From assembly GCA_023251235.1 (NCBI GenBank), contig JAHEZE010000003.1, forward strand, positions 1 through 64,000: a DNA stretch of 64,000 bases. The letters run 5' to 3'. The DNA comes from Sphingobacteriales bacterium. Lineage in GTDB: Bacteria > Bacteroidota > Bacteroidia > Chitinophagales > Chitinophagaceae. The notes beneath the pieces are model-generated. The model saw only the letters and a list, made by a program, of their open reading frames with translations. It had not been told where the DNA came from and did no database searches. The position numbers and the translations under genes are program-made. The number at the start of each line of letters is the position of its first letter. Position 1 is the first letter of the stretch. Positions 1 through 64,000 of the stretch are shown piece by piece.

Positions 1-3000
1 TGGTATGTGATTGAAATAACTGCAAAAGATAAAAATGGAGAAGAGGTTAAAGATGTTCAATATATAGAGCTTTATGATGAAAAAAACAACCAGCTCGGCA
101 GACCTCAATACTTGTGGACACAGGGCTCAAATCCAATTGAGCCGGGTGAAAAGACAGAAATAAAAATTGGAACATCCTCAAATGATCTGTTTGTTGTTCA
201 GCAACTGGATAGAAAGACCACGGATACTTATAATTTCATTAATCTTAATAATGAAAAAAAATCTTTTGATTTTTCAGCAAATGATGCTGACCGCGGGGGC
301 TATGGAGTCAATTATTTCTTTGTAAAGCACAACCGTTTTTTCCAATATAGTGATGTGATCAACGTACCGTGGACCAATAAGGATCTAAAAATAGAATATG
401 CCACCTTCAGAGATAAAACCTTACCCGGTAGTGAAGAAAAATGGAAAGTAAAAATTACCGGTTATAAAAAAGAACAGGTGGCTGCTGAAATGCTTGCAAG
501 CATGTATGATGCTTCATTAGACCAATTCAAATTTCATAGTTGGAGTACACCCGCCATCTGGCCGGATTATTATTCTCAACAATTGTGGCTCAGTGATCAA
601 AATTTTTCTGTTGTAGCATCACAACAAAAATGGGTTTCAGAAAATAACGAGAAGTATTTCATTAAATCTTACGATGCTCTTTTAAATATAGGAATTGATC
701 AATACAGACTTTTTAATAGAGGAGCTAACCAGAAAAGTATGGATTTGGCTGAAGTTTCCGCAGCCCCAATGCTGAAAGAGGAAGAGAAAGGTTTAGTTTC
801 TGCCCTAAATGGAAAAGTTACAGGTGTTACAATTGTAAAAGATAGCAATGCGAATATATCTACAGATAAAACAAATTTACTGAATCAACCTCAACATGGT
901 GACAATCAAATCCAGATCCGCAAAAACTTCAACGAAACCGCTTTCTTCTTTCCTGATTTAAGAACCGATAGCAGCGGTGCAATTGAATTTTCTTTTACTA
1001 TACCTGAAGCATTAACTAAGTGGAAGTTCCAGGCATTAACACATACAAAAGACCTTGCATTCGGTTACAGCAGCAAAGAAATCGTGACACAAAAACAACT
1101 GATGCTGCAGCCCAATGCACCAAGATTTTTAAGAGAAGGTGATAAAATGGAATTCAGTTCTAAAATCGTAAACCTTACTGATAAAGAATTAACCGGCCAG
1201 GCTGAGTTGCAGTTATTTGATGCAACCACGAATGAATCTGTCAGTGGTTGGTTCCATAATATTTATCCCAATCAATATTTTACAGTTGCTGCAGGGCAAA
1301 GTGAGGCAGTGAAGTTTCCAATTGAAATTCCTTACTTTTTTGATAGAGCACTTACCTGGAGAATTGTTGCTAAAGCCGGCGATTTCAGTGATGGTGAAGA
1401 AGCGGCTATGCCTGTTCTTACTAACCGTATGCTGGTAACTGAAACGTTGCCTATCAATATGAAAGGAGCCGGTTCAAAAAATTTCACTTTTAATAAATTA
1501 TTGAACTCAGAAAATTCTGAAACCTTACAAAATCATTCCCTCACGATTGAATACACTTCTAATCCGGCATGGTATGCTGTCCAGGCCCTGCCTTATTTGA
1601 TGGAATATCCTTATGAATGTGCGGAACAAACATGGAACCGTTATTATGCCAATGCGCTGGCATCAAAAATTGCAAACAGTTCTCCACGCATTAAACAAAT
1701 TTTTGAAAGTTGGAACACAAAAGATACAGCGGCACTTCTTTCCAATTTGCAAAAGAACCAGGAACTCAAAGCAGTCTTGCTGGAAGAAACACCCTGGGTA
1801 TTACAGGCAAAAAGCGAAGAGCAACAAAAGAAAAATATTGCCTTGCTGTTTGACCTAATTAGAATGAGTAATGAAATGAACAGCGCTTATGAAAAGCTGA
1901 AACAGATGCAAAGTCCCAATGGTGGTTTTGTCTGGTTCAAAGGGGGGCCGGATAATCCATATATCACACAATACATAGTTACAGGCATTGGCCATCTGAA
2001 AAAATTGGGTGTGGATATAAAAAAACTGGAGCCAATTCTTAAACTGGCGATCCCTTACCTTGACTTACAGATCAAAAAAAATTATGATGATCTTAAAAAA
2101 TATAAAACAGACATTAAAAACTATATTCCGGGTTATAGTGAGATTCAGTACCTGTATATGCGGAGCTTTTTCCCCGAACAAAAAATTCCGGCTGCATCAC
2201 AAACCGCATACAATTATTTCCGAATCCGTACTCAACTAACATGGATGAAGCAAAGCAAATACATGCAGGGTATGACTGCCTTGATACTGAGCAGAACGGG
2301 GGATATACAAACTCCAACAGCCATTTTAAAATCACTGAAAGAAACAAGCATTACCAACGAAGAACTTGGAATGTATTGGAAAGAAAACACCGGTGGGTGG
2401 TACTGGCACCAGGCCCCGATTGAAACACAAGCCTTATTAATAGAAGCCTTTCAGGAAATCAGTAAAGATGAAAAAACGGTAGGCAATTTAAAAACCTGGT
2501 TGTTGAAAAATAAACAAACCAATAACTGGAAAACCACCAAGGCAACAGCAGAAGCTTGTTATGCTTTATTATTACAAGGAACGGAATGGTTGACCAGTGA
2601 ACCTGCTGTTGAAATCAAGTTAGGAAACACAACAATTAGATCAACAGATAATAAACAGGAAGCAGGTACTGGTTATTTCAAAAAAACTATTAATGGGCCA
2701 TTGGTAAATTCAGCAATGGGGAATATTTCAGTTACAATAGTTACTTCCAAACCTCCCCCTGCGGGGGAGGCTTTGGAGGGGGCTGGCTGGGGCGCAGTTT
2801 ACTGGCAATATTTCGAAAATCCCGATAAGATCAGCACTTTCGCTACTCCTTTAAAACTTCAAAAGAAACTTTTTGTTGAAACCAATACTGATCGTGGCCC
2901 GGTTCTTACACCTGTAAATGAAGGTAACGCCTTGAAGGTAGGCGACAAGATCAAAGTAAGAATAGAATTAAGAGTGGATCGTGATATGGAATATGTACAC

Positions 3001-3267
3001 ATGAAAGATATGAGGGCATCCTGTCTTGAGCCGGTCAATGTACTCAGTGGTTATAAATGGCAGGGAGGATTGGGTTATTATGAAACTACCAAAGATGCCA
3101 GCACCAATTTCTTTTTCGATTACCTGCGCAAAGGAACCTATGTATTCGAATACAATTTGTTTGTAACCCATGCCGGCAATTTCAGTAATGGCATTACCAG
3201 CATCCAGTGTATGTATGCGCCTGAGTTCAGCAGTCATTCAGAAGGGATAAGAATAAATGTTGAGTAA
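1..3267 (+). CDS. Alpha-2-macroglobulin family protein (5'-truncated by window edge)
   Basis: The reading frame is open from base 1, so the true start lies upstream and only the last 1,088 codons are visible. The segment contains the macroglobulin-like beta domains, the region typical of the A2M domain around residues 310-370 (seen as RKNFNETAFFFPDL), and a thioester-type motif Y-P-Y-E-C-A-E-Q with its cysteine codon at 1618-1620. The Cys, Glu and Gln of the CxEQ thioester are all present. A helical toroid-like region with G-G-F-x-W-F follows. In bacteria such proteins are periplasmic or envelope protease traps or colonisation factors. Two oddities are visible: a SusC-plug-like stretch ALNGKVTGVTI (about 796-830) and a GC-rich palindrome translated in frame near 2752-2786. 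An inverted repeat overlaps the stop codon. Confidence 0.9.
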   Translation, partial: WYVIEITAKDKNGEEVKDVQYIELYDEKNNQLGRPQYLWTQGSNPIEPGEKTEIKIGTSSNDLFVVQQLDRKTTDTYNFINLNNEKKSFDFSANDADRGGYGVNYFFVKHNRFFQYSDVINVPWTNKDLKIEYATFRDKTLPGSEEKWKVKITGYKKEQVAAEMLASMYDASLDQFKFHSWSTPAIWPDYYSQQLWLSDQNFSVVASQQKWVSENNEKYFIKSYDALLNIGIDQYRLFNRGANQKSMDLAEVSAAPMLKEEEKGLVSALNGKVTGVTIVKDSNANISTDKTNLLNQPQHGDNQIQIRKNFNETAFFFPDLRTDSSGAIEFSFTIPEALTKWKFQALTHTKDLAFGYSSKEIVTQKQLMLQPNAPRFLREGDKMEFSSKIVNLTDKELTGQAELQLFDATTNESVSGWFHNIYPNQYFTVAAGQSEAVKFPIEIPYFFDRALTWRIVAKAGDFSDGEEAAMPVLTNRMLVTETLPINMKGAGSKNFTFNKLLNSENSETLQNHSLTIEYTSNPAWYAVQALPYLMEYPYECAEQTWNRYYANALASKIANSSPRIKQIFESWNTKDTAALLSNLQKNQELKAVLLEETPWVLQAKSEEQQKKNIALLFDLIRMSNEMNSAYEKLKQMQSPNGGFVWFKGGPDNPYITQYIVTGIGHLKKLGVDIKKLEPILKLAIPYLDLQIKKNYDDLKKYKTDIKNYIPGYSEIQYLYMRSFFPEQKIPAASQTAYNYFRIRTQLTWMKQSKYMQGMTALILSRTGDIQTPTAILKSLKETSITNEELGMYWKENTGGWYWHQAPIETQALLIEAFQEISKDEKTVGNLKTWLLKNKQTNNWKTTKATAEACYALLLQGTEWLTSEPAVEIKLGNTTIRSTDNKQEAGTGYFKKTINGPLVNSAMGNISVTIVTSKPPPAGEALEGAGWGAVYWQYFENPDKISTFATPLKLQKKLFVETNTDRGPVLTPVNEGNALKVGDKIKVRIELRVDRDMEYVHMKDMRASCLEPVNVLSGYKWQGGLGYYETTKDASTNFFFDYLRKGTYVFEYNLFVTHAGNFSNGITSIQCMYAPEFSSHSEGIRINVE
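2752..2786. repeat. GC-rich palindromic element inside the A2M coding sequence
   Basis: An 8-bp stem CCTCCCCC/GGGGGAGG closes on a TGC loop and is followed by a second G-rich arm, GGAGGGGGCT, that could pair with the same C-rich arm. The surrounding gene is AT-rich, so the patch stands out strongly. It is read in frame as a proline/glycine-rich peptide (PPPAGEALEGAGW) with no stop or frameshift. The design resembles the element before glyA at 34214-34236. I infer a REP-like insertion tolerated in a surface loop. Confidence 0.6.
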
Positions 3268-3355
3268 AAACACTCCACATTCAATAAACAATATTCAAAA
3301 TATATGAATTTAGAATTCATTATTGATTATTGAATGTTGAGTGTTTATTTTTACT
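3263..3355. repeat. Long imperfect inverted repeat over the A2M stop and up to the next start
   Basis: The left arm (3263-3296) and the right arm (3321-3355) are near reverse complements, both built from units such as ACACTC and ACATTCAATA. The centre holds a smaller palindrome, ATGAATT/AATTCAT. The element contains the A2M stop codon and ends 2 bp before the ATG of the next gene. RNA from it would form a long hairpin. It may serve as a terminator-like or mRNA-stabilising structure, or be a miniature mobile repeat. Confidence 0.6.
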
Positions 3356-3357
3356 GC

Positions 3358-4413
3358 ATGCAAATAGAATTCCTCATCATTGGTCAGGGCATTTCCGGTA
3401 CATGGCTCAGTTATTATTTTCAAAAAGAAAACAAATCATTTCTCGTTATTGACCACAACCAACCCAACTCAGCTTCAAGAGTAGCGGCTGGCATCATTAA
3501 CCCGGTAACAGGTCGGAGAATTGTAAAAGCATGGATGATTGATGAACTTCTTCATCATCTGCGAACTGCTTATCATGAATTAGGAGAAGAGCTTGGCATT
3601 AAAGCCATTTCTCAAAAAAATATTATTGACTTTCACCCAACTCCTCAAATGAAAATTGCATTCGATGACCGGTTAAAAGAATCCGATTCTCATTTAAGCA
3701 AACCTGCTGATCAGGATAAATTCAACCAGTTCTTCAATTATGAATTCGGCTATGGAGAAGTAGATCCTTGCTTCCTTGTCAACCTACAGGAGATTCTTCC
3801 TGCATGGAGAAAAAAACTTTTATCAACCAATCAATTACTGAATGAAGTTTTTGAAGCCAAAGAATTAAAAATAACTAATGAAGCTATCTATTACAAAAAC
3901 ATTGTTGCTCAAAAAATAATTTTTTGTGATGGTGCAGCTTCAGCCATTAATCCCCTGTTTAAAAATCTTCCTTTCTCTTTAAACAAGGGAGAAGCATTAA
4001 TTATTGAATCCGGTTCCCTCCCTGTAACCAATATTTTTAAGAAAGGAATGATGCTTACTCCCCTTGACAACAATTTATTCTGGATTGGCTCAAACTATAT
4101 ATGGGATTTTTCAGATGTTAACCCAACAGCCCAATTCAGAGAACAAACTGAGCTATTGCTAAAGAACTGGCTAAAAGTTCCTTTTAAGATTATTGATCAT
4201 ATAGCAGCGATTCGTCCTGCCAATATTGAAAGACGTCCCTTCGTTGGCTTACATCCAATTTATAAGAACATCGGCATATTAAATGGAATGGGAACAAAGG
4301 GTTGTTCGTTGGCTCCGTTTTTTGCCAATCAATTAACCGATCATCTTATTTACAAAAAAGAAATTCTTCCGGAAGCTGATATAAAAAGATTTTCAAAAAT
4401 TTTAGTTCGGTAA
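3358..4413 (+). CDS. FAD-dependent oxidoreductase, DAO family
   Basis: The protein of 351 residues is of the glycine/D-amino-acid oxidase (DAO) type, flavoenzymes that oxidise amino groups or similar substrates. The N-terminus carries the Rossmann FAD-binding pattern IIGQGISGTWLSYYF, with the second and third glycines conserved. It is followed by ASRVAAGIINPVTGRR, typical of the DAO fold. Near the C-terminus a second nucleotide-contacting stretch reads NGMGTKGCSLAP. I chose the ATG at 3358 because it places the Rossmann strand at residue 3, whereas the upstream ATG at 3334 lies inside the inverted repeat. The substrate cannot be told from sequence. No neighbour suggests a pathway. Confidence 0.85.
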   Translation: MQIEFLIIGQGISGTWLSYYFQKENKSFLVIDHNQPNSASRVAAGIINPVTGRRIVKAWMIDELLHHLRTAYHELGEELGIKAISQKNIIDFHPTPQMKIAFDDRLKESDSHLSKPADQDKFNQFFNYEFGYGEVDPCFLVNLQEILPAWRKKLLSTNQLLNEVFEAKELKITNEAIYYKNIVAQKIIFCDGAASAINPLFKNLPFSLNKGEALIIESGSLPVTNIFKKGMMLTPLDNNLFWIGSNYIWDFSDVNPTAQFREQTELLLKNWLKVPFKIIDHIAAIRPANIERRPFVGLHPIYKNIGILNGMGTKGCSLAPFFANQLTDHLIYKKEILPEADIKRFSKILVR

Positions 4414-4507
4414 TCGGTTATTTGATTAATAATAAATTGAGCTCTGATTATATTCCTTTGCTCAAATCCCTATTTTTGATTTTCTCCAACCAAAACTGAA
4501 ATTTACG

Positions 4508-4918
4508 ATGAAAGAAAAAGTGGAATCCGAATATATTATACCTGCCCGCTACCGCCGGTTGGAAAACATGCACATTGCCTTCTGGCTGATGAAAGATATT
4601 AGCTGGTGTATGATTTGGAAAACACTTGGCATTATCATGATTATCCCAACACTTTCTGTTGCTATTTATATCGCATACCGTACTAAAAACATAAAATCAG
4701 AACTGGCGCATAATCTTGCGGTTGTTTTCTGGATCAGTGCCAATGCATACTGGATGATCAGCGAATTTTTTAAATTCGATACCATTTTAATTTGGGGGAG
4801 CTATACAGGAAAACACCTGGCTATTATTCCTTTTACCATAGGCGCATTGATTCTGCTGTACTATTATCTGGTACAGCGACATAAAGAATTAGAAGAAAAG
4901 CAGGTCGTTACGATGTAA
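4508..4918 (+). CDS. Small three-helix membrane protein of unknown function
   Basis: A 136-residue protein I do not recognise as a named family. The first 30 residues are polar and include a basic stretch, ARYRR. Three hydrophobic segments follow, at about residues 36-57, 69-88 and 104-122, and a charged tail RHKELEEK suggests a cytoplasmic C-terminus. The layout is typical of short inner-membrane proteins conserved in Chitinophagaceae. It stands alone between the DAO-like enzyme and a convergent MtfA-type peptidase gene, so context does not suggest a role. Confidence 0.7.
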   Translation: MKEKVESEYIIPARYRRLENMHIAFWLMKDISWCMIWKTLGIIMIIPTLSVAIYIAYRTKNIKSELAHNLAVVFWISANAYWMISEFFKFDTILIWGSYTGKHLAIIPFTIGALILLYYYLVQRHKELEEKQVVTM

Positions 4919-4987
4919 CAACAGCAGGCTTTCTCCTTACATTTGGCATAATGTAACGCTGAAAAAGGAAAATTAATGTCAAAGTTA

Positions 4988-5770
4988 TCATAGTTCGGGA
5001 TTTAGTATTTTGTTTTTCGATACAGGATCCTGGTTCAATACACGGCATAAAGCAAGATACAGGTCGGGCATATTTTCTTTCAATCCGGCCGGGTTTTCAA
5101 AAAAAGCTTCCACACTTACTGCCCAGAACTCATGCAGGCTGCTGAATGCATAGCTGCGTAAATAACTCTTGCGCCTGGTGATTACATCAGCCAGTATCGG
5201 TCCGGTGGTGGTTGAAAATTTTTCATAATTCAACCTGAAATTTTTGTCGATACCATATTGAGCAAAAAAATTATTATACAAAAGAGCATGACTCATTTCA
5301 TGCACCGCCACATTGATATTATCCGTGTTGTCAGAATAACCAAACAAAAAATGACGCCATGATAAGTAAATTCCCTCCGGCGCCACATGGCCAATATACA
5401 ACTCATCATCATTATCCATATGGTACGCATCAGCCAACACATAAATATTTTTAAAATGCTGCATCAGGTAATTCTTAAGTCCCAAAGTTACCTGTATGGC
5501 AGATGCGGCTATAAGAACGGGAATCTCCTCTTTTTGCTCAAGGCCAATATAATGAAACTGTTTTGTCCGGATAAAATTGTATGCCCGGTTAATGAATTTC
5601 TGTTTTAGATCAAAAGAAAGCTCATTAAAATAGTTGATCCGACCACTGATGATAAAGGAATAATTATTAAATACCTCTTCATTAACCACTTCCTCCACCC
5701 TTGGAGCTGGGTGCAAGACAGGAGGGTTATGTGCAAAAAAGCTGCTCAGTTTTCTTAGTAAAGACAACAT
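4988..5770 (-). CDS. Zinc-dependent peptidase, MtfA (M90) family
   Basis: The 260-residue protein carries the metallopeptidase signature HEMSH at residues 157-161. It is followed about 50 residues later by SSLHEFWAVSVEAFFENP, the conserved glutamate-containing segment of the MtfA family, which supplies the third zinc ligand. In E. coli MtfA is a soluble aminopeptidase that interacts with the Mlc repressor. No Mlc homologue lies nearby, so only the peptidase assignment is made. The N-terminus is hydrophobic but short, without a clear signal peptide. The gene is convergent with the membrane protein on its right-to-left side and divergent from aspS, with which it shares the 5771-6036 intergenic region. 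Confidence 0.85.
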   Translation of the reverse strand: MLSLLRKLSSFFAHNPPVLHPAPRVEEVVNEEVFNNYSFIISGRINYFNELSFDLKQKFINRAYNFIRTKQFHYIGLEQKEEIPVLIAASAIQVTLGLKNYLMQHFKNIYVLADAYHMDNDDELYIGHVAPEGIYLSWRHFLFGYSDNTDNINVAVHEMSHALLYNNFFAQYGIDKNFRLNYEKFSTTTGPILADVITRRKSYLRSYAFSSLHEFWAVSVEAFFENPAGLKENMPDLYLALCRVLNQDPVSKNKILNPEL

Positions 5771-5841
5771 GTTTTCTGGGTTCGGAACATTAAATATAGA
5801 TAATCACTTTTCAATTTGCAACCCTCCGCTGCATTTTCTCC

Positions 5842-5849
5842 TATCTTTG
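5842..5849 (+). promoter_or_regulatory. Predicted -7 promoter element of aspS
   Basis: The octamer TATCTTTG fits the Bacteroidota -7 consensus TAnnTTTG exactly. A TTTG lies 23 bases upstream (5815-5818), slightly further than usual for the -33 element. Transcription from here would give aspS a leader of about 180 nt. Confidence 0.55.
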
Positions 5850-5876
5850 CCGCCGTTGAAGATGGTAGTTTTACGA

Positions 5877-6017
5877 TTTTGTGTGTAACCGGCTTAAATT
5901 TTTCTATTAAGCTTTTGTTGCAAGTTTACCCAAAGCAAAGCGAAGGGCACTCTTCAACGCCAACAATTCTATTGAACAAAATCTACAATCTCAAATCCAC
6001 CAAAGGAGTTCCTTTGG
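5877..6017 (+). other. Structured 5' leader of aspS, similar to the glyA leader
   Basis: The leader shares ordered blocks with the glyA leader at 34098-34200: TTGTGT, ACC-x-GCT, CTATT, CTTTTGTTGC, GCACTCTT and AATTCTATT followed by CAAAA. From ACC to TTGTTGC, 26 of 34 positions match without gaps. The aspS copy has about 24 extra bases between TTGTTGC and GCACTCTT. A perfect 18-bp palindrome, CCAAAGGAGTTCCTTTGG, follows at 6000-6017, 19 bp before the start codon, and hides an AAGGAG. This could be a cis-acting RNA or a dispersed leader repeat; no protein is supported here. Confidence 0.55.
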
Positions 6018-6036
6018 AATAAAATCTGGAATCAGA

Positions 6037-7866
6037 ATGTATCGTACTCATACTTGTGGCCAACTTAGAATACAAGATCAATCAAAAACTGTGACCCTCG
6101 CCGGATGGGTGCAGACTATAAGAAAATTCGGCGCTATCACTTTTGTTGACCTGCGTGACCGATATGGTATTACTCAGCTTTTATTTGGCGAAGAACTGAC
6201 CCTGCAACTGGAACAAAATCCATTGGGAAGAGAATTTGTTTTACAGGCAACCGGCTTAGTAAAAGAACGCAGTAATAAAAATCCGAATATTCCAACAGGT
6301 GAAGTAGAAATTAATGTTTCTGATTTTGTCGTTCTTAATAAATCTGTTGTTCCCCCCTTTACTATTCAGGACGATACAGACGGAGGTGATGATATCAGAA
6401 TGAAATACCGTTATCTTGATTTACGAAGAAATACGGTAAAGAAAAATTTAGAATTACGTTATGCAGTTAATCGTGCTGCCAGAAATTATTTGCATCAGCA
6501 GGGATTCATGGATATCGAAACACCTTTCCTGATTAAATCTACTCCCGAAGGAGCAAGAGATTTTGTGGTCCCATCCAGAATGAATCCAGGTCAGTTTTAT
6601 GCTTTACCTCAATCACCGCAAACATTCAAACAGCTATTAATGATCAGTGGGTATGATCGTTACTACCAGATTGTAAAATGTTTCCGTGATGAAGATCTCC
6701 GTGCCGATCGTCAGCCGGAATTTACACAAATTGACTGCGAAATGGCTTTTGTAGAGCAGGAAGATATTCTGAATATGTTTGAAGGAATGGTGAAAGCAAT
6801 TTTTAAAGAAGTAAAGGGGATAGATTATATAGAAAAAGTGGAAAGAATAAGTTGGGAACATGCGATGTGGAACTATGGTAATGACAAACCGGATATCCGC
6901 TTTGAAATGAAAGTGCTGAATCTGAAAAAACCATCATCTGTTTATATAAATAAAAAAGATCGGCACGACTTGATAACAGGAGCCGGTTTTAAAGTATTTG
7001 ATAATGCAGAAACTGTTTTGGCAATTGCAGTACCGGGTTGCAGTGAATACAGCCGCAAACAAACTGATGAATTAACTGAATGGGTGAAAAGACCACAAAT
7101 CGGAATGGGTGGTTTGGGATATATAAAATGTAACGCTGATGGATCTTTCAAAAGCAGTATGGATAAATTTTTCAATGAAGAAAAATTAAAGGAAATTGCT
7201 GCTGCCTCTCATGCAGCACCCGGCGATCTTATCCTTGTACTTGCCGATGCCGAAGAAAAAACCAGGAAAGCAATTAGTGAATTGCGTCTTGAAATGGCCG
7301 AAAGGTTGGGTTTGCGTAAAAAAGATGAATTTAAATTACTATGGGTTTTAGATTTTCCTTTGTTTGAATATGATGTTGAAGAAAATCGTTGGGTGGCACG
7401 TCATCATCCTTTTACTTCACCCAAACCATCGGACATTGCAACGATGATTAATAACATTCCTGTTATTGAAAATCCAGCAGAATATTTAAAACATCCTTAT
7501 GCCAATATAAAAGCCAATGCTTATGATATGGTGCTGAATGGAAATGAAGTTGGTGGGGGATCAATAAGAATCTATCAAAGAGAGCTGCAGGAAAAAATGT
7601 TTGAAGCATTAGGAATGACCAAAGAAGAATCACTGCATAAATTCGGCTTTTTACTTGGCGCATTCGAATACGGAGCGCCACCACATGGTGGCATAGCTTT
7701 TGGATTCGACAGACTTTGCGCAATTCTGGGTGGCAGTGAAAGTATCCGTGATTTTATCGCTTTCCCAAAAAACAACAGTGGAAGAGACGTAATGCTGGAT
7801 GCACCTTCAACTATTGATGAAAAGCAGTTGAATGAATTGCAGATACGGCTCGATCCTAAGAGATAA
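6037..7866 (+). CDS. aspS: Aspartate--tRNA ligase
   Basis: The 609-residue class II synthetase charges tRNA-Asp with aspartate in the cytoplasm. An N-terminal OB-fold anticodon-binding domain occupies about residues 1-105. Motif 2 is visible as [17 protein letters not shown], and motif 3 as [10 protein letters not shown] near the C-terminus. Between them lies the bacterial GAD insertion domain (about residues 300-420), which distinguishes bacterial AspRS from the archaeal type. Length is normal for the family. The protein does not reveal whether it is discriminating or also acts on tRNA-Asn. The gene follows a long leader that may regulate it, and it is followed after 72 bp by rarA on the same strand. 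Confidence 0.97.
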
Positions 7867-7938
7867 TATTTTTTAACTTCATTATTATTGCCGATATGAA
7901 TTAATCCCAGGCACATTTTATTTTGTTACTTTGATGTT

Positions 7939-9201
7939 ATGAATTCGCATGTGCCTTTAGCTGAACGTATACGCCCAACCACTTTGGATGAACTGCTGGG
8001 TCAGGATCACCTTGTTGGCAAAGGCGGTATTCTGCGAACAGCTATTGAAAATGGCAAAGTGCCTTCTATGATTTTCTGGGGACCCCCGGGTACAGGAAAA
8101 ACAACCATTGCTAATATTATTGCTCACACATTAAAAGTTCCTTTCTTTCAACTCAGCGCTATCAGTTCAGGAGTGAAAGATGTAAGAGAAGTAATAGAAG
8201 AAGCAAAAACAAAACCTGGTTCTATTTTATTCATCGATGAAATTCACCGTTTCAATAAAGGACAACAGGATGCTTTGCTGGGTGCAGTAGAAAAAGGAAT
8301 TATTACATTAATTGGCGCCACTACTGAAAATCCTTCTTTCGAAGTCATCAGCGCTTTGCTTAGCCGTTGCCAGGTCTATGTTTTAAAACCATTGGAAGAA
8401 AAACAACTGCTTCAGTTATTAGATCATGTAATCAAAAAAGATGAATGGCTGAAAACAAAAAACATTGAGCTGAAAGAAACTGCTGCACTAATGAACATAT
8501 CCGGCGGCGATGCAAGAAAATTGTTGAACCTGCTTGAGTTAGTTTGCGATATAGCTGGCAAAGAAGTAATAATTACTGATGAGCATGTAATGGATACTGC
8601 CCAGAAAAGAATTGCATTATACGATAAACAAGGCGAGCAGCATTACGATATTATCTCTGCTTTCATCAAATCCATTCGTGGCAGTGATCCAAATGCAGCA
8701 GTATACTGGCTGGCAAGAATGATTGAAGGAGGAGAAGATGTAAAATTTATTGCACGCAGAATGGTGATACTTGCCAGTGAGGATATTGGCAATGCTAATC
8801 CTACTGCACTGGTGATGGCTAACGCCACTTTTGATGCAGTGAATAAAATTGGTTATCCGGAATCGCAGCTGATCTTGTCTCAATGTGCCATCTATCTTGC
8901 TTCCAGCGCAAAAAGTAACTCAGCGACCATAGCAATAGGCGCTGCTATGAGTGCTGTTAAAGAAAAAGGTGATCTGCCGGTGCCCTTACATATACGCAAT
9001 GCTCCTACCCGATTAATGAAAAATTTAGGATATGGGAAAAACTATGAATACTCCCATAGTTATGAAAACAATTTCTCGCCCCAGGAGTATTTACCCAAAG
9101 AAATTGCAGGAACAAAATTTTATGATCCCGGAAAAAATACAAGGGAAGAAGAATTGAGAAACTTTTTAAAAATTCTTTGGAAAGAAAAGTATAAATATTG
9201 A
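7939..9201 (+). CDS. rarA: Replication-associated recombination protein A (AAA ATPase)
   Basis: The 420-residue protein belongs to the RarA/MgsA/WRNIP1 family, clamp-loader-like AAA+ ATPases that act at stalled replication forks. Walker A (GPPGTGKTT, residues 48-56) is followed by Walker B in the form LFIDEIHRFNKGQQD. The sensor-1 region GATTENPSFEVISALLSRC is typical of the family. The C-terminal MgsA domain carries ARMIEGGEDVKFIARRM and the PLHIRNAPT motif. The length is close to the usual 420-450. It lies 72 bp downstream of aspS and ends 4 bp from the convergent ATPase gene, with no obvious terminator between them. Confidence 0.95.
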   Translation: MNSHVPLAERIRPTTLDELLGQDHLVGKGGILRTAIENGKVPSMIFWGPPGTGKTTIANIIAHTLKVPFFQLSAISSGVKDVREVIEEAKTKPGSILFIDEIHRFNKGQQDALLGAVEKGIITLIGATTENPSFEVISALLSRCQVYVLKPLEEKQLLQLLDHVIKKDEWLKTKNIELKETAALMNISGGDARKLLNLLELVCDIAGKEVIITDEHVMDTAQKRIALYDKQGEQHYDIISAFIKSIRGSDPNAAVYWLARMIEGGEDVKFIARRMVILASEDIGNANPTALVMANATFDAVNKIGYPESQLILSQCAIYLASSAKSNSATIAIGAAMSAVKEKGDLPVPLHIRNAPTRLMKNLGYGKNYEYSHSYENNFSPQEYLPKEIAGTKFYDPGKNTREEELRNFLKILWKEKYKY

Positions 9202-9205
9202 CTCC

Positions 9206-10660
9206 TCATTTTATTTTCTTTACCCGTCCATTCTCTAACTTAATAAAATGTGAAATGCATTCCGGCCTTTCATTTTCATAATGAGAAACAAAAATCATTG
9301 TTTTATTTCCGGCTAAGCAAATAGCATTAATCAGTTCAAGAAATTCATCCTGTCTTTCCGGATCCAATCCCTGGCAGGGTTCATCAAGAATAAGCAAAGG
9401 CGGGTTTTTGACCAATGCCCTTACTAATAAAACTATCCGCTGTTCACCGGTAGAAATCTCATATAATCTTTTTTGCTGCAAATGTCTTATCCTTCCAAAT
9501 TCCATCCATTGATTTACCCAATCTATTTCCTTTTGAGCAAGCTGTCTGAACAAACCAATCGTATCAAATAATCCAGATGCAACAGTTTCAAAACAAGTAG
9601 AAGGCTGGTTAAAAAAAACATGTAATTCAGGGGAAAGAAAACCAATTTTCTTTTTAATATCCCAGATACTTTCTCCGCTTCCACGTCTCTTACCAAATAA
9701 ATAAATTTCATTGGCATAAGCTTTAGGATTATCCGCTGTAATCAGGCTTAATAAAGTTGATTTGCCAGCTCCATTAGGCCCGTTGAGTAGCCAACGTTCC
9801 CCACTCATTACTTTCCAGTTGATATTACCCAGTATCATCTTATTGCCATACTGAACTGATACATTTATCATTTCAATTACAGTATCTGAATTCTGAGAAG
9901 GTGATTCCGGTTTCAGGACTTTTTGCAAATCATTTTTAATAGATTTCTTATCAATAATTTTCTTCTTTACTATGTAGTTCTTTTCAAAATCTTCTCTATC
10001 CTCTAATGATTTTAGTTTACCGGATTCCAAAGTAAGTACTTTTGTAATTGAGGCGGGTATCTCATCAGGCGCTGTTATCAATATAACTAAAATTCCTCTG
10101 CCGGTAATGATATCAATCTGTTTTTGCAAATGAGCTCTTGTTTCTTTATCTAATCCGATGAAAGGCTGATCCAATATCATTACTGAAGGTTGACCCAATT
10201 GAGCTTTTAGTAGCTGCAGTTTTTTATTTTCCCCATTCGACAATTGGATAAGCCGTTCTTCTTTCAGGTATTCAATTCCCATTGCCCTGAATAATTCATC
10301 AGCTTTCCCTGAAGTTTTTCCTAATGATTCAATTACTGTTTGTGTTTCCTCTGTATCATAAGAATTAAAGCGCTGCTGGTAATAAAGATCCTGTGTGTGC
10401 TGAAGATTCTTAAAGTGATGTTGCTGTTCAACCCATTCAATTCTTTTTTCAAGTCCCTCTTTATAATGAATTTGACCCTGGTAAAAAATTTTCTGTGCTA
10501 ATGCCTGAGCCAGCAAAGTCTTTCCGCTTCCCGAAGGACCAATAATAGCCAGGTTATCTTTTTGATGAAGTGAAAAAGAAATTCGATCCACCACATTCCT
10601 GCCCATCCGATTTACAGAAACATTTTCAACCTTTAAAATGTAAATAGTAGAATTGTTCAA
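9206..10660 (-). CDS. Double-domain ABC ATPase, ModF (PhrA)-like
   Basis: The 484-residue protein fuses two ABC ATPase domains. The first has Walker A GPSGSGKTLLA and an LSNGENKK signature. The second has Walker A GPNGAGKST and an ISTGEQR signature. The stretch around LFGKRRGSGESIWDIKKKIG is nearly diagnostic of the ModF/PhrA group, linked in E. coli to the molybdate region. No transmembrane segment is present, and no molybdate transport or cofactor gene lies nearby, so a transport role is not supported. The gene is 32 bp downstream of the dioxygenase gene and probably co-transcribed with it. The biochemical function remains open. Confidence 0.85.
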   Translation of the reverse strand: MNNSTIYILKVENVSVNRMGRNVVDRISFSLHQKDNLAIIGPSGSGKTLLAQALAQKIFYQGQIHYKEGLEKRIEWVEQQHHFKNLQHTQDLYYQQRFNSYDTEETQTVIESLGKTSGKADELFRAMGIEYLKEERLIQLSNGENKKLQLLKAQLGQPSVMILDQPFIGLDKETRAHLQKQIDIITGRGILVILITAPDEIPASITKVLTLESGKLKSLEDREDFEKNYIVKKKIIDKKSIKNDLQKVLKPESPSQNSDTVIEMINVSVQYGNKMILGNINWKVMSGERWLLNGPNGAGKSTLLSLITADNPKAYANEIYLFGKRRGSGESIWDIKKKIGFLSPELHVFFNQPSTCFETVASGLFDTIGLFRQLAQKEIDWVNQWMEFGRIRHLQQKRLYEISTGEQRIVLLVRALVKNPPLLILDEPCQGLDPERQDEFLELINAICLAGNKTMIFVSHYENERPECISHFIKLENGRVKKIK

Positions 10661-10692
10661 ATTGATCTTAGCTGTTATCCTGTAAAAATAGT

Positions 10693-11613
10693 TTAACTGG
10701 CCTCTTCGGGATCAAATAATAATGGGAAAAACTGCCCTTCCATCTTGCCTCCTTTTGGTACAACCGATACACCTTCCAGTAAGGGTTCATTAGAATCGGA
10801 AATAACCCCATCCCCAAATACGTTAATGACAAAAGCTCTTCTTGGCTTAGTTGAAGTATTAGCGCCGGATCCATGTAAGGTCAATGAGTGATGAAAAATC
10901 GCTTCGCCTGCTTTCACTTCAGCAAATTGCGGATGATCAAATTTTCTTTTTTGTTCGTCACTTAAAAAATCTTTAATGCCTTCCAATTCACCTGCAATTA
11001 CCGGCTTGGGTAATAAACCCCATTTATGGCTGCCGGGAATATATTGCAGACATCCATTTTCCTTAGTTGAATTATCCAATGCACACCAGCAAGTGAGATG
11101 ATTAATTGGTTTTGTTCTTGTCCAATAAGAATAATCCTGGTGCCATGCCACTACCCCGCCTTGCTTTGGCGGTTTCCAGAAAATCTGATCGTGCCAGAAA
11201 CGAACCGGAACATTTCCAAGCAACTGACTTGAGGCCATAAGAAACCTTGGATTCCAAAGCACATCATGTAAGCCTGGAGCAATGCGCCATGCACCTAATG
11301 CATGAAAAAGTATAGTTGAAGGGTCTGTTGATTCGTTAGAATGAAATTCGTAAAACAAGTGATGGCCTTGGTGGTTAGTGTCTGCAACTTGAGTTAGCTC
11401 ATTCCTGATTATTTCAACCTGTTTTTCATCAAGCATTTTTATGCCGGCCAGGTATCCATTCTCATTAAAAAATGAAACCTGTTTTTCAGTAAGCATATAA
11501 CTTTCCCATTCTGATTTTGAAGCAGGCCATTGAAACAGATCACTCACCAAACCATGAACCCGGCTAAGATCCTTTACTTCCATAATATCTTTTTTTAAAA
11601 TTAATACTTTCAA
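10693..11613 (-). CDS. Phytanoyl-CoA dioxygenase (PhyH) family protein
   Basis: A 306-residue member of the Fe(II)/2-oxoglutarate-dependent oxygenases. The facial triad can be read as H158-x-D160 in AWHQDYSYW and H247 in HHSLTLHG, followed by arginines at 258-259 suited to 2-oxoglutarate binding (TKPRRAFVINVFGDG). Bacterial PhyH proteins hydroxylate diverse small molecules, and the substrate here is unknown. The first ATG (11613) gives ten residues before a second ATG at 11583 (MEVKDLSRV), which is an equally possible start. It lies upstream of the ModF-like ATPase in the same direction and is divergent from the elaA-like gene. Confidence 0.85.
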   Translation of the reverse strand: MKVLILKKDIMEVKDLSRVHGLVSDLFQWPASKSEWESYMLTEKQVSFFNENGYLAGIKMLDEKQVEIIRNELTQVADTNHQGHHLFYEFHSNESTDPSTILFHALGAWRIAPGLHDVLWNPRFLMASSQLLGNVPVRFWHDQIFWKPPKQGGVVAWHQDYSYWTRTKPINHLTCWCALDNSTKENGCLQYIPGSHKWGLLPKPVIAGELEGIKDFLSDEQKRKFDHPQFAEVKAGEAIFHHSLTLHGSGANTSTKPRRAFVINVFGDGVISDSNEPLLEGVSVVPKGGKMEGQFFPLLFDPEEAS

Positions 11614-11700
11614 TGCCTATTTCAATTGGTAATAAATTATTTTTATTCCGGTAAATTGATTCAAAAGCCTTTCAATTGACGGAAAATGTAAAAAAGAAAA

Positions 11701-12150
11701 ATGAACTGGATTTTAAAAAAATTTAATGAACTGTCGGTAGATGAGCTTTACGCCATTCTGCAATTGAGAAATGAAATCTTTATTGTAGAACAAAACTGTA
11801 TTTATCCTGATATGGATAATAAAGATCAACCGGCAATGCACCTGATGTGCTGGAAGGATGATAAGCTGATAGCTTATACAAGGTTACTTCCTCCAGGTAT
11901 TGGTTATCAAAATCCATCCATCGGACGGGTAGTCACAAGTCCATTGATAAGAAAATCCGGAATTGGAAGAGAATTAATGGTCAGGTCAATTGAACAAAGT
12001 GAAAAATTATATGGCAAAAAACCCATTACTCTTGGAGCGCAGCTTTATCTAAAAACATTTTATGAATCATTGGGTTTCCTGGCAATCGGTGACGTATATC
12101 TTGAAGATGGGATTGAACATATTGAAATGACAAGAAATATTGCTAAGTAA
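11701..12150 (+). CDS. GNAT family acetyltransferase, ElaA type
   Basis: The 149-residue protein matches the ElaA subgroup of GNAT N-acyltransferases along its whole length. The N-terminal stretch LYAILQLRNEIFIVEQNC is a hallmark of ElaA proteins. The acetyl-CoA-binding motif A region appears as IGRVVTSPLIRKSGIGRELM, and the C-terminal part reads FYESLGF and EDGIEHIEM. The acceptor substrate of ElaA proteins is not established. The gene is divergent from the PhyH homologue and stands alone. Confidence 0.9.
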   Translation: MNWILKKFNELSVDELYAILQLRNEIFIVEQNCIYPDMDNKDQPAMHLMCWKDDKLIAYTRLLPPGIGYQNPSIGRVVTSPLIRKSGIGRELMVRSIEQSEKLYGKKPITLGAQLYLKTFYESLGFLAIGDVYLEDGIEHIEMTRNIAK

Positions 12151-12299
12151 AAGCACCTGGTATAAAAACTTTTTTTCTTTAGCAATAAAATATAATTCTC
12201 TTCGTCATTGACTCGTAGAATTATATTTTCTACATTAGTCACCAGAAACCAATATCCAAAACGGGATAATCCGTTCCGGTGAAAACAAATCTGGTATCC

Positions 12300-13280
12300 A
12301 TGAGAGCAATTGTACCCATGATCCGTACAACGGTTACGGTTTTCTTATGTATTCAATTTACTTTATCTTCTTTTTCGCAATCTATTTCATTTAAGAATGG
12401 CAAAATTGAAGCGGGTTTAGGATTAGGTCCATCTTTTTTTCTTGGTGATCTCGGAGGCTCTTATGGCAAGGGTAAAGCTTTTATCAGTGATCTTGATCTT
12501 TCTCTCACAAAATTTTCACTGGGAGCATTTTTAAATATTTATCCGGCTGAATGGCTTGGTTTTCGATTATCGGTTAATCATTCTCATCTCGAAGGGAACG
12601 ACAACCAGGTTAATCTTAAGGGTGGACGTGAGTTTTCAAGATGGCGCCGTAACCAATACTTCCAATCAAACATACTGGAAGGATATTTTGGAATTGAGAT
12701 CTATCCAACAGTGTTACTTGAAAATTATGATGGATTGAAAGGGAAATTCAGACCTTATGGTATCACGGGTGTGGGAGCATTTCATTTTAATCCAAAAGGA
12801 TATTATTATCCTAATCCGAGTAATCAGGATGAAAAACAGCTGGTTGAGCTAAAACCTTTGCGCCTGGAAGGACAAGGTATGACAGAATATCCCGGCAGGA
12901 AAGAATATAACCTGACGCAATTAGAGATACCAATGGGCGCAGGATTTAAATACTTCATAAAAGAAAATGTTTACATAGGTCTTGAGGTCCTTCATCGTAA
13001 AACATTTACCGATTACATAGATGATGTTAGTACTAAATACATCGACCCTATATATTTTCCTAAATACCTGAAACCGGCCGATGTTCCGATTGCCACTCAA
13101 TTATACAATCGTGAACCATTCAGAAATATTTCAAGACCAACAACCGGCAAGCAACGCGGAGATCCAAAAGAAATGGATTCTTTTTTTTCTACAATAATTC
13201 GTTTTGGATGGAGGCTGAATGGCAGCTTTTCGCCAAGAGCCAGAGCCTTAAAACAAATACGTTGTCCTGTTTTTTATTAA
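12300..13280 (+). CDS. Secreted outer-membrane beta-barrel protein, DUF6089-like
   Basis: The product has a signal peptide ending near SSFSQS, followed by alternating hydrophobic strands such as AGLGLGPSFFLGDLGG and FSLGAFLNIYPAEWLGFRL. These are typical of small outer-membrane barrels. The pattern of a glycine-rich first strand followed by FLGDL resembles DUF6089-type proteins of Bacteroidota. A GTG at 12279 and ATGs at 12300 and 12318 are possible starts; I prefer 12300 because it gives a compact signal sequence. The gene lies 25 bp upstream of a small lipoprotein gene in the same direction, and the two are likely co-transcribed. Function is unknown. Confidence 0.7.
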   Translation: MRAIVPMIRTTVTVFLCIQFTLSSFSQSISFKNGKIEAGLGLGPSFFLGDLGGSYGKGKAFISDLDLSLTKFSLGAFLNIYPAEWLGFRLSVNHSHLEGNDNQVNLKGGREFSRWRRNQYFQSNILEGYFGIEIYPTVLLENYDGLKGKFRPYGITGVGAFHFNPKGYYYPNPSNQDEKQLVELKPLRLEGQGMTEYPGRKEYNLTQLEIPMGAGFKYFIKENVYIGLEVLHRKTFTDYIDDVSTKYIDPIYFPKYLKPADVPIATQLYNREPFRNISRPTTGKQRGDPKEMDSFFSTIIRFGWRLNGSFSPRARALKQIRCPVFY

Positions 13281-13305
13281 GACAAAATCTTTAACCCGAA
13301 CCAAT

Positions 13306-13683
13306 ATGAAAACAAAATTTACACTAAAAATTTACAGAGAAGCCGGAGCATTTATAAGCTTGTTTGTTGTACTTGCTTCTTTTAACAGTTGTTCTGTGGT
13401 GGAAAATGCTCCATCGGGTGCAACAAACAAAGCAAAATTTTCACGTAAAGAAAGGAATGTGAAAATCTATCCTGATATTATCAAAAGAGTAATTCATCTA
13501 AAAAATATAGAAGACGCTCCCCTGGATTTTTTTGTTTTTGACCTTGAAGGAACTCTGGTTATTCATTATAAAATGAAAGAAGGAGATCGTAAAAATATCA
13601 GTGGACTGGAAAGAGGTTCGTATGTGTACCAGGTGTTCAAAGGAGATGAAATGAGGAATTCCGGAAAACTAAATATAAAATAA
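13306..13683 (+). CDS. Small putative lipoprotein consisting mainly of a T9SS-CTD-like fold
   Basis: A 125-residue protein with a signal sequence and a candidate lipobox cysteine at residue 29 (SFNSC). The remaining 75 or so residues read like the type A sorting tail of T9SS cargo: KIYPDIIKRVIHL at the start, FVFDLEGTLV in the middle, and ISGLERGSYVYQVF before a final GKLNIK. Normal tails follow a large passenger domain; here there is none. It could be a structural mimic, a component of envelope assembly, or simply a small beta-sandwich. It follows the barrel gene at 12300 by 25 bp, which suggests joint function at the outer membrane. Confidence 0.65.
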   Translation: MKTKFTLKIYREAGAFISLFVVLASFNSCSVVENAPSGATNKAKFSRKERNVKIYPDIIKRVIHLKNIEDAPLDFFVFDLEGTLVIHYKMKEGDRKNISGLERGSYVYQVFKGDEMRNSGKLNIK

Positions 13684-13695
13684 TTAAACGCTGTT

Positions 13696-13820
13696 CCAAT
13701 AAGTGGTAGTGGGCTTAATAGAATTCAATACCTGGTTGACTAAACCTAATCCGTTCTCTATTGTTGCTCTCATTAGTATGTATTTACATTTTATTAAATA
13801 CCCACTGCCTTACTTATTGG
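13696..13820. repeat. 125-bp element bounded by inverted repeats
   Basis: The ends are CCAATAAGTGGTAGTGGG (13696-13713) and, in reverse complement, CCAATAAGTAAGGCAGTGGG (13801-13820). They share CCAATAAGT and AGTGGG blocks. The inside contains no open reading frame of note. The size and ends suggest a miniature inverted-repeat element or a small structured RNA. No clear target duplication is seen. Confidence 0.45.
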
Positions 13821-14053
13821 ACAATTTTCAAATCGAGGCTCTTACAATCGTCATAACTTAAACCCGCAGAGCAGGGAAATTGGTAAAATCTGATGTCCGT
13901 TTTATGAAAGGCCAGCTAATCCTGCCCATTCATTCAAAAGATTTGCTTAATCACTTCCTGTAAAAACCTGCGGGTATTTTTTAATCTTTTTTGTTCGTGC
14001 TTTGATCTTTTCCCTTTTGTAAATTTTTTACTTGGAAAATTCCGAATGGATTT

Positions 14054-14070
14054 GTTACATTTAGTGTAAC
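14054..14070. promoter_or_regulatory. Perfect-arm palindrome before the Yip1 gene
   Basis: GTTACATTTAGTGTAAC has 6-bp arms, GTTACA and TGTAAC, around a 5-bp centre. It ends 14 bp before the start codon. It could be a repressor operator or an RNA hairpin at the ribosome-binding region. No regulator can be named. Confidence 0.35.
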
Positions 14071-14084
14071 TAAAACCTACTATT

Positions 14085-14693
14085 ATGAATTTAATTGATC
14101 GTGTCAAAAAAATTATCATCTCTCCTGATAAGGAATGGGATGTTATAAATGGAGAACAACCTAACACATCAGGAATCATTACCGGTTATGTTCTTCCTCT
14201 TGCCGGAGCCGCTGCAGTAGCAGCTTTTATAGGATATGGATTAATTGGCTATAATGTACTGGGATTTCGGGTAGCCGGGACTAATTGGGGAATTTATCAG
14301 GCTTTAACCATCCTTGTAATGGCCGTTTGTAGTGTCTTCCTTGGTGCATTTGCGGTAGATGCATTAGCCCCAAACTTTGGATCTGAAAAAAATATGGGCC
14401 GTTCTGTTCAATTGGTTGCTTATTCATATACTCCCGCATGGATTGGGGGGCTTTTATCAATTTTTCCTTCAATTGCATTGATTGGATCCCTTGCAGGTCT
14501 TTATGGTTTATACCTTCTTTATGTTGGACTTCCAAAAATGAAAAAGACTCCTGCAGATAAACAAGTAGGCTATTTTGTAGTTACACTTGTTGTTCTGATA
14601 GTAATTTATTTTGTTATCGGACTTATTATGTCAAAAGTTGTTATGTCTGCAATGGGCTTATCTTATGGTAACAGAATAAATTTTAATTTTTAA
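14085..14693 (+). CDS. Yip1 domain integral membrane protein
   Basis: The 202-residue protein begins with a short amphipathic N-terminus, MNLIDRVKKIIISPDKEWDVI, which is the usual opening of bacterial Yip1-domain proteins (start, then SPxxEW). Five hydrophobic segments follow, ending near residue 190. Such proteins reside in the inner membrane, and their bacterial function is not known. The gene stands alone. A strong symmetrical terminator follows at 14714-14737, shared with the convergent uvrA gene. Confidence 0.85.
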   Translation: MNLIDRVKKIIISPDKEWDVINGEQPNTSGIITGYVLPLAGAAAVAAFIGYGLIGYNVLGFRVAGTNWGIYQALTILVMAVCSVFLGAFAVDALAPNFGSEKNMGRSVQLVAYSYTPAWIGGLLSIFPSIALIGSLAGLYGLYLLYVGLPKMKKTPADKQVGYFVVTLVVLIVIYFVIGLIMSKVVMSAMGLSYGNRINFNF

Positions 14694-14713
14694 AATTCCT
14701 TTTTCATAAGTTA

Positions 14714-14737
14714 AAAACCCCGGCATTCCGGGGTTTT
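14714..14737. terminator. Bidirectional intrinsic terminator
   Basis: A 10-bp stem AAAACCCCGG/CCGGGGTTTT with a CATT loop lies between the convergent Yip1 and uvrA genes. The A and T flanks allow it to work in both directions. Confidence 0.85.
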
Positions 14738-14809
14738 CAGTTTTTTATCTAATAATCTCTTTTAATAGTATTAAAGTTTTCATTACTTCATCCAGGCATA
14801 TCGCTTAGT

Positions 14810-17698
14810 TTATCGTTTTCCATTGTTGTTAATTGGTAATTCTTTTATTAAAAATTGAGCCGTATAACTTTCTTTACATTCAACTAATTCTTCCGGTGAC
14901 CCTGCGAATAATATTTTGCCTCCTCCATCTCCACCTTCAGGACCCAAATCAATGATATGGTCACCCACTTTAATTACATCAATATTATGTTCAATGACCA
15001 ATATCGAATTACCCCGATCCACTAATTTATTCAAAACATCCAGTAAGTGCTGTATGTCTTCAAAATGCAAACCCGTTGTAGGTTCATCTAGAATATAAAA
15101 TGTTTTACCGGTGTCCCTCTTTGAAAGCTCGGTGGATAGCTTCACCCGCTGAGCTTCACCGCCACTAAGCGTGACTGCACTTTGCCCGAGTGTGATATAG
15201 CCAAGTCCCACTTCGTCAAGTACTTTTATCTTACGATAGATATAGGGAACATTCTGGAAAAACTCAACCGCTTCTTCCACCGTCATATCCAGTACATCAG
15301 CAATTGATTTTCCTTTATAGCGTATCTCTAAAGTTTCCCTGTTATATCTTTTGCCATTACATTTTTCACAGTGCACATATACATCAGGTAAAAAATTCAT
15401 TTCAATTACTCTCATTCCCCCGCCTTCACACACATCGCATCTTCCACTTTTTACATTAAATGAAAAACGTCCGGCCGTGTATCCCCGGATTTTAGCTTCG
15501 GGAATAGAAGCAAACAATGTTCGTATATCTGTAAAGAATCCGCAATAAGTTGCCGGGTTACTTCTTGGTGTGCGGCCAATAGGCGACTGATCAATCTCGA
15601 TAACTTTATCTATATGTTCTAATCCTTTGATGCTTTTATATTCCAGTGGTGTTATCCTTGAGTCATAAGCATGTGTTGCCAGAATGGGATACAATGTTTC
15701 ATTAATAAGGGAAGACTTACCGCTTCCGCTTACTCCTGTCACGACAATAAATTCCCCAAGCGGGAATTTTACATCCACATTTTGAAGATTGTTCCCTTTT
15801 GCACCTTGTAATTCAAGAAATTTTCCATTGCCTATTCTTCTTTCATTTGGAACCGCAATTCGATGTTGCCCGTTAAGGTAACTGGCTGTCAGTGTTTCTA
15901 ATTTCAACATCTCACCAGGCTCACCCTGTGCTACAATTTTTCCTCCATGAAAGCCAGCTTTGGGGCCAATATCAATCAAATGATCGGCCGCAAGCATGAT
16001 GTCTTTGTCATGCTCCACAACTAAAATACTGTTCCCGATATCACGAAGATTCTTTAATGCATCAATCAGGCGATGATTATCTCTTTGATGTAACCCGATG
16101 GATGGTTCATCAAGAATATAGGTGATCCCCTGAAGCTGGGAACCAATTTGAGTAGCTAAACGGATTCTTTGTGATTCACCGCCACTAAGCGTTTTAGAAG
16201 GACGATTGAGTGTGAGATAAGTTAATCCGACATTTAATAGAAACTGTAATCTCTCACGGATTTCTTTCAGTACATCTTTTGCTATTGCTTTTTGTTTATC
16301 TGAAATTCTTAATTCAATTCCATCAAACCATGCTGCCAGGTTATCCAGGTTCATTTCACTTAACCCGGCAATATTTCTTCCCAGAATTTTAAACCAAAGG
16401 CTCTCTTTTTTTAATCTTTCTCCATTACAGGCGTTACATGATTTCAGTACCATAAATTTTTCTACCCATTCCCTTAATGTTTCGGTGCTGTATGATGAAG
16501 AAAACCATCTTTTCAGCATCGGTATTATTCCTTCATAACTGCCGGTATAAACATCTGGAATAGTTTCGTCACTTAAATTCATTTCCAAATCCGCATTAAT
16601 TTCTTTGTCTCCCATTAAAATTAAATCAAGTTGCGCCTGGGTTAAATTACTGATTGGTTTGTCTAAATTTATTTTATGCTTTTTTGCAAATGCCATCACC
16701 TGTTGAAATACGCTGGCATTTCTCGCTTCACCCAGTGGAACGATGCCACCTTCATTCACACTTTTAGATATATCCGGAAGTACGGCATCCATATCAATTG
16801 TATAAACATTTCCTAATCCTTTACAAACAGGACATGCTCCGTAAGGAGAGTTAAAAGAAAAAGCATTGGGTGAAGGCTCCTCGTAGCTGATGCCCGTGTC
16901 TTCGCACATCAGTTGTTTTGAATATTGAACCAGTTTTGTATCTTCTACTAAAATAAACATAAGCTCTTTTCCCAGTTTCAATGTTTGTTGAACACTTTGG
17001 CTGAGTCTTGATTTAAGATCATTGTTTACCTGTAACCGATCCACCACCAGTTCAATGTCATGTATTTTATATCTGTCCAACTGCATCTTTGGAACCAGGT
17101 CCTTTACTTCGCCATCCACTCTAACTTTCAAATATCCTTTCTTTCGAACATCTTCAAACAACTCACGGTAATGTCCTTTTCGTCCTCTTACCAAAGGCGC
17201 CAGTATTGAAATTTTTTTATTTTTATATTTATTAAAAATATTTTCTACAATTTCTTCCTCGCTCCATTTTACCATCAGCTTACCGGTATTATATGAATAT
17301 GCTTCTCCAATTCTTGCAAATAATAAACGGAGAAAATCATAAATTTCTGTAACGGTACCAACTGTTGACCTGGGATTTTTATTGGTTGTTTTTTGCTCAA
17401 TGGAAATAACAGGAGAAAGGCCGGTGATTTTATCAACATCCGGCCTCTCCATATCCCCGATAAACTGGCGGGCATAAGCTCCGAAAGTCTCCATATAACG
17501 TCGCTGGCCTTCGGCATAAATAGTATCAAATGCCAGGGATGATTTTCCGCTGCCGCTGATACCGGTAATCACTACTAATTTATTCTTCGGAATGGAAATA
17601 TCAATATTCTTGAGATTATGAACTCTTGCGCCAAAGACTTCAATAGCGTCATGATTTATTTCATTGTGAATTATTCCGCTTTTTCTTGATTTTTCCAT
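14810..17698 (-). CDS. uvrA: Excinuclease ABC subunit A, copy 1
   Basis: A 962-residue UvrA, the damage-recognising ATPase of nucleotide excision repair. Walker A motifs GISGSGKSS (N-terminal) and GVSGSGKSS (second half) are intact, as are the signatures [14 protein letters not shown] and [14 protein letters not shown]. The UvrB-binding and insertion regions are present, which separates it from the short UvrA2 class. Of the first zinc-binding region only one cysteine of the first pair remains (MCEDTG), while ACPVC is kept. The C-terminal finger is complete (CDVCEGGGM, CEKCNGKRY). I chose the ATG at 17698 (MEKSRKSG); an upstream ATG would add ten hydrophobic residues. A second full-length uvrA lies at 37426-40293. 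Confidence 0.95.
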   Translation of the reverse strand: MEKSRKSGIIHNEINHDAIEVFGARVHNLKNIDISIPKNKLVVITGISGSGKSSLAFDTIYAEGQRRYMETFGAYARQFIGDMERPDVDKITGLSPVISIEQKTTNKNPRSTVGTVTEIYDFLRLLFARIGEAYSYNTGKLMVKWSEEEIVENIFNKYKNKKISILAPLVRGRKGHYRELFEDVRKKGYLKVRVDGEVKDLVPKMQLDRYKIHDIELVVDRLQVNNDLKSRLSQSVQQTLKLGKELMFILVEDTKLVQYSKQLMCEDTGISYEEPSPNAFSFNSPYGACPVCKGLGNVYTIDMDAVLPDISKSVNEGGIVPLGEARNASVFQQVMAFAKKHKINLDKPISNLTQAQLDLILMGDKEINADLEMNLSDETIPDVYTGSYEGIIPMLKRWFSSSYSTETLREWVEKFMVLKSCNACNGERLKKESLWFKILGRNIAGLSEMNLDNLAAWFDGIELRISDKQKAIAKDVLKEIRERLQFLLNVGLTYLTLNRPSKTLSGGESQRIRLATQIGSQLQGITYILDEPSIGLHQRDNHRLIDALKNLRDIGNSILVVEHDKDIMLAADHLIDIGPKAGFHGGKIVAQGEPGEMLKLETLTASYLNGQHRIAVPNERRIGNGKFLELQGAKGNNLQNVDVKFPLGEFIVVTGVSGSGKSSLINETLYPILATHAYDSRITPLEYKSIKGLEHIDKVIEIDQSPIGRTPRSNPATYCGFFTDIRTLFASIPEAKIRGYTAGRFSFNVKSGRCDVCEGGGMRVIEMNFLPDVYVHCEKCNGKRYNRETLEIRYKGKSIADVLDMTVEEAVEFFQNVPYIYRKIKVLDEVGLGYITLGQSAVTLSGGEAQRVKLSTELSKRDTGKTFYILDEPTTGLHFEDIQHLLDVLNKLVDRGNSILVIEHNIDVIKVGDHIIDLGPEGGDGGGKILFAGSPEELVECKESYTAQFLIKELPINNNGKR

Positions 17699-17849
17699 AG
17701 TTGAAAAGGACAGCGAAGATAAGAACAAAGTACTTGAGCCAGGACTTTAACAAATTATAGAAATTTTATTTTTCTCGCTTTAAAATCCTTTATACACCTG
17801 TGTTTTCAAGGAAGCAATTTTATAATTTCCGAATTTCGATAATCGGGAA

Positions 17850-17882
17850 TTTGGGTATCTAAAAAAGCTGACTGTATATTTG
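17850..17882 (+). promoter_or_regulatory. Predicted promoter for the hom riboswitch transcript
   Basis: TTTG at 17850-17853 and TATATTTG at 17875-17882 are separated by 21 bases, matching the Bacteroidota -33/-7 layout. Transcription would begin about 15 bases before the first helix of the SAM riboswitch. Confidence 0.65.
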
Positions 17883-17902
17883 CAACAGTTCTTAAAAAAT
17901 AT

Positions 17903-18033
17903 TTCTTATCAAGAAAGGCTGAGGGTAATGGCCCGATGAAGCCTTGACAACCTCTTTTACTTTGCTTCATCCAACTAAAGCAAAGCAAAGGCAAGGTGCC
18001 AATTCCATCCCGCCAAGGCGGGACAGATAAGTC
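17903..18033 (+). ncRNA. SAM-I riboswitch (S box leader)
   Basis: The conserved core can be read in order: CTTATC (P1 5' side, 17905-17910), AAGAAAGGCTGAGGG, ATGGCCCGATGAAGCC, an ACAACC block, AAGGTGCCAATTCC, a P4 hairpin TCCCGCC/GGCGGGA (18008-18023) and GATAAG (P1 3' side, 18026-18031). The helix after ACAACC is enlarged by a 9-bp stem, CTTTGCTTc/aAAGCAAAG. SAM-I riboswitches bind S-adenosylmethionine and shut off methionine-pathway genes. The gene behind it, homoserine dehydrogenase, fits this. A terminator hairpin follows within 40 nt, so control is probably by transcription termination. Confidence 0.9.
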
Positions 18034-18068
18034 AGATTTAAAGCTTCAAAGAATTCTCATCAATATTT

Positions 18069-18106
18069 AAAAGCTCACCTGATTTACCGGAAGAGCTTTT
18101 TTTTAT
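18069..18106 (+). terminator. Riboswitch-controlled intrinsic terminator
   Basis: The stem AAAAGCTC/GAGCTTTT is followed by eight T residues and an A/T tail. It lies 36 nt after the SAM-I core and before the hom start, as expected for the expression platform of a termination-type riboswitch. Confidence 0.8.
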
Positions 18107-18151
18107 TTTAAACACTTGTAATAAAAATAAAAGAATTTATAAATTAAATTT

Positions 18152-19405
18152 ATGTATCATAAACAATTGACAATTGGTTTGTTTGGTTTTGGAGTAGTAG
18201 GTGAAGGTCTGTACAGAATATTACAACAAACTCCTTCCCTGAAAGCAGGCATAAAAAAAATTTGCATTAAGAACCCTGATAAAAAAAGAAATGCCCCATC
18301 AGATTTATTTACTACTGCCAGAAATGAATTATTAATGGATCCTGAAATCAATGTTATAGTAGAAGTAATAAATGAATCCGAAGCAGCATTTGAAATTGTG
18401 GCTACTGCATTAAAAAATAATAAAGAAGTGGTAAGCTCAAGTAAAAAAATGATTGCCGAACATTTAGTGGACTTACTTGAACTTCAGAAATCAACTAACC
18501 TCTCTTTTTTATATGAAGCATCATCCTGTGCTTCCATACCAATTATCCGCAACCTTGAAGAATATTATGATAATGATTTACTGCACTCAATAAAGGCAAT
18601 TGTAAACGGGTCAACCAATTTTATTCTAACAAAAATATTTGAAGAAAAAATGGAGTTTAGCCAGGCATTACTGCTTGCTCAGCAGCTCGGCTTTGCAGAA
18701 TCGGACCCATCGCTGGATATTGAAGGATTTGATGCCTTGAATAAATGGGTGATTTTGCTGACCCACGCTTATGGCATTGTAGAATCACCAGGGAATATTG
18801 TATTCACCGGTATTCAGAATATTAACCTGAATGACTCCGCGGTCGCAAGAGAAAAACATTATGAAATAAAACTGGTAGCACAGGCTAAAAAATTACAGAA
18901 TGGGAAAGTCGCCGCATTTGTTTTACCACAGTTTGTAAACCAAAGCGATCAACTTGCATTTGTAAAGAATGAATATAATGGTGTTGTTATTGAAAGTGGC
19001 TTTGCAGATAAACAATTTTTTTACGGTAAAGGAGCAGGCAGTTTTGCTACCGCTTCTGCTGTATTAAGTGACATTTCAGCTCTGCGGTACGATTACCATT
19101 ACGAATACAAAAAACTTTATCACCATCAACCCAATCAACTCACGGATGATTTTTTTCTGAAAGTATATGTAAGTTTCGACGACTTGCATCTTATTCCCCG
19201 GGAAAAATTTGAGTGGATAGAGGAATGGCATGCAGACCAGAAAAGAAAATATCTGGTAGGAGTAATTGCATTTTCAGAACTTAAAAAGGGAAAATGGTGG
19301 AAAGAAAATAAAACCTCGCTGATACTCACACCTGAGGCGGTAATTGAAGACGTTGAAATCAGGAAATTAAAAAAGAGAAGCCTGGAGCTGGCAGGGATCA
19401 TTTAA
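18152..19405 (+). CDS. hom: Homoserine dehydrogenase
   Basis: A 417-residue enzyme that reduces aspartate semialdehyde to homoserine, the branch point to methionine and threonine. The N-terminal nucleotide-binding motif is GLFGFGVVGEGL (residues 9-20). The catalytic domain carries the conserved stretch ASSCASIPIIRNLE and IVNGSTNFIL, followed by GFAESDPSLDIEGFDA, which is the homoserine dehydrogenase signature. A C-terminal extension of roughly 90 residues follows where some homologues have an ACT domain, but I cannot recognise one clearly. A SAM-I riboswitch and terminator upstream show that the gene answers to methionine/SAM status. It is a stand-alone enzyme, not fused to aspartokinase. Confidence 0.92.
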   Translation: MYHKQLTIGLFGFGVVGEGLYRILQQTPSLKAGIKKICIKNPDKKRNAPSDLFTTARNELLMDPEINVIVEVINESEAAFEIVATALKNNKEVVSSSKKMIAEHLVDLLELQKSTNLSFLYEASSCASIPIIRNLEEYYDNDLLHSIKAIVNGSTNFILTKIFEEKMEFSQALLLAQQLGFAESDPSLDIEGFDALNKWVILLTHAYGIVESPGNIVFTGIQNINLNDSAVAREKHYEIKLVAQAKKLQNGKVAAFVLPQFVNQSDQLAFVKNEYNGVVIESGFADKQFFYGKGAGSFATASAVLSDISALRYDYHYEYKKLYHHQPNQLTDDFFLKVYVSFDDLHLIPREKFEWIEEWHADQKRKYLVGVIAFSELKKGKWWKENKTSLILTPEAVIEDVEIRKLKKRSLELAGII

Positions 19406-19444
19406 TCAGAATTATAAGTTATTCAAATGCCATTTCTTAATTCT

Positions 19445-19452
19445 TACCTTTG
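19445..19452 (+). promoter_or_regulatory. Predicted -7 element of the GT2 gene
   Basis: TACCTTTG fits TAnnTTTG. It ends 19 bp before the ATG at 19471, supporting that start rather than the upstream one at 19450, which would overlap the promoter. No clear -33 TTTG is seen. Confidence 0.5.
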
Positions 19453-19470
19453 CTACAATTTTTTAAGCTA

Positions 19471-20439
19471 ATGAAAGAATTGTCAGTTGTAATTACTGTT
19501 TTAGATGAAGAAGAAAACATCAGGCCATTATTAAAAGCAATTCGGGATGCTCTCGCCGGAATTGATTTTGAAATTGTGCTGGTAGATGATGGATCTACTG
19601 ACAAAACCAAACAGCAAATTCTTGAATACTCAGATGACAGAACAATTCTGGTGCAGCTGAGAAAAAACTACGGCCAAAGCAATGCAATGACCGCCGGCAT
19701 TGATTATTCAACAGGCAGGTATATTGCATTACTTGATGGCGATTTACAAAATGATCCTTCAGATATTCCTTCAATGCTTCAGTTATTAAAAAAAGAAGAT
19801 TGGGATGTGGTAGCGGGAAACAGAAAAAAAAGGAAGGATGGAATGTTTCTGCGAAAAATTCCAAGCAACGCTGCCAATGCATTGATTCGCCGTATGACTG
19901 GAGTATATATTAAAGATTATGGCTGTACATTAAAACTATTCAAAAGAGAAATAGCTGAAGAACTTGGTCTCTATGGCGAATTACATCGATTCATACCGGT
20001 ATTAGCAAAACTTCAGGGTGCAAGCATTACCCAGGTAGATGTAAAACATCATGCACGTCAGCATGGTAGAAGTAAATATGGCATTAACCGCACTTTTAAA
20101 GTAATGAGTGATCTTGTTTTAATGGTATTCATGCGCAGGTATATGCAAAAGCCAATGCATCTTTTCGGAACGATGGGGTTTATCAGTGTTGGCGCAGGTT
20201 TAATCATTAATCTTTACTTGCTTGTTTGGAAAATATTGGGGCATGATATCTGGAACAGACCTATATTAATTCTTGGATTAATACTTTTATTAGGAGGAAT
20301 TCAACTTATAACGATTGGTATCTTAGCTGAAATAAATGTGAGAACTTATTATGAATCTCAAAATAAAAAGACGTATATGGTCAGAAAAATCTTCAATGGA
20401 GGGCTGGAGAAACTAAAAGCAGATAATATTTCGATTTAA
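19471..20439 (+). CDS. Family 2 glycosyltransferase, polyprenyl-phosphate sugar synthase type
   Basis: A 322-residue protein with a GT-A catalytic domain followed by two C-terminal membrane helices (about residues 230-258 and 268-292). This is the layout of DPM1/ArnC/GtrB-like enzymes that load a sugar onto polyprenyl phosphate at the inner membrane. The nucleotide-sugar site shows LVDDGSTDKT and the metal-binding DxD analogue is LLDGDLQNDP. The conserved HHARQHGRSKYG region matches the acceptor loop of this group. The sugar is not determined. The gene ends 5 bp from the convergent epimerase gene, and the two may belong to the same surface glycan pathway. Confidence 0.88.
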   Translation: MKELSVVITVLDEEENIRPLLKAIRDALAGIDFEIVLVDDGSTDKTKQQILEYSDDRTILVQLRKNYGQSNAMTAGIDYSTGRYIALLDGDLQNDPSDIPSMLQLLKKEDWDVVAGNRKKRKDGMFLRKIPSNAANALIRRMTGVYIKDYGCTLKLFKREIAEELGLYGELHRFIPVLAKLQGASITQVDVKHHARQHGRSKYGINRTFKVMSDLVLMVFMRRYMQKPMHLFGTMGFISVGAGLIINLYLLVWKILGHDIWNRPILILGLILLLGGIQLITIGILAEINVRTYYESQNKKTYMVRKIFNGGLEKLKADNISI

Positions 20440-20444
20440 ACATA

Positions 20445-21416
20445 TCAGATAAGAATATCTTCATTCAATTTAAACCAATCGTAAAATTTTTTAATTCCCT
20501 CTTTCAGTTTCGTTTGGGGATTATACATCAATAATTCCTTTGCTTTACTGATATCGGCAAAAGTTTTTGATACATCCCCGCTTTGTTCAGGCAAACGTTC
20601 AATCATTGCTTTCTTACCCGTTACTTCTTCAATAGTTTGAATTAATTCTTTTAAAGAAATAGAATAATTGTTTCCAAGGTTAAAAATTTCAAACAAAGAT
20701 TTATTATAGTCAATTGAAGAAATAACTCCGCTAACAATATCATCAATAAAAGTATAATCTCTGCTGGTGCTGCCATCACCATACATACTTATAGGCCGGC
20801 CATGGTCCAGTGCTTTTACAAATTTATGTATTGCCAGATCGGGCCTTTGGCCAGGCCCATGAACTGTAAAAAATCGCAAAGCAATAAAGCGTATTCCAAA
20901 GAGGTGACTATACACATGGCCCATCATTTCACCAGCTAATTTCGTCATCGCATAGGGACTAATGGGTAATAACTGTTCATCTTCTTTCCAGGGAAAATGA
21001 TTATTAACTCCATACACACTGCTTGATGATGCAAAAACAAATTGCTTGACGCCTTTTTCCTTTGCAAAATCAAGAATCAGTTGTGTACCTATAATATTTG
21101 TATGTTGATAAGCAAGTGGGTTCAATATACTAGGTCTTACTCCTGCTTTTGCCGCAAGATGAATGATGGCATCGACGGGTTCTGTAATTAAGTTACATAA
21201 ACTTGATATAGATGTAACAGCAATATCCAGATTCAAAAAATGAAATCCCGGGCTGTTTTTAAATCCCTTAATATGATGTTGCTTTAATTTAATTGAATAA
21301 AATGGATCATAGTTGTCAATACATGTAATTCTAATGCCGGGATATTGAAATAACAACGCCTTTACCAAATTGCTTCCAATAAAACCCGCCCCTCCTGTAA
21401 TTACATAATGTTTCAT
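20445..21416 (-). CDS. NAD-dependent sugar-nucleotide epimerase, UDP-glucuronate 4-epimerase-like
   Basis: A 323-residue extended short-chain dehydrogenase/reductase. The NAD-binding motif GGAGFIGS is at residues 8-15, and the catalytic YxxxK appears as YAMTK. The sentence-like motif SRDYTFIDDIVSGV is typical of UDP-glucuronate and UDP-glucose 4-epimerases. I chose the ATG at 21416 (MKHYVITGG) because the frame further upstream lacks family-like sequence and overlaps the divergent PAP2 gene. It would supply an epimerised UDP-sugar for surface polysaccharides, consistent with the glycosyltransferase next door. The exact sugar cannot be told. Confidence 0.87.
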   Translation of the reverse strand: MKHYVITGGAGFIGSNLVKALLFQYPGIRITCIDNYDPFYSIKLKQHHIKGFKNSPGFHFLNLDIAVTSISSLCNLITEPVDAIIHLAAKAGVRPSILNPLAYQHTNIIGTQLILDFAKEKGVKQFVFASSSSVYGVNNHFPWKEDEQLLPISPYAMTKLAGEMMGHVYSHLFGIRFIALRFFTVHGPGQRPDLAIHKFVKALDHGRPISMYGDGSTSRDYTFIDDIVSGVISSIDYNKSLFEIFNLGNNYSISLKELIQTIEEVTGKKAMIERLPEQSGDVSKTFADISKAKELLMYNPQTKLKEGIKKFYDWFKLNEDILI

Positions 21417-21445
21417 AAAATAATTTCCCAATAATGTTTCCTCTT

Positions 21446-21453
21446 TAAATTTG
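21446..21453 (+). promoter_or_regulatory. Predicted -7 element of the PAP2 gene
   Basis: TAAATTTG fits TAnnTTTG and ends 18 bp before the proposed TTG start at 21472, a spacing like that of the GT2 gene. Confidence 0.45.
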
Positions 21454-21471
21454 CTTCGCTCAATATAAATA

Positions 21472-22116
21472 TTGATACAAAGTAATTCAAATAACCAATT
21501 CAAAACTTCTTTGTTATGGGCTGTTTTTCTACTAGCCTGTACAGGAGTCTTTATTTTAATAAAAGGTAAAGAAGAATCTTTTCTGATAATTAACAATCAT
21601 CACTCTGCTTTAATTGATTTCTTTTTTAAATATTACACTTTTGCAGGCGACGGGTGGATGTGGGCCCTGCTCTTACTTTATTGTCTCTTTTTTCAACGTA
21701 AATATGTTGTTGCGGTCATTGCAGGAATAATTATTTCCACTTTGCTTTCCCAGTTTTTAAAACGAGTTGTTTTTCCCGATGAACTGAGGCCTGTCACTTT
21801 TATATCTGAAAATTTTCAGGTACATATTATTCAAAACGTAACGATGAACCGTCTGCATAGTTTTCCTTCTGGCCATGCGGCGGCAGCTTTTACTATGGCC
21901 CTTATCATTTCTTATATGATAAATAAAAAATTATGGTCTTTTATATTGCCAATTCTGGCTTTGCTGGTTGGCTACTCAAGAGTCTATCTTGCCCAACATT
22001 TCTTAACTGATGTTTTTGCCGGAATGTGTATAGGAATCGTCTCAGCAGTTTTATCATTGATAATCTACCGGGCTTTTTATCGATCATTAAACAAAAAACC
22101 CTCTATGCCGAAGTAA
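21472..22116 (+). CDS. PAP2 family lipid phosphatase
   Basis: A 214-residue integral membrane phosphatase. The three PAP2 motifs are present in order: a KxxxxxxRP-type stretch in LKRVVFPDELRP, PSGH with the catalytic histidine, and SRVYLAQHFLTDV with the second active histidine. About five to six hydrophobic helices surround them. Members of this family remove phosphate from lipid phosphates such as undecaprenyl pyrophosphate or phosphatidic acid at the periplasmic face. There is no ATG before the first helix. A TTG at 21472 is the earliest usable start after an in-frame stop at 21466, and a -7 element supports it. It is divergent from the epimerase gene. Confidence 0.85.
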   Translation: MIQSNSNNQFKTSLLWAVFLLACTGVFILIKGKEESFLIINNHHSALIDFFFKYYTFAGDGWMWALLLLYCLFFQRKYVVAVIAGIIISTLLSQFLKRVVFPDELRPVTFISENFQVHIIQNVTMNRLHSFPSGHAAAAFTMALIISYMINKKLWSFILPILALLVGYSRVYLAQHFLTDVFAGMCIGIVSAVLSLIIYRAFYRSLNKKPSMPK

Positions 22117-22121
22117 GAGGG
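22093..22121 (-). terminator. Intrinsic terminator of the tRNA transcript
   Basis: On the minus strand the stem CCCTCT/AGAGGG is followed by six T residues, just after tRNA-Ser. On the plus strand it overlaps the last codons of the PAP2 gene. Confidence 0.7.
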
Positions 22122-22127
22122 CCATTG

Positions 22128-22218
22128 CGGTGAGGGAGGGATTCGAACCCTCGGTACAACTTTAAGGTCGTACGACGGTTTAGCAAACCGTTGATTTCAG
22201 CCACTCATCCACCTCACC
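22128..22218 (-). tRNA. tRNA-Ser (anticodon GCU)
   Basis: The 91-nt gene has a 7-bp acceptor stem GGTGAGG/CCTCACC, a T-arm with GGTTCGAATCC, and an anticodon loop reading TTTGCTAAA. The long variable arm is the class II feature of tRNA-Ser. The CCA end is not encoded. It is the second gene of a two-tRNA transcript. Confidence 0.95.
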
Positions 22219-22278
22219 GTTTGAAAATGACTGAATCAAATTCCGGAAAAACTCCAATAACCCGGAGCATCCATTTAG

Positions 22279-22352
22279 TCGGGAAGACAGGATTCGAACC
22301 TGCGACCCCCTGGTCCCAAACCAGGTGCGCTACCGGCCTGCGCTACTTCCCG
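22279..22352 (-). tRNA. tRNA-Pro (anticodon UGG)
   Basis: The 74-nt gene has acceptor stem CGGGAAG/CTTCCCG, the D-arm start AGCGCAG, an anticodon arm CTGGTTTGGGACCAG with anticodon TGG, and a T-arm GGTTCGAATCC. CCA is not encoded. It precedes tRNA-Ser by 60 bp in the direction of transcription. Confidence 0.95.
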
Positions 22353-22386
22353 AATCGAAATACTTTAATCCCCTTTTCAAGGGTGG

Positions 22387-22394
22387 CAAAAATA
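22387..22394 (-). promoter_or_regulatory. Predicted -7 element of the tRNA transcript
   Basis: On the minus strand the sequence reads TATTTTTG, matching TAnnTTTG, 35 bp before tRNA-Pro. A small CCC/GGG hairpin lies between. Confidence 0.5.
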
Positions 22395-22436
22395 AAGATT
22401 AATTTCTTCTGAAAAGGTCTTATTTCAATTTTTGTA

Positions 22437-22464
22437 ATAAAAAACCCTGACGCTTCGGTCAGGG
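22437..22464 (-). terminator. Intrinsic terminator of dnaA
   Basis: The stem CCCTGAC/GTCAGGG is followed on the minus strand by a T-rich run. It lies 35 bp after the dnaA stop. A second small hairpin (CGGCTTCCAAG/CTTGGAACGG-like) sits between them. Confidence 0.8.
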
Positions 22465-22498
22465 CCGTTCCAAATGACTTGGAAGCCGTCCAGTTATT

Positions 22499-23932
22499 TT
22501 ACATGGCTGCTAATTGCACTTTTTGTTGCAGCTCCAATACATTTTCCCTAAATACACCATCAGTATCCATCAAATCTTTTACCGTTTGACAGGAATGAAT
22601 AACAGTAGTATGGTCGCGACCGCCAAAATGTTCCCCAATTGTTTTTAAAGAATTTTTTGTAAACGCCTTTGACAGGTACATTGTAATCTGCCTTGCCTGT
22701 ACAATTTCCCTTTTACGTGTTTTTTGCAAAAGTTTGTCGTAAGGAACATCAAAGAAATCACAAACCATTTTCTGAATAGTATCAATGGTAATTTCTTTAC
22801 TGGATGATTTTACAAAATTGCGAAGCACTTTTTTTGCAAGATCAAGATCAATTTCTCTCCTGTTCAAAGAAGATTGAGCAAGCAGGGAAATCAGTGCACC
22901 CTCCAGTTCTCGTACATTATTACTTATATTATAAGCGATATACTTTACTACTTCCTTTGGCATTTCCAATCCATCATTCTTCATTTTTCTTTCCAGGATT
23001 TCAATTCGGGTATCGTAATCAGGTATCTGTAGATCAGCGCTCAGACCCCAACGGAAACGGCTTAATAATCTTTCCTGAACTCCCTCAAGATCTTTCGGGG
23101 GCTTATCTGTTGTTAATATTAATTGTTTACCCGATTGATGCAAATGATTAAAGATGGCAAATAATGCATCCTGAGATTTTTCTGCTTTTGCAAAAAATTG
23201 TACATCATCAACAATAAGTACATCAATGAGCTGGTAGAAATGAATGAAATCATTGATCGCATTGTTGCGGCTATGATCCATAAACTGGTTGATGAATTTT
23301 TCAGAACTTACATATAAGACCACCTTCGTGGGATTGGTTCTTTTCACTTCATTGCCAATAGCTTGTGCCAGGTGAGTTTTTCCAAGTCCCACTCCTCCAT
23401 AAATCACTAAAGGATTAAAAGAGTTGGCTCCCGGTTTCTCCGCAACTGTTTTTCCTGCACGACGTGCCACACGATTACAATCTCCTTCAATAAACGAATC
23501 AAAAATATAAATTGGATTAAGTTGTGGATCAATTTGTACTTTTTTCAACCCGGGAATTACAAATGGATTTTTTACCGGATTGTTTATGATTAGTGGGAAA
23601 TCCATTTCGTTATTGGGATACATTTTATAACCGTGTCCCGGAATATCCATCATAAGCGGTTGTGTATTTTTATTTCCGCTATCCACCATAATACGATATT
23701 CCAACCGGCCTTCTTTACCTAATTCTCTCTTCAGTGTCTTCGCCAATAAATTTACGTAATGTTCTTCAAGATATTCAAAAAAAAATTGACTTGGAACCTG
23801 GATGACAAGTACGCTATTTTTTAATGAAACTGGTTTAATAGGTTCAAACCAGGTTTTGTAATGTTGCCACTCAACAATGTCCTTGATGATCTTTAAACAA
23901 TTAGTCCAAATTTTTTCAGCGTTCTTCTCCAT
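22499..23932 (-). CDS. dnaA: Chromosomal replication initiator protein DnaA
   Basis: A 477-residue DnaA. Domain I (about residues 1-90) carries the W-x-x-x-x-F-x-P-I motif seen as YKTWFEPIKPVSL. Domain III is the AAA+ ATPase with Walker A GGVGLGKTHLAQA and Walker B VLIVDDVQFF. The arginine finger region reads LLSRFRWGLSADLQ. Domain IV shows the DNA-binding signature GGRDHTTVIHSC, a perfect match to the DnaA consensus. Length is normal for Bacteroidota. No recF or dnaN lies nearby, and no clear DnaA-box cluster is seen in the flanking 130 bp, so the window does not show an origin. The start is the ATG at 23932. Confidence 0.97.
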   Translation of the reverse strand: MEKNAEKIWTNCLKIIKDIVEWQHYKTWFEPIKPVSLKNSVLVIQVPSQFFFEYLEEHYVNLLAKTLKRELGKEGRLEYRIMVDSGNKNTQPLMMDIPGHGYKMYPNNEMDFPLIINNPVKNPFVIPGLKKVQIDPQLNPIYIFDSFIEGDCNRVARRAGKTVAEKPGANSFNPLVIYGGVGLGKTHLAQAIGNEVKRTNPTKVVLYVSSEKFINQFMDHSRNNAINDFIHFYQLIDVLIVDDVQFFAKAEKSQDALFAIFNHLHQSGKQLILTTDKPPKDLEGVQERLLSRFRWGLSADLQIPDYDTRIEILERKMKNDGLEMPKEVVKYIAYNISNNVRELEGALISLLAQSSLNRREIDLDLAKKVLRNFVKSSSKEITIDTIQKMVCDFFDVPYDKLLQKTRKREIVQARQITMYLSKAFTKNSLKTIGEHFGGRDHTTVIHSCQTVKDLMDTDGVFRENVLELQQKVQLAAM

Positions 23933-24062
23933 CAGTCAGTAAGCAATTTATTCTGGTTAAGAATTCCAATCAACTATTTTCACGGGTTATTTCAATAGAA
24001 TTGCAAAATAAATTTATTCATAGGAGAACGAATATCTATATTTCTTTTCTAATAAAAAATTT

Positions 24063-25001
24063 TTATTCGCCTGTTTTTTTTGTAACTGTTATTGCAACCG
24101 AATTGGCTAATTTTTTTTTGGAAATTTTGGAAAATTCAAAATCAAGCCGGCCCAAAATAATCCCCGCAAACCCCACCTGGTTCACTATTACATCCTGCCC
24201 TTTTTTATTTTTAAAAACTACCGGAGCATCGAGGAATGTATGGGTATGCCCTCCAATCACCAGGTCAATATTTTCGGATTCTTTAGCCAGTATTTCATCA
24301 CTCACCTTATTATCCTTATATTGATATCCCAGGTGTGAAAGACATATCACCAGATCACAGTTTTGATCCTTTTTAAGTTTATTAGCTATTTCATTTGCTT
24401 TTTGTACGGGATTAAGATATTGAGTAACTCCAAAAAGGTTATCCGGCACCAGAGCTTTCAATTCTATACCAACACCAAATACCCCGATTTTTAATTTTCC
24501 CTTTTTAAAAGTCCTGTAAGGTTCGTATTTATACTCCATCGGTGTTTTAGCAAAATCATAATTAGCAACAAGCATTGGAAATGTTGCATGCCTGGTTAGT
24601 TGATTGGCAAGATTTTCCAGACCGGCATCAAAATCATGATTCCCGATTGTTGTTGCATCATAATTCATAGAGGTCATCGCTTTTATTTCTGGCTCTCCTT
24701 TATATAGATTAAAATAAGGAGTACCCTGAAAAATATCCCCGGCATCTAATAAAAGCACATTTTTTTCTTCTTTTCTTATTTGGTCTATTAGCCTGGCTCT
24801 TTGTGCCACTCCCCCCAATCCCTGATTTTTCCCTCCATCCATCGGAAATGGATCTATTCTGCTATGTGTGTCATTTGTATGAAGAATGGTGAGTTTTGTG
24901 ATAGATGACATTTCCTCTATTTCTCCCAGAAATGAATGATTTACCGAAACTGCCCCGGCTGCAAATACAGATTGTTGCAAAAATTTTCTTCTATTGAGCA
25001 T
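24063..25001 (-). CDS. Metallophosphatase half of a split 5'-nucleotidase
   Basis: The 312-residue protein begins with a twin-arginine-like signal, NRRKFLQQSVFAAGAVSV, so it may be exported folded with metals bound. It then carries the calcineurin-like phosphoesterase motifs: TILHTNDTHSRID, LLLDAGDIFQGTP, TTIGNHDFDAG and VIGGHTHTF. These coordinate two metal ions in UshA-type 5'-nucleotidases. The C-terminal substrate-binding domain of such enzymes is missing here and is encoded by the upstream gene, with which it overlaps by 11 bp. I chose the ATG at 25001; the only earlier start is a TTG. The gene ends 130 bp from dnaA. Confidence 0.9.
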   Translation of the reverse strand: MLNRRKFLQQSVFAAGAVSVNHSFLGEIEEMSSITKLTILHTNDTHSRIDPFPMDGGKNQGLGGVAQRARLIDQIRKEEKNVLLLDAGDIFQGTPYFNLYKGEPEIKAMTSMNYDATTIGNHDFDAGLENLANQLTRHATFPMLVANYDFAKTPMEYKYEPYRTFKKGKLKIGVFGVGIELKALVPDNLFGVTQYLNPVQKANEIANKLKKDQNCDLVICLSHLGYQYKDNKVSDEILAKESENIDLVIGGHTHTFLDAPVVFKNKKGQDVIVNQVGFAGIILGRLDFEFSKISKKKLANSVAITVTKKTGE

Positions 25002-25737
25002 CGGCAATTCTTTTTTCTTCGTTTGCAGAAATATTTTTCCCTTCCGACTTCAGTTTTTTAATATAATCCAAAATAGCATCACGTATAAGGTAGCCATTGG
25101 ATTGCTGTGGTATAGGACGCAGCATATCAGCATTATCACCACCATTGGCTATATAATCGGAGTTAGCAATAAAATAAATGTCTGAATTATTTAAAGGTTT
25201 TCCTCCAATTAAAATATTCACAGCCCTTTTATCTTTTATCTCCATTGTTATTCCTGCTATTGGCCAACCTCCTCTGTCTGCTATAAGATCGAGAAATTGT
25301 TGTAAAATATCACCCGTTACTTTTTGAATAACCATCATATTATCAAACGGCATTAGTTCAAAAATCTTTCCTTTCGTTATCGGTCCGGCAGTTAATTGGG
25401 TTAGCCTGACGCCTCCATAATTGATAAAAGCCGCATCCACATTTATTCCATATTTTTCTTTTGCCATTATTAACATCGCGTCTGTCATAAAATTCCCTAA
25501 TGTTGACGACGGTTGTTTCTTTTCCAATTCTTCTTTTGCAATTCCAATTACTTCATTCATACTATTATTTACACTGTCAGCATAAGGCTTCATTACAGCT
25601 ACTAATGTCGAATCAGGTTTATAGCTTTTTTGAATACGGTAATTCTTATACTGTATATTTTGAGACTGAAATACAGGGTTGCAGGAAATCTGCAAAAAAA
25701 GAAAGAGAATAAATGGGAGAGAGAATATTTTTTTCAT
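24991..25737 (-). CDS. 5'-nucleotidase C-terminal domain lipoprotein
   Basis: A 248-residue protein with a lipoprotein signal (MKKIFSLPFILFLFLQISC, cysteine 19), followed by the 5'-nucleotidase C-terminal domain: SSTLGNFMTDAMLIMA, AAFINYGGVR, PITKGKIFELMPFDN and SDYIANGGDN. That domain binds the nucleoside part of the substrate in UshA-type enzymes. The catalytic phosphoesterase domain is encoded by the next gene, so the normal domain order is reversed in the operon. The ATG at 25737 is preferred, since it gives a typical lipoprotein signal; an upstream ATG exists at 25779. The lipid anchor would hold this half at a membrane. Confidence 0.88.
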   Translation of the reverse strand: MKKIFSLPFILFLFLQISCNPVFQSQNIQYKNYRIQKSYKPDSTLVAVMKPYADSVNNSMNEVIGIAKEELEKKQPSSTLGNFMTDAMLIMAKEKYGINVDAAFINYGGVRLTQLTAGPITKGKIFELMPFDNMMVIQKVTGDILQQFLDLIADRGGWPIAGITMEIKDKRAVNILIGGKPLNNSDIYFIANSDYIANGGDNADMLRPIPQQSNGYLIRDAILDYIKKLKSEGKNISANEEKRIADAQ

Positions 25738-25929
25738 ACTAACCAGTGGCTGTCTCAAGGTAAAAATTTTTTTCATCAAAACAACTATGATACCTCTTTT
25801 TTAAAAAATATAAATATTGAAAAAATTGTTTTTTGAAACCAGCCGGTAAAACAGACAAGTGGTTTAATTAATAAAATACACATCTTTGTACAAATATCTG
25901 TTTCAGACTAACTATCTGACCGGTGAAAA

Positions 25930-27501
25930 ATGAAAAAACAAGTATCTCTACGTCTCAAGCCATCAGAGATTGCAGGTGATGTTTTAACCGGCAAAATTAT
26001 TGCTTCAGCAACTGGCTGCAAACTCTCCTCCATTACAGGTTATAATATTTTAAAGAAATCCATTGATGCAAGGGCCCGGAATGTATTCATCAACCTGATT
26101 CTTGAAGCTTTTATTGATGAGCCATATGTTAAAAGAAAGCTTACTCCGTTTTATTTTAAGGATATTTCGCATGCAAAAAATAAAATAATCATTATTGGCG
26201 CAGGGCCAGCAGGGCTTTTTGCAGCACTTCAATTAATTGAATCAGGAATTAAGCCCATCCTTCTTGAAAGAGGTAAAGACGTTAAGGCAAGAAGAAGAGA
26301 TCTGGCTATATTAAATAAAGAAGGGATTATAAATCCGGAAAGCAATTATTGCTTTGGCGAAGGTGGGGCCGGCACCTATAGTGATGGGAAATTATATACC
26401 CGTAGTACGAAAAGAGGTGATGTGAACCGAATTCTGAATCTTCTTGTACATTTCGGGGCACAAGAAAACATACTTTACGAAGCTCACCCCCATATCGGAA
26501 CAAATAAACTCCCAAATATCATCTCGGCAATGCGTCAACAAATCCTTGACTGTGGCGGTGACTTTCATTTTGAAAAAAAAGTAACTGATTTTTTAATCAA
26601 AAATGAAAAAATCATAAGTGTAAAAACGGCAGATGGCACTTCTTTTACAGGGGATGCAGTTATTCTTGCCACGGGGCATTCTGCCAGAGATATTTTTTTA
26701 TTATTAAATTCAAAAAAAATATTAATTGAATTCAAACCATTTGCTTTGGGTGTAAGAGTGGAGCATCCGCAACAATTAATTGATTCTGCTCAATATCATT
26801 GCACTTCAAGGGATCAATATTTACCTCCGGCTTCTTACAACCTGGTGCAACAAGTCAATGGTAAAGGAGTTTTTTCCTTTTGTATGTGCCCGGGTGGCAT
26901 CATTGCACCCGCAGCTACCAACCATGAGGAATTAGTAGTTAACGGGTGGTCACCTTCTAAAAGAAATAATCCATTTGCAAATAGCGGAATTGTTGTATCG
27001 GTGGAAGAAGATGATTTAATACAATTCAATAAACATGGACCACTGGCCGGAATGTATTTTCAACAGCAAACAGAACAAAAAGCCTTTGAAGCCGGTGGTG
27101 GAAAATTTGTTGCGCCAGCACAAAGGTTAATAGACTTTACTGAAGAGAAACACTCCTTGTCATTACCAACTTGTTCTTATTTGCCCGGAATAAACTCTGC
27201 TCCTTTAAATGAAGTGCTGCCTCCTTTTATCAATGACCGGTTAAAAGAGGCGTTTAAAGTATTTGGAAAAAAATTGAAAGGATATTTTACAAACGAAGCA
27301 GTAGTGGTAGCGGCAGAATCCAGAACCTCATCTCCTGTCCGCATTCCCAGGGATCCTGACACATTTCAACATCCACAAATATCAAATCTATATCCATGTG
27401 CAGAAGGGGCAGGCTACGCGGGGGGTATCGTTAGCGCTGCCATGGATGGTGAAAAAGTAGCTTCCACTATTGCAAAATTGTTGTTGTATAATAAAGAATA
27501 A
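25930..27501 (+). CDS. FAD-dependent dehydrogenase, COG2509 type
   Basis: A 523-residue flavoprotein. An N-terminal domain of about 75 residues precedes the Rossmann motif IIIIGAGPAGLFAALQL. The next conserved blocks are NYCFGEGGAGTYSDGKLYTRS and VILATGHSARDIF, both typical of the COG2509 uncharacterised dehydrogenases. Further on it reads FSFCMCPGGIIAPAA and, at the end, PCAEGAGYAGGIVSAAMDG, the FAD-contacting C-terminal motif. The substrate is not known for the family. The gene begins 192 bp from the divergent 5'-nucleotidase operon and ends 89 bp before the ABC transporter genes. Confidence 0.9.
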   Translation: MKKQVSLRLKPSEIAGDVLTGKIIASATGCKLSSITGYNILKKSIDARARNVFINLILEAFIDEPYVKRKLTPFYFKDISHAKNKIIIIGAGPAGLFAALQLIESGIKPILLERGKDVKARRRDLAILNKEGIINPESNYCFGEGGAGTYSDGKLYTRSTKRGDVNRILNLLVHFGAQENILYEAHPHIGTNKLPNIISAMRQQILDCGGDFHFEKKVTDFLIKNEKIISVKTADGTSFTGDAVILATGHSARDIFLLLNSKKILIEFKPFALGVRVEHPQQLIDSAQYHCTSRDQYLPPASYNLVQQVNGKGVFSFCMCPGGIIAPAATNHEELVVNGWSPSKRNNPFANSGIVVSVEEDDLIQFNKHGPLAGMYFQQQTEQKAFEAGGGKFVAPAQRLIDFTEEKHSLSLPTCSYLPGINSAPLNEVLPPFINDRLKEAFKVFGKKLKGYFTNEAVVVAAESRTSSPVRIPRDPDTFQHPQISNLYPCAEGAGYAGGIVSAAMDGEKVASTIAKLLLYNKE

Positions 27502-27563
27502 TCCGGGTAAAATCAAAAATGAACCGCAGATCAAATATTTCCTGTTTACAACGATTGCCTTTA

Positions 27564-27571
27564 TAAATTTG
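27564..27571 (+). promoter_or_regulatory. Predicted -7 element of the ABC exporter operon
   Basis: TAAATTTG fits TAnnTTTG and ends 19 bp before the ATPase start, the same short leader spacing as other genes in this window. Confidence 0.45.
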
Positions 27572-27590
27572 CTAATAGAAAATTAATCAC

Positions 27591-28523
27591 ATGCCAATTC
27601 TTGAAATTCAAAACCTGAAAAAATATTTTGCTTCTCAGAAAGCTGTTGATGATATAAGCATGAAAGTTGAAAAGGGAAGCATTTTTGGTCTACTGGGGCC
27701 CAACGGTGCTGGCAAAACAACTTTGATCAGAATGATCACCGGAATTTTTTATCCCGATAGTGGCCAGATTCTTTTTGATGGGAGAAAGTTTGATCCGGTT
27801 AACGATGTAATTAATATTGGTTACATGCCGGAAGAACGAGGTCTTTATAAAAAAATGAAAATTGGGGAGCAGGCAGTTTACCTGGCACAATTAAAAGGCC
27901 TTAACCGAAAGGATGCAATGGAAAAAATTAAAGAATGGTTTATAAAATTTGAAATGCAAAGCTGGTGGAATAAAAAAGTGGAAGATCTTTCAAAAGGAAT
28001 GAGCCAAAAACTGCAGTTTGTTACCACCGTTTTACATGAACCCAAACTCATTATTCTTGATGAACCCTTCAGTGGTCTTGATCCGGTAAACAGTAACCTG
28101 ATCAAAGAAGAGATTTACAAACTTTCTCAAAAAGGATCCACTATCATATTCAGCACTCACCGCATGGAACAGGTAGAAGAGATTTGCGATCATATAGTAT
28201 TGGTAAATAAGGGAGAAAAAATTCTGGACGGATCCGTTAAGGATGTAAAAAATAATTTCAAAGAAAACCTTTTCAGCATTGGCTTTGACCAGATTCCTTC
28301 TACCAATGGAACTGCGCCATTTGAAATGGTGGGTACCAGGGATCATTCGTTCATAGTTATGATTAAAGAAGGTAATAAACCAAATGATGTATTGAATTAT
28401 TTTCTTCAGCAAGGCGCATCCATCAATTCCTTTAATGAAATTTTACCATCCCTGAATGATATTTTCATTAAACTGGTGGAAGGCACTTCACTCAGCCGTC
28501 AATTTGAACCTGTTAATTCCTAA
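27591..28523 (+). CDS. ABC transporter ATP-binding protein, NatA-like
   Basis: A 310-residue ATPase with one nucleotide-binding domain. Walker A is GPNGAGKTT, the signature is LSKGMSQKLQ, and Walker B is LIILDEPFSGLDP, followed by the H-loop FSTHRMEQ. The C-terminal 80 residues match the extension found on NatA-type exporters (DUF4162-like). The protein pairs with the permease that starts 9 bp downstream. NatAB exports sodium in Bacillus, but in Bacteroidota the substrate of the homologous pairs is not known. Confidence 0.9.
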   Translation: MPILEIQNLKKYFASQKAVDDISMKVEKGSIFGLLGPNGAGKTTLIRMITGIFYPDSGQILFDGRKFDPVNDVINIGYMPEERGLYKKMKIGEQAVYLAQLKGLNRKDAMEKIKEWFIKFEMQSWWNKKVEDLSKGMSQKLQFVTTVLHEPKLIILDEPFSGLDPVNSNLIKEEIYKLSQKGSTIIFSTHRMEQVEEICDHIVLVNKGEKILDGSVKDVKNNFKENLFSIGFDQIPSTNGTAPFEMVGTRDHSFIVMIKEGNKPNDVLNYFLQQGASINSFNEILPSLNDIFIKLVEGTSLSRQFEPVNS

Positions 28524-28532
28524 AAATATTGT

Positions 28533-29828
28533 ATGCAGAAAATCCTGATAATAATAAGAAGAGAATACCTGTCAAGGGTAAAAAATAAAACATTCCTGCT
28601 ATCAACCATCCTCCTGCCACTAATGATGGTATTATTTATTGCCGGCAGTGTGTTTTTTTCATTAAAATCATCTGAAAGCAAAAAAACAATTGCAGTAGAA
28701 GATAAAACAGGGAAGCTTTCAAAATTCCTTACCAGCGACACTGTCAGGATGCAGTTTGTATTTAATGCCGGAGTTGATTCTACCAATTTTGACAAAAAAG
28801 GGTTTGATGGATTTCTTTTTGCGGTAGACACATCAGGAAGACATTTATTACTTAAAACCATTAAAGCAGCTTCCATTGAAACAATGGAAAGACTGAAAAA
28901 CAAGCTGAACAGTTCTTATACCAACAGCAGATTACTTGAAAAAAATATAACCGTCGAAGAGCTGAATGCAATTAATACTGCATCAGCAAACTATTTTACA
29001 ATAGATAATACCGACGAAAAAAATAAAAATGTAAATGCCGGTGTAAATTCAGGGATCGGCATGTTCAGCGGTATCCTTATTTATATAACCATGTTCATCT
29101 TTGGAGCCATGGTCATGCGGGGAGTGATGGAAGAAAAAACCAACCGGATAGCAGAAGTAATAGTGAGCAGTGTAAAACCCTTTCAATTGATGATGGGTAA
29201 AATAATCGGCATCGGCGCAGTAGGCCTCACTCAATTATTGTTATGGATTATTCTGATTTTTATAATTTCACTTGTGGCAGGGGCATTTCTTCCTTCTGAT
29301 GTAATGAGCCAGGTTCATCAAATACAGAATAACCCAGGCATGATGAACAGCAATGGAGCACAATTCAGCGGCCTTGCAAAAGGTATTGCCAATGTTTCCA
29401 CTCTCAACTGGCCGGTTATTTTATCCTCTTTCCTGTTTTATTTTATTGGGGGTTACCTTTTTTATTCATCCCTTTTTGCAGCTATAGGTAGTGTAATCAA
29501 CGAAGATCCTCAGGAAGCACAATCATTGATGCTGCCCATAACAATGCCTATCATTTTTGGGTTTATTATTATGACAAGCAATATAGACACTCCCGATAGC
29601 CCTGCTATGTTCTGGGCCAGCATTATACCCTTTACTTCCCCTATTGTAATGATGGCAAGAATTCCAACAGGACCGCCATTGTGGGAAATTGCCTTATCAA
29701 TGTCTTTACTTATCGGCGGATTTATTTTCACTACCTGGTTTGCTGGTAAAATATACAGAACAGGAATTTTACTCTACGGCAAAAAGGCAAGCTGGAAAGA
29801 AATGATAAAATGGATCCGCCGTTCATAA
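28533..29828 (+). CDS. ABC transporter permease, NatB-like (ABC-2 type)
   Basis: A 431-residue membrane protein with an N-terminal helix (about residues 20-43), an extracytoplasmic domain of roughly 130 residues, and five or six further helices after residue 170. The family motif MRGVMEEKTNRIAEVIVSSVKPFQLMMGK lies between the first two helices of the C-terminal block, and the stretch INEDPQEAQSLMLP is typical of NatB. It forms the channel for the ATPase encoded 9 bp upstream. A terminator follows at 29856-29888, so the operon has two genes. Confidence 0.9.
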   Translation: MQKILIIIRREYLSRVKNKTFLLSTILLPLMMVLFIAGSVFFSLKSSESKKTIAVEDKTGKLSKFLTSDTVRMQFVFNAGVDSTNFDKKGFDGFLFAVDTSGRHLLLKTIKAASIETMERLKNKLNSSYTNSRLLEKNITVEELNAINTASANYFTIDNTDEKNKNVNAGVNSGIGMFSGILIYITMFIFGAMVMRGVMEEKTNRIAEVIVSSVKPFQLMMGKIIGIGAVGLTQLLLWIILIFIISLVAGAFLPSDVMSQVHQIQNNPGMMNSNGAQFSGLAKGIANVSTLNWPVILSSFLFYFIGGYLFYSSLFAAIGSVINEDPQEAQSLMLPITMPIIFGFIIMTSNIDTPDSPAMFWASIIPFTSPIVMMARIPTGPPLWEIALSMSLLIGGFIFTTWFAGKIYRTGILLYGKKASWKEMIKWIRRS

Positions 29829-29855
29829 AATAAACCTTTATCGAAAATTAATATC

Positions 29856-29888
29856 AAGCCCCTCCTGAAAAATGGAGAGGCTTTTTTT
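29856..29888 (+). terminator. Intrinsic terminator of the ABC exporter operon
   Basis: A hairpin AAGCC-CTCC/GGAG-GGCTT with one internal mismatch is followed by seven T residues. Confidence 0.85.
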
Positions 29889-29917
29889 GTTAAAGTTTTC
29901 TTTAATAGCCAGGTGAT

Positions 29918-29948
29918 GTGATTAAATACGAAATCACTCGTATATTTG
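29918..29948 (+). promoter_or_regulatory. Predicted promoter with an overlapping palindromic operator
   Basis: TATATTTG at 29941-29948 fits the -7 consensus. Immediately upstream, GTGATT and AATCAC (29918-29937) form 6-bp inverted arms around 8 bases and occupy the -33 region. This placement suits a repressor or activator of the downstream repeat-protein gene. Confidence 0.45.
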
Positions 29949-29993
29949 GGAGCAAAACCAATTAATAAGCATTAATTATTAAATCTTACTTGT

Positions 29994-30791
29994 ATGACCA
30001 ACTTAAAAAATTACTGGAAAGTACTGGCTGTTTCAGCCATCGCCATCACATCTGTTATTTTACTGGCCTCTTGGGATTTTAATCCTACAGGAAGCCCTTT
30101 TTTTAATGATAGAGCCGGGAGTCCGGCAGATACCATTCCCAAAAAAGAAAACCGGGAGAGAAAGATCCGTGACCTGGATGATGTATTGGATGAGTTCAAC
30201 AATGCTGAAATGAAAGTAAATATGGAGAAAATCCAAAAAGAAATCAAGGAAGCAATGAAGAGTATTGATAAAGAAAAAATAAAAATGGAAGTGGATAAAG
30301 CAATGAAAGAAATTGACATGCAAAAAATTCAAAAAGAAGTGCAGGAATCCATTGCCAAAATTGATTGGGATAATATTAAAAAAGAAGTTGATGAGTCAGT
30401 AGCAAAAATCGATTGGGACAAAATGAAATCCGAACTGGACCGTGTTAAAGAAATAGATATGAAGAAACTGGATGTGGATATGAAGAAAATGGAAGAAGAA
30501 TTAAAAAAAATAGGCCCCGAAGTTGAAAAATCCATGGAAAAGGCCAAAGTGGAAATTGAGAAGGCCAAAGTAGAAATGAAAGAATACAATGATTTTGTAG
30601 ATGGTTTGGAAAATGACGGACTGCTGAAAAGGAAAGACGGCTATACTATCAAACATAAAGATGGTGAGTTGATTGTAAATGACAAAAAAGTTTCAAATGA
30701 AGTGTATAATAAATACCGCAGCTTCCTTGAAAAACATAAAAAATTTACTATCGAAAAATCTGACGATGATTTTGATGTTGATATAGACTGA
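29994..30791 (+). CDS. Secreted or anchored coiled-coil protein with 16-residue repeats
   Basis: The 265-residue protein starts with an N-terminal membrane anchor or signal (about residues 8-27, ending near LLASWDFNP). From about residue 78 to 150 it is built of tandem 16-residue units of the form KI-x-x-E-V-(x)6-ID, for example EKIKMEVDKAMKEIDM, QKIQKEVQESIAKIDW and DNIKKEVDESVAKIDW. A charged helical stretch (EKAKVEIEKAKVEM) follows. The last 60 residues form a small acidic domain. It is very rich in Lys and Glu. I do not recognise the family; similar repeats occur in Bacteroidota envelope or sensor-associated proteins. It has its own promoter and stands alone. Confidence 0.75.
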   Translation: MTNLKNYWKVLAVSAIAITSVILLASWDFNPTGSPFFNDRAGSPADTIPKKENRERKIRDLDDVLDEFNNAEMKVNMEKIQKEIKEAMKSIDKEKIKMEVDKAMKEIDMQKIQKEVQESIAKIDWDNIKKEVDESVAKIDWDKMKSELDRVKEIDMKKLDVDMKKMEEELKKIGPEVEKSMEKAKVEIEKAKVEMKEYNDFVDGLENDGLLKRKDGYTIKHKDGELIVNDKKVSNEVYNKYRSFLEKHKKFTIEKSDDDFDVDID

Positions 30792-30830
30792 TATTTTTTT
30801 GCTTGCCGAACCAACTATAGGCCTAAGAAC

Positions 30831-30860
30831 AACCGTAGCTTTGTGCTGCGGTTTTTCTTT
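30831..30860 (+). terminator. Intrinsic terminator after the repeat-protein gene
   Basis: The stem AACCGTAGC/GCTGCGGTT, with one G-T pair, is followed by a T-rich run. It ends directly before the ATG of the next gene at 30862, which suggests that the next gene has a weak or read-through promoter. Confidence 0.65.
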
Positions 30861-30861
30861 T

Positions 30862-31401
30862 ATGAATATGTATTACATCGCCTTAGTTGCCCCGGAAGAG
30901 ATTAATAAGGCTGTTTTGAAATGGAAGTATTTCCTCAAAGAACACTTTGGTTGTACAGCAGCTTTGAAATCTCCTGCCCATATCACCCTCATCCCGCCAT
31001 TCTGGATGGATGAGGAATTGGAGAAAGAACTTATCCACTCGATAACCGAATTCGGCAAGTTCCGGGAAAGATTTGAAATTTCTCTTAAAGATTTTTCAGC
31101 CTTTAATCCAAAAGTGATTTTTGTTGATGTGACAAAAAATGAAAAATTAGATTCGCTTTATAGCACATTTAATGAGTTTATTATTTCTCAAAATAAATAC
31201 CCTGTAAAAATCGACGAGCGGCTTTTTCAGCCACATGTTACAATTGCCACAAGAGATTTATACAAAAAAGATTATTATGAAGCCTGGAAAATTTTTGCTG
31301 TAAAAAAATTTGAAGCTCAATGGATGGTAAATACAATTTCTTTGCTCCGGCATAACCAAAAAAATTGGGATGTGATATTCACATCCCAATTTCATCAATA
31401 A
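30862..31401 (+). CDS. 2'-5' RNA ligase superfamily (2H phosphoesterase) protein
   Basis: A 179-residue protein with the two HxTx motifs of the 2H phosphoesterase/ligase fold: AHITLIPP in the first half and PHVTIATR in the second. The spacing of about 85 residues is as expected. Such enzymes act on 2',3'-cyclic phosphate ends of RNA or nucleotides. I chose the ATG at 30862 (MNMYYIALV); the longer frame starts with TTG and runs through the terminator hairpin. It is convergent with the small lipoprotein gene, with only 10 bp between the stop codons. Confidence 0.85.
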   Translation: MNMYYIALVAPEEINKAVLKWKYFLKEHFGCTAALKSPAHITLIPPFWMDEELEKELIHSITEFGKFRERFEISLKDFSAFNPKVIFVDVTKNEKLDSLYSTFNEFIISQNKYPVKIDERLFQPHVTIATRDLYKKDYYEAWKIFAVKKFEAQWMVNTISLLRHNQKNWDVIFTSQFHQ

Positions 31402-31411
31402 TTTTTTTTCT

Positions 31412-31816
31412 CTACCTGGTATCCGTAAAAAGAAATGGAGAAGGCATCAGGTTAAAATCTTCATAATCGATCATTTCAATTCTCATTTGAAATGTTTCAT
31501 CTGCTTTGATGTTTACTTTTTCACGGGTAATTTTCTTATAGCCATCTTTCTCAAAAATCAGCTTATATACCCCCGATTTCAATTCATCAAAATCGAAATG
31601 ACCAAATTCATCAGTCATGACAAATTTTTCTTTTTTTGAATTAAAATAAGCAGTTACAGTAACTTCCTTAAGAGGTTTTTTAGTTTCTCCATCCAGTACA
31701 CTTCCCGTTACTTCATTTATTATTTTACCGGGTTCTTTGTTTTCTGCTCCAGATGCCTTTGAATTGAGGCATCCGGTAATGCAGATAATTGACAGCAGAA
31801 AAAATTTATGTTTCAT
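31412..31816 (-). CDS. Small lipoprotein with carboxypeptidase-regulatory-like domain
   Basis: A 134-residue protein. The signal ends with ITGC, placing the lipidated cysteine at residue 16. The rest is a single CarboxypepD-regulatory-like beta-sandwich: VTGSVLDGETKKPLKEVTVTAYFN, then TDEFGHFDFDELKSGVYKLIFEKDGYKK. This domain usually precedes TonB-dependent plug regions, but here it stands alone. A role as an envelope accessory protein is plausible but not shown. The gene is convergent with the 2H phosphoesterase gene and has no partner downstream. Confidence 0.82.
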   Translation of the reverse strand: MKHKFFLLSIICITGCLNSKASGAENKEPGKIINEVTGSVLDGETKKPLKEVTVTAYFNSKKEKFVMTDEFGHFDFDELKSGVYKLIFEKDGYKKITREKVNIKADETFQMRIEMIDYEDFNLMPSPFLFTDTR

Positions 31817-31881
31817 GTGACAAGACTTAGTTAACCGTGGTTTTCAATTTCACATAGCAACTTTCACCTCCATTTTCAAAA

Positions 31882-32865
31882 TTAAATGTTTTTCAGTGGA
31901 TTGGCCAAGGCCTCCTTAAACTCTTTCCACACTTCATCAACTATTTTTGCCGCTGGTAAAATATCATTAAGGTTGGCACTCACCTGTCCTATTTCCAGTT
32001 CACCTTCCTCCAGATTACCTTCAAACATTCCTCTTTTTGCCCTGGCACGTCCCAAAAGTTCCTTCAATTCTTCAACAGAAGCCCCCTTTATTTCTGCTTC
32101 GTGCATCTGTTGATAAAACTTATTTTTAAAAATTCTTACAGGAGTCAGCTGCTTCATTGTAAGAATTGTATCTCCTTCAAAAGAATTAATCACCGCATTT
32201 TTAAAATTAATATGGGATGATGCCTCTTCGCTGACAACGAATCTGCTTCCCATCTGCACTCCTTCAGCTCCCATCACCATAACTGCCAGCATTTGTCTTC
32301 CGGTAGCAATACCTCCAGCTGCAATAACCGGGATCTTCACCGCATTAATCACAGCTGGTACCAATACCATAGTAGTTGTTTCTTCCCGCCCGTTGTGCCC
32401 GCCTGCTTCAAAACCCTCAGCCACCACGGCATCACAACCGGCTTCTTCTGCTTTCCTGGCAAACTTTGATGAACTAACCACATGAACGACTGTAATCCCT
32501 TTTTCTTTTAATATGCTTGTCCATGTTTTGGGATTACCGGCGCTGGTAAAAACAATTTTTACGCCTTCATCAATAATGATCTGTATATGTTTTTCAATAT
32601 CCGGATAAAGTAAAGGAACATTTACTCCAAAAGAACGGGGAGTTGCTGCAATACATTTTTGAATATGTTCTCTTAAAACATCCGGGTACATAGACCCGCT
32701 GCCAATAAGCCCCAATCCACCGGCATTGCTTACAGCGCTGGCAAGTTTCCATCCACTGGCCCATATCATGCCAGCCTGTATAATGGGGTAATCAATCTTA
32801 AAAAGGGCAGTAATACGATTAGAAAAACCCTCTATCCCATTAATGGGGGAACTTAGTTCTATCAT
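31882..32865 (-). CDS. Nitronate monooxygenase-like flavin enzyme
   Basis: A 327-residue TIM-barrel flavoprotein of the NMO/FabK (2-nitropropane dioxygenase) family. It opens with YPIIQAGMIWASGWKLASAVSNAGGLGLIG, the FMN-binding start of the family. Further motifs are SFGVNVPL, VVAEGFEAGGHNG and PVIAAGGIATGRQML, followed by GAEGVQMGSRFV, which binds the FMN phosphate. Either nitronate oxidation or an enoyl-ACP reductase-like activity is possible; there are no fatty-acid genes nearby to favour the second. I chose the ATG at 32865 (MIELSSP) over the one 18 bp upstream. Confidence 0.87.
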   Translation of the reverse strand: MIELSSPINGIEGFSNRITALFKIDYPIIQAGMIWASGWKLASAVSNAGGLGLIGSGSMYPDVLREHIQKCIAATPRSFGVNVPLLYPDIEKHIQIIIDEGVKIVFTSAGNPKTWTSILKEKGITVVHVVSSSKFARKAEEAGCDAVVAEGFEAGGHNGREETTTMVLVPAVINAVKIPVIAAGGIATGRQMLAVMVMGAEGVQMGSRFVVSEEASSHINFKNAVINSFEGDTILTMKQLTPVRIFKNKFYQQMHEAEIKGASVEELKELLGRARAKRGMFEGNLEEGELEIGQVSANLNDILPAAKIVDEVWKEFKEALANPLKNI

Positions 32866-32975
32866 ATTAAAGTTGTTAAACAATAAAATTATTTGAAATA
32901 AGAAGAAAATTACAACCCAGGATGAAAATAATCAAGAAGTGTAATTCATAACTCTCCTTTAAGGGTCAGGGGTAT

Positions 32976-33968
32976 CTATCCCAGATCCATATCCGTATTA
33001 TCACCAATATTCAGGGTCCGGGTTTCGCCGCGGATGCCGGTATCGCTGCCGATGAGGGAATTATCCAGAACTATATCGTATAAGTTAGAGTAAGAACCAA
33101 TAATGGACTGTTTGATGATAGAATAATTGATTGTAGTACTTTCTCCAATAGATACATTGGGACCAATGATGGAGTTCTTAATATCGCAGCCGGCACCAAT
33201 ACTTACAGGATGAATGATTACTGTATTTTCGAAATGATGTTTTTCTTCCACATTGCTGCCAAACTTTTTCAATAAAGTAGCATTCGATTCCAGTAGTGTT
33301 TCCTTTTTTCCGCAATCGAACCAATTCTCCACTTTAAAGCTTTGAAATTTTATTCCCATTTTGATCATGCAATCCAATGCATCGGTCAGGCTGTATTCAC
33401 CATGAGTTCGGAGGCCCTGTTTTACATTACTTTCCAGGCACTGAAACATCTGGTCGCTTTCTTTTATCTTATAAATTCCCACCAGCGCCATATTACTTTT
33501 AGGTATCTGTGGTTTTTCCACTACATGGGTAATAAACCCCTCCTCATCAATTTCTCCTACCCCAAATTCACGGGGATCATCCACCTTACGAACTGCAAGT
33601 ATTGAATATGGGCTTTGCATCATTGCTTTGATATCATATTCACAAATTGTATCTCCCAGAATTACCATCACTTCATCATTATTCACAATATTTTTAGTCA
33701 TCCGTACAGCATGGCCAATACCCTGGCGGTCGGTTTGGTGAACAAAATGAACTTTCAGCTCAGGATATTTCTGTTTTACATAATCCCTGATCTTATCGCC
33801 AAGATATCCTACAATAAAAATGATTTCCTGTATACCTGCCTCTTTTATCTGTTCAATAATAATACTGAGCACAGTTTTCCCGGCCAGTGGGATCAAGGCC
33901 TTTGGTTGTGTGTAAGTATGTGGCCGCAGCTTGGTGCCTGCGCCTGCTACCGGAATTATAGCCTTCAT
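32976..33968 (-). CDS. Sugar-1-phosphate nucleotidyltransferase
   Basis: A 330-residue enzyme with an N-terminal GT-A nucleotidyltransferase domain. The signature GAGTKLRPHTYTQPKALIPL binds the nucleotide, and GDTICEYD supplies a metal-binding aspartate. The C-terminal third (from about residue 240) consists of hexapeptide repeats forming a left-handed beta helix, seen as VSIGAGCDIKNSIIGPNVSIGEST. The closest general match is the glucose-1-phosphate thymidylyltransferase/mannose-1-phosphate guanylyltransferase group, but the base and sugar are not settled. It likely supplies an NDP-sugar for cell-surface glycans. The gene is divergent from glyA. Confidence 0.87.
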   Translation of the reverse strand: MKAIIPVAGAGTKLRPHTYTQPKALIPLAGKTVLSIIIEQIKEAGIQEIIFIVGYLGDKIRDYVKQKYPELKVHFVHQTDRQGIGHAVRMTKNIVNNDEVMVILGDTICEYDIKAMMQSPYSILAVRKVDDPREFGVGEIDEEGFITHVVEKPQIPKSNMALVGIYKIKESDQMFQCLESNVKQGLRTHGEYSLTDALDCMIKMGIKFQSFKVENWFDCGKKETLLESNATLLKKFGSNVEEKHHFENTVIIHPVSIGAGCDIKNSIIGPNVSIGESTTINYSIIKQSIIGSYSNLYDIVLDNSLIGSDTGIRGETRTLNIGDNTDMDLG

Positions 33969-33978
33969 AAACCCTAAA

Positions 33979-33990
33979 CCCCTACAGGGG
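33979..33990. repeat. Short CCCCT/AGGGG palindrome
   Basis: CCCCTACAGGGG lies 11 bp upstream of the nucleotidyltransferase start. It belongs with the other GC-rich hairpins of this window (2752-2786, 34214-34236). Confidence 0.4.
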
Positions 33991-34081
33991 CATTAGTGAA
34001 AAATTTTAAAGCTGGTGAAAATAGTGAATTATTAACAAACAAAAACTTATTCACCAACCACACTCACATTTGTTACACTCC

Positions 34082-34089
34082 TATTTTTG
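34082..34089 (+). promoter_or_regulatory. Predicted -7 element of glyA
   Basis: TATTTTTG fits TAnnTTTG. It precedes the conserved leader by about 10 bases, as the TATCTTTG element does at aspS. Confidence 0.5.
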
Positions 34090-34097
34090 CAAATTAT

Positions 34098-34200
34098 AAT
34101 TGTGTTACCAGCTGAAGTACTACTATTCAACTTTTGTTGCGTCGCACTCTTGTACAGTAATAATTCTATTCATCAAAAACTAAACTCTAAATTTTAAAAG
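34098..34200 (+). other. 5' leader of glyA, similar to the aspS leader
   Basis: The leader repeats the order of blocks found before aspS: TTGTGT, ACC-x-GCT, CTATT, CTTTTGTTGC, GCACTCTT, AATTCTATT and CAAAA. It is shorter, lacking the 24 bases between TTGTTGC and GCACTCTT. No reading frame is shared, so the conservation is at the RNA or DNA level. See the separate observation on this pair. Confidence 0.55.
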
Positions 34201-34213
34201 GAGAGTTTTTACA

Positions 34214-34236
34214 CTCCCCTTTTGGGGATGGGGGTT
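34214..34236. repeat. GC-rich hairpin element abutting the glyA start
   Basis: The stem TCCCC/GGGGA closes on TTTT, followed by a second G-run, TGGGGG. The layout matches the element inside the A2M gene. It covers the position of the ribosome-binding site of glyA and could reduce translation when folded. Confidence 0.5.
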
Positions 34237-34243
34237 AATGATT

Positions 34244-35521
34244 ATGCAAAAAGACATTCTTATTTTTAATCTCATCCGTAAAGAACTGGACCGCCAGCGT
34301 AATGGCATTGAACTTATCGCTTCAGAAAATTTTACTTCACTTCAGGTGATGGAGGCTATGGGAACCGTACCGACCAATAAATATGCGGAAGGTTATCCCG
34401 GCAAAAGATACTACGGTGGTTGTGAAGTGGTGGATGAAATAGAAACCCTCGCTATTGAAAGATTGAAAAAAATATTCAATTGCTCATGGGCTAATGTTCA
34501 GCCGCATAGTGGCGCACAGGCAAATGGCGCTGTTTTTCTCGCAGTCATGAAACCGGGAGAAAAATTTCTGGGTCTTGATTTAAGCATGGGTGGTCATCTT
34601 ACGCATGGAAGTCCCGCAAACTTCAGTGGCAAAACTTACCAGGCCTTGCATTATGGAGTAACCCAAGAGGGAATCATAGATTATGAACAACTGGAAGTAA
34701 AGACCCTTGCAGAAAAACCAAAGATGATTATTTGCGGGGCATCAGCTTACAGCCGCGATTGGGATTATAAACGTATACGTACCATCGCCGATGAAGTGGG
34801 TGCCGTGGTATTTGCTGACATAGCACATCCTGCCGGTTTGATTGCAACCGGTTTATTAAATGATCCTTTTGAACATTGTCATATTGTAAGTAGCACCACA
34901 CATAAAACTTTACGGGGACCAAGAGGCGGTATTATTATGCTTCGACATGATTTTGAAAATCCATGGGGACTGAAAGATCCAAAAGGAAATTTAAGAATGA
35001 TGAGTTCGTTGCTTGACCTTGCTGTATTTCCGGGTACACAAGGTGGCCCATTGGAACATGTTATTGCCGCCAAAGCAATTTCATTTGGAGAAATTTTATC
35101 AGATGATTTTAAAGCTTATGGAAAACAAATTATCAACAATGCACAGGCAATGGCCAAATCATTTATGAGCCGGGGGTATCATCTTATCAGTAAGGGTACA
35201 GATAGTCATTTAATGCTGATCGATCTCAGAAATAAAAATCTTACCGGCAAAAAAGCGCAGGAGACTTTGGATAAAGCTCACATTACCCTGAATAAAAATT
35301 CAGTGCCCTTTGATGATAAATCGCCGTTCGTTACTTCCGGTATCCGCATTGGTGTTCCTGCTGTTACCACCAGAGGCATGAAAGTAGAACATATGGAAAC
35401 GATGGTGAGTATGATTGACCGGGTGCTGATGAACATAGATGATGAAAACACAATTGATTTGGTAAGAAATGAAGTAAAGGAATTTATGAAGCAGTTTCCG
35501 CTGTATCCGGAATTAGGATAG
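34244..35521 (+). CDS. glyA: Serine hydroxymethyltransferase
   Basis: A 425-residue PLP enzyme that converts serine and tetrahydrofolate into glycine and methylene-tetrahydrofolate, the main source of one-carbon units. The PLP lysine is K221 within [17 protein letters not shown], the family signature. Other conserved blocks are [25 protein letters not shown] and [15 protein letters not shown] chose the second ATG (34244, MQKDILIF) because the family usually opens with MQxD; the ATG at 34238 adds two residues and lies against the GC-rich hairpin. The leader upstream resembles that of aspS and may regulate it. It is followed by a DUF4293 gene after 29 bp. Confidence 0.96.
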
Positions 35522-35550
35522 ATTTTTTAACTTACTCAAAATTTTGAACC

Positions 35551-35970
35551 ATGATCCAACGCATGCAATCTCTCTGGCTGCTGGCAGCGGCTCTTTGTGC
35601 AGCTTTCACTTACAAATTTTCTTTTTATAGCGGAAATATTATTGATAAAAACAATGTTTCTAGGTTTGATAATCTTGTAGCTTCTTCCAATTTTTTGCTC
35701 CTCATATTTACAGCTTTATTAGTGGCAGGTAGTCTTATCATCCTTTTTTTATATAAAGACCGAAAAATTCAATTGCGGTTAACTATTGTTGCAACAATTT
35801 TATCCTTCATAAATCTTGTTATCTACTTTCGCCAGTTAAAAGATTTTACGAGTGGAAATATTTCCCTTACTGCCGTATTATCATTTGTAATTCCCGTTTT
35901 TCTGATATTAGCTGCAAGAGGAATATGGAAGGATGAAAAGCTGGTAAAAAGCCTGGACAGACTTCGCTAG
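35551..35970 (+). CDS. DUF4293 family membrane protein
   Basis: A 139-residue protein with four hydrophobic segments (about residues 6-24, 47-68, 74-93 and 102-122). The opening MIQRMQSLWLL is the hallmark of DUF4293, a family restricted to Bacteroidota. Function is unknown. The gene lies 29 bp downstream of glyA in the same direction and is probably read from the same transcript. A basic tail (EKLVKSLDRLR) suggests a cytoplasmic C-terminus. Confidence 0.85.
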   Translation: MIQRMQSLWLLAAALCAAFTYKFSFYSGNIIDKNNVSRFDNLVASSNFLLLIFTALLVAGSLIILFLYKDRKIQLRLTIVATILSFINLVIYFRQLKDFTSGNISLTAVLSFVIPVFLILAARGIWKDEKLVKSLDRLR

Positions 35971-36057
35971 ATTACCCGTCTGTTAGACTTCTGAACTTTA
36001 TTACAAAAAATTTATTTTTACCCAAAAGAGTTTATTCCTCTTTAATAAATTGTTTTT

Positions 36058-37263
36058 TTATTCAACCAGGAATGACTTTGAAAAGCTCTGCTCTTTTCCT
36101 ATAAATTTTAATAAGTATAAACCAGCTTTTATGCCATCCGATATCGATACCTGTAATGTGAACGCACCACCAGAATGATCGATTGTCGACTGAGTTAATT
36201 TTTGTCCCGATAAATTCAAAATGACAATATCATATCTTCCTGCTTCCATGGCTGATGCTGCTATGGTAATTCGTTTACCAATCACTGGATTCGGGTAAAT
36301 GGAAAAGTCTTTTAAACTTTTATTCAGGTTTATTTTTACAATTGAACTATATCCGGCCTTCCCGTCTATATCAATACTCTTAAGGCGATAAAAGCTAATC
36401 CCAGATAATGGATTAACATCTAACCAGCTATATTTTGTTTCTGTAGTTACATTACGGGCCGACACAATTGTGATCGCAGAAAAGTTTTTGCTATCAGCAG
36501 ATCGTTCTATTTCGTATTGCCTGAGATTTTCTTCTGAATAAACAGTCCAATCAATATTAATTCCTCCTTCTTTTTCGTAGGCACTTATCTTTCCAAACTT
36601 AACTGGTAGTAATGTAAGGACTGTTACAATCACACGTCCATTAGCACCTGCGCCTGATAATCCCCCCGCACCAGGGCCTGCTTTTCCGCCGCCGCCACCA
36701 CCTGCAGCTGTGCCTGCGCTACCTGATCCATTATTGGCAATCCCACCTGCCCCGCCTGCACCCCCCCCATTTGCCCCCGCTCCACCAGCACCGCCATTAT
36801 TACCGCTTGTATTTGCCCCATTTACACCGGCAACCTTTGTTGTTCCAGTACTGCCAGCCGTTGTACCACCAGTACCACCAGTGGTCCCTGCAGTGGAACT
36901 ACCGCCTTCAGCAATAACAAGAGTTGTAAAACTTGAGTTACCTCCCGCCGTTCCAGCTCCGCCACCTGTACCAACAGTTACTGTATAACTACCGGCTGTC
37001 AATGTTGTAGTGCTGCTGGCATAAGCGCCGCCACCACCACCACCTTTAGCGCCGCCGGTATTTGAACCACCACCACCACCTGCCCCCCAGGCCTCAATAT
37101 TAACGGAAGCTGTATATCCAACAGGGACAGTGTATGTTCCGCTTGAATTAAAAGTTTGATTAGTGGGCTGGGCATTTATAATATTTGAAATAACAATAAA
37201 TACAATAAGGAGAATGGGACATGAAAATAAATTACCCGAAAAAAAAGCAGCCTTCTTGATCAT
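36058..37263 (-). CDS. Glycine-rich secreted protein with a type IX sorting tail
   Basis: A 401-residue protein with a signal peptide (ending near NIINAQP), a glycine-rich domain, and a C-terminal T9SS type A sorting tail. The glycine-rich domain (about residues 35-210) begins with TFNSSGTYTVPVGYTASVNIEAWG and continues with long runs of Gly with Ala, Ser, Thr and Asn. The sorting tail starts at FSIYPNPVIGKRITI and ends with KSFLVE. A fibronectin-like linker (VKFGKISAYEKEGGINIDW) lies between them. The tail predicts passage through the outer membrane and attachment to the cell surface. The opposite strand of the glycine-rich part shows a long Ala/Pro frame that is an artefact. Confidence 0.87.
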   Translation of the reverse strand: MIKKAAFFSGNLFSCPILLIVFIVISNIINAQPTNQTFNSSGTYTVPVGYTASVNIEAWGAGGGGGSNTGGAKGGGGGGAYASSTTTLTAGSYTVTVGTGGGAGTAGGNSSFTTLVIAEGGSSTAGTTGGTGGTTAGSTGTTKVAGVNGANTSGNNGGAGGAGANGGGAGGAGGIANNGSGSAGTAAGGGGGGKAGPGAGGLSGAGANGRVIVTVLTLLPVKFGKISAYEKEGGINIDWTVYSEENLRQYEIERSADSKNFSAITIVSARNVTTETKYSWLDVNPLSGISFYRLKSIDIDGKAGYSSIVKINLNKSLKDFSIYPNPVIGKRITIAASAMEAGRYDIVILNLSGQKLTQSTIDHSGGAFTLQVSISDGIKAGLYLLKFIGKEQSFSKSFLVE

Positions 37264-37425
37264 GATGATTGGATTTTAATATATACCTGGACTCTTAATG
37301 ATATCCTAAGTACAAACCCTTAACGGTAAAATATATTAAATCTTATTTAAGGCTAAGTATTTTTTTTGAAGAAATAAATTAAATTGGTATTTCTTCTGTC
37401 TTTTTTTAAGTAGAATTACGAAAGC

Positions 37426-40293
37426 TTATAAATAATCAGCAGTAATACTTTTTTTCTTTTTCTTTATGTCAGAAGGTTTTCCTGCAAAAACCAGGTTGCC
37501 GCCACCATCCCCAGCTTCTGGTCCAAGATCAATAATCCAATCTGCGCAGCGGATTATTTCCATATTATGTTCTATCACAATAATAGAATGTCCTTGTTCT
37601 ATTAATGCATTGAATGAAGTCAGCAGTTTTTTGATATCATGAAAATGAAGCCCCGTTGTGGGTTCATCAAAAATGAAAAGAATCTTTCCATTAGTTCCTC
37701 CTCTGCCCTTACCAAGAAATGATGCCAGCTTCACTCTTTGTGCCTCACCACCGGAAAGTGAATTGGATGATTGTCCAAGTTTGATGTAGCCCAGGCCCAC
37801 ATCACTTAAGGGTTGAATGGCCCTTACCAGAGTTTTTTCATCATAAAAAAAATTGATCGCTTCATCTACGCTCATCTCCAGCACATCAAAAATGCTTTTG
37901 TTTTTATACTTTACTTCCAGCACTTCTTCTTTAAATCTTTTTCCACCACAGGCTTCACAAGTTAAATGCACATCTGCCAAAAACTGCATTTCCACCACCT
38001 GCTCACCTTCGCCTTTACAGGTATCACAGCGTCCGCCATCTACATTAAACGAAAAATGTTTGGGTAGAAACCCACGCATCTTGCTCAAAGGCTGTATAGA
38101 AAACAGATCTCTTATTTCATCATATGCTTTTATATAAGTAACCGGATTACTTCTTGATGATTTTCCTATAGGATTCTGATCCACCATTTCAATTTGAGAA
38201 ATGGCTTCAATATCGCCGGTTATTGATTTATGCATTCCCACTTTATCAGCAAACTCTCCTTTAGTCTTTTGTAAAGCAGGATAAAGTATTTGCTTAACCA
38301 AGGTTGTTTTGCCGCTGCCACTGACACCGCTGACAACACAAAGTATGTTGAGCGGAAATTCTACAGTAATGTTCTTAAGATTATGTTGCCGGGCTCCTTC
38401 CACTACTATTGACCGGTTCCATTTCCTGACCGATGCCGGCGGTTCAATTTTCAATTCCCCTTTCAGGTATTTGCCGGTAAGACTCGCCGGATTGGAAATA
38501 ATTTCATCATAATTCCCTTCGGCTATTACCTCACCGCCGAGATGCGACGCCAATGGTCCCATATCTATAATATGATCGGCTTCCCTCATCATCATTTCAT
38601 CATGTTCTACAACAACAACCGTATTACCAAGGTCACGCAGTTCTTTAAGAACCCGGATAAGATTGGCTGTATCTCTTGAATGCAACCCGATGGATGGTTC
38701 ATCAAGAATATAAAGTGAGTTTGTAAGATTACTTCCCAAATTTCTGGTTAACTGTATACGCTGGCTTTCTCCTCCACTTAATGAGTTGGCCAGTCTGCTT
38801 AACGTGAGATAACCAAGACCAACTTTTAATAATGTATTTAACCGGTTGTGTATTTCAATAAGAACACGTTTGGCTACCAGTTTTTCATAATCCGTGAGAT
38901 GGTTATCCAGTTCTTCGAACCATTTTTTTAATTCTTTCACCGGCCTTTCATTCAATTCACCAATATGCTTTTCATTCACCTTTACGAATAATGCCTCTTT
39001 ACGTAAGCGATAGCCTTTACAATCCGGGCACTCTGTTCGTCCCCGATAGCGGCTCAACAGTACACGGTATTGTACTTTGTAAAGTTGAGATTCAACATCT
39101 TTAAAAAATTCTTTAATGCCATACACTTCATCATTCCCTTCCCATAAAATTTCATACTGCTTTTCTGAAAGATCAGCTATAGGTTTATGAATGGGGAAAT
39201 TAAATTTTTTAGCTCCTTTGATAAATTGCTGTCTCCACCAATCTAATTTCTCCCCCTTCCAGGATGCTACAGCGCCATCATAAACACTCAATCTCCTGTC
39301 CGGAATTACAAGATCAGCATCGATACCCAACACCTGGCTGAATCCTTCGCAGGTAGGGCAGGCGCCATAGGGATTATTAAAAGAAAAAAGATTGGGTGAT
39401 GGTTCTTCAAACTGCATATTATCCATTTCAAACCGGTTATTGAAATGCTGAATGGTGAATGGTGAATGGTTAGCGGAATCTGATGATTGCACTTCAAGAT
39501 AAACATCACCTTCTCCTTCATAAAATGCAGTGCCTATTGAGTCAGATAAACGATGAATGTCATCTTCGTCAAATGGCTTTACTACAATCCTGTCAACCAA
39601 AATAAAAATTTTAGATTTCTGACCTTGCATGCCGTCAGGCAGGTTTCTGGTTTCTGTTTTTTTTTGCTCCAGAATATCTTCAATTCTCAGAATCTCTCTA
39701 TTTACATACAATCGCGAAAATCCTTTTTGAGCCAGGATGTTCAGTTCCTCTTTGAGATCACGATTTCTATGTTGCTTAAGAAGAATAAGAATAAATACTT
39801 TGTTACCTTCCTTCAATTTACAAATTGCATCTATAACATCTTTTACATCATCTTTATTTACCTGTTTGCCAGATACAGGAGAAATTGTTCTGCCAATTCG
39901 TGCATATAATAATCTCAAATAATCATATATCTCTGTCATGCTGCCAACAGTACTTCGCGGAGTCCGGGTAGTTACTTTTTGTTCAATGGCAATGGCCGGG
40001 CAAAGACCTTTTATATAATCTACATCCGGTTTATTCATCCGGTTAAGGAACTGACGGGCATAGGCGCTAAGGCTTTCTGCATATCGGCGCTGCCCTTCAG
40101 CATATAAAGTGTCAATGGTAAGTGAAGATTTACCTGAACCGGACACTCCGGTAACTACAATCAGTTTTTTCCTGGGAATTTCAACACTGATATTTTTAAG
40201 ATTGTGCACCCTGGCCCCGTGAATAAAAATCCCATTGGGCCCGGGTACTTTCCCCCGATTTATATAGGAGTTTTTCGTATTTGGGGTTTGCAT
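37426..40293 (-). CDS. uvrA: Excinuclease ABC subunit A, copy 2
   Basis: A 955-residue UvrA homologue of full length. It has two ATPase halves with Walker [10 protein letters not shown] and GVSGSGKTT, signatures [14 protein letters not shown] and [14 protein letters not shown], and Walker [13 protein letters not shown] and [11 protein letters not shown]. The first zinc-binding region has lost its first cysteine pair, keeping only ACPTC; the C-terminal zinc finger is complete ([19 protein letters not shown]). A three-fold GAATGGT repeat (39450-39470) is translated in frame just before the first zinc region. The paralogue at 14810-17698 is also full length. Which copy carries out standard excision repair cannot be decided from sequence. 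Confidence 0.93.
39450..39470. repeat. Three exact GAATGGT heptamers within uvrA copy 2
   Basis: Three identical 7-bp units lie end to end. On the coding strand they read ACCATTC and encode the stretch [10 protein letters not shown]. Because 21 bp is a multiple of three, the reading frame is kept. Confidence 0.6.
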
Positions 40294-40551
40294 AAAGGGT
40301 TACAAAAATACGATGAGACCTTATAAATCAATACAATCCTTAACATTTCATTTTAAATAAAACATGGAACTTGGAAATAATAGATTTGCCGGTTTTAGAA
40401 TTTCGATTACTTTTATTGTCCGATAAAACAATATCCTGCAACCAACACAAAACATCACGCCTATCGAACCGATACTTCTACTCTGAATTTTTTATCCGAT
40501 TCTCTATTTACTGAAGACTTAACCAATATCCTAATTACCAAAAAACCGTTT

Positions 40552-41133
40552 ATGAAATCATTTACAAAAAAAACTGATAACGAACTAATTCACGAGTTCG
40601 TTGATGGAAGTTCTGAAGCTTTAGAAGCTCTTGTGCTCCGCCATAAGGACAAAATTTATACTTCCATCCTTTTCCTTGTTAAAGACAAATACCTTGCTGA
40701 AGACATTTTCCAGGATGTATTCATCCGCATTATCGACACCATGCGTGGGGGAAGATATACGGAAGAAGGAAAATTCCTTCCCTGGGCTATGCGTATAGCA
40801 CACAATCTTTGTGTGGATCATTTCCGTAAGGTGAAAAGAACCCCTATGATTAAAAATGGAGATGATAAAGATATTTTTGAAGTACTGAACTTTTCAGAAG
40901 AAAGTGCAGAAACTAAAATGATGAAAAAGCAGAGCCACGAACGTGTAAGAGAAATGCTGGAAAGATTGCCCGAGGATCAGCGTGAAGTTATCATTCTTCG
41001 TCATTATGCTGATATGAGTTTTAAAGAAATTGCAGCTATGACCAATTGCAGCATCAACACCGCATTGGGTCGTATGCGATATGGCCTCATCAATCTGAGA
41101 AAGCTGATGATGCAAAAACAAATAGCTTTGTAA
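40552..41133 (+). CDS. RNA polymerase ECF-type sigma factor
   Basis: A 193-residue sigma-70 family factor with only regions 2 and 4. Region 2 includes YTSILFLVKDKYLAEDIFQDVFIRI and the DNA-melting stretch FLPWAMRIAHNLCVDHFRK. Region 4 reads RLPEDQREVIILRHYADMSFKEIAAMTNCSINTALGRMRYGL, a helix-turn-helix for -35 recognition. No anti-sigma gene lies beside it, which is unusual for a classical SigE-type factor. This type is widespread in Bacteroidota as a general growth-phase or stress factor. A -7-like TAGATTTG lies about 165 bp upstream at 40381. A terminator follows at 41240-41275. Confidence 0.92.
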   Translation: MKSFTKKTDNELIHEFVDGSSEALEALVLRHKDKIYTSILFLVKDKYLAEDIFQDVFIRIIDTMRGGRYTEEGKFLPWAMRIAHNLCVDHFRKVKRTPMIKNGDDKDIFEVLNFSEESAETKMMKKQSHERVREMLERLPEDQREVIILRHYADMSFKEIAAMTNCSINTALGRMRYGLINLRKLMMQKQIAL

Positions 41134-41146
41134 TCAATAAAGTTCT

Positions 41147-41232
41147 TGTCATTCTGTATCTCCCGCAGGAGAAAAATAGAACAAGTGGTTTCGCCTTGCT
41201 TGCCAGCTCCCGTAGGCTGTTACAGAATGACA
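41147..41232. repeat. Imperfect inverted repeat with TGTCATTCTGTA ends
   Basis: The left arm TGTCATTCTGTA followed by CTCCCGCAGGAG and the right arm (reverse complement) TGTCATTCTGTAACAGCC followed by CGGGAGCT form an 86-bp hairpin element. It lies between the sigma factor stop and the terminator. Confidence 0.55.
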
Positions 41233-41239
41233 CCTAACA

Positions 41240-41275
41240 AAAAATCCCCCCGGGTATGTCGGAGGGATTTTTTTT
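41240..41275. terminator. Bidirectional terminator between the sigma factor and dsbD
   Basis: The stem AATCCC-CCG/CGG-GGGATT is flanked by an A-run and a T-run, which serves both convergent genes. Confidence 0.85.
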
Positions 41276-41288
41276 ATTATCAACCTGG

Positions 41289-43250
41289 TTATTTATTATT
41301 CTTTCTGAATGTATCCAAACCACAACGTAGCCATTCAATAAACTCATCTGCATCCGGAGTATAGAATTTTGTTTTTGTTAATACTTTTTCATCAGCCGTG
41401 ATGATTGCATACTGTGGCTGAGATGTAGCGCCAAAATTCTCTGTCTGGAAAGTAGCCCATTTATCACCAACCGTCACTATAGATTTTTCCTGTCCGGAAA
41501 AAGTTCTAAATATTGTTTGTTCTATTAAAGGCAGCTTCCTTCTTTCATCAACATATAGAGATACCACCACAAATTCATGCCGCATCAAACTATCAACAAC
41601 TACATTGCGCCAAACTTTCTCTTCCATTCTTCTGCAATTGACACAGGCCCACCCGGTAAAATCAATAAGGACAGGTTTGTTTTCTTTTTTTGCTATTGCT
41701 AATGCCCTTTTGTAATCATTTTGCAATGGTTCAAAAATGTTTTTATGACTTTTATCTGAGCTATAAATACTATAAGTCGCTCTCGGTGGTGGAAAACCAC
41801 TGATAAGTCTTAGATCTGCCCATTGTGAATTAGAAAGTCCGGGTAACAGATAAATGGTAAAGGCTGAAAAAAGAATTATAAAAATTATCCTGAAAAATGA
41901 AAATCTGGTAACCTTCAAAGTATGTGGAAATTTGATTTTCCCGAAGAGATATAAAACAGTGAGTAGGCCAATAATGACCCATAATCCGATAAATACTTCT
42001 CTTTTCAATAAACCCCATTGTTTAACAAGATCTGCGTTGGATAAAAATTTTACCGCCAGAGCTAATTCTATAAAACCCAAAACTACTTTTACTGTTGTCA
42101 TCCATCCACCTGATTTGGGAAGTGAATGCAGCCAGTTTGGAAACATGGCAAACAAAGCAAACGGCAAACCCAATGCAATGCCAAAGCCTGCTGCCCCGGC
42201 TGTGAGCGGCCATGCACCCTGATCGGCAACACTTACCAGTAAAGTGCCTAAAATAGGACCAGTGCAGGAGAATGAAACAATGGCTAAAGTTCCTGCCATG
42301 AAAAAGATTCCGCCCATATTACCGAGGCCGGATTTTGAATCCATCATATTTGCCAGGCCTGCCGGTAAACCAATTTCAAAATATCCAAAGAAAGAAAAAG
42401 CGAACACTACAAAAATGACAAAAAACAAAAGATTCAACCATACATTGGTGGAAATATTATTAAAGATCTCGGGGCTGATGGCACTATTAGCAACATGAAA
42501 CGGAATAGTAATAGCTATGTAAATTATAAAAATGAATAACCCATAGAGTACCGCATTGGTAATCCCTTTTTTTCTATCATAAGATTTTTTTGTAAAAAAT
42601 GAAACCGTTACCGGAATCATTGGAAATACACAGGGAGTAAGCAAGGCTATTAAACCGCCCAATAATCCCAGTAAAAAAATGCCGAGTATACTTTTATTCA
42701 TTGTTCCCTCATCCCCACATGGACTTACGGGATTATTGATATCAATAGAAGCAATTTTTATTTCAGTGGTTGAAACAACACCTCCTTCCAACGCTACATT
42801 AAATATTAGTGGAAGGTCAGGATAATATTCATTAGCCTTTCCGTAGAAATAAGTCAGCTTACCTTGTAAATGAGCAGGCACGGTACCTTTTATTTCAATG
42901 ACTGTTTTCCATTCAGTTCGCCCTTCATAAACTTTTACTGTTGCATTATCAAAAATGGAACTTGAAAATGATTTTGATTCACCCGCATCCGCAAACTTTC
43001 CTTCAATGGTAATAGAAGAATCAGGAAAAGATAATTCAACAGTTTTTACACCTCCGGGTTCCTGGTTTGGGGCATAGAGTTGCCAACCTTTTACCCCCCG
43101 GGTAGAAAAAATCAATTCATATTTTCCTTCGCCTATTTTATTGCTGGATATTTTCCAGCCGTAAACTGATACAGTATCCTGTGAAAATATTTTACCTGAG
43201 AACGATAAAGCAGTAACGAAAATTGATATACTGATAATCAGTCGAAGCAT
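41289..43250 (-). CDS. dsbD: Thiol:disulfide interchange protein DsbD with a cysteine-less alpha domain
   Basis: A 653-residue inner-membrane electron carrier that passes reducing power from cytoplasmic thioredoxin to the periplasm. After a signal peptide comes the alpha domain (about residues 28-155), an eight-helix membrane domain (about 187-480) and a thioredoxin-like gamma domain with ACVNCR (C536, C539). The two membrane cysteines are present (C207 in LTPCVFP, C329 in FSCTGP). The alpha domain lacks the catalytic cysteine pair: an ungapped 37-residue match to the small protein upstream puts G137 and Y142 where that protein has C131 and C136. The missing step is probably provided in trans by that protein. 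Confidence 0.93.
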   Translation of the reverse strand: MLRLIISISIFVTALSFSGKIFSQDTVSVYGWKISSNKIGEGKYELIFSTRGVKGWQLYAPNQEPGGVKTVELSFPDSSITIEGKFADAGESKSFSSSIFDNATVKVYEGRTEWKTVIEIKGTVPAHLQGKLTYFYGKANEYYPDLPLIFNVALEGGVVSTTEIKIASIDINNPVSPCGDEGTMNKSILGIFLLGLLGGLIALLTPCVFPMIPVTVSFFTKKSYDRKKGITNAVLYGLFIFIIYIAITIPFHVANSAISPEIFNNISTNVWLNLLFFVIFVVFAFSFFGYFEIGLPAGLANMMDSKSGLGNMGGIFFMAGTLAIVSFSCTGPILGTLLVSVADQGAWPLTAGAAGFGIALGLPFALFAMFPNWLHSLPKSGGWMTTVKVVLGFIELALAVKFLSNADLVKQWGLLKREVFIGLWVIIGLLTVLYLFGKIKFPHTLKVTRFSFFRIIFIILFSAFTIYLLPGLSNSQWADLRLISGFPPPRATYSIYSSDKSHKNIFEPLQNDYKRALAIAKKENKPVLIDFTGWACVNCRRMEEKVWRNVVVDSLMRHEFVVVSLYVDERRKLPLIEQTIFRTFSGQEKSIVTVGDKWATFQTENFGATSQPQYAIITADEKVLTKTKFYTPDADEFIEWLRCGLDTFRKNNK

Positions 43251-43268
43251 GGTATTATTTTTAAAAAC

Positions 43269-43297
43269 AAACGAGTTCTCAATAAGGGAACTCGTTT
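43269..43297 (-). terminator. Terminator-like hairpin between dsbD-alpha and dsbD
   Basis: A perfect 10-bp stem AAACGAGTTC/GAACTCGTTT lies between the two genes, 18 bp before the dsbD start. On the minus strand it is followed by a T-rich run. It may reduce read-through so that the small protein is made in excess. Confidence 0.6.
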
Positions 43298-43318
43298 TAT
43301 AAAGATTATTATTTCATC

Positions 43319-43768
43319 TTAATTCAATGCCACATTAAAATTAACAGTTTTGGGTGGCAGGCATTTTTTATCATCACAGGTTTGATATTCTACACTTCCA
43401 CTGAAATTAGTTTTAGCATTTCCTTTCAGGTTTATTATTTGTACAAACTCAACTTTTTTTGAATACTGATTTGCAGAAAGCCCCAGCTTTATATCTTTAA
43501 ACTTTTCCAATTTTCCTATCTCTTTTATCTTTCCATTATTTGAAAATAATGGATTGGGATTTAAAGTAAATGAAGTGGGATTCGCAATTGCATCTTCGGG
43601 TTGATTCTGAGAATAAAGGTGCCAGCCATTTTCAATAGTGGCTGTCATGTGTATTTCATATGTTTTGTTACCAAGCTTTTTTGCAGTAAACGTCCAGCTT
43701 ACAGGGCTTTGGCCGGTAACTATCAACGATATCAGAAACAAAAGACTAAATGATCCGCTTTTCTTCAT
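43319..43768 (-). CDS. Stand-alone DsbD alpha-domain protein
   Basis: A 149-residue exported protein (signal peptide ending near VTGQS) consisting of one immunoglobulin-like DsbD alpha domain. The catalytic pair is present as TCDDKKCLPP (C131, C136), and the conserved GWHLYSQNQ region lies near residue 50. In DsbD this domain receives electrons from the gamma domain and passes them to periplasmic substrates. The gene is 68 bp upstream of dsbD, whose own alpha domain lacks these cysteines, so the two proteins likely work together. A terminator-like hairpin separates them. Confidence 0.88.
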   Translation of the reverse strand: MKKSGSFSLLFLISLIVTGQSPVSWTFTAKKLGNKTYEIHMTATIENGWHLYSQNQPEDAIANPTSFTLNPNPLFSNNGKIKEIGKLEKFKDIKLGLSANQYSKKVEFVQIINLKGNAKTNFSGSVEYQTCDDKKCLPPKTVNFNVALN

Positions 43769-43908
43769 GTTTTTTCTTTTAAAGATGCAAAAATTGAAAC
43801 ATTAGTGCCATTTATTTGCTAAAATCTCTTCACAAATATTGCAAACAAATCGGAACTAATTGTAATAAAAATGATGAATGAAAGGAATTTGTGTACACAA
43901 TAACATCT

Positions 43909-44583
43909 TTAACTCACCAATATCTCAGACATTAACAGGTTTTTCAGAATTTCCCGGCCATCTGTATTTTTCAATGCTTCGGAAGCAGACCTTTCGGGAT
44001 GTGGCATCATGCCAAACACATTTCGCCTGGCATTACAAATACCTGCAATATTTCTGATGGAGCCATTGGGATTGGCTTCGGGAGTAATCCTGCCTTTTTC
44101 ATCACAATAATAGAAAATCACCTGGCTGTTTGCTTCCAGTTCATCAAGAATTTTTTCTTCTGCATAATACCTTCCTTCGCCATGTGCAATCGGGAGTTTA
44201 TAAACATTACCACTATCATTGGTTAAAAAAACATTTTTACAGACAAATTGCTGGTGCCCATTCCTCAGCAAAGCTCCCGGAAGTAAATGTGATTCGCATA
44301 GTATCTGGAATCCATTACATACACCAAAAACTTTACCACCATCGTTGGCAAAATCAATTACACTTTGCATCATAGGGCTAAATCTTGCTATAGCTCCACA
44401 ACGTAAATAATCACCATATGAAAATCCTCCCGGTAAAATGATACAATCATCCTTAGTGAACATACCAAGATCTTTATCCTTATGCCATAACATGATTGCC
44501 TCCTGCTTCATATCTTCAGTAAGGGCATCGTACATATCTCTGTCGCAATTAGAACCGGGGAAAACAACAACGCCGAATTTCAT
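43909..44583 (-). CDS. purQ: Phosphoribosylformylglycinamidine synthase, glutaminase subunit
   Basis: A 224-residue class I glutamine amidotransferase that supplies ammonia for the fourth step of purine synthesis. The N-terminus reads FGVVVFPGSNCDRD, characteristic of PurQ. The nucleophile is C89 in FGVCNGFQ. The catalytic His/Glu pair is in MMPHPERSASE. I chose the ATG at 44583; the frame extends upstream for eight more residues without family similarity. The partner subunits PurL and PurS are not in the window. The presence of a separate PurQ implies a three-part synthase in this organism rather than the fused form. Confidence 0.95.
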   Translation of the reverse strand: MKFGVVVFPGSNCDRDMYDALTEDMKQEAIMLWHKDKDLGMFTKDDCIILPGGFSYGDYLRCGAIARFSPMMQSVIDFANDGGKVFGVCNGFQILCESHLLPGALLRNGHQQFVCKNVFLTNDSGNVYKLPIAHGEGRYYAEEKILDELEANSQVIFYYCDEKGRITPEANPNGSIRNIAGICNARRNVFGMMPHPERSASEALKNTDGREILKNLLMSEILVS

Positions 44584-44619
44584 AAAATAATTTTGGTGAG
44601 AAAACACAAAGATATTTCA

Positions 44620-44716
44620 GATTTCAGATTTTTGATTGAAGATTTATCAATTACTATCCACACGATGATTTTATCTAATCAAACAGCCTGTTAAAGAGAA
44701 TCTAAAATCTGAAATC
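44620..44716. repeat. Inverted repeat of GATTTCAGATTTT units
   Basis: The arms at 44620-44638 and 44698-44716 match as reverse complements in 17 of 19 positions. The element fills the gap between the DUF6427-like gene and purQ. Confidence 0.5.
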
Positions 44717-44733
44717 GTCAATCTGCAACACGG

Positions 44734-45726
44734 CTACCATCCCGGGCCTTTATATTGATAAAGTAAAATAAACAGAACAGAAAGCCAGAAAATTACTGCC
44801 GGAAGCCAGCGTTGAGGAGAGTATAAATAAGTACAGGCATGAAAAGCAGCAAAAGGAACAGCTAATAATATCCAGTTTTCCAGGCCAGTAAAATCATTAT
44901 TCAGGAATGGAATAAATAAAGTAAAAAGAAGATAAATCAGAACCAGGCTCCAGTTCTTTCTCATCTGAATTAACATCCGTCTAAGATTTTCCTGAACAAA
45001 ATATCCCCCGATTAAAAAAGGAATCACAAGAAGAAAGCTACTGCCTGCTAACCAGAAAGATTGATCAGGTAAAGAAATTTTAATTGAAAAAGGGTTTAAA
45101 AGTAAATGCCAGGACCATTGATCGATTATAAAAAGATAGACTGCATAAAAATAAAATGGAGCTGTAACCCCCAGCAGACAGATCAACCATTCATTTATCC
45201 GGACAGTTCTCATAATCAATAATCCAATGATTAACCAGCCAAACAGAATAACAGAGGGAAAAAAAATAAATGAACTTATGCCCACCAGCAGGCCAATATT
45301 GAAAATTGTTGATTTGACATTTTGCTGGTTATATAATCTGAATAGGCCGGAAAAGACCAGGAGAACAAGAGAATTGATAAGTAGAGTAGCGTGGAAAAAA
45401 TTCCAGTCGGGTAATAATGAAGTAAGTAAAAGATAGGATGTAGCAGGCAAAAAATTTGACCGTTGCATCATCCTGTTGACATTGATCAGTTTATTCAATT
45501 GCATTGCCTGGGTAAACAAAAGCAAATAAGTAGCTGCGGCAAACAGAAAACCACTTTTCTCACCAAATGAATTAATAAATATTACAATTTGCTTATAAAG
45601 AACGGCAGAATTTTCATCAAGCTGTGGAATCCTGGTTTTTCTGAAAATGGGAAACTTGATAGCAATTCCCAGAACAAAAATAACAAGGATATTGACAGGT
45701 GTTTTTTGTTTAAAAAGCCCAATCAC
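44734..45726 (-). CDS. DUF6427-like polytopic membrane protein
   Basis: A 330-residue protein with about nine hydrophobic segments. The opening MIGLFKQKTPVN resembles the start of DUF6427 proteins, which in Bacteroidota begin with a similar short amphipathic segment. The family has no established function. It is 15 bp downstream of a large secreted protein gene, in the same direction, and the two are likely co-transcribed. An inverted repeat follows the stop codon. The family assignment is from memory of the N-terminal pattern and is only moderately sure. Confidence 0.7.
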   Translation of the reverse strand: MIGLFKQKTPVNILVIFVLGIAIKFPIFRKTRIPQLDENSAVLYKQIVIFINSFGEKSGFLFAAATYLLLFTQAMQLNKLINVNRMMQRSNFLPATSYLLLTSLLPDWNFFHATLLINSLVLLVFSGLFRLYNQQNVKSTIFNIGLLVGISSFIFFPSVILFGWLIIGLLIMRTVRINEWLICLLGVTAPFYFYAVYLFIIDQWSWHLLLNPFSIKISLPDQSFWLAGSSFLLVIPFLIGGYFVQENLRRMLIQMRKNWSLVLIYLLFTLFIPFLNNDFTGLENWILLAVPFAAFHACTYLYSPQRWLPAVIFWLSVLFILLYQYKGPGW

Positions 45727-45741
45727 TGAATGGATATTGAA

Positions 45742-47262
45742 TCAATTAAAATCGATTTTAGCAAAACAAATATAGTTACGTATAAAACAAGGTACAATAA
45801 ACTGCCTGGCACTTACCTGTTTTCCATACTTGGGCATAAATTCCTGACCTTTATCTAAATTTTTCAAAGTCGGGTTGTGATTGATTTGGCCATCAGGTGA
45901 AAGTACAAAGTCATTCAATAAAAGATTTCTTCTCTCCTGAAGATTAAAAAGGAAATGCAATTGTCCCCCCGTGTTCATCACCTGGTATGAAATACGGTCA
46001 TCTGACTCATCATCAAACTGATCTTTCCGGATAACATTATTCCATTCAACCTGCCCATCTTTTTTGAATGACAATACAACGACATTATCAGCATGATAAC
46101 GAACTGCCTGGTTGCTGCTTTCCCGGCGCCACCACCAGCTACTGTAATAAGGGGAATAAAAATAATAGTCTACAGGACTTAAAAAAGGGGAGCCATAAAT
46201 ATAATCCCATCGGTTCCATGCTGCTGACCTGGACGTAGTATAATATGCTTCGGCGTCTACAATAAATCCTCCATCCCGTTTTATAATAATATTCCGGATA
46301 AAATAATCATTGAATGCCATTTTAATATTGGACTCTCCCTTTGCTTCCCGGCGCAAGTCCTCATTAAATGGATAGGTGGTCTCAAGTTCAATTTGTTTAT
46401 TTGATATATTCAAGGCGAAAAAATAAAGGCCATCAATACTACCGCGTCTTTGATTATAATAGAAAGCACTCAGAAGATAGCGGCTGTTTAAATTGTCAAT
46501 CTTTAATCTCAATTCATCAAGGTAAGTCTTACCAAGGTTGATCTGGTAATAAGAAAATGAATCCTCCATGGCTTTTTTTACAACCATAAATGCTTTAGAA
46601 ATACTTTCACTATTGGTACGGTAATATTTAGAAAATACGAGATTGCCCTCATTGTCCAGTAAAAACTCTCCAAGGTTATCATTTCGTTCATCCATTAACA
46701 TAGTCAATGAGGTTCTTTTCAAAAATTCCAGTTCAGCATTGAAAAGTTTAGTGGTGATGAGAAATTTATCTCTGTTCCTGCTGTTGATTTTGAAAATAAT
46801 TATCTTTTGCTTATCCTCGCTTGATAATGAAGTATATATTTTATTATTTGTAGAAATGCCAATAAATGTGGTATCCAGTTCCACTGGTTCAGAGATTTTT
46901 TTTCCCATTCCATCCAGCTTTACAGCAACACAATGGACAATATTCCTTTTCTGGTACTGATAAATCATATAAATAAAATCAGAATAAGGAAAAAAATCTA
47001 CATTTATCAGCCTCTCATCTGGTAAATATTCATGATGAACTTTTTCCAATTGTTTCATGTTATTATCATATACGCATATATAGTTTTCCCCACGGATTTT
47101 TTTATAGAATAAAAAATTATTACCCATTTTTCCAATCACTTCAAAGTCCATTTTCCTGGAATCGTCTTTATCAGGCTCTGAGAAAATAATCTTTTGTGCC
47201 TCAAGCGAAGTAAAATATCCCGGGAGAAGAAATATAAATACTATCAGTTTTACAATTTTCAT
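45742..47262 (-). CDS. Large secreted protein of unknown function
   Basis: A 506-residue protein with a clear signal peptide (ending near LEAQK). The rest is rich in beta strands and aromatic residues, with repeated patterns such as NFLFYKKIRGENYICVYD and FIYMIYQYQKRNIVHCV that suggest a beta-propeller-like fold. Near residue 365 there is a tyrosine/serine/tryptophan-rich segment (SPYYSSWWWRRESS). I do not recognise a family. It appears to be co-transcribed with the DUF6427-like membrane protein. A role at the cell surface or in the periplasm is likely. Confidence 0.7.
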   Translation of the reverse strand: MKIVKLIVFIFLLPGYFTSLEAQKIIFSEPDKDDSRKMDFEVIGKMGNNFLFYKKIRGENYICVYDNNMKQLEKVHHEYLPDERLINVDFFPYSDFIYMIYQYQKRNIVHCVAVKLDGMGKKISEPVELDTTFIGISTNNKIYTSLSSEDKQKIIIFKINSRNRDKFLITTKLFNAELEFLKRTSLTMLMDERNDNLGEFLLDNEGNLVFSKYYRTNSESISKAFMVVKKAMEDSFSYYQINLGKTYLDELRLKIDNLNSRYLLSAFYYNQRRGSIDGLYFFALNISNKQIELETTYPFNEDLRREAKGESNIKMAFNDYFIRNIIIKRDGGFIVDAEAYYTTSRSAAWNRWDYIYGSPFLSPVDYYFYSPYYSSWWWRRESSNQAVRYHADNVVVLSFKKDGQVEWNNVIRKDQFDDESDDRISYQVMNTGGQLHFLFNLQERRNLLLNDFVLSPDGQINHNPTLKNLDKGQEFMPKYGKQVSARQFIVPCFIRNYICFAKIDFN

Positions 47263-47441
47263 AGAAGTCTTTTTACTGTTTAAAGTTACAAGTTGTTATC
47301 CAATAATACCGATCCGGATTTCGGAAAAGATGCTCTTTACAAAAAAATTACAGGAATGACATATTGAATACTTTAAAAGTAGCAAGGCAGGGTTTTTAAT
47401 TATCGGAACTCATCCTTTTTCCTATCCCGATTTCATTTCGA

Positions 47442-47472
47442 TTTGATTTGTTTTATTTTCCATATACCTTTG
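47442..47472 (+). promoter_or_regulatory. Predicted promoter of kup
   Basis: TTTG at 47442-47445 and TACCTTTG at 47465-47472 are separated by 19 bases, the best-formed Bacteroidota promoter in the window. The expected start of transcription lies about 40 bases before the GTG start codon. Confidence 0.7.
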
Positions 47473-47519
47473 ATGGCTGACCCGGGTACCAAATCTGTAC
47501 CTGAAACAAAAAAAAACTT

Positions 47520-49493
47520 GTGAGAATACCGACCAATAAAGTTACTGTCGCAGGGTTAATTATAGCACTAGGAATTATTTACGGAGACATTGGCACCTCG
47601 CCACTATACGTACTTAATGCAATTACCAAAGACAGGATTATAAGTGAAGAATTGATACTGGGGGCCCTTTCCTGTATTATTTGGACCTTAACCCTTCAGA
47701 CAACCGTTAAATATGTAATACTTACCCTTAGGGCTGATAATAAGGGGGAAGGTGGAATTTTTTCCTTATTTGCTTTGGTTCGAAGACAAAAAAAATGGTT
47801 GGTTATTCCTGCTATGATTGGTGGCGCTGCACTTATTGCTGATGGAATGATTACACCCCCCATATCAGTAACCGCTTCAGTCGAGGGGTTAAGACAAATT
47901 AATGCTTTCCATACAATCACCAACTGGCAGATTGTGGGTATAGTTATCGTCATTCTTACTATTTTGTTTTTTTTACAGCAGTTTGGTACAGCATCTATCG
48001 GCCAGTTATTCGGACCGATAATGCTACTTTGGTTTTTTATGCTTGCCGCATTAGGAAGCTTACACCTTGTTGATGACCTTTTAATATTCAAAGCACTCAG
48101 TCCGCATTACGCCATTAAATTATTAACAGTTTATCCAAAGGGATTTTATATTCTGGGTGCTGTGTTTCTTTGTACAACAGGAGCTGAAGCTTTGTATTCT
48201 GATTTAGGGCATTGTGGTAAAAATAATATCCGTTTTTCCTGGATATTTGTAAAAACATGCCTGATTCTGAATTACCTGGGGCAAGGTGCATGGCTGCTTG
48301 CTAATTATAATGGACATGCCATTACAAAAGAAATGATTGAGGTGGGTGGGTTCAATGCTTTTTACGGCATCATGCCACAGGGTTTTAAAATCATTGGAAT
48401 CTTTGTGGCTACATCAGCCGCCATCATTGCCAGTCAGGCTTTAATTTCAGGTTCGTATACTTTGATAAGTGAAGCATTACGATTAAACCTTTGGCCAAAG
48501 TTAAAACTTACTTATCCTACTGAAGAAAGAGGCCAGATTTATGTAGGGGCGGTTAATTCCTTATTATTTCTTGGTTGTATTGGAATAGTTCTTTACTTCC
48601 AGAAATCAACGAATATGGAAGCGGCATACGGGCTTGCTATTACTCTTTGTATGATAGCCACTTCCATATTATTTTCAAATTTTCTTGTTTCCAAAAGGGT
48701 GTCATCCACCTGGATTTATCTTTACCTGACAGTCTATTTATCTATTGAGTTCAGTTTTCTTTTCGCTAACCTTGAAAAATTTCCTCATGGTGGTTATGTT
48801 ACATTAATAGTAGGTGGGCTGCTGTTTCTTGTTATGTTCATTTGGTTCAGAGCCAGAAAGATAAAAAACCGCTATGTGGAATTTGTACGGCTTGAACATT
48901 ACATCCCAAAGATCCAGGAGCTGAGCAATGATAAGTCAGTTGCAAAATATTCCACTCACCTTGTTTATCTGACAAGTGCCAATAACCCCAAAGAGATTGA
49001 ACATAAGATTATTTATTCCATTTTGAATAAAAAACCAAAACGGGCCGACATTTACTGGATAGTGCATGTAGATACCCTCGATGATCCTTATACCTGCGAA
49101 TACAGAGTAGAACATATTATTCCCAATGATATCATCCGGGTTGATTTCAGGCTTGGTTTCAAAGTACAGCCACGAATCAATTTAATGTTCAGAAAAGTAG
49201 TGGAAGACCTTGTTGCCAACAGAGAAGTGAATATTCAAAGCCGGTATGAAAGCCTGGAAAGAAGCAATCTGGTTGGAGATTTTCAATTTATAGTAATGGA
49301 AAAATACCTCAGCCAGGATAATGAACTTCCTTTCTGGGAACGGGTGATAATGAAATTATATTTTGGCTTAAAAGAAATCAGTCTTTCGGAAGAAAAAGGG
49401 TTCGGGCTTGATCAAAGTAATGTAACAGTTGAAAAATTTCCATTGATAGTAGCCCCGGTAACCAATCTGAAATTAAGGCGGGTTGAGGACTAA
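47520..49493 (+). CDS. kup: Potassium uptake protein Kup
   Basis: A 657-residue potassium:proton symporter of the Kup/HAK/KUP family. The first helix contains the signature GIIYGDIGTSPLYVL. About 12 helices extend to residue 440, with the conserved GALSCIIWTLT and DGMITPPISVTASVEGL regions. The C-terminal cytoplasmic domain of some 210 residues is typical. The GTG at 47520 is used as the start. An ATG at 47473 lies one base out of frame behind a run of A residues; a single-base change in that run would add 16 residues, but the promoter overlaps that ATG. No regulatory riboswitch was recognised. Confidence 0.93.
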   Translation: MRIPTNKVTVAGLIIALGIIYGDIGTSPLYVLNAITKDRIISEELILGALSCIIWTLTLQTTVKYVILTLRADNKGEGGIFSLFALVRRQKKWLVIPAMIGGAALIADGMITPPISVTASVEGLRQINAFHTITNWQIVGIVIVILTILFFLQQFGTASIGQLFGPIMLLWFFMLAALGSLHLVDDLLIFKALSPHYAIKLLTVYPKGFYILGAVFLCTTGAEALYSDLGHCGKNNIRFSWIFVKTCLILNYLGQGAWLLANYNGHAITKEMIEVGGFNAFYGIMPQGFKIIGIFVATSAAIIASQALISGSYTLISEALRLNLWPKLKLTYPTEERGQIYVGAVNSLLFLGCIGIVLYFQKSTNMEAAYGLAITLCMIATSILFSNFLVSKRVSSTWIYLYLTVYLSIEFSFLFANLEKFPHGGYVTLIVGGLLFLVMFIWFRARKIKNRYVEFVRLEHYIPKIQELSNDKSVAKYSTHLVYLTSANNPKEIEHKIIYSILNKKPKRADIYWIVHVDTLDDPYTCEYRVEHIIPNDIIRVDFRLGFKVQPRINLMFRKVVEDLVANREVNIQSRYESLERSNLVGDFQFIVMEKYLSQDNELPFWERVIMKLYFGLKEISLSEEKGFGLDQSNVTVEKFPLIVAPVTNLKLRRVED

Positions 49494-49601
49494 TTTTTAA
49501 AAATTGATTCGACAAAAAAGGGGAATAAGCCTAAAAGTTGTAAGCACATTTTTAGTTTTTGTACTTTCACTATTATCTTTCCAGCTATCCTTATTCATAT
49601 T

Positions 49602-50390
49602 TTGCCATCTTTTATTTATTATATTATTGGATCTATAATTGTTCTTTCCGTTCTTATTTATTTTTTCCAGGAAAAATTAATTTTTAAACCTGAAAAATTA
49701 AAGCAGGACTTTAAATTTCAGTATGATGTCCCATTCGATGAATATTTTTTTGATGTAGAGCCTGGTGTACGGATAAACGGACTTCATTTTTTTCGCGAAA
49801 ACCCAAAAGGTCTTATCCTTTATTTTCATGGCAATACAAGAAGTATTAAAGGCTGGGCCAAGTATGCAAAAGATTTTTACAGATTTGACTATGATGTACT
49901 GTTGGTCGATTACAGAGGCTTTGGAAAAAGCACGGGCAAGCGAAGCGAAAAAGAAATGTTGAATGATATGCAGTTTGTATATAACAGGTTGAAAGAAAAA
50001 TATAAAGAAGATCACCTGATTATGTATGGCCGTAGCATGGGCAGTGGTTTTGCTACCAAGCTGGCGGCAGATAATCATCCGCGGTATCTGATACTGGATG
50101 CTCCTTACTATAGTTTCAGAAAAGCAGTGGAAAGATTTTTACCCATCCTGCCAATAAGATTTGTCTTACGTTTTCATTTAAGAACTGATAAATGGATTCT
50201 TCACGTTAATTGCCATACTTATATTCTTCATGGCACAAATGATCATTTAATTCCCATCCGGCACAGCGAAAAACTGCAAAAATTAAACCCAAGAAAAATA
50301 ACACTGATTCGGATACACGAAGGGCACCATAATGATCTCCCCTCTTTTGATGAATACCATAATTTTATCAGGGATATTCTTAAGTTTTAA
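49602..50390 (+). CDS. Alpha/beta hydrolase with an N-terminal membrane anchor
   Basis: A 262-residue protein of the YfhR/BEM46-like group of alpha/beta hydrolases. A membrane helix (about residues 3-22) is followed by the hydrolase fold: oxyanion motif YFHGNTRS, nucleophile elbow YGRSMGSGF, an acid residue in HGTNDHLIP and the catalytic histidine in EGHHNDL. The substrate is unknown. No ATG precedes the membrane helix; the first usable start is TTG at 49602. A -7-like TATCTTTC ends 20 bp before it, consistent with the short leaders of neighbouring genes. It stands alone. Confidence 0.85.
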   Translation: MPSFIYYIIGSIIVLSVLIYFFQEKLIFKPEKLKQDFKFQYDVPFDEYFFDVEPGVRINGLHFFRENPKGLILYFHGNTRSIKGWAKYAKDFYRFDYDVLLVDYRGFGKSTGKRSEKEMLNDMQFVYNRLKEKYKEDHLIMYGRSMGSGFATKLAADNHPRYLILDAPYYSFRKAVERFLPILPIRFVLRFHLRTDKWILHVNCHTYILHGTNDHLIPIRHSEKLQKLNPRKITLIRIHEGHHNDLPSFDEYHNFIRDILKF

Positions 50391-50601
50391 TAAAAGACCT
50401 ATTGGCAGAGTAAATTTTTATGGCCCGGAGGAAAGAAATATTTACTATGAGCTCCGGAGTAACTTCAGCATCATCGAAAATTTCAATATGACACTGATAA
50501 GTTTGTAAAAATGAAAAAGCAAGCTACAATGATTTGAATAAGTTTCCTTTGTTTCATCAACAACCGGGTTTTCTTCTGCATTAAAAATATTTGTTAAAAT
50601 A

Positions 50602-50661
50602 TGTAAATAATATTTGACTAAATGTAAAGTATACATTACATTGTGTAAATAAAACTTTACA
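50602..50661 (+). promoter_or_regulatory. Three tandem operators on a 21-bp period
   Basis: Three 18-bp sites start at 50602, 50623 and 50644, each 21 bp apart. Site 2 (TGTAAAGTATACATTACA) is a near-perfect palindrome. Site 3 (TGTAAATAAAACTTTACA) has perfect 6-bp arms. Site 1 (TGTAAATAATATTTGACT) keeps the left arm and a degraded right arm. A TTTG (50613-50616) and, 20 bases on, a TACATTG (50637-50643) form a likely promoter inside the array. The downstream operon ends in an XRE regulator gene, so autoregulation is probable. Confidence 0.75.
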
Positions 50662-50664
50662 ATT

Positions 50665-51096
50665 ATGAAATCAACATTCCTGCTGCCCCGAAAATTTATA
50701 TGGATTGGCCTCATCCTTTTAGTTCCTTCATTAGCATTGGGAATTGGCGCCCTGTATTATGATTTTCATTTTTCATTCTTAAACATGCCGTTACCTCCCG
50801 GCAAAACCAATCATGCGGATTATAATTATGGTGATGAAGTTGCCTTAACTGGTGTAATCATTGGATTATTAATGATTGCATTTGCCCGGGAAAAAAACGA
50901 AGACGAGTATATAAGTAAGATAAGGCTTGAATCATTACAATGGGCTGTTATAATCAATTATGTTTTACTGATTATTGCCAACTGGTTGGTTTATGGATGG
51001 AATTTTTTTGATGTGATGTTATATAACATGCTTACGGTATTGGTCATCTTTATTCTACGATTTCATCTTATACTTTATAAAAACAGAATAGCTTAA
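50665..51096 (+). CDS. Four-helix membrane protein of an XRE regulator operon
   Basis: A 143-residue protein with hydrophobic segments at about residues 10-31, 58-74, 91-110 and 117-136. A short loop between the first two segments reads MPLPPGKTNHADYNYGDE. I do not recognise a named family, but small membrane proteins paired with a YozG-type helix-turn-helix gene are common. The start lies 4 bp after a three-site operator array, and the regulator gene begins 12 bp after the stop. The membrane protein may sense a signal for the regulator or be its only target. Confidence 0.75.
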   Translation: MKSTFLLPRKFIWIGLILLVPSLALGIGALYYDFHFSFLNMPLPPGKTNHADYNYGDEVALTGVIIGLLMIAFAREKNEDEYISKIRLESLQWAVIINYVLLIIANWLVYGWNFFDVMLYNMLTVLVIFILRFHLILYKNRIA

Positions 51097-51108
51097 TTAC
51101 TTATATCT

Positions 51109-51309
51109 ATGAAAAATACATTAAAAGTGGAAAGGGCCATTAAAAATATAACGCAACAACAACTGGCAGATAAAATCGGAGTATCCCGGCAAACGATTAA
51201 TGCAATTGAAAGCAATAAGTATGTCCCTTCAACAGTTTTAGCATTGAAAATGGCAAAATTTTTCGGGAAAAATGTTGAAGCTATATTTCAACTTGAAAAA
51301 GGGGAATAG
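51109..51309 (+). CDS. XRE-family transcriptional regulator, YozG type
   Basis: A 66-residue protein consisting of a single Cro/C1 helix-turn-helix. The motif runs from ITQQQLADKIGVSRQTINAIESNKYVPS, with the recognition helix at SRQTINAIE. It is followed by the usual SxxLALKMAKFFGKNVEAIF tail. Such minimal regulators bind as dimers to palindromes. The three 18-bp operators at 50602-50661 before this operon are the obvious target, suggesting autorepression. The gene is the second of a two-gene operon with the membrane protein and ends 6 bp from the convergent carboxypeptidase gene. Confidence 0.9.
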   Translation: MKNTLKVERAIKNITQQQLADKIGVSRQTINAIESNKYVPSTVLALKMAKFFGKNVEAIFQLEKGE

Positions 51310-51315
51310 GAATCA

Positions 51316-52251
51316 TTATTCCTCCAACATTACTTTATTTTTCCCGACTTTTAATTTGTAACCAATCCCAATTTTAAGAGCAAGGTTTTCTTTATCATGG
51401 CTTACCGGAAATCCAAAACAGACCGGATAGTTATATTCCTTTATTAAATCTTTTATAATTTCATAAGCCGTTTGTCCAAAAGGCCGTTCTGTGTCTTTAC
51501 AATCAGTAAATCCTCCAATGATGAGTCCGGCTAGTTTATCCAGTTTACCGCTGCGTTTTAACTGACGCATCATTCTGTCAATATTATACAGGTATTCTCC
51601 TATATCTTCCAGAAAAAGAATTCGCCCTTTAGTCTTGCTATCAGATTCGGTACCCAGCAAATGTGTAAGCAAAGCAAGATTTCCTCCTATCAGTTCTCCA
51701 ATACCTTCTCCTTTTTTATTAAATTCATGAGCGGCACATTGGTATTTTATTTTTTTCCCTTCTAATGCATTTTTCAAAGATTGTAGAAACTCATTCTTAT
51801 CTCCCCGCCCGACCGGTTCATCCGGGTGGGCCTCATTATTGAAAGCATTGGCCATCGGCGCATGAAGGGTGGAGATATTGTAATTACAGTAAATATGGGA
51901 ATGAAGAATAGTAACATCACTGAAACCAATGATCCACTTGGGATGTTTTTTGAATTTGGTGAAATCAATACGGTCAATAATACGAGTAATACCATAGCCG
52001 CCTCTTGCACACATAACCGCTTTTACTTCATCATCATCCAGCATTTTTTGAAAATCTTCCAGCCTTTCCTCATCTGTGCCGGAGAAATAATAGAATTGTT
52101 TTCCTATTGTATTACCTACTTTGGTAGTAAAGCACCATTCTTCATTTAATACCCTTATACATTCCGAAACTCTTTCCACAGGCATATAACCGGCCGGGCA
52201 AACCAATCCTATGGTATCTCCTTTCTTTAAATACGGCGGAATTTTAATCAT
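51316..52251 (-). CDS. LD-carboxypeptidase (peptidase S66)
   Basis: A 311-residue cytoplasmic-type S66 peptidase, the family that removes the terminal D-alanine from L,D-linked murein tetrapeptides during recycling. The nucleophile serine lies in IGFSDVT (S111), next to ARGGYGITR. The glutamate and histidine of the triad fit LFLEDIGE and FPVSHDKEN. There is no signal peptide when the ATG at 52251 (MIKIPPYLKK) is used; upstream codons add a stretch without family similarity. A paralogue with an export signal lies at 54024-55049, on the other side of fhs. Confidence 0.9.
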   Translation of the reverse strand: MIKIPPYLKKGDTIGLVCPAGYMPVERVSECIRVLNEEWCFTTKVGNTIGKQFYYFSGTDEERLEDFQKMLDDDEVKAVMCARGGYGITRIIDRIDFTKFKKHPKWIIGFSDVTILHSHIYCNYNISTLHAPMANAFNNEAHPDEPVGRGDKNEFLQSLKNALEGKKIKYQCAAHEFNKKGEGIGELIGGNLALLTHLLGTESDSKTKGRILFLEDIGEYLYNIDRMMRQLKRSGKLDKLAGLIIGGFTDCKDTERPFGQTAYEIIKDLIKEYNYPVCFGFPVSHDKENLALKIGIGYKLKVGKNKVMLEE

Positions 52252-52374
52252 TACTTTTTTATTAACTAAGCAATTTACATATATGACTCCAATCAATCAT
52301 TGATACGACTAAAATCAAGGAAAAAAATATTACACTTTTCTATTTTCATGTACTAAAAACAATGTCACTCATCC

Positions 52375-54018
52375 ATGCAATCACATACATTCAGACCTAT
52401 TACTGAAATCGCCGAACAACTTGGGCTTTTACCTGACCAGGTGATTACTTACGGAAAATTTAAAGCGAAGATCGATATACCTGAATTTGATGAAGAAAAG
52501 ATCTGTAAAAGCAAATTAATTCTGGTTACTTCCATCACGCCAACTAAAGCAGGAAACGGGAAGACGACCACTTCAATCGGATTAGCAGATGGATTAAAAA
52601 GAATTGGGAAAAATGTAATACTTGCTCTTCGTGAACCATCTTTGGGCCCATGCTTTGGCATGAAAGGCGGGGCAACTGGTGCAGGAAAGTCGCAATTATA
52701 TCCCGCAGCGGATATTAATCTTCATTTCAATGGAGATTTTCATATGATTAGTGCTGCGAATAATATGCTAGCTGCCTTGCTGGATAATTATAATTACCAT
52801 CAACAGGGATCGCCGGAAGAAATGAAAGATGTTTATTGGCGGAGAGTAATGGATGTAAATGATCGTTCATTACGTTTTATTGTTACGGGTTTGCATGGAG
52901 AAAAAAATGGACTGCCAGCAGAAACCGGTTTTGATATTACTCCGGCATCTGAACTCATGGCCATACTTTGCTTATCGAATGATCTTACTGAATTACGTAA
53001 AAGAATTGATTCGATTTTGCTTGGTTATACGGCAGGTGATTGTCCTTTTACAACAAAAGATTTGAAAGTGGGAGGAGCAATTACTGCTTTGCTTAAAGAT
53101 GCAATAAAACCCAACCTGGTACAAACACTGGAAGGAACGCCAACTTTCCTTCATGGTGGTCCATTTGCCAATATTGCACATGGCTGTAATTCTATTATTG
53201 CAACAAAAGCTGCAATGCAGTATGGCGACTATGTTTTAACTGAAGCAGGTTTTGGAAGCGATCTTGGTGCAGAAAAATTTTTCAATCTCAAATGCAGAAC
53301 TGCCGGGCTTACTCCTGCTTTAAGTATTCTTATTGTTACTACTCAATCGTTGAAACTTCATGGAGAAATTCCACATTCAGAAATAAAATTACCCAACAGC
53401 AAAGGGTTAATAAAGGGAATGAGAAATGTAGAAAGGCATTTACATATTTTAAAATCATTCGGACAACCAGTCCTTGTTGTTTTAAACAAATACGACTTCG
53501 ATTCACTTGAAGAAATTAACCTGATAAAACAATGCTGTGATGAAAAAAATATTCCTTTTGCTGTAAATGGGGCTTATTCATTGGGAGGAGAAGGAACTAT
53601 TGAAGCTGCACATAAAATTGTTTCGATGACAAATGAACGGCCACAACCCGTTCAATTCACTTACGAATTAACGGATAGCATTGAAGACAAAATCAGGAAA
53701 GTGGCAAAAACTATTTACGGAGCTGATGATATTATTCTTGAAAAGAAAGCAAGGCAACATCTGAAGAGGATAAACAAACTTGGTTTTGGCAACCTCCCAA
53801 TTTGTATTGCTAAAACACAATATTCTTTTACTGATACACCGGAAGATATTTACACATATTCTGATTTTTCTATTTCGGTAGATGATCTTATTGTGAATGC
53901 CGGAGCTGGTTTTATAGTTGCTGTTTGCGGGGAGATGATGCGGATGCCAGGATTGCCGGAAATACCCGCTGCCAATAATATTGATGTAATTAACGGGGTA
54001 ATTACCGGATTAGGATAA
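52375..54018 (+). CDS. fhs: Formate--tetrahydrofolate ligase
   Basis: A 547-residue ATP-dependent ligase that makes 10-formyl-tetrahydrofolate from formate, feeding purine synthesis and formyl-methionine. The nucleotide-binding loop is TPTKAGNGKTTT (residues 55-66), where most homologues have TPAGEGKTT. Other family blocks are REPSLGPCFGMKGGATGAGKSQ, HFNGDFHMI and GGPFANIAHGCNS. The length matches the family (about 550). With glyA at 34 kb, the organism has two entry points to one-carbon folates. The gene lies between two S66 peptidase genes, both on the opposite strand, so no operon is suggested. Confidence 0.96.
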   Translation: MQSHTFRPITEIAEQLGLLPDQVITYGKFKAKIDIPEFDEEKICKSKLILVTSITPTKAGNGKTTTSIGLADGLKRIGKNVILALREPSLGPCFGMKGGATGAGKSQLYPAADINLHFNGDFHMISAANNMLAALLDNYNYHQQGSPEEMKDVYWRRVMDVNDRSLRFIVTGLHGEKNGLPAETGFDITPASELMAILCLSNDLTELRKRIDSILLGYTAGDCPFTTKDLKVGGAITALLKDAIKPNLVQTLEGTPTFLHGGPFANIAHGCNSIIATKAAMQYGDYVLTEAGFGSDLGAEKFFNLKCRTAGLTPALSILIVTTQSLKLHGEIPHSEIKLPNSKGLIKGMRNVERHLHILKSFGQPVLVVLNKYDFDSLEEINLIKQCCDEKNIPFAVNGAYSLGGEGTIEAAHKIVSMTNERPQPVQFTYELTDSIEDKIRKVAKTIYGADDIILEKKARQHLKRINKLGFGNLPICIAKTQYSFTDTPEDIYTYSDFSISVDDLIVNAGAGFIVAVCGEMMRMPGLPEIPAANNIDVINGVITGLG

Positions 54019-54023
54019 TTGTA

Positions 54024-55049
54024 TTACAGTTCCAGAAGAATGCTTCCATCGGCAGAAATTTTCAGCCGATGCCTTACCCCGCATTTCAATGCAAAATTAT
54101 TTTTCTGATGCCCCACAGGAAAATCAAAGCAAACAGGATAGCTGTATTTTTTCACTTTCTCAAGAACGATGTCCTGCAATGTTTTTCCAAAATCTTCAGT
54201 ATCCACTTCTACTTTAATCTTGAATCCTCCGATTATTAATCCTTTCAGTTTAGCAAGCTTTCCGGTTCGTTTCAGGTTCCAGAACATGCGGTCTATACTA
54301 TAGAGGTATTCATTCGTATCTTCCGCAAAAAGAATTTTTCCTGCAGTATTTATATCCGATGAAGTTCCGGCAAGCGTTTCCAGTGTTTTTAAATTTCCTC
54401 CAATTAATACTCCTTCAGCAGTTCCCAACTTGTTTTGTGAATTTACATTAGCTGTGTATTTCATTTTCTCTCCTTTCAATGCTTTCTCAATTGATTCGAT
54501 TGTTTCAATCTGTATGGGTTCGGCTTTACTCCAGTCATCAGGAAAACTATTACACATTTTAGAATGAATAGAAGCAATATTAAAATTCCGGTTTAGATGA
54601 GAATGAAAAATAGTGATATCGCTGAAGCCAATGATCCATTTTGGTTTCAATTTAAATTTATTCCAGTTCAGTTTATCAATAATGCGAATAACTCCATACC
54701 CACCCCTTGCACATAGGATGGCCTTTACTTTCGGGTCATCCAGCATTTGTTGAAAATCTTTTGTTCGCTCTTCATCAGTACCTCCATATGTGAAGTCTTT
54801 CTTCCCGATTGTATTTCCTACTTCTATTTTAAATCCCCAGCCTTCAAGTCTTTCTGCTGCCGGCTGAATTTCTTCAGCTGAAATATAACCTGCCGGAGAA
54901 GTAATACCGACTCTGTCTCCCTGTTTCAGGAATTTTGGAATCAATGGCGATAAAGGGGCATCATCAGTAAATTCATTTGTCAGTTTTCCAAATGAAGGAA
55001 TAGTAACGGCTGTTGCTAAAGCAGAACTGAGAAAATCTTTCCTGTTCAT
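54024..55049 (-). CDS. Exported S66 family peptidase
   Basis: A 341-residue S66 peptidase with an N-terminal export signal (MNRKDFLSSALATAVTIPSFG), unlike the cytoplasmic paralogue at 51316. The serine is in IGFSDITIF, the acid region is LFAEDTNEYLY, and the histidine lies in FPVGHQKNNF. The two paralogues share long blocks such as CARGGYGV and QMLDD, so they arose by duplication, with export gained or lost by one. The first residues resemble a Tat-like signal (NRKDFL) but lack the second arginine. The ATG at 55049 is preferred over one nine codons upstream. Confidence 0.88.
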   Translation of the reverse strand: MNRKDFLSSALATAVTIPSFGKLTNEFTDDAPLSPLIPKFLKQGDRVGITSPAGYISAEEIQPAAERLEGWGFKIEVGNTIGKKDFTYGGTDEERTKDFQQMLDDPKVKAILCARGGYGVIRIIDKLNWNKFKLKPKWIIGFSDITIFHSHLNRNFNIASIHSKMCNSFPDDWSKAEPIQIETIESIEKALKGEKMKYTANVNSQNKLGTAEGVLIGGNLKTLETLAGTSSDINTAGKILFAEDTNEYLYSIDRMFWNLKRTGKLAKLKGLIIGGFKIKVEVDTEDFGKTLQDIVLEKVKKYSYPVCFDFPVGHQKNNFALKCGVRHRLKISADGSILLEL

Positions 55050-55149
55050 AATTTTATGTACATTGAAAATAATCATTTTGCTACTAACAATTATTTAAAG
55101 ATGTATACAAAAAGAATTTTAAACTTGATTTTGTAGACAAATAAACCGC

Positions 55150-55180
55150 TTTCGTCGCATCATTTATTGCACTCATTGTA
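55150..55180 (+). promoter_or_regulatory. Putative LytTR binding site before the two-component operon
   Basis: TTTCGTCGCA at 55150-55159 is followed 21 bp later by a weaker copy, ACTCATTGTA (55171-55180). A further related ATTTATTGCA lies between them. The same decamer occurs at 56979. Two direct repeats 21 bp apart match the known geometry of LytTR-domain operators. Confidence 0.5.
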
Positions 55181-56254
55181 ATGAGCCGCATTAGTCATTA
55201 CCTTGCTGCCATGAGTTCAAAGTGGTATTCAAAAAAATGGGTGACTTTAATGTTGCATATAGCAGCATGGCTGATTCTTTTTTCACTTCCTTTCCTGCTG
55301 CGCCCATCCATGAATAATAATAGACCGAACTATCAGGACCAGGCTCCGGGAATAATATTCCTGCGATACTTTATCAATGATCTGATTTATGTAGGCTTTT
55401 TTTATCTGAATGCAGGTTTACTTATTCCGCAATTGATTAACAGAAGAAAGTACAAAGAATATGGTGTAATAATTGCAACTCTCTTTGTTACGATTTTATT
55501 TATTACCTGGCTTATGTTATTTCAGCTCTTGGAACAGAAAGGGTTCAATTTACCGGGACATATATTATTTAATTTTTTCTTTTTTCTTTTTATACTTACA
55601 GGAAGTACAGCCTTTCGCCTGATTAAAGACAGGATCCGTACCGACAGAATTGCAAGAGAAAAAGAAACGGAAAATCTTAAAACAGAACTTTCTCTTCTTC
55701 GTTCACAAGCCAGTCCGCACTTTATGTTCAATGTGCTTAATAATATGGTAGCATTAGCAAGAAAGAAATCTGATTTGCTCGAGCCCTCTCTTTTAAAGTT
55801 TTCCTCACTTATGCGGTACATGCTTTATGAAGCAGATGAAGATAAAGTTTCACTGGAAAAAGAAATTGAATACTTGCAGAGTTATATAGATCTTCAGCAA
55901 CAACGGTTTGGAAAGAATGTTTGTGTACATGTGGATTTGCAGAAAACCGGTAATAATTATGAAATTGAACCAATGCTGCTTATTCCATTTGTTGAAAACG
56001 CATTTAAACATGGAACCGGAATGATAGAAAATGCGAAAATCAACGTAAAACTTATTGTCGAAATGGGAATACTCAATTTATACGTTCAGAACAATTACGA
56101 TCCTTCCTCTGTTGAAATAAAAGACAAAACTTCGGGAATCGGATTGACCAATGTAAAAAGAAGATTAAATTTATTATATGGTAATCAGCATCAGCTGCTC
56201 ATTACCCAAAAGGATAATTTGTTTACCGTTTCGCTTCAACTAAATTTAAATTAA
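55181..56254 (+). CDS. Sensor histidine kinase, LytS/YehU type
   Basis: A 357-residue kinase. Four hydrophobic segments (about residues 22-40, 60-84, 95-118 and 126-146) are followed by a coiled linker and the His_kinase domain. The phosphorylated histidine is H180 in QASPHFMFNVLNN, the variant of the NPHFLFN box. The C-terminal ATPase part shows PMLLIPFVENAFKHG and GIGLTNVKRRL. The ATG at 55181 lies directly against a candidate operator; the ATG at 55211 (MSSKWY) is a second option. The response regulator gene overlaps the stop codon by one base. The signal sensed is not known. Confidence 0.92.
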   Translation: MSRISHYLAAMSSKWYSKKWVTLMLHIAAWLILFSLPFLLRPSMNNNRPNYQDQAPGIIFLRYFINDLIYVGFFYLNAGLLIPQLINRRKYKEYGVIIATLFVTILFITWLMLFQLLEQKGFNLPGHILFNFFFFLFILTGSTAFRLIKDRIRTDRIAREKETENLKTELSLLRSQASPHFMFNVLNNMVALARKKSDLLEPSLLKFSSLMRYMLYEADEDKVSLEKEIEYLQSYIDLQQQRFGKNVCVHVDLQKTGNNYEIEPMLLIPFVENAFKHGTGMIENAKINVKLIVEMGILNLYVQNNYDPSSVEIKDKTSGIGLTNVKRRLNLLYGNQHQLLITQKDNLFTVSLQLNLN

Positions 56255-56961
56255 TGCTGCGCTGTATTGCTGTCGATGATGAGCCGCTGGCATTGGAACT
56301 GCTGGAAGATAATATCAGCAATTTGCCCTATCTGCAATTGGTGGCTAAATGCAGCAATGCCAAAGAAGCAATAAAGGTGATGCAGGAACAAACAATTGAT
56401 CTGATCTTTCTTGATATACAAATGCCCGGGCTTACGGGTTTACAGTTTATTCAAAGTCTGAGCACAAGACCTATGATAATACTGGTTACGGCTTATGAAA
56501 AATTTGCACTCGAAGGATTTAATCTTGATGTGGTAGATTACCTTGTAAAACCGGTGGCATTGGACCGTTTTGTAAAAGCCTGTAACAAAGCATTGGAATT
56601 ATTTCAGCTGAAAAACTCCGGCAAAGAAAACAGTAATGAACCGGTACCTGATTATTTTTTTGTAAATGTGGACTACAGTCTGCTTAAAGTGGCATACCCG
56701 GATATAAAATATATTGAGGGACTTAAGGATTATATTAAAATTCATTTAAAAAGCAGTTCAAAGCCCATTATTACACGGATGACGATGAAGGCAATAGAAG
56801 AACAATTACCCATCAGTCAATTCATAAGAATACATAAATCCTATATTGTGTCAATTGCTTTTATTACCGCCATCCGGAAAAACAGTGTATTTATAGAACA
56901 ATTGGAATTACCGGTAAGCGAAACTTATCAGGAAGCTTTGATGAAGCTTACCGGAAAATAA
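56254..56961 (+). CDS. LytTR family response regulator
   Basis: A 235-residue regulator with an N-terminal receiver (phosphoacceptor D54 in FLDIQMPG, plus VDDEPLALE at the start) and a C-terminal LytTR DNA-binding domain (about residues 135-233), seen as YIEGLKDYIKIHL, RMTMKAIEEQLP and FIRIHKSYIVS. LytTR proteins bind pairs of short direct repeats about two helical turns apart. Such repeats lie before the kinase gene and 18 bp after this gene's stop. The start overlaps the kinase stop by one base (TAATG), implying translational coupling. Confidence 0.94.
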   Translation: MLRCIAVDDEPLALELLEDNISNLPYLQLVAKCSNAKEAIKVMQEQTIDLIFLDIQMPGLTGLQFIQSLSTRPMIILVTAYEKFALEGFNLDVVDYLVKPVALDRFVKACNKALELFQLKNSGKENSNEPVPDYFFVNVDYSLLKVAYPDIKYIEGLKDYIKIHLKSSSKPIITRMTMKAIEEQLPISQFIRIHKSYIVSIAFITAIRKNSVFIEQLELPVSETYQEALMKLTGK

Positions 56962-56978
56962 AAAAATTGGCTCAGGGA

Positions 56979-57009
56979 TTTCGTCGCAGTTTCTTTTCCT
57001 TTCATCGCA
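56979..57009 (+). promoter_or_regulatory. Putative LytTR binding site before the yceI cluster
   Basis: TTTCGTCGCA (56979-56988) and TTTCATCGCA (57000-57009) are direct repeats that differ at one position and start exactly 21 bp apart. The first decamer is identical to the one at 55150. It lies 66 bp before the YceI gene. Confidence 0.6.
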
Positions 57010-57074
57010 ATTATATTTTCGCTTTTAAAAACAGCAAATAGTTTTGTTTAAATTAAAAAACAAAAGACTTTTTT

Positions 57075-57602
57075 ATGAAAAAAACAATTTACCTTCTCAC
57101 TTCATTTGTAATAATTGCAGCATCTGCATTTACAGTCATCAAATCACAGGATTGGAAAGTGAGTGAAGGCTATTCTATCAAATTCAGCAGCAGCGATCCT
57201 TCAGGCGAATTCAGCGGGTTGAAAGCAACCATCAGTTTTGATGAAAAGAATTTAGCCACTTCAAAGTTTGAAGCCACCGTTGATGTAGCCACTATCAATA
57301 CAGGAAATGGGATGAAGAACACCCATGCAAAAAGCGAAAAATGGTTTGATGCAGAAAAATATCCTGTTATAAAATTTACGTCCTCCGCAATTACAAAAAC
57401 TGTAACAGGCTTTGCTGCAAAAGGTATTTTGGAAATGCACGGTGTACAAAAAGAATTCACCCTGCCTTTCACCTTTGTAAATAATGTATTTACTTCCGCA
57501 TTTGATATTAACAGGCTTGACTATAATATCAATTCAACCGAACCGGCACATGGTGCGGCCACCTTGCACGTTGATATTAAAGTTCCGGTTACAAAACCAT
57601 AA
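57075..57602 (+). CDS. YceI family lipid-binding-like protein
   Basis: A 175-residue exported protein. A signal peptide (ending near ASAFT) precedes a YceI beta-barrel: the family opening WKVSEGYSIKFSSSDPSGEFSGLKATISFDE, then ATVDVATINTGNGMKNTHAKSEKWFDAEKYPVIKF, and a closing block GAATLHVDIKVPV. YceI proteins bind isoprenoid-type lipids in a central cavity. It is the first gene of a row of four in the same direction and lies behind a candidate LytTR operator, so it may be under control of the regulator encoded just upstream. Confidence 0.93.
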   Translation: MKKTIYLLTSFVIIAASAFTVIKSQDWKVSEGYSIKFSSSDPSGEFSGLKATISFDEKNLATSKFEATVDVATINTGNGMKNTHAKSEKWFDAEKYPVIKFTSSAITKTVTGFAAKGILEMHGVQKEFTLPFTFVNNVFTSAFDINRLDYNINSTEPAHGAATLHVDIKVPVTKP

Positions 57603-57608
57603 ACCTTT

Positions 57609-58001
57609 ATGGGAAAGAATATTTTTTTACAGGGAATTTTTGCAGGCATTATTTCAGCATTGGCCTGCATTATTTACAACAAAATTTATTTCTTTGCTAC
57701 TGAAGCAGATTTTTCAAAAGTACTGAACACCACAACAATGATTGGTATTAACATTGGAGCAGGTTTGCTGGCAGCCATCGGTTTCTGGCTGCTGAATAAA
57801 TGGTTTAAAAAAAGTGGTGAAATCATTTTTAATTTTGCTTTTACTATTCTATCATTTGCAAGCATTGCCATTCCTATTTCCATTTCCTTGCCATTGGATA
57901 TAAAATTTCCTGAACTTTTTCCCGGCCTTAGTATTCCTATGCATTTTTTCCCTGCACTTGCCTGGTATACCATTCATCCTTTATTTATGAAAAAAAACTA
58001 A
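57609..58001 (+). CDS. Small four-helix membrane protein
   Basis: A 130-residue protein with hydrophobic segments at about residues 6-26, 43-63, 72-94 and 109-126. The last segment contains MHFFPALAWYTIHPL. It resembles small Bacteroidota membrane proteins of the DUF6069 kind, but I am not certain. The start lies 6 bp after the YceI stop, so the two are almost certainly one transcript, and the pair may act on the same membrane lipid or stress response. Confidence 0.75.
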   Translation: MGKNIFLQGIFAGIISALACIIYNKIYFFATEADFSKVLNTTTMIGINIGAGLLAAIGFWLLNKWFKKSGEIIFNFAFTILSFASIAIPISISLPLDIKFPELFPGLSIPMHFFPALAWYTIHPLFMKKN

Positions 58002-58043
58002 TTTTGAGGAATCAAAAATTTATCATTCACAAAAATTATTAAA

Positions 58044-58751
58044 ATGAAATTTAGAAATTATGTTCTTCCAATCATAGCTGTATTGTTCAGCCTGTCATCT
58101 GTAAATGCACAAACAGTTGATGAAATTATTGACAAATACATTGAAGCCATTGGTGGAAAAGAAAAACTCAGCCAGGTGAAATCGCTGACATTAGAAAATT
58201 CCATGGAAGTAATGGGCAACCAGGCTCCGGTAACAGAATACCTGCTGGATGGTAAAGGTTATAAAAGTATATCAGAATTTAATGGTATGAAGATTATTAA
58301 CTGCTATAACGACAAAGCCGGCTGGTCAGTAAATCCAATGGCAGGCGGCTCCGATGCACAAGCCATGCCTGACGGAATGTATAATGCAGGTAAAGATCAG
58401 ATTTATGTTGGCGGCGCTCTGCTGGATTATGCTGCAAAAGGATATAAAGTGGAATTGATGGGAAAAGAAGGAGATGGCTATAAGATTAAAGTAAGCAATG
58501 GAAGCAATGAATCATTTTACTTTATAGATGCTACCACTTATTATATAAATAAATCTATTGTCAAGAGTGAAATGATGGGTCAGCCTGTAGATGTGACCAC
58601 TACCTTTTCCGATTATAAAAAAACAGATTTTGGTATAGTACTGGCTTACACAAAAAATACAGATTTGGGCATGTTCCAATTAGCTTCTAAAACAACCAAA
58701 GTGGAAGCGAATAAAGAAATAGATCCCAAAATTTTTGATATACCCAAATAA
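58044..58751 (+). CDS. Exported LolA-like protein
   Basis: A 235-residue protein with a signal peptide ending near SVNAQ. The mature part begins VDEIIDKYIEAIGGKEKLSQVKSLTLE, the opening shared by Bacteroidota proteins annotated as outer-membrane lipoprotein-sorting-like. The rest alternates strands and turns, ending with KEIDPKIFDIPK. LolA-like folds carry lipids or lipoproteins through the periplasm, but specific activity is not shown for this subgroup. It lies 42 bp after the small membrane protein and is followed by a strong terminator, closing the presumed yceI operon. Confidence 0.8.
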   Translation: MKFRNYVLPIIAVLFSLSSVNAQTVDEIIDKYIEAIGGKEKLSQVKSLTLENSMEVMGNQAPVTEYLLDGKGYKSISEFNGMKIINCYNDKAGWSVNPMAGGSDAQAMPDGMYNAGKDQIYVGGALLDYAAKGYKVELMGKEGDGYKIKVSNGSNESFYFIDATTYYINKSIVKSEMMGQPVDVTTTFSDYKKTDFGIVLAYTKNTDLGMFQLASKTTKVEANKEIDPKIFDIPK

Positions 58752-58774
58752 AACATTCCCTAACTAACTTTCAT

Positions 58775-58805
58775 AAAGCGGGTACCATTGGTACCCGCTT
58801 TTTTT
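58775..58805 (+). terminator. Strong intrinsic terminator of the yceI cluster
   Basis: A 12-bp stem AAAGCGGGTACC/GGTACCCGCTTT with an ATT loop is followed by a T-run. Confidence 0.9.
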
Positions 58806-58886
58806 CCGCTAATCATGCCGATAAATATTCGTCGCTGTATTTTACCCGCTTGTCTCATTTACCCTTCCCGGCTAACTACCTGTTAA

Positions 58887-58894
58887 TAGATTTG
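58887..58894 (+). promoter_or_regulatory. Predicted -7 element of the outer-membrane barrel gene
   Basis: TAGATTTG fits TAnnTTTG and ends 24 bp before the ATG at 58919. This excludes the longer reading frame that would begin upstream with a TTG. Confidence 0.45.
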
Positions 58895-58918
58895 TACCAG
58901 ATTTACAAAATAAAAAAT

Positions 58919-61564
58919 ATGAAAAAGATAGTTCTACTAACAGCTCTGGTAATATTGACAGCAATCACTATGCAGGCACAGTTTCCAATGGGTGGAAATG
59001 GCAAGCCGGGACAGCAAGCTCCCAATATGGGACACATTTACGGTAAGATCACTGACAGTACTGGTCTTGCTATCAATGGCGCATCTGTTTTATTACTGCA
59101 AAGCCGTTTTGATACAGTTACTAAAAAAAGAAAAGAAATTTTACTGAAAGGAATAACCACTAAAAGCAATGGTGAATTCAGCTTTGCTGATTTACCCATG
59201 TTTGGCCAGATGAAATTAAAAATATCAGCCACCGGTTTTATAGCCATTGATCAGACAGTTGCTTTCCAGATGAAAATGGATGCAAGTGCCCCAAGACCCA
59301 ACAGCTCAGATCCTATGCAGGCAATGGCAGCTATGAGCAGTATGATGAATGCTTTCGATAAAGATCTTGGTAATATTAAAATGAATATAGACGCAAAGCA
59401 ACTGCAAGGTGTAACTGTAACGGCAAGTAAACCCACCATGAAACTTGATATTGACAAAAAAGTTTTTAATGTAGAAAAAAATATTGTGAGTGCCGGTGGA
59501 ACCGCTGTGGATGTAATGCGTAATGTGCCTTCCGTACTGGTAGATATTGATGGAAACGTTACACTGAGAAATGCGGCTCCCCAACTTTATATTGATGGCC
59601 GCCCCACTACACTTTCTCTTGACCAGATACCAGCTGATGCTATTGAAAGTGTAGAAGTAATCACTAACCCTTCCGCCAAGTATGATGCTTCCGGCGGTAA
59701 TGCCGGAATATTGAATATCGTTTTAAAGAAAAATAAAAAGAACGGATTCAATGGTAACCTGCGTGCCGGAGTTGACAAACGTGGCGCCGTAAATGGCGGT
59801 GGTGATTTCAACTTTCGTCAGAATAAAATAAATTTTTCTGCCAGCACCATGATCAACCAGAACAAATCAAGATCAACCGGTACTACGGACAGGCTTAATT
59901 TATTTAACAGCCCTTTGACTTCTATTCTTCAAAATAATTATAACAGAACATCAGGCCAGTTCATATTCGCCCGTGTGGGTCTGGATTATTTTATGACTAA
60001 CCGTACCACATTGTCTATTGGAGCTATCAGGGTGCATGGCCAATTTGATCCAAGAGAATCAATAAATATTTTCACCGATAGTTTATTCAACAGCGGAAAA
60101 GTGAGTAACTACAGTGAAAGGCTTTCCACAGGTACAAGAGAGTTTAATGCAAAAGGAATGACGGCAGGAATAAAACATCTTTTTCCTAAAGAAGGAGAAG
60201 AGCTGACCGCTGACCTGAATTTTTTCTCTGGAAAAAATGGCGGCGATAATACCTACACCACTAATTATTATAATACAGCAGGTGGAATAAAAACAGGATT
60301 ATACCAACAGCAATTACTAAACAGCGGCACAAACCGGTTTCTGACTTTACAAACCGACTTTGTGAAGCCATTTAAAAAAATAAAATTAGAAACAGGATTA
60401 AGAGCACAGCTTCGCAAACTGAGTAGTATCAACGATAACTATATTTATAATTCATTTATCGGGAAATATGAATTGATTCCTTCTGCCACCAGTAATTATA
60501 AAAACAAAGACAACGTGTATGCAGCCTATGTTTCTATAACCGGAAGTGCAAAGAATTTTGGATATAAACTGGGATTAAGATCAGAAAGTTCACAGTACAA
60601 TGGAACATTACTGGGCAACAACAATAAGTTCAGCAACAACTATCCTATAAGTTTGTTCCCTTCTGTTTTTCTTAGCCAAAAGCTTAAAGCCAAACAGGAA
60701 TTGCAGATGAGTGTTACCCGTCGTATCAACCGCCCCAACTTTTTCCAGGTAATTCCTTATGTTGATTATACGGACAACCTGAATATCACCAAAGGCAACC
60801 CGAATCTGAAACCTGAGTTTACCCAATCGTATGAATTTTCTTATTTAAAAACTTTCAAAGGAAATAATACTTTTCTTGCATCAGCATATTTTAAAAAGAC
60901 AACAGACCTGATCACCCGCTACCAGGATAAGGGAAAACATCCCCTTACCGGCCAGGATATTTTAATCAATACATTTATCAATGCCAACTCCAGCCAGGCT
61001 TATGGCGCCGAGTTTACATCAGTAAATACTTTGAAAAAATGGTGGGACATCAGTACAAACGTCAACCTGTATAATTCAAAAATCAATACATCAAACATTA
61101 CCAATGCAACGCAGAATGCTATGTGGAGCTGGTTTGGAAAATTCAATAGTAATTTCAAATTGCCTGCAAAATTCACCACACAGCTTACAGCAACTTACCA
61201 GTCAAAAACAAATTTACCGGTGAACCAGGGTGGTGGTTTTATGGGACCTCCTATGGGTGCAGCACAGAGTGCATCACAGGGTTATATCAAACCAAGCTAT
61301 GGATTTGATCTGGCTTTTAAAAAGAGTTTCCTGAAAAATGATGCAGGTTCTGTATCGCTCAGTGTAAATGATATTTTCAAAACAAGAAGATCTCAACAAT
61401 ATTCTTACAGCGAATATTTTACTCAGACATACAGCAGGCTAAGGGACCCGCAAATGTTCCGCCTGAATTTTACATATAGGTTTGGTAAAATGGATATGTC
61501 CTTATTTAAAAGAAAGAATATGAAAGCGGATATGTCCGGAGCAACAGAAGGCATGCAGCAATAA
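58919..61564 (+). CDS. Outer-membrane beta-barrel (TonB receptor-like) protein
   Basis: An 881-residue exported protein. The signal peptide ends near MQAQF. A CarboxypepD-regulatory-like domain follows (GKITDSTGLAINGASVLLLQS, about residues 38-125). The plug-like region contains GTAVDVMRNVPSVLVDIDGNVTLRN and LYIDGRPTTLSLDQIPADAIESVEVITNPSAKYD. The barrel (from about residue 280) is of the OMP_b-brl_3 kind. It lacks an obvious TonB box and a SusD partner, so transport of a nutrient is not certain; members of this group may serve in envelope remodelling or metal uptake. It is flanked by terminators and stands alone. The methionine-rich N-terminal segment (MQAMAAMSSMMNAF) is unusual and might bind copper. 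Confidence 0.9.
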   Translation: MKKIVLLTALVILTAITMQAQFPMGGNGKPGQQAPNMGHIYGKITDSTGLAINGASVLLLQSRFDTVTKKRKEILLKGITTKSNGEFSFADLPMFGQMKLKISATGFIAIDQTVAFQMKMDASAPRPNSSDPMQAMAAMSSMMNAFDKDLGNIKMNIDAKQLQGVTVTASKPTMKLDIDKKVFNVEKNIVSAGGTAVDVMRNVPSVLVDIDGNVTLRNAAPQLYIDGRPTTLSLDQIPADAIESVEVITNPSAKYDASGGNAGILNIVLKKNKKNGFNGNLRAGVDKRGAVNGGGDFNFRQNKINFSASTMINQNKSRSTGTTDRLNLFNSPLTSILQNNYNRTSGQFIFARVGLDYFMTNRTTLSIGAIRVHGQFDPRESINIFTDSLFNSGKVSNYSERLSTGTREFNAKGMTAGIKHLFPKEGEELTADLNFFSGKNGGDNTYTTNYYNTAGGIKTGLYQQQLLNSGTNRFLTLQTDFVKPFKKIKLETGLRAQLRKLSSINDNYIYNSFIGKYELIPSATSNYKNKDNVYAAYVSITGSAKNFGYKLGLRSESSQYNGTLLGNNNKFSNNYPISLFPSVFLSQKLKAKQELQMSVTRRINRPNFFQVIPYVDYTDNLNITKGNPNLKPEFTQSYEFSYLKTFKGNNTFLASAYFKKTTDLITRYQDKGKHPLTGQDILINTFINANSSQAYGAEFTSVNTLKKWWDISTNVNLYNSKINTSNITNATQNAMWSWFGKFNSNFKLPAKFTTQLTATYQSKTNLPVNQGGGFMGPPMGAAQSASQGYIKPSYGFDLAFKKSFLKNDAGSVSLSVNDIFKTRRSQQYSYSEYFTQTYSRLRDPQMFRLNFTYRFGKMDMSLFKRKNMKADMSGATEGMQQ

Positions 61565-61574
61565 ATATATTTAT

Positions 61575-61611
61575 AACAGGGTATTTGTATGAGTACCCTG
61601 TTGATTTTTTT
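61575..61611 (+). terminator. Intrinsic terminator of the barrel gene
   Basis: The stem AACAGGGTA/TACCCTGTT is followed by a T-run. Confidence 0.85.
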
Positions 61612-61661
61612 GAATATAAATAGAAAAGAGAAGATAAATCTTTAATTTTCTGATTCAAATA

Positions 61662-62231
61662 TTGTCAGTGGATTCTTTGCAAAAAGCAATTTCAGACATT
61701 TCGCCTCTTTCTGCTGAAAGCATGAAAATGTTTTGTTCAGCATGGAAGAATTGGCAAGTTCCAAAAAATTATTTCTTATTAAAAGAAAATACTGTTTCAG
61801 ATTATATTTATTTCATTAGAAAAGGAATTGTACGGATTTATTATTTTAAAAATGAAAAAGAGGTTACTGAATGGATTGCCCTGGATGAACAGTTCTTTCT
61901 TTCTATTACCAGTTTTTTTCAGCGAAAACCAAGTCATCTGATTATCCAGACTATTGAACCCTCGGATGTATATGGCATTTATCATAATACCCTGATGGCG
62001 CTGGCTGATCAGTATCATGATGTAGAAAGATTGTTGCGAAAAATGGTAACACTGTCGCTTATTTTTTCGCAGGAGAGAATGGATAGAATACAATTTGAGT
62101 CCGCCCAGCACCGGTATGAAAAGTTGTTGCAAACAACGCCGGAAATTATACGGCGGGTGCCACTTACTTATATCGCTTCCTTTCTTGGCATTACACTGGA
62201 AACATTGAGCCGGATAAGATCGCATAAATAG
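61662..62231 (+). CDS. Crp/Fnr family transcriptional regulator
   Basis: A 189-residue regulator. The N-terminal cyclic-nucleotide-binding-like fold spans about residues 20-130 (YIYFIRKGIVRIYYFKNEKEVTEWI). The C-terminal helix-turn-helix reads VPLTYIASFLGITLETLSRIRS, the usual pattern of Bacteroidota Crp/Fnr members. No cysteine cluster for an iron-sulfur centre is visible, so it is not a true Fnr. No ATG precedes the fold; TTG (61662) or GTG (61668) must be used. An FNR-like palindrome lies 26 bp after its stop, before the GH3 gene, and is a candidate target. Confidence 0.88.
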   Translation: MSVDSLQKAISDISPLSAESMKMFCSAWKNWQVPKNYFLLKENTVSDYIYFIRKGIVRIYYFKNEKEVTEWIALDEQFFLSITSFFQRKPSHLIIQTIEPSDVYGIYHNTLMALADQYHDVERLLRKMVTLSLIFSQERMDRIQFESAQHRYEKLLQTTPEIIRRVPLTYIASFLGITLETLSRIRSHK

Positions 62232-62256
62232 TGGTGCAAAAAAATTACCTTACTAT

Positions 62257-62270
62257 TTGACAAAAGTCAA
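62257..62270 (+). promoter_or_regulatory. FNR-like palindrome before the GH3 gene
   Basis: TTGACAAAAGTCAA has perfect 5-bp arms around four bases, the same geometry as the FNR box TTGATnnnnATCAA. It lies between the Crp/Fnr gene and the glycosidase gene. Confidence 0.55.
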
Positions 62271-62322
62271 CTCAAAATAAATTTTTCGAACAGAACTTTA
62301 CGCACCTTAAAACAAAAGCAAT

Positions 62323-64000
62323 ATGAAACCTCTTCTATTTTCTATCTTCTCATTTCTTTTTATCACATCAGGATTTACTCAAACCAATAAAGCAAAAGAC
62401 CTGGTGAGTAAAATGACGCTGGAAGAAAAAGCCAGCCTGGTAACGGGTATGGGCATGAATATTCCGGGTCTTGTTCAAAGTAATGGACCCACAATAGGAC
62501 AAACGATGGACAAAGTGCCTGGCGCTGCCGGTACTACTTTTGCCATTCAGCGATTGGGTCTTCCCAATACCGTTGTTTCTGATGGTCCTGCTGGTTTAAG
62601 AATAGAGCCATTCCGCAATAAAGACAGTTCAAAATCTTATTATGCTACCGCTTGGCCCGTGGCAACACTCCTTGCTTCCACATGGGATACTAAAATTGTA
62701 AAACAAGTTGGTATTGCAATGGGCAATGAAGTAAAAGAATATGGTATTGATGTAATACTTGGTCCCGGGTTAAATATTCACCGCAATCCATTAGGCGGAA
62801 GAAATTTTGAATACTATTCTGAAGATCCTTATGTGACAGGAAAAATAACAGCGGCCATGGTAAATGGAATTGAATCCAATGACGTAGGTACTTCCATTAA
62901 ACACTTTGCCGCCAACAACCAGGAAAAAAACAGGAACACTGTAAATACAATTGTAAGTGAAAGAGCATTGAGAGAAATTTATTTAAGAGGATTTGAAATT
63001 GCAATAAAAGAATCCCAACCCTGGACAGTTATGAGTTCTTATAATAAAATCAACGGGCCTTTTACTTCCGAAAGTCATGATTTGCTTACCACCATTTTAA
63101 GAAAAGAATGGGGTTTTAAAGGTATGGTGATGACAGATTGGTTTGGTGGTAAAGATGCTGTGGCGCAAATGAAAGCTGGTAATGACTTGCTGATGCCCGG
63201 TACCCCTGCACAAAGCAAAGCTATTTTGGAAGCCGTAAACAATGGAACTCTGGATGTAAAAGTGCTGGATGAAAATGCTGAACGTATTGTAAATTATATT
63301 CTGGGAACACAAGCATTCAAAAACTATAAATTCAGTAACAAACCAGATTTGAAAGCTCATGCAGTGATTGCCCGTGCGGCAGCGGCTGATGGCATGGTAT
63401 TACTGAAAAATGAAAACACTACTTTGCCTTTTTCAAAAAATTTAAAGAGCGTTGCAACATTTGGAAACACTTCATTTGATATTATTTCCGGCGGTACCGG
63501 CAGTGGAGATGTGAATGAAGCCTATACTATTTCATTAGTGCAGGGATTATCCAATGCAGGTTATAATGTAGATGATGAAATAAAGAATTCTTATTCATCA
63601 TATCTTAATGATTATAAAACCAAGCATCCGAAAAAAGGATTTTTCCAGGAGTTCATGAACCCGACACCCCCTGCCCCTGAATTTACAGTTGAAAAAAGTT
63701 TGCTGGCAAAAAAATCTGGTGAAACTGATGTAGCATTAATTACAATTGGAAGAAACGCCGGAGAAGGTGCGGACAGAAAAGTAGATAATGATTTTAACCT
63801 GAGTAATGCTGAAAAAGAATTGATCAAAAATGTGTCTGATGCCTATCATGCAAAAAATAAAAAAGTGGTGGTGGTTTTAAATATTGGTGGGGTAATAGAA
63901 ACTACAAGCTGGAGAGATAATGTGGATGCTATTTTATTAGCATGGCAGCCCGGTCTTGAAGCAGGTAATGCTATTGCAGATGTATTGAGTGGAAAAGTAA
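62323..64000 (+). CDS. Glycoside hydrolase family 3 beta-glucosidase-like (3'-truncated by window edge)
   Basis: The frame runs from the ATG at 62323 to the window end, giving 559 residues without a stop. A signal peptide (ending near SGFTQ) is followed by the GH3 catalytic TIM barrel: [47 protein letters not shown] and [13 protein letters not shown]. The nucleophile is D272 in [10 protein letters not shown]. The second domain begins near residue 345 ([19 protein letters not shown]). Enzymes of this type remove beta-linked sugars from the non-reducing end of oligosaccharides in the periplasm. The GH3 C-terminal part lies outside the window. An FNR-like box upstream suggests control by the neighbouring Crp/Fnr protein. 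Confidence 0.93.

Follow-up and report, generated by a model that had tools for sequence, protein, structure and literature searches.

REPs, REP dimers and REPINs, with their GTAG and CGTC super-families (PMC3733652, PMC3116915), are found in high copy number between genes and avoid coding DNA; they often form inverted dimers of unlike members and are patchily distributed among related species. The same is true of the repeat of about 80 bp described here, but its arm of about 60 nt has no stem-loop of its own, no GTAG tag and no RAYT that it flanks. Single copies contain no palindrome, inverted dimers are the main arrangement, and close flanking of a RAYT by the repeat, as in the GTAG class, was not seen in the loci examined. 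CGTC-class REPs, which are without a known transposase, favour inverted, often mixed dimers (PMC3733652); CGTC is present within the core of the repeat, without the 8–9 bp stem after it. Atypical structures are reported to flank the RAYTs of the Bacteroidetes subclass 2.6 (PMC6006769). The likeness to MITEs (reviewed in PMC10969869) lies in units made of two arms with different core dialects (v1 and v2, below), which are short and non-coding and have long imperfect terminal inverted repeats. In this case the differences are that no parent insertion sequence was found between convergent arms in the sampled ~1.2 Mb, that the inner length is very variable, and that solo arms are common. The terminal inverted repeats are those of paired units in one genome (G431), solo copies having one arm only, and target-site duplications showed no excess over permuted flanks among 102 units. 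The repeat behaves most like a REPIN or a MITE, and fits neither definition fully.

The DNA uptake sequences of Neisseria and Haemophilus combine a very high copy number with an invariant core, dialects and inverted intergenic pairs. The repeat shares with them an invariant core at very high copy number, variable surroundings, dialects and inverted pairs, but it differs in its unit of about 80 bp, in arms of common ancestry, in that two dialects can occur side by side in a single genome and in its loss between sister species. We know of no uptake bias in Chitinophagaceae. Riboswitch-type leaders are similar only in that the two copies upstream of aspS and glyA are probably transcribed within a 5' leader; unlike such leaders, the repeat has no covarying structure, no fixed position or orientation upstream of related genes and no tie to a gene class.

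The copies in the aspS and glyA leaders

In the window, by which we mean the whole 64-kb stretch of DNA that was analysed, the leaders of aspS and glyA each hold a solo copy of this Chitinophagaceae repeat. It consists of a near-invariant core, CTTTTGTTGCGTCGCACTCTTGTAC, flanked by a T-tract/CCnGGC block and by ATTCTATTCAGCA. When copies are aligned with the core at positions 0 to 24, the T-tract lies at −34 to −28 and CCnGGC at about −22, followed by CTATTnAG, and ATTCTATTCAGCA ends at about +45; beyond these blocks the information drops to background. The conservation of the core is partly a matter of selection of the copies, since the core was used to find them, which is not the case for the flanking blocks. 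The 20-nt core has two dialects, v1 (GTTGCGTCGCACTCTTGTAC) and v2 (GTTGTGTCACTCACTTGTAC). The features in the window are as follows.

5877..5979, + strand: rearranged solo copy in the aspS leader (position weight matrix, PWM, 19.5 bits, second in the window; hit at 5877-5923)
5877..5921, + strand: left arm and first core half (to GTTGC) of the aspS copy
5922..5946, + strand: 25-nt insert AAGTTTACCCAAAGCAAAGCGAAGG splitting the aspS core, related to a longer composite in G585
5947..5979, + strand: second core half (GCACTCTTCAAC) and right part of the aspS copy
6037..7866, + strand: aspS, a neighbour only (PF00152, GAD domain, OB-fold)
34097..34175, + strand: intact solo copy in the glyA leader (PWM 37.4 bits, best in the window; hit at 34096-34142)
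34097-34130, + strand: left arm of the glyA copy
34131..34155, + strand: core CTTTTGTTGCGTCGCACTCTTGTAC of the glyA copy, dialect v1; the 21-mer is exact at 5 places in its own genome
to 34175, + strand: right part of the glyA copy
34238..35521, + strand: glyA, a neighbour only (PF00464, SHMT, serine hydroxymethyltransferase)

An earlier, sequence-only reading had described the same ordered blocks in both leaders, each behind a TAnnTTTG element, and in this it was right: all the blocks it named are found in identical order, and the TAnnTTTG box is present upstream of both copies. Its count of 26 identical positions among 34 from ACC to TTGTTGC, without gaps, was reproduced by direct counting, and the start it gave, 5877, is the left edge of the element. 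Within the 64 kb the two-block pattern GCACTCTT-N(4-20)-AATTCTATT occurs at these two sites only, and shuffled sequence contains none. The arm PWM was trained on copies from three other genomes, with the window's own genome excluded; it ranks the glyA and aspS copies first and second, while the third-ranked site is down to 13.0 bits. The aspS product belongs to the class II tRNA synthetases (D/K/N group) and has a GAD domain. Each copy stands downstream of the promoter box and upstream of the start codon, and so adds to the length of the 5' leader; there is no sign that either copy senses anything.

In sister species, too, both sites are occupied by the repeat. G511 and G585 have the glyA copy in the same place and on the same strand. 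In the copy-free G382 and G457, whose genomes are small, the glyA leader is without the repeat and a TTATTTTTG box stands a few bases from the ATG; aspS and glyA are intact in the copy-free sister species. At the aspS site there is a longer composite in G585 and one copy, of a variant type, in G555, and both leaders contain further core variants (around TTGCGACGCTCCGTTCAA). The aspS copy of the window, its core split by 25 nt, resembles what rearrangement of a G585-like composite would give. A stretch in the aspS leader of G382 could be a remnant of the repeat; the copy-free state of G382 and G457 could be either ancestral or the result of loss.

Each leader had also been described as ending in a hairpin near the start codon. 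This is correct for aspS, where CCAAAGGAGTTCCTTTGG (5998-6018) lies directly 5' of the start codon, separate from the repeat, but the hairpin is not common to both leaders, as glyA has an unrelated CTCCCCTTTTGGGG-type sequence. In sister species the aspS hairpin reads CCGAAGGAGTTCCTTTGG (G585) and CCGAAGGAGTTCCTTCGG (G555); the changes are paired and leave the stem intact, and going by these sequences it may be a real small RNA feature. The CTCCCCTTTTGGGGATGGGGG/CTCCCCTTTTGGGG-type sequence before glyA (34200-34236) has no counterpart in the leaders of this gene in G511 and G585. Since similar G/C-run sequences adjoin other copies of the repeat (L014 and L022, for example), it could belong to a second dispersed repeat. 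Elsewhere in the window there is a SAM riboswitch (RF00162, 17903-18033, 74.9 bits) upstream of an ORF at 18152-19405.

Distribution, context and structure

A dispersed repeat had been the alternative explanation of the sequence-only reading, and the many further copies in genomes of the family show that this is the correct one. A search of the 3.23-Mb genome to which the window belongs (181 contigs) gave 5 exact matches to the 21-nt core and 32 near ones, with up to 3 mismatches allowed, against none for the reversed control. A GTDB scan for the core returned at least 119 stretches, and among the 80 matches listed nearly all are titled Chitinophagaceae, Segetibacter, Flavisolibacter, Ferruginibacter, Cnuella or unclassified Bacteroidetes. 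Sampling across the phylum gave matches in 9 of 297 genomes, namely 7 of the 11 Chitinophagaceae and two others with a single match each; the exact core is found outside Chitinophagaceae in 2 of 286 genomes. Within a sample of the family it is present in 158 of 299 genomes and 74 of 104 genera, and the v2 core in 110 of the 299, with 791 copies in G431. Control motifs gave 0–1 in the genome samples. The highest copy numbers are 2,144 (G499), 1,548 (G439), 1,546 (G431), 1,516 (G126) and 1,193 (G353), and a single genus can range from 744 copies (G318) to 2 and 0; in two further genera sister species differ by 355 versus 0 copies and by anything from 155 down to 0. The density in some genomes is up to one copy per ~2.5–3.6 kb, and in some the repeat fills a large share of the intergenic regions. 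It is an abundant dispersed repeat that is new to the searchable literature: searches by sequence and by subject found no description of it there, and the core did not occur in a relevant context.

Codon-scored gene calls in three genomes (G126, G431, G348) place 5 copies inside genes versus about 466 between genes, and a coding-sequence reading is out, because the cores are nearly all intergenic. The T-tract frequently adjoins the stop codon of a gene that runs in the same direction. Intergenic regions between divergent genes are mildly avoided, and the downstream gene may be on either strand; simpler ORF calls at the GTDB loci gave a similar context, with either orientation to the neighbours. 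Insertion behind intrinsic terminators was considered and rejected, as only about 6–12% of copies have a marked hairpin just 5' of the T-tract. In two loci (L003 on contig C66 of the window's genome, and L118) a copy lies within a long opposite-strand frame, of 546 and 544 codons; this may reflect insertion, in frame, into a gene that is orthologous in the two.

A shared cis-acting RNA leader or operator governing aspS and glyA together, responding to translation or amino-acid status, was the first proposal made for these leaders. It is suggested by the position of both copies between promoter box and start codon and by the presence of the repeat at both sites in sister species, but it is now hardly credible. 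Hundreds to thousands of copies, in both orientations, lie near unrelated genes, the aspS core is interrupted in the window, and the copy-free sister species have intact aspS and glyA without the repeat. Among about 140 intergenic copies in other genomes, just 55 have a downstream gene in the same direction. The folding of single copies is no better than that of shuffled sequences, whichever strand is taken (mean z +0.2 and −0.2). The consensus structure of 93 aligned copies has 3 pairs and −0.26 kcal/mol, and the compensatory changes that had been proposed as a check are not seen, with zero pairs changed on both sides. Rfam has no match at the aspS or the glyA copy. The fold, covariation and Rfam results rule out a structured RNA, and a leader riboregulator is rejected because single copies have neither fold nor covariation, are almost only intergenic and occur in either orientation. 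The sequence-only reading was to be given up if further copies proved unrelated to gene starts and without covariation, and this is the case: further copies exist, but they show no tie to gene starts and no covariation. A dedicated regulator of aspS and glyA is refuted by the distribution of the repeat. A copy could be taken in error for a regulatory leader, for an operator or for a small ORF.

Pairing, copying and retention

Many copies have a second copy close by, and nearly always in one arrangement. A convergent partner within 400 nt was found for 139 of 278, 46 of 144 and 13 of 72 arms in three genomes, where divergent partners within the same distance number 3, 1 and 1, and tandem partners 0, 0 and 0. 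In G431, 57 of 71 close pairs join v1 and v2, and in 18 close pairs the spacing is exactly 47 nt, giving a near-palindrome of about 142 bp; in G126 and the GTDB loci close pairs are mostly v1-v1, so that a preference for mixed pairs stands out in G431 alone. Tight convergent pairs fold strongly (mean z −3.7). The two arms of one unit in G431 do not look like copies of each other, being less alike than permuted arms. The ORFs between convergent arms resemble ordinary housekeeping-type genes, and the idea that they are cargo was dropped for this reason. Neighbouring copies in G431, even those 1–4 kb apart (L236-L245, L216-L235), are on the same strand in only 41 of 271 cases, an alternation that is weaker in G126 and G348.

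It is likely, with a probability of roughly 0.6, that the repeat is a non-autonomous mobile element similar to REPINs or MITEs. The basic unit would be a convergent inverted pair of arms of about 60 nt, each with T-tract, CCnGGC, a variable stretch and the 20-nt core; convergent pairing is seen in the three genomes above, and the pair probably represents the ancestral unit. Such units may spread between genes by means of a putative enzyme, the loss of arms would leave solo copies, and the constancy of the core might come from recognition by that putative enzyme or by another DNA-binding factor. This reading is supported by the copy number, the restriction to one family, the intergenic placing, the kinship of arms, the convergent pairs, the mixed and near-palindromic units of G431, the strong folding of tight pairs and the swings in copy number within genera. 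Within one genome arms are related above column-shuffled controls and the sequence left of the element is not, which suggests that a unit of about 80 bp was copied. The identity profile of related pairs agrees with a unit of this length; because the pairs were chosen on their arms, the sharp left edge of the profile adds no evidence of its own.

Several results count against the mobile-element reading. No transposase was recognised, judging from sequences, among the ORFs between convergent arms in a sampled ~1.2 Mb; the RAYT loci examined are not closely flanked by the repeat; and target-site duplications are lacking. Mixed pairs are clearly favoured in one genome, G431, which also shows the kilobase-scale strand alternation. 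Moreover, the core persists while arms are saturated and dialects switch in place, which simple decay of relics would not predict. G431 and G348 (~76% nucleotide identity) have ten copies at the same site and on the same strand, with the core kept at 0.91; ungapped arms at these sites are no more alike than those of unrelated copies, and scoring with gaps gives a higher value. Within the window's genus, many of the genome's own copies have a counterpart in the same place and orientation in G511, G585 or G555, with diverged arms and a conserved core, and some dialects have switched in place; these loci were selected for holding the core, so a loss rate is not readable from them.

Such retention speaks for another reading, in which the repeat is a signal recognised at the DNA level and maintained by selection or by molecular drive, for instance an uptake sequence or the binding site of some abundant protein of the chromosome; the core is then what matters, and its copies need not move. 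This explanation is possible, if unlikely. The near-invariant core (0.91), the arms that at orthologous sites are like those of unrelated copies, the retention and dialect switches in the window's genus, the density of copies and the near lack of an orientation preference all agree with it. It does not account for the common ancestry of the arms or for the collapse of copy number between sister species, and the uptake sequences known to us are far shorter than the repeat unit. Its FtsK/KOPS-type polar form is rejected: the complete G431 chromosome shows no strand bias, with both strands in nearly every sampled stretch. That the core is a selected family-wide chromosomal address (an uptake signal or architectural binding site), unusually long, with interchangeable dialects and alternating strand, is doubtful, and the repeat can also serve as a case for asking whether a hidden DNA signal exists in Bacteroidota.

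Under the mobile-element reading RAYTs are the first suspects, given the Bacteroidetes subclass flanked by atypical structures (PMC6006769). Mobilisation as REP/REPIN elements by a RAYT (TnpA-REP, Y1 HUH) of subclass 2.6 is nevertheless improbable. The inverted dimers and the lack of target duplication fit it, as does the report that the structures flanking subclass 2.6 are copied elsewhere in the genome (PMC6006769), and a RAYT protein query found subclass-2.6-like genes in several copy-rich genomes, G431 among them. However, none of the RAYT loci examined is closely flanked by the repeat, similar RAYTs are found in the copy-free G300, G394 and G481, the query found none in the 744-copy G318, and single copies are without a palindrome; Pfam Y1_Tnp gave no match in G431. 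Since it pairs only convergently, mixes dialects and keeps its core at orthologous sites, the repeat is a good case for studying how short repeats persist without a known transposase. As a separate observation, two contigs of the IMG/VR viral collection (L007 and L008), which may be phage or host DNA, hold the exact core.
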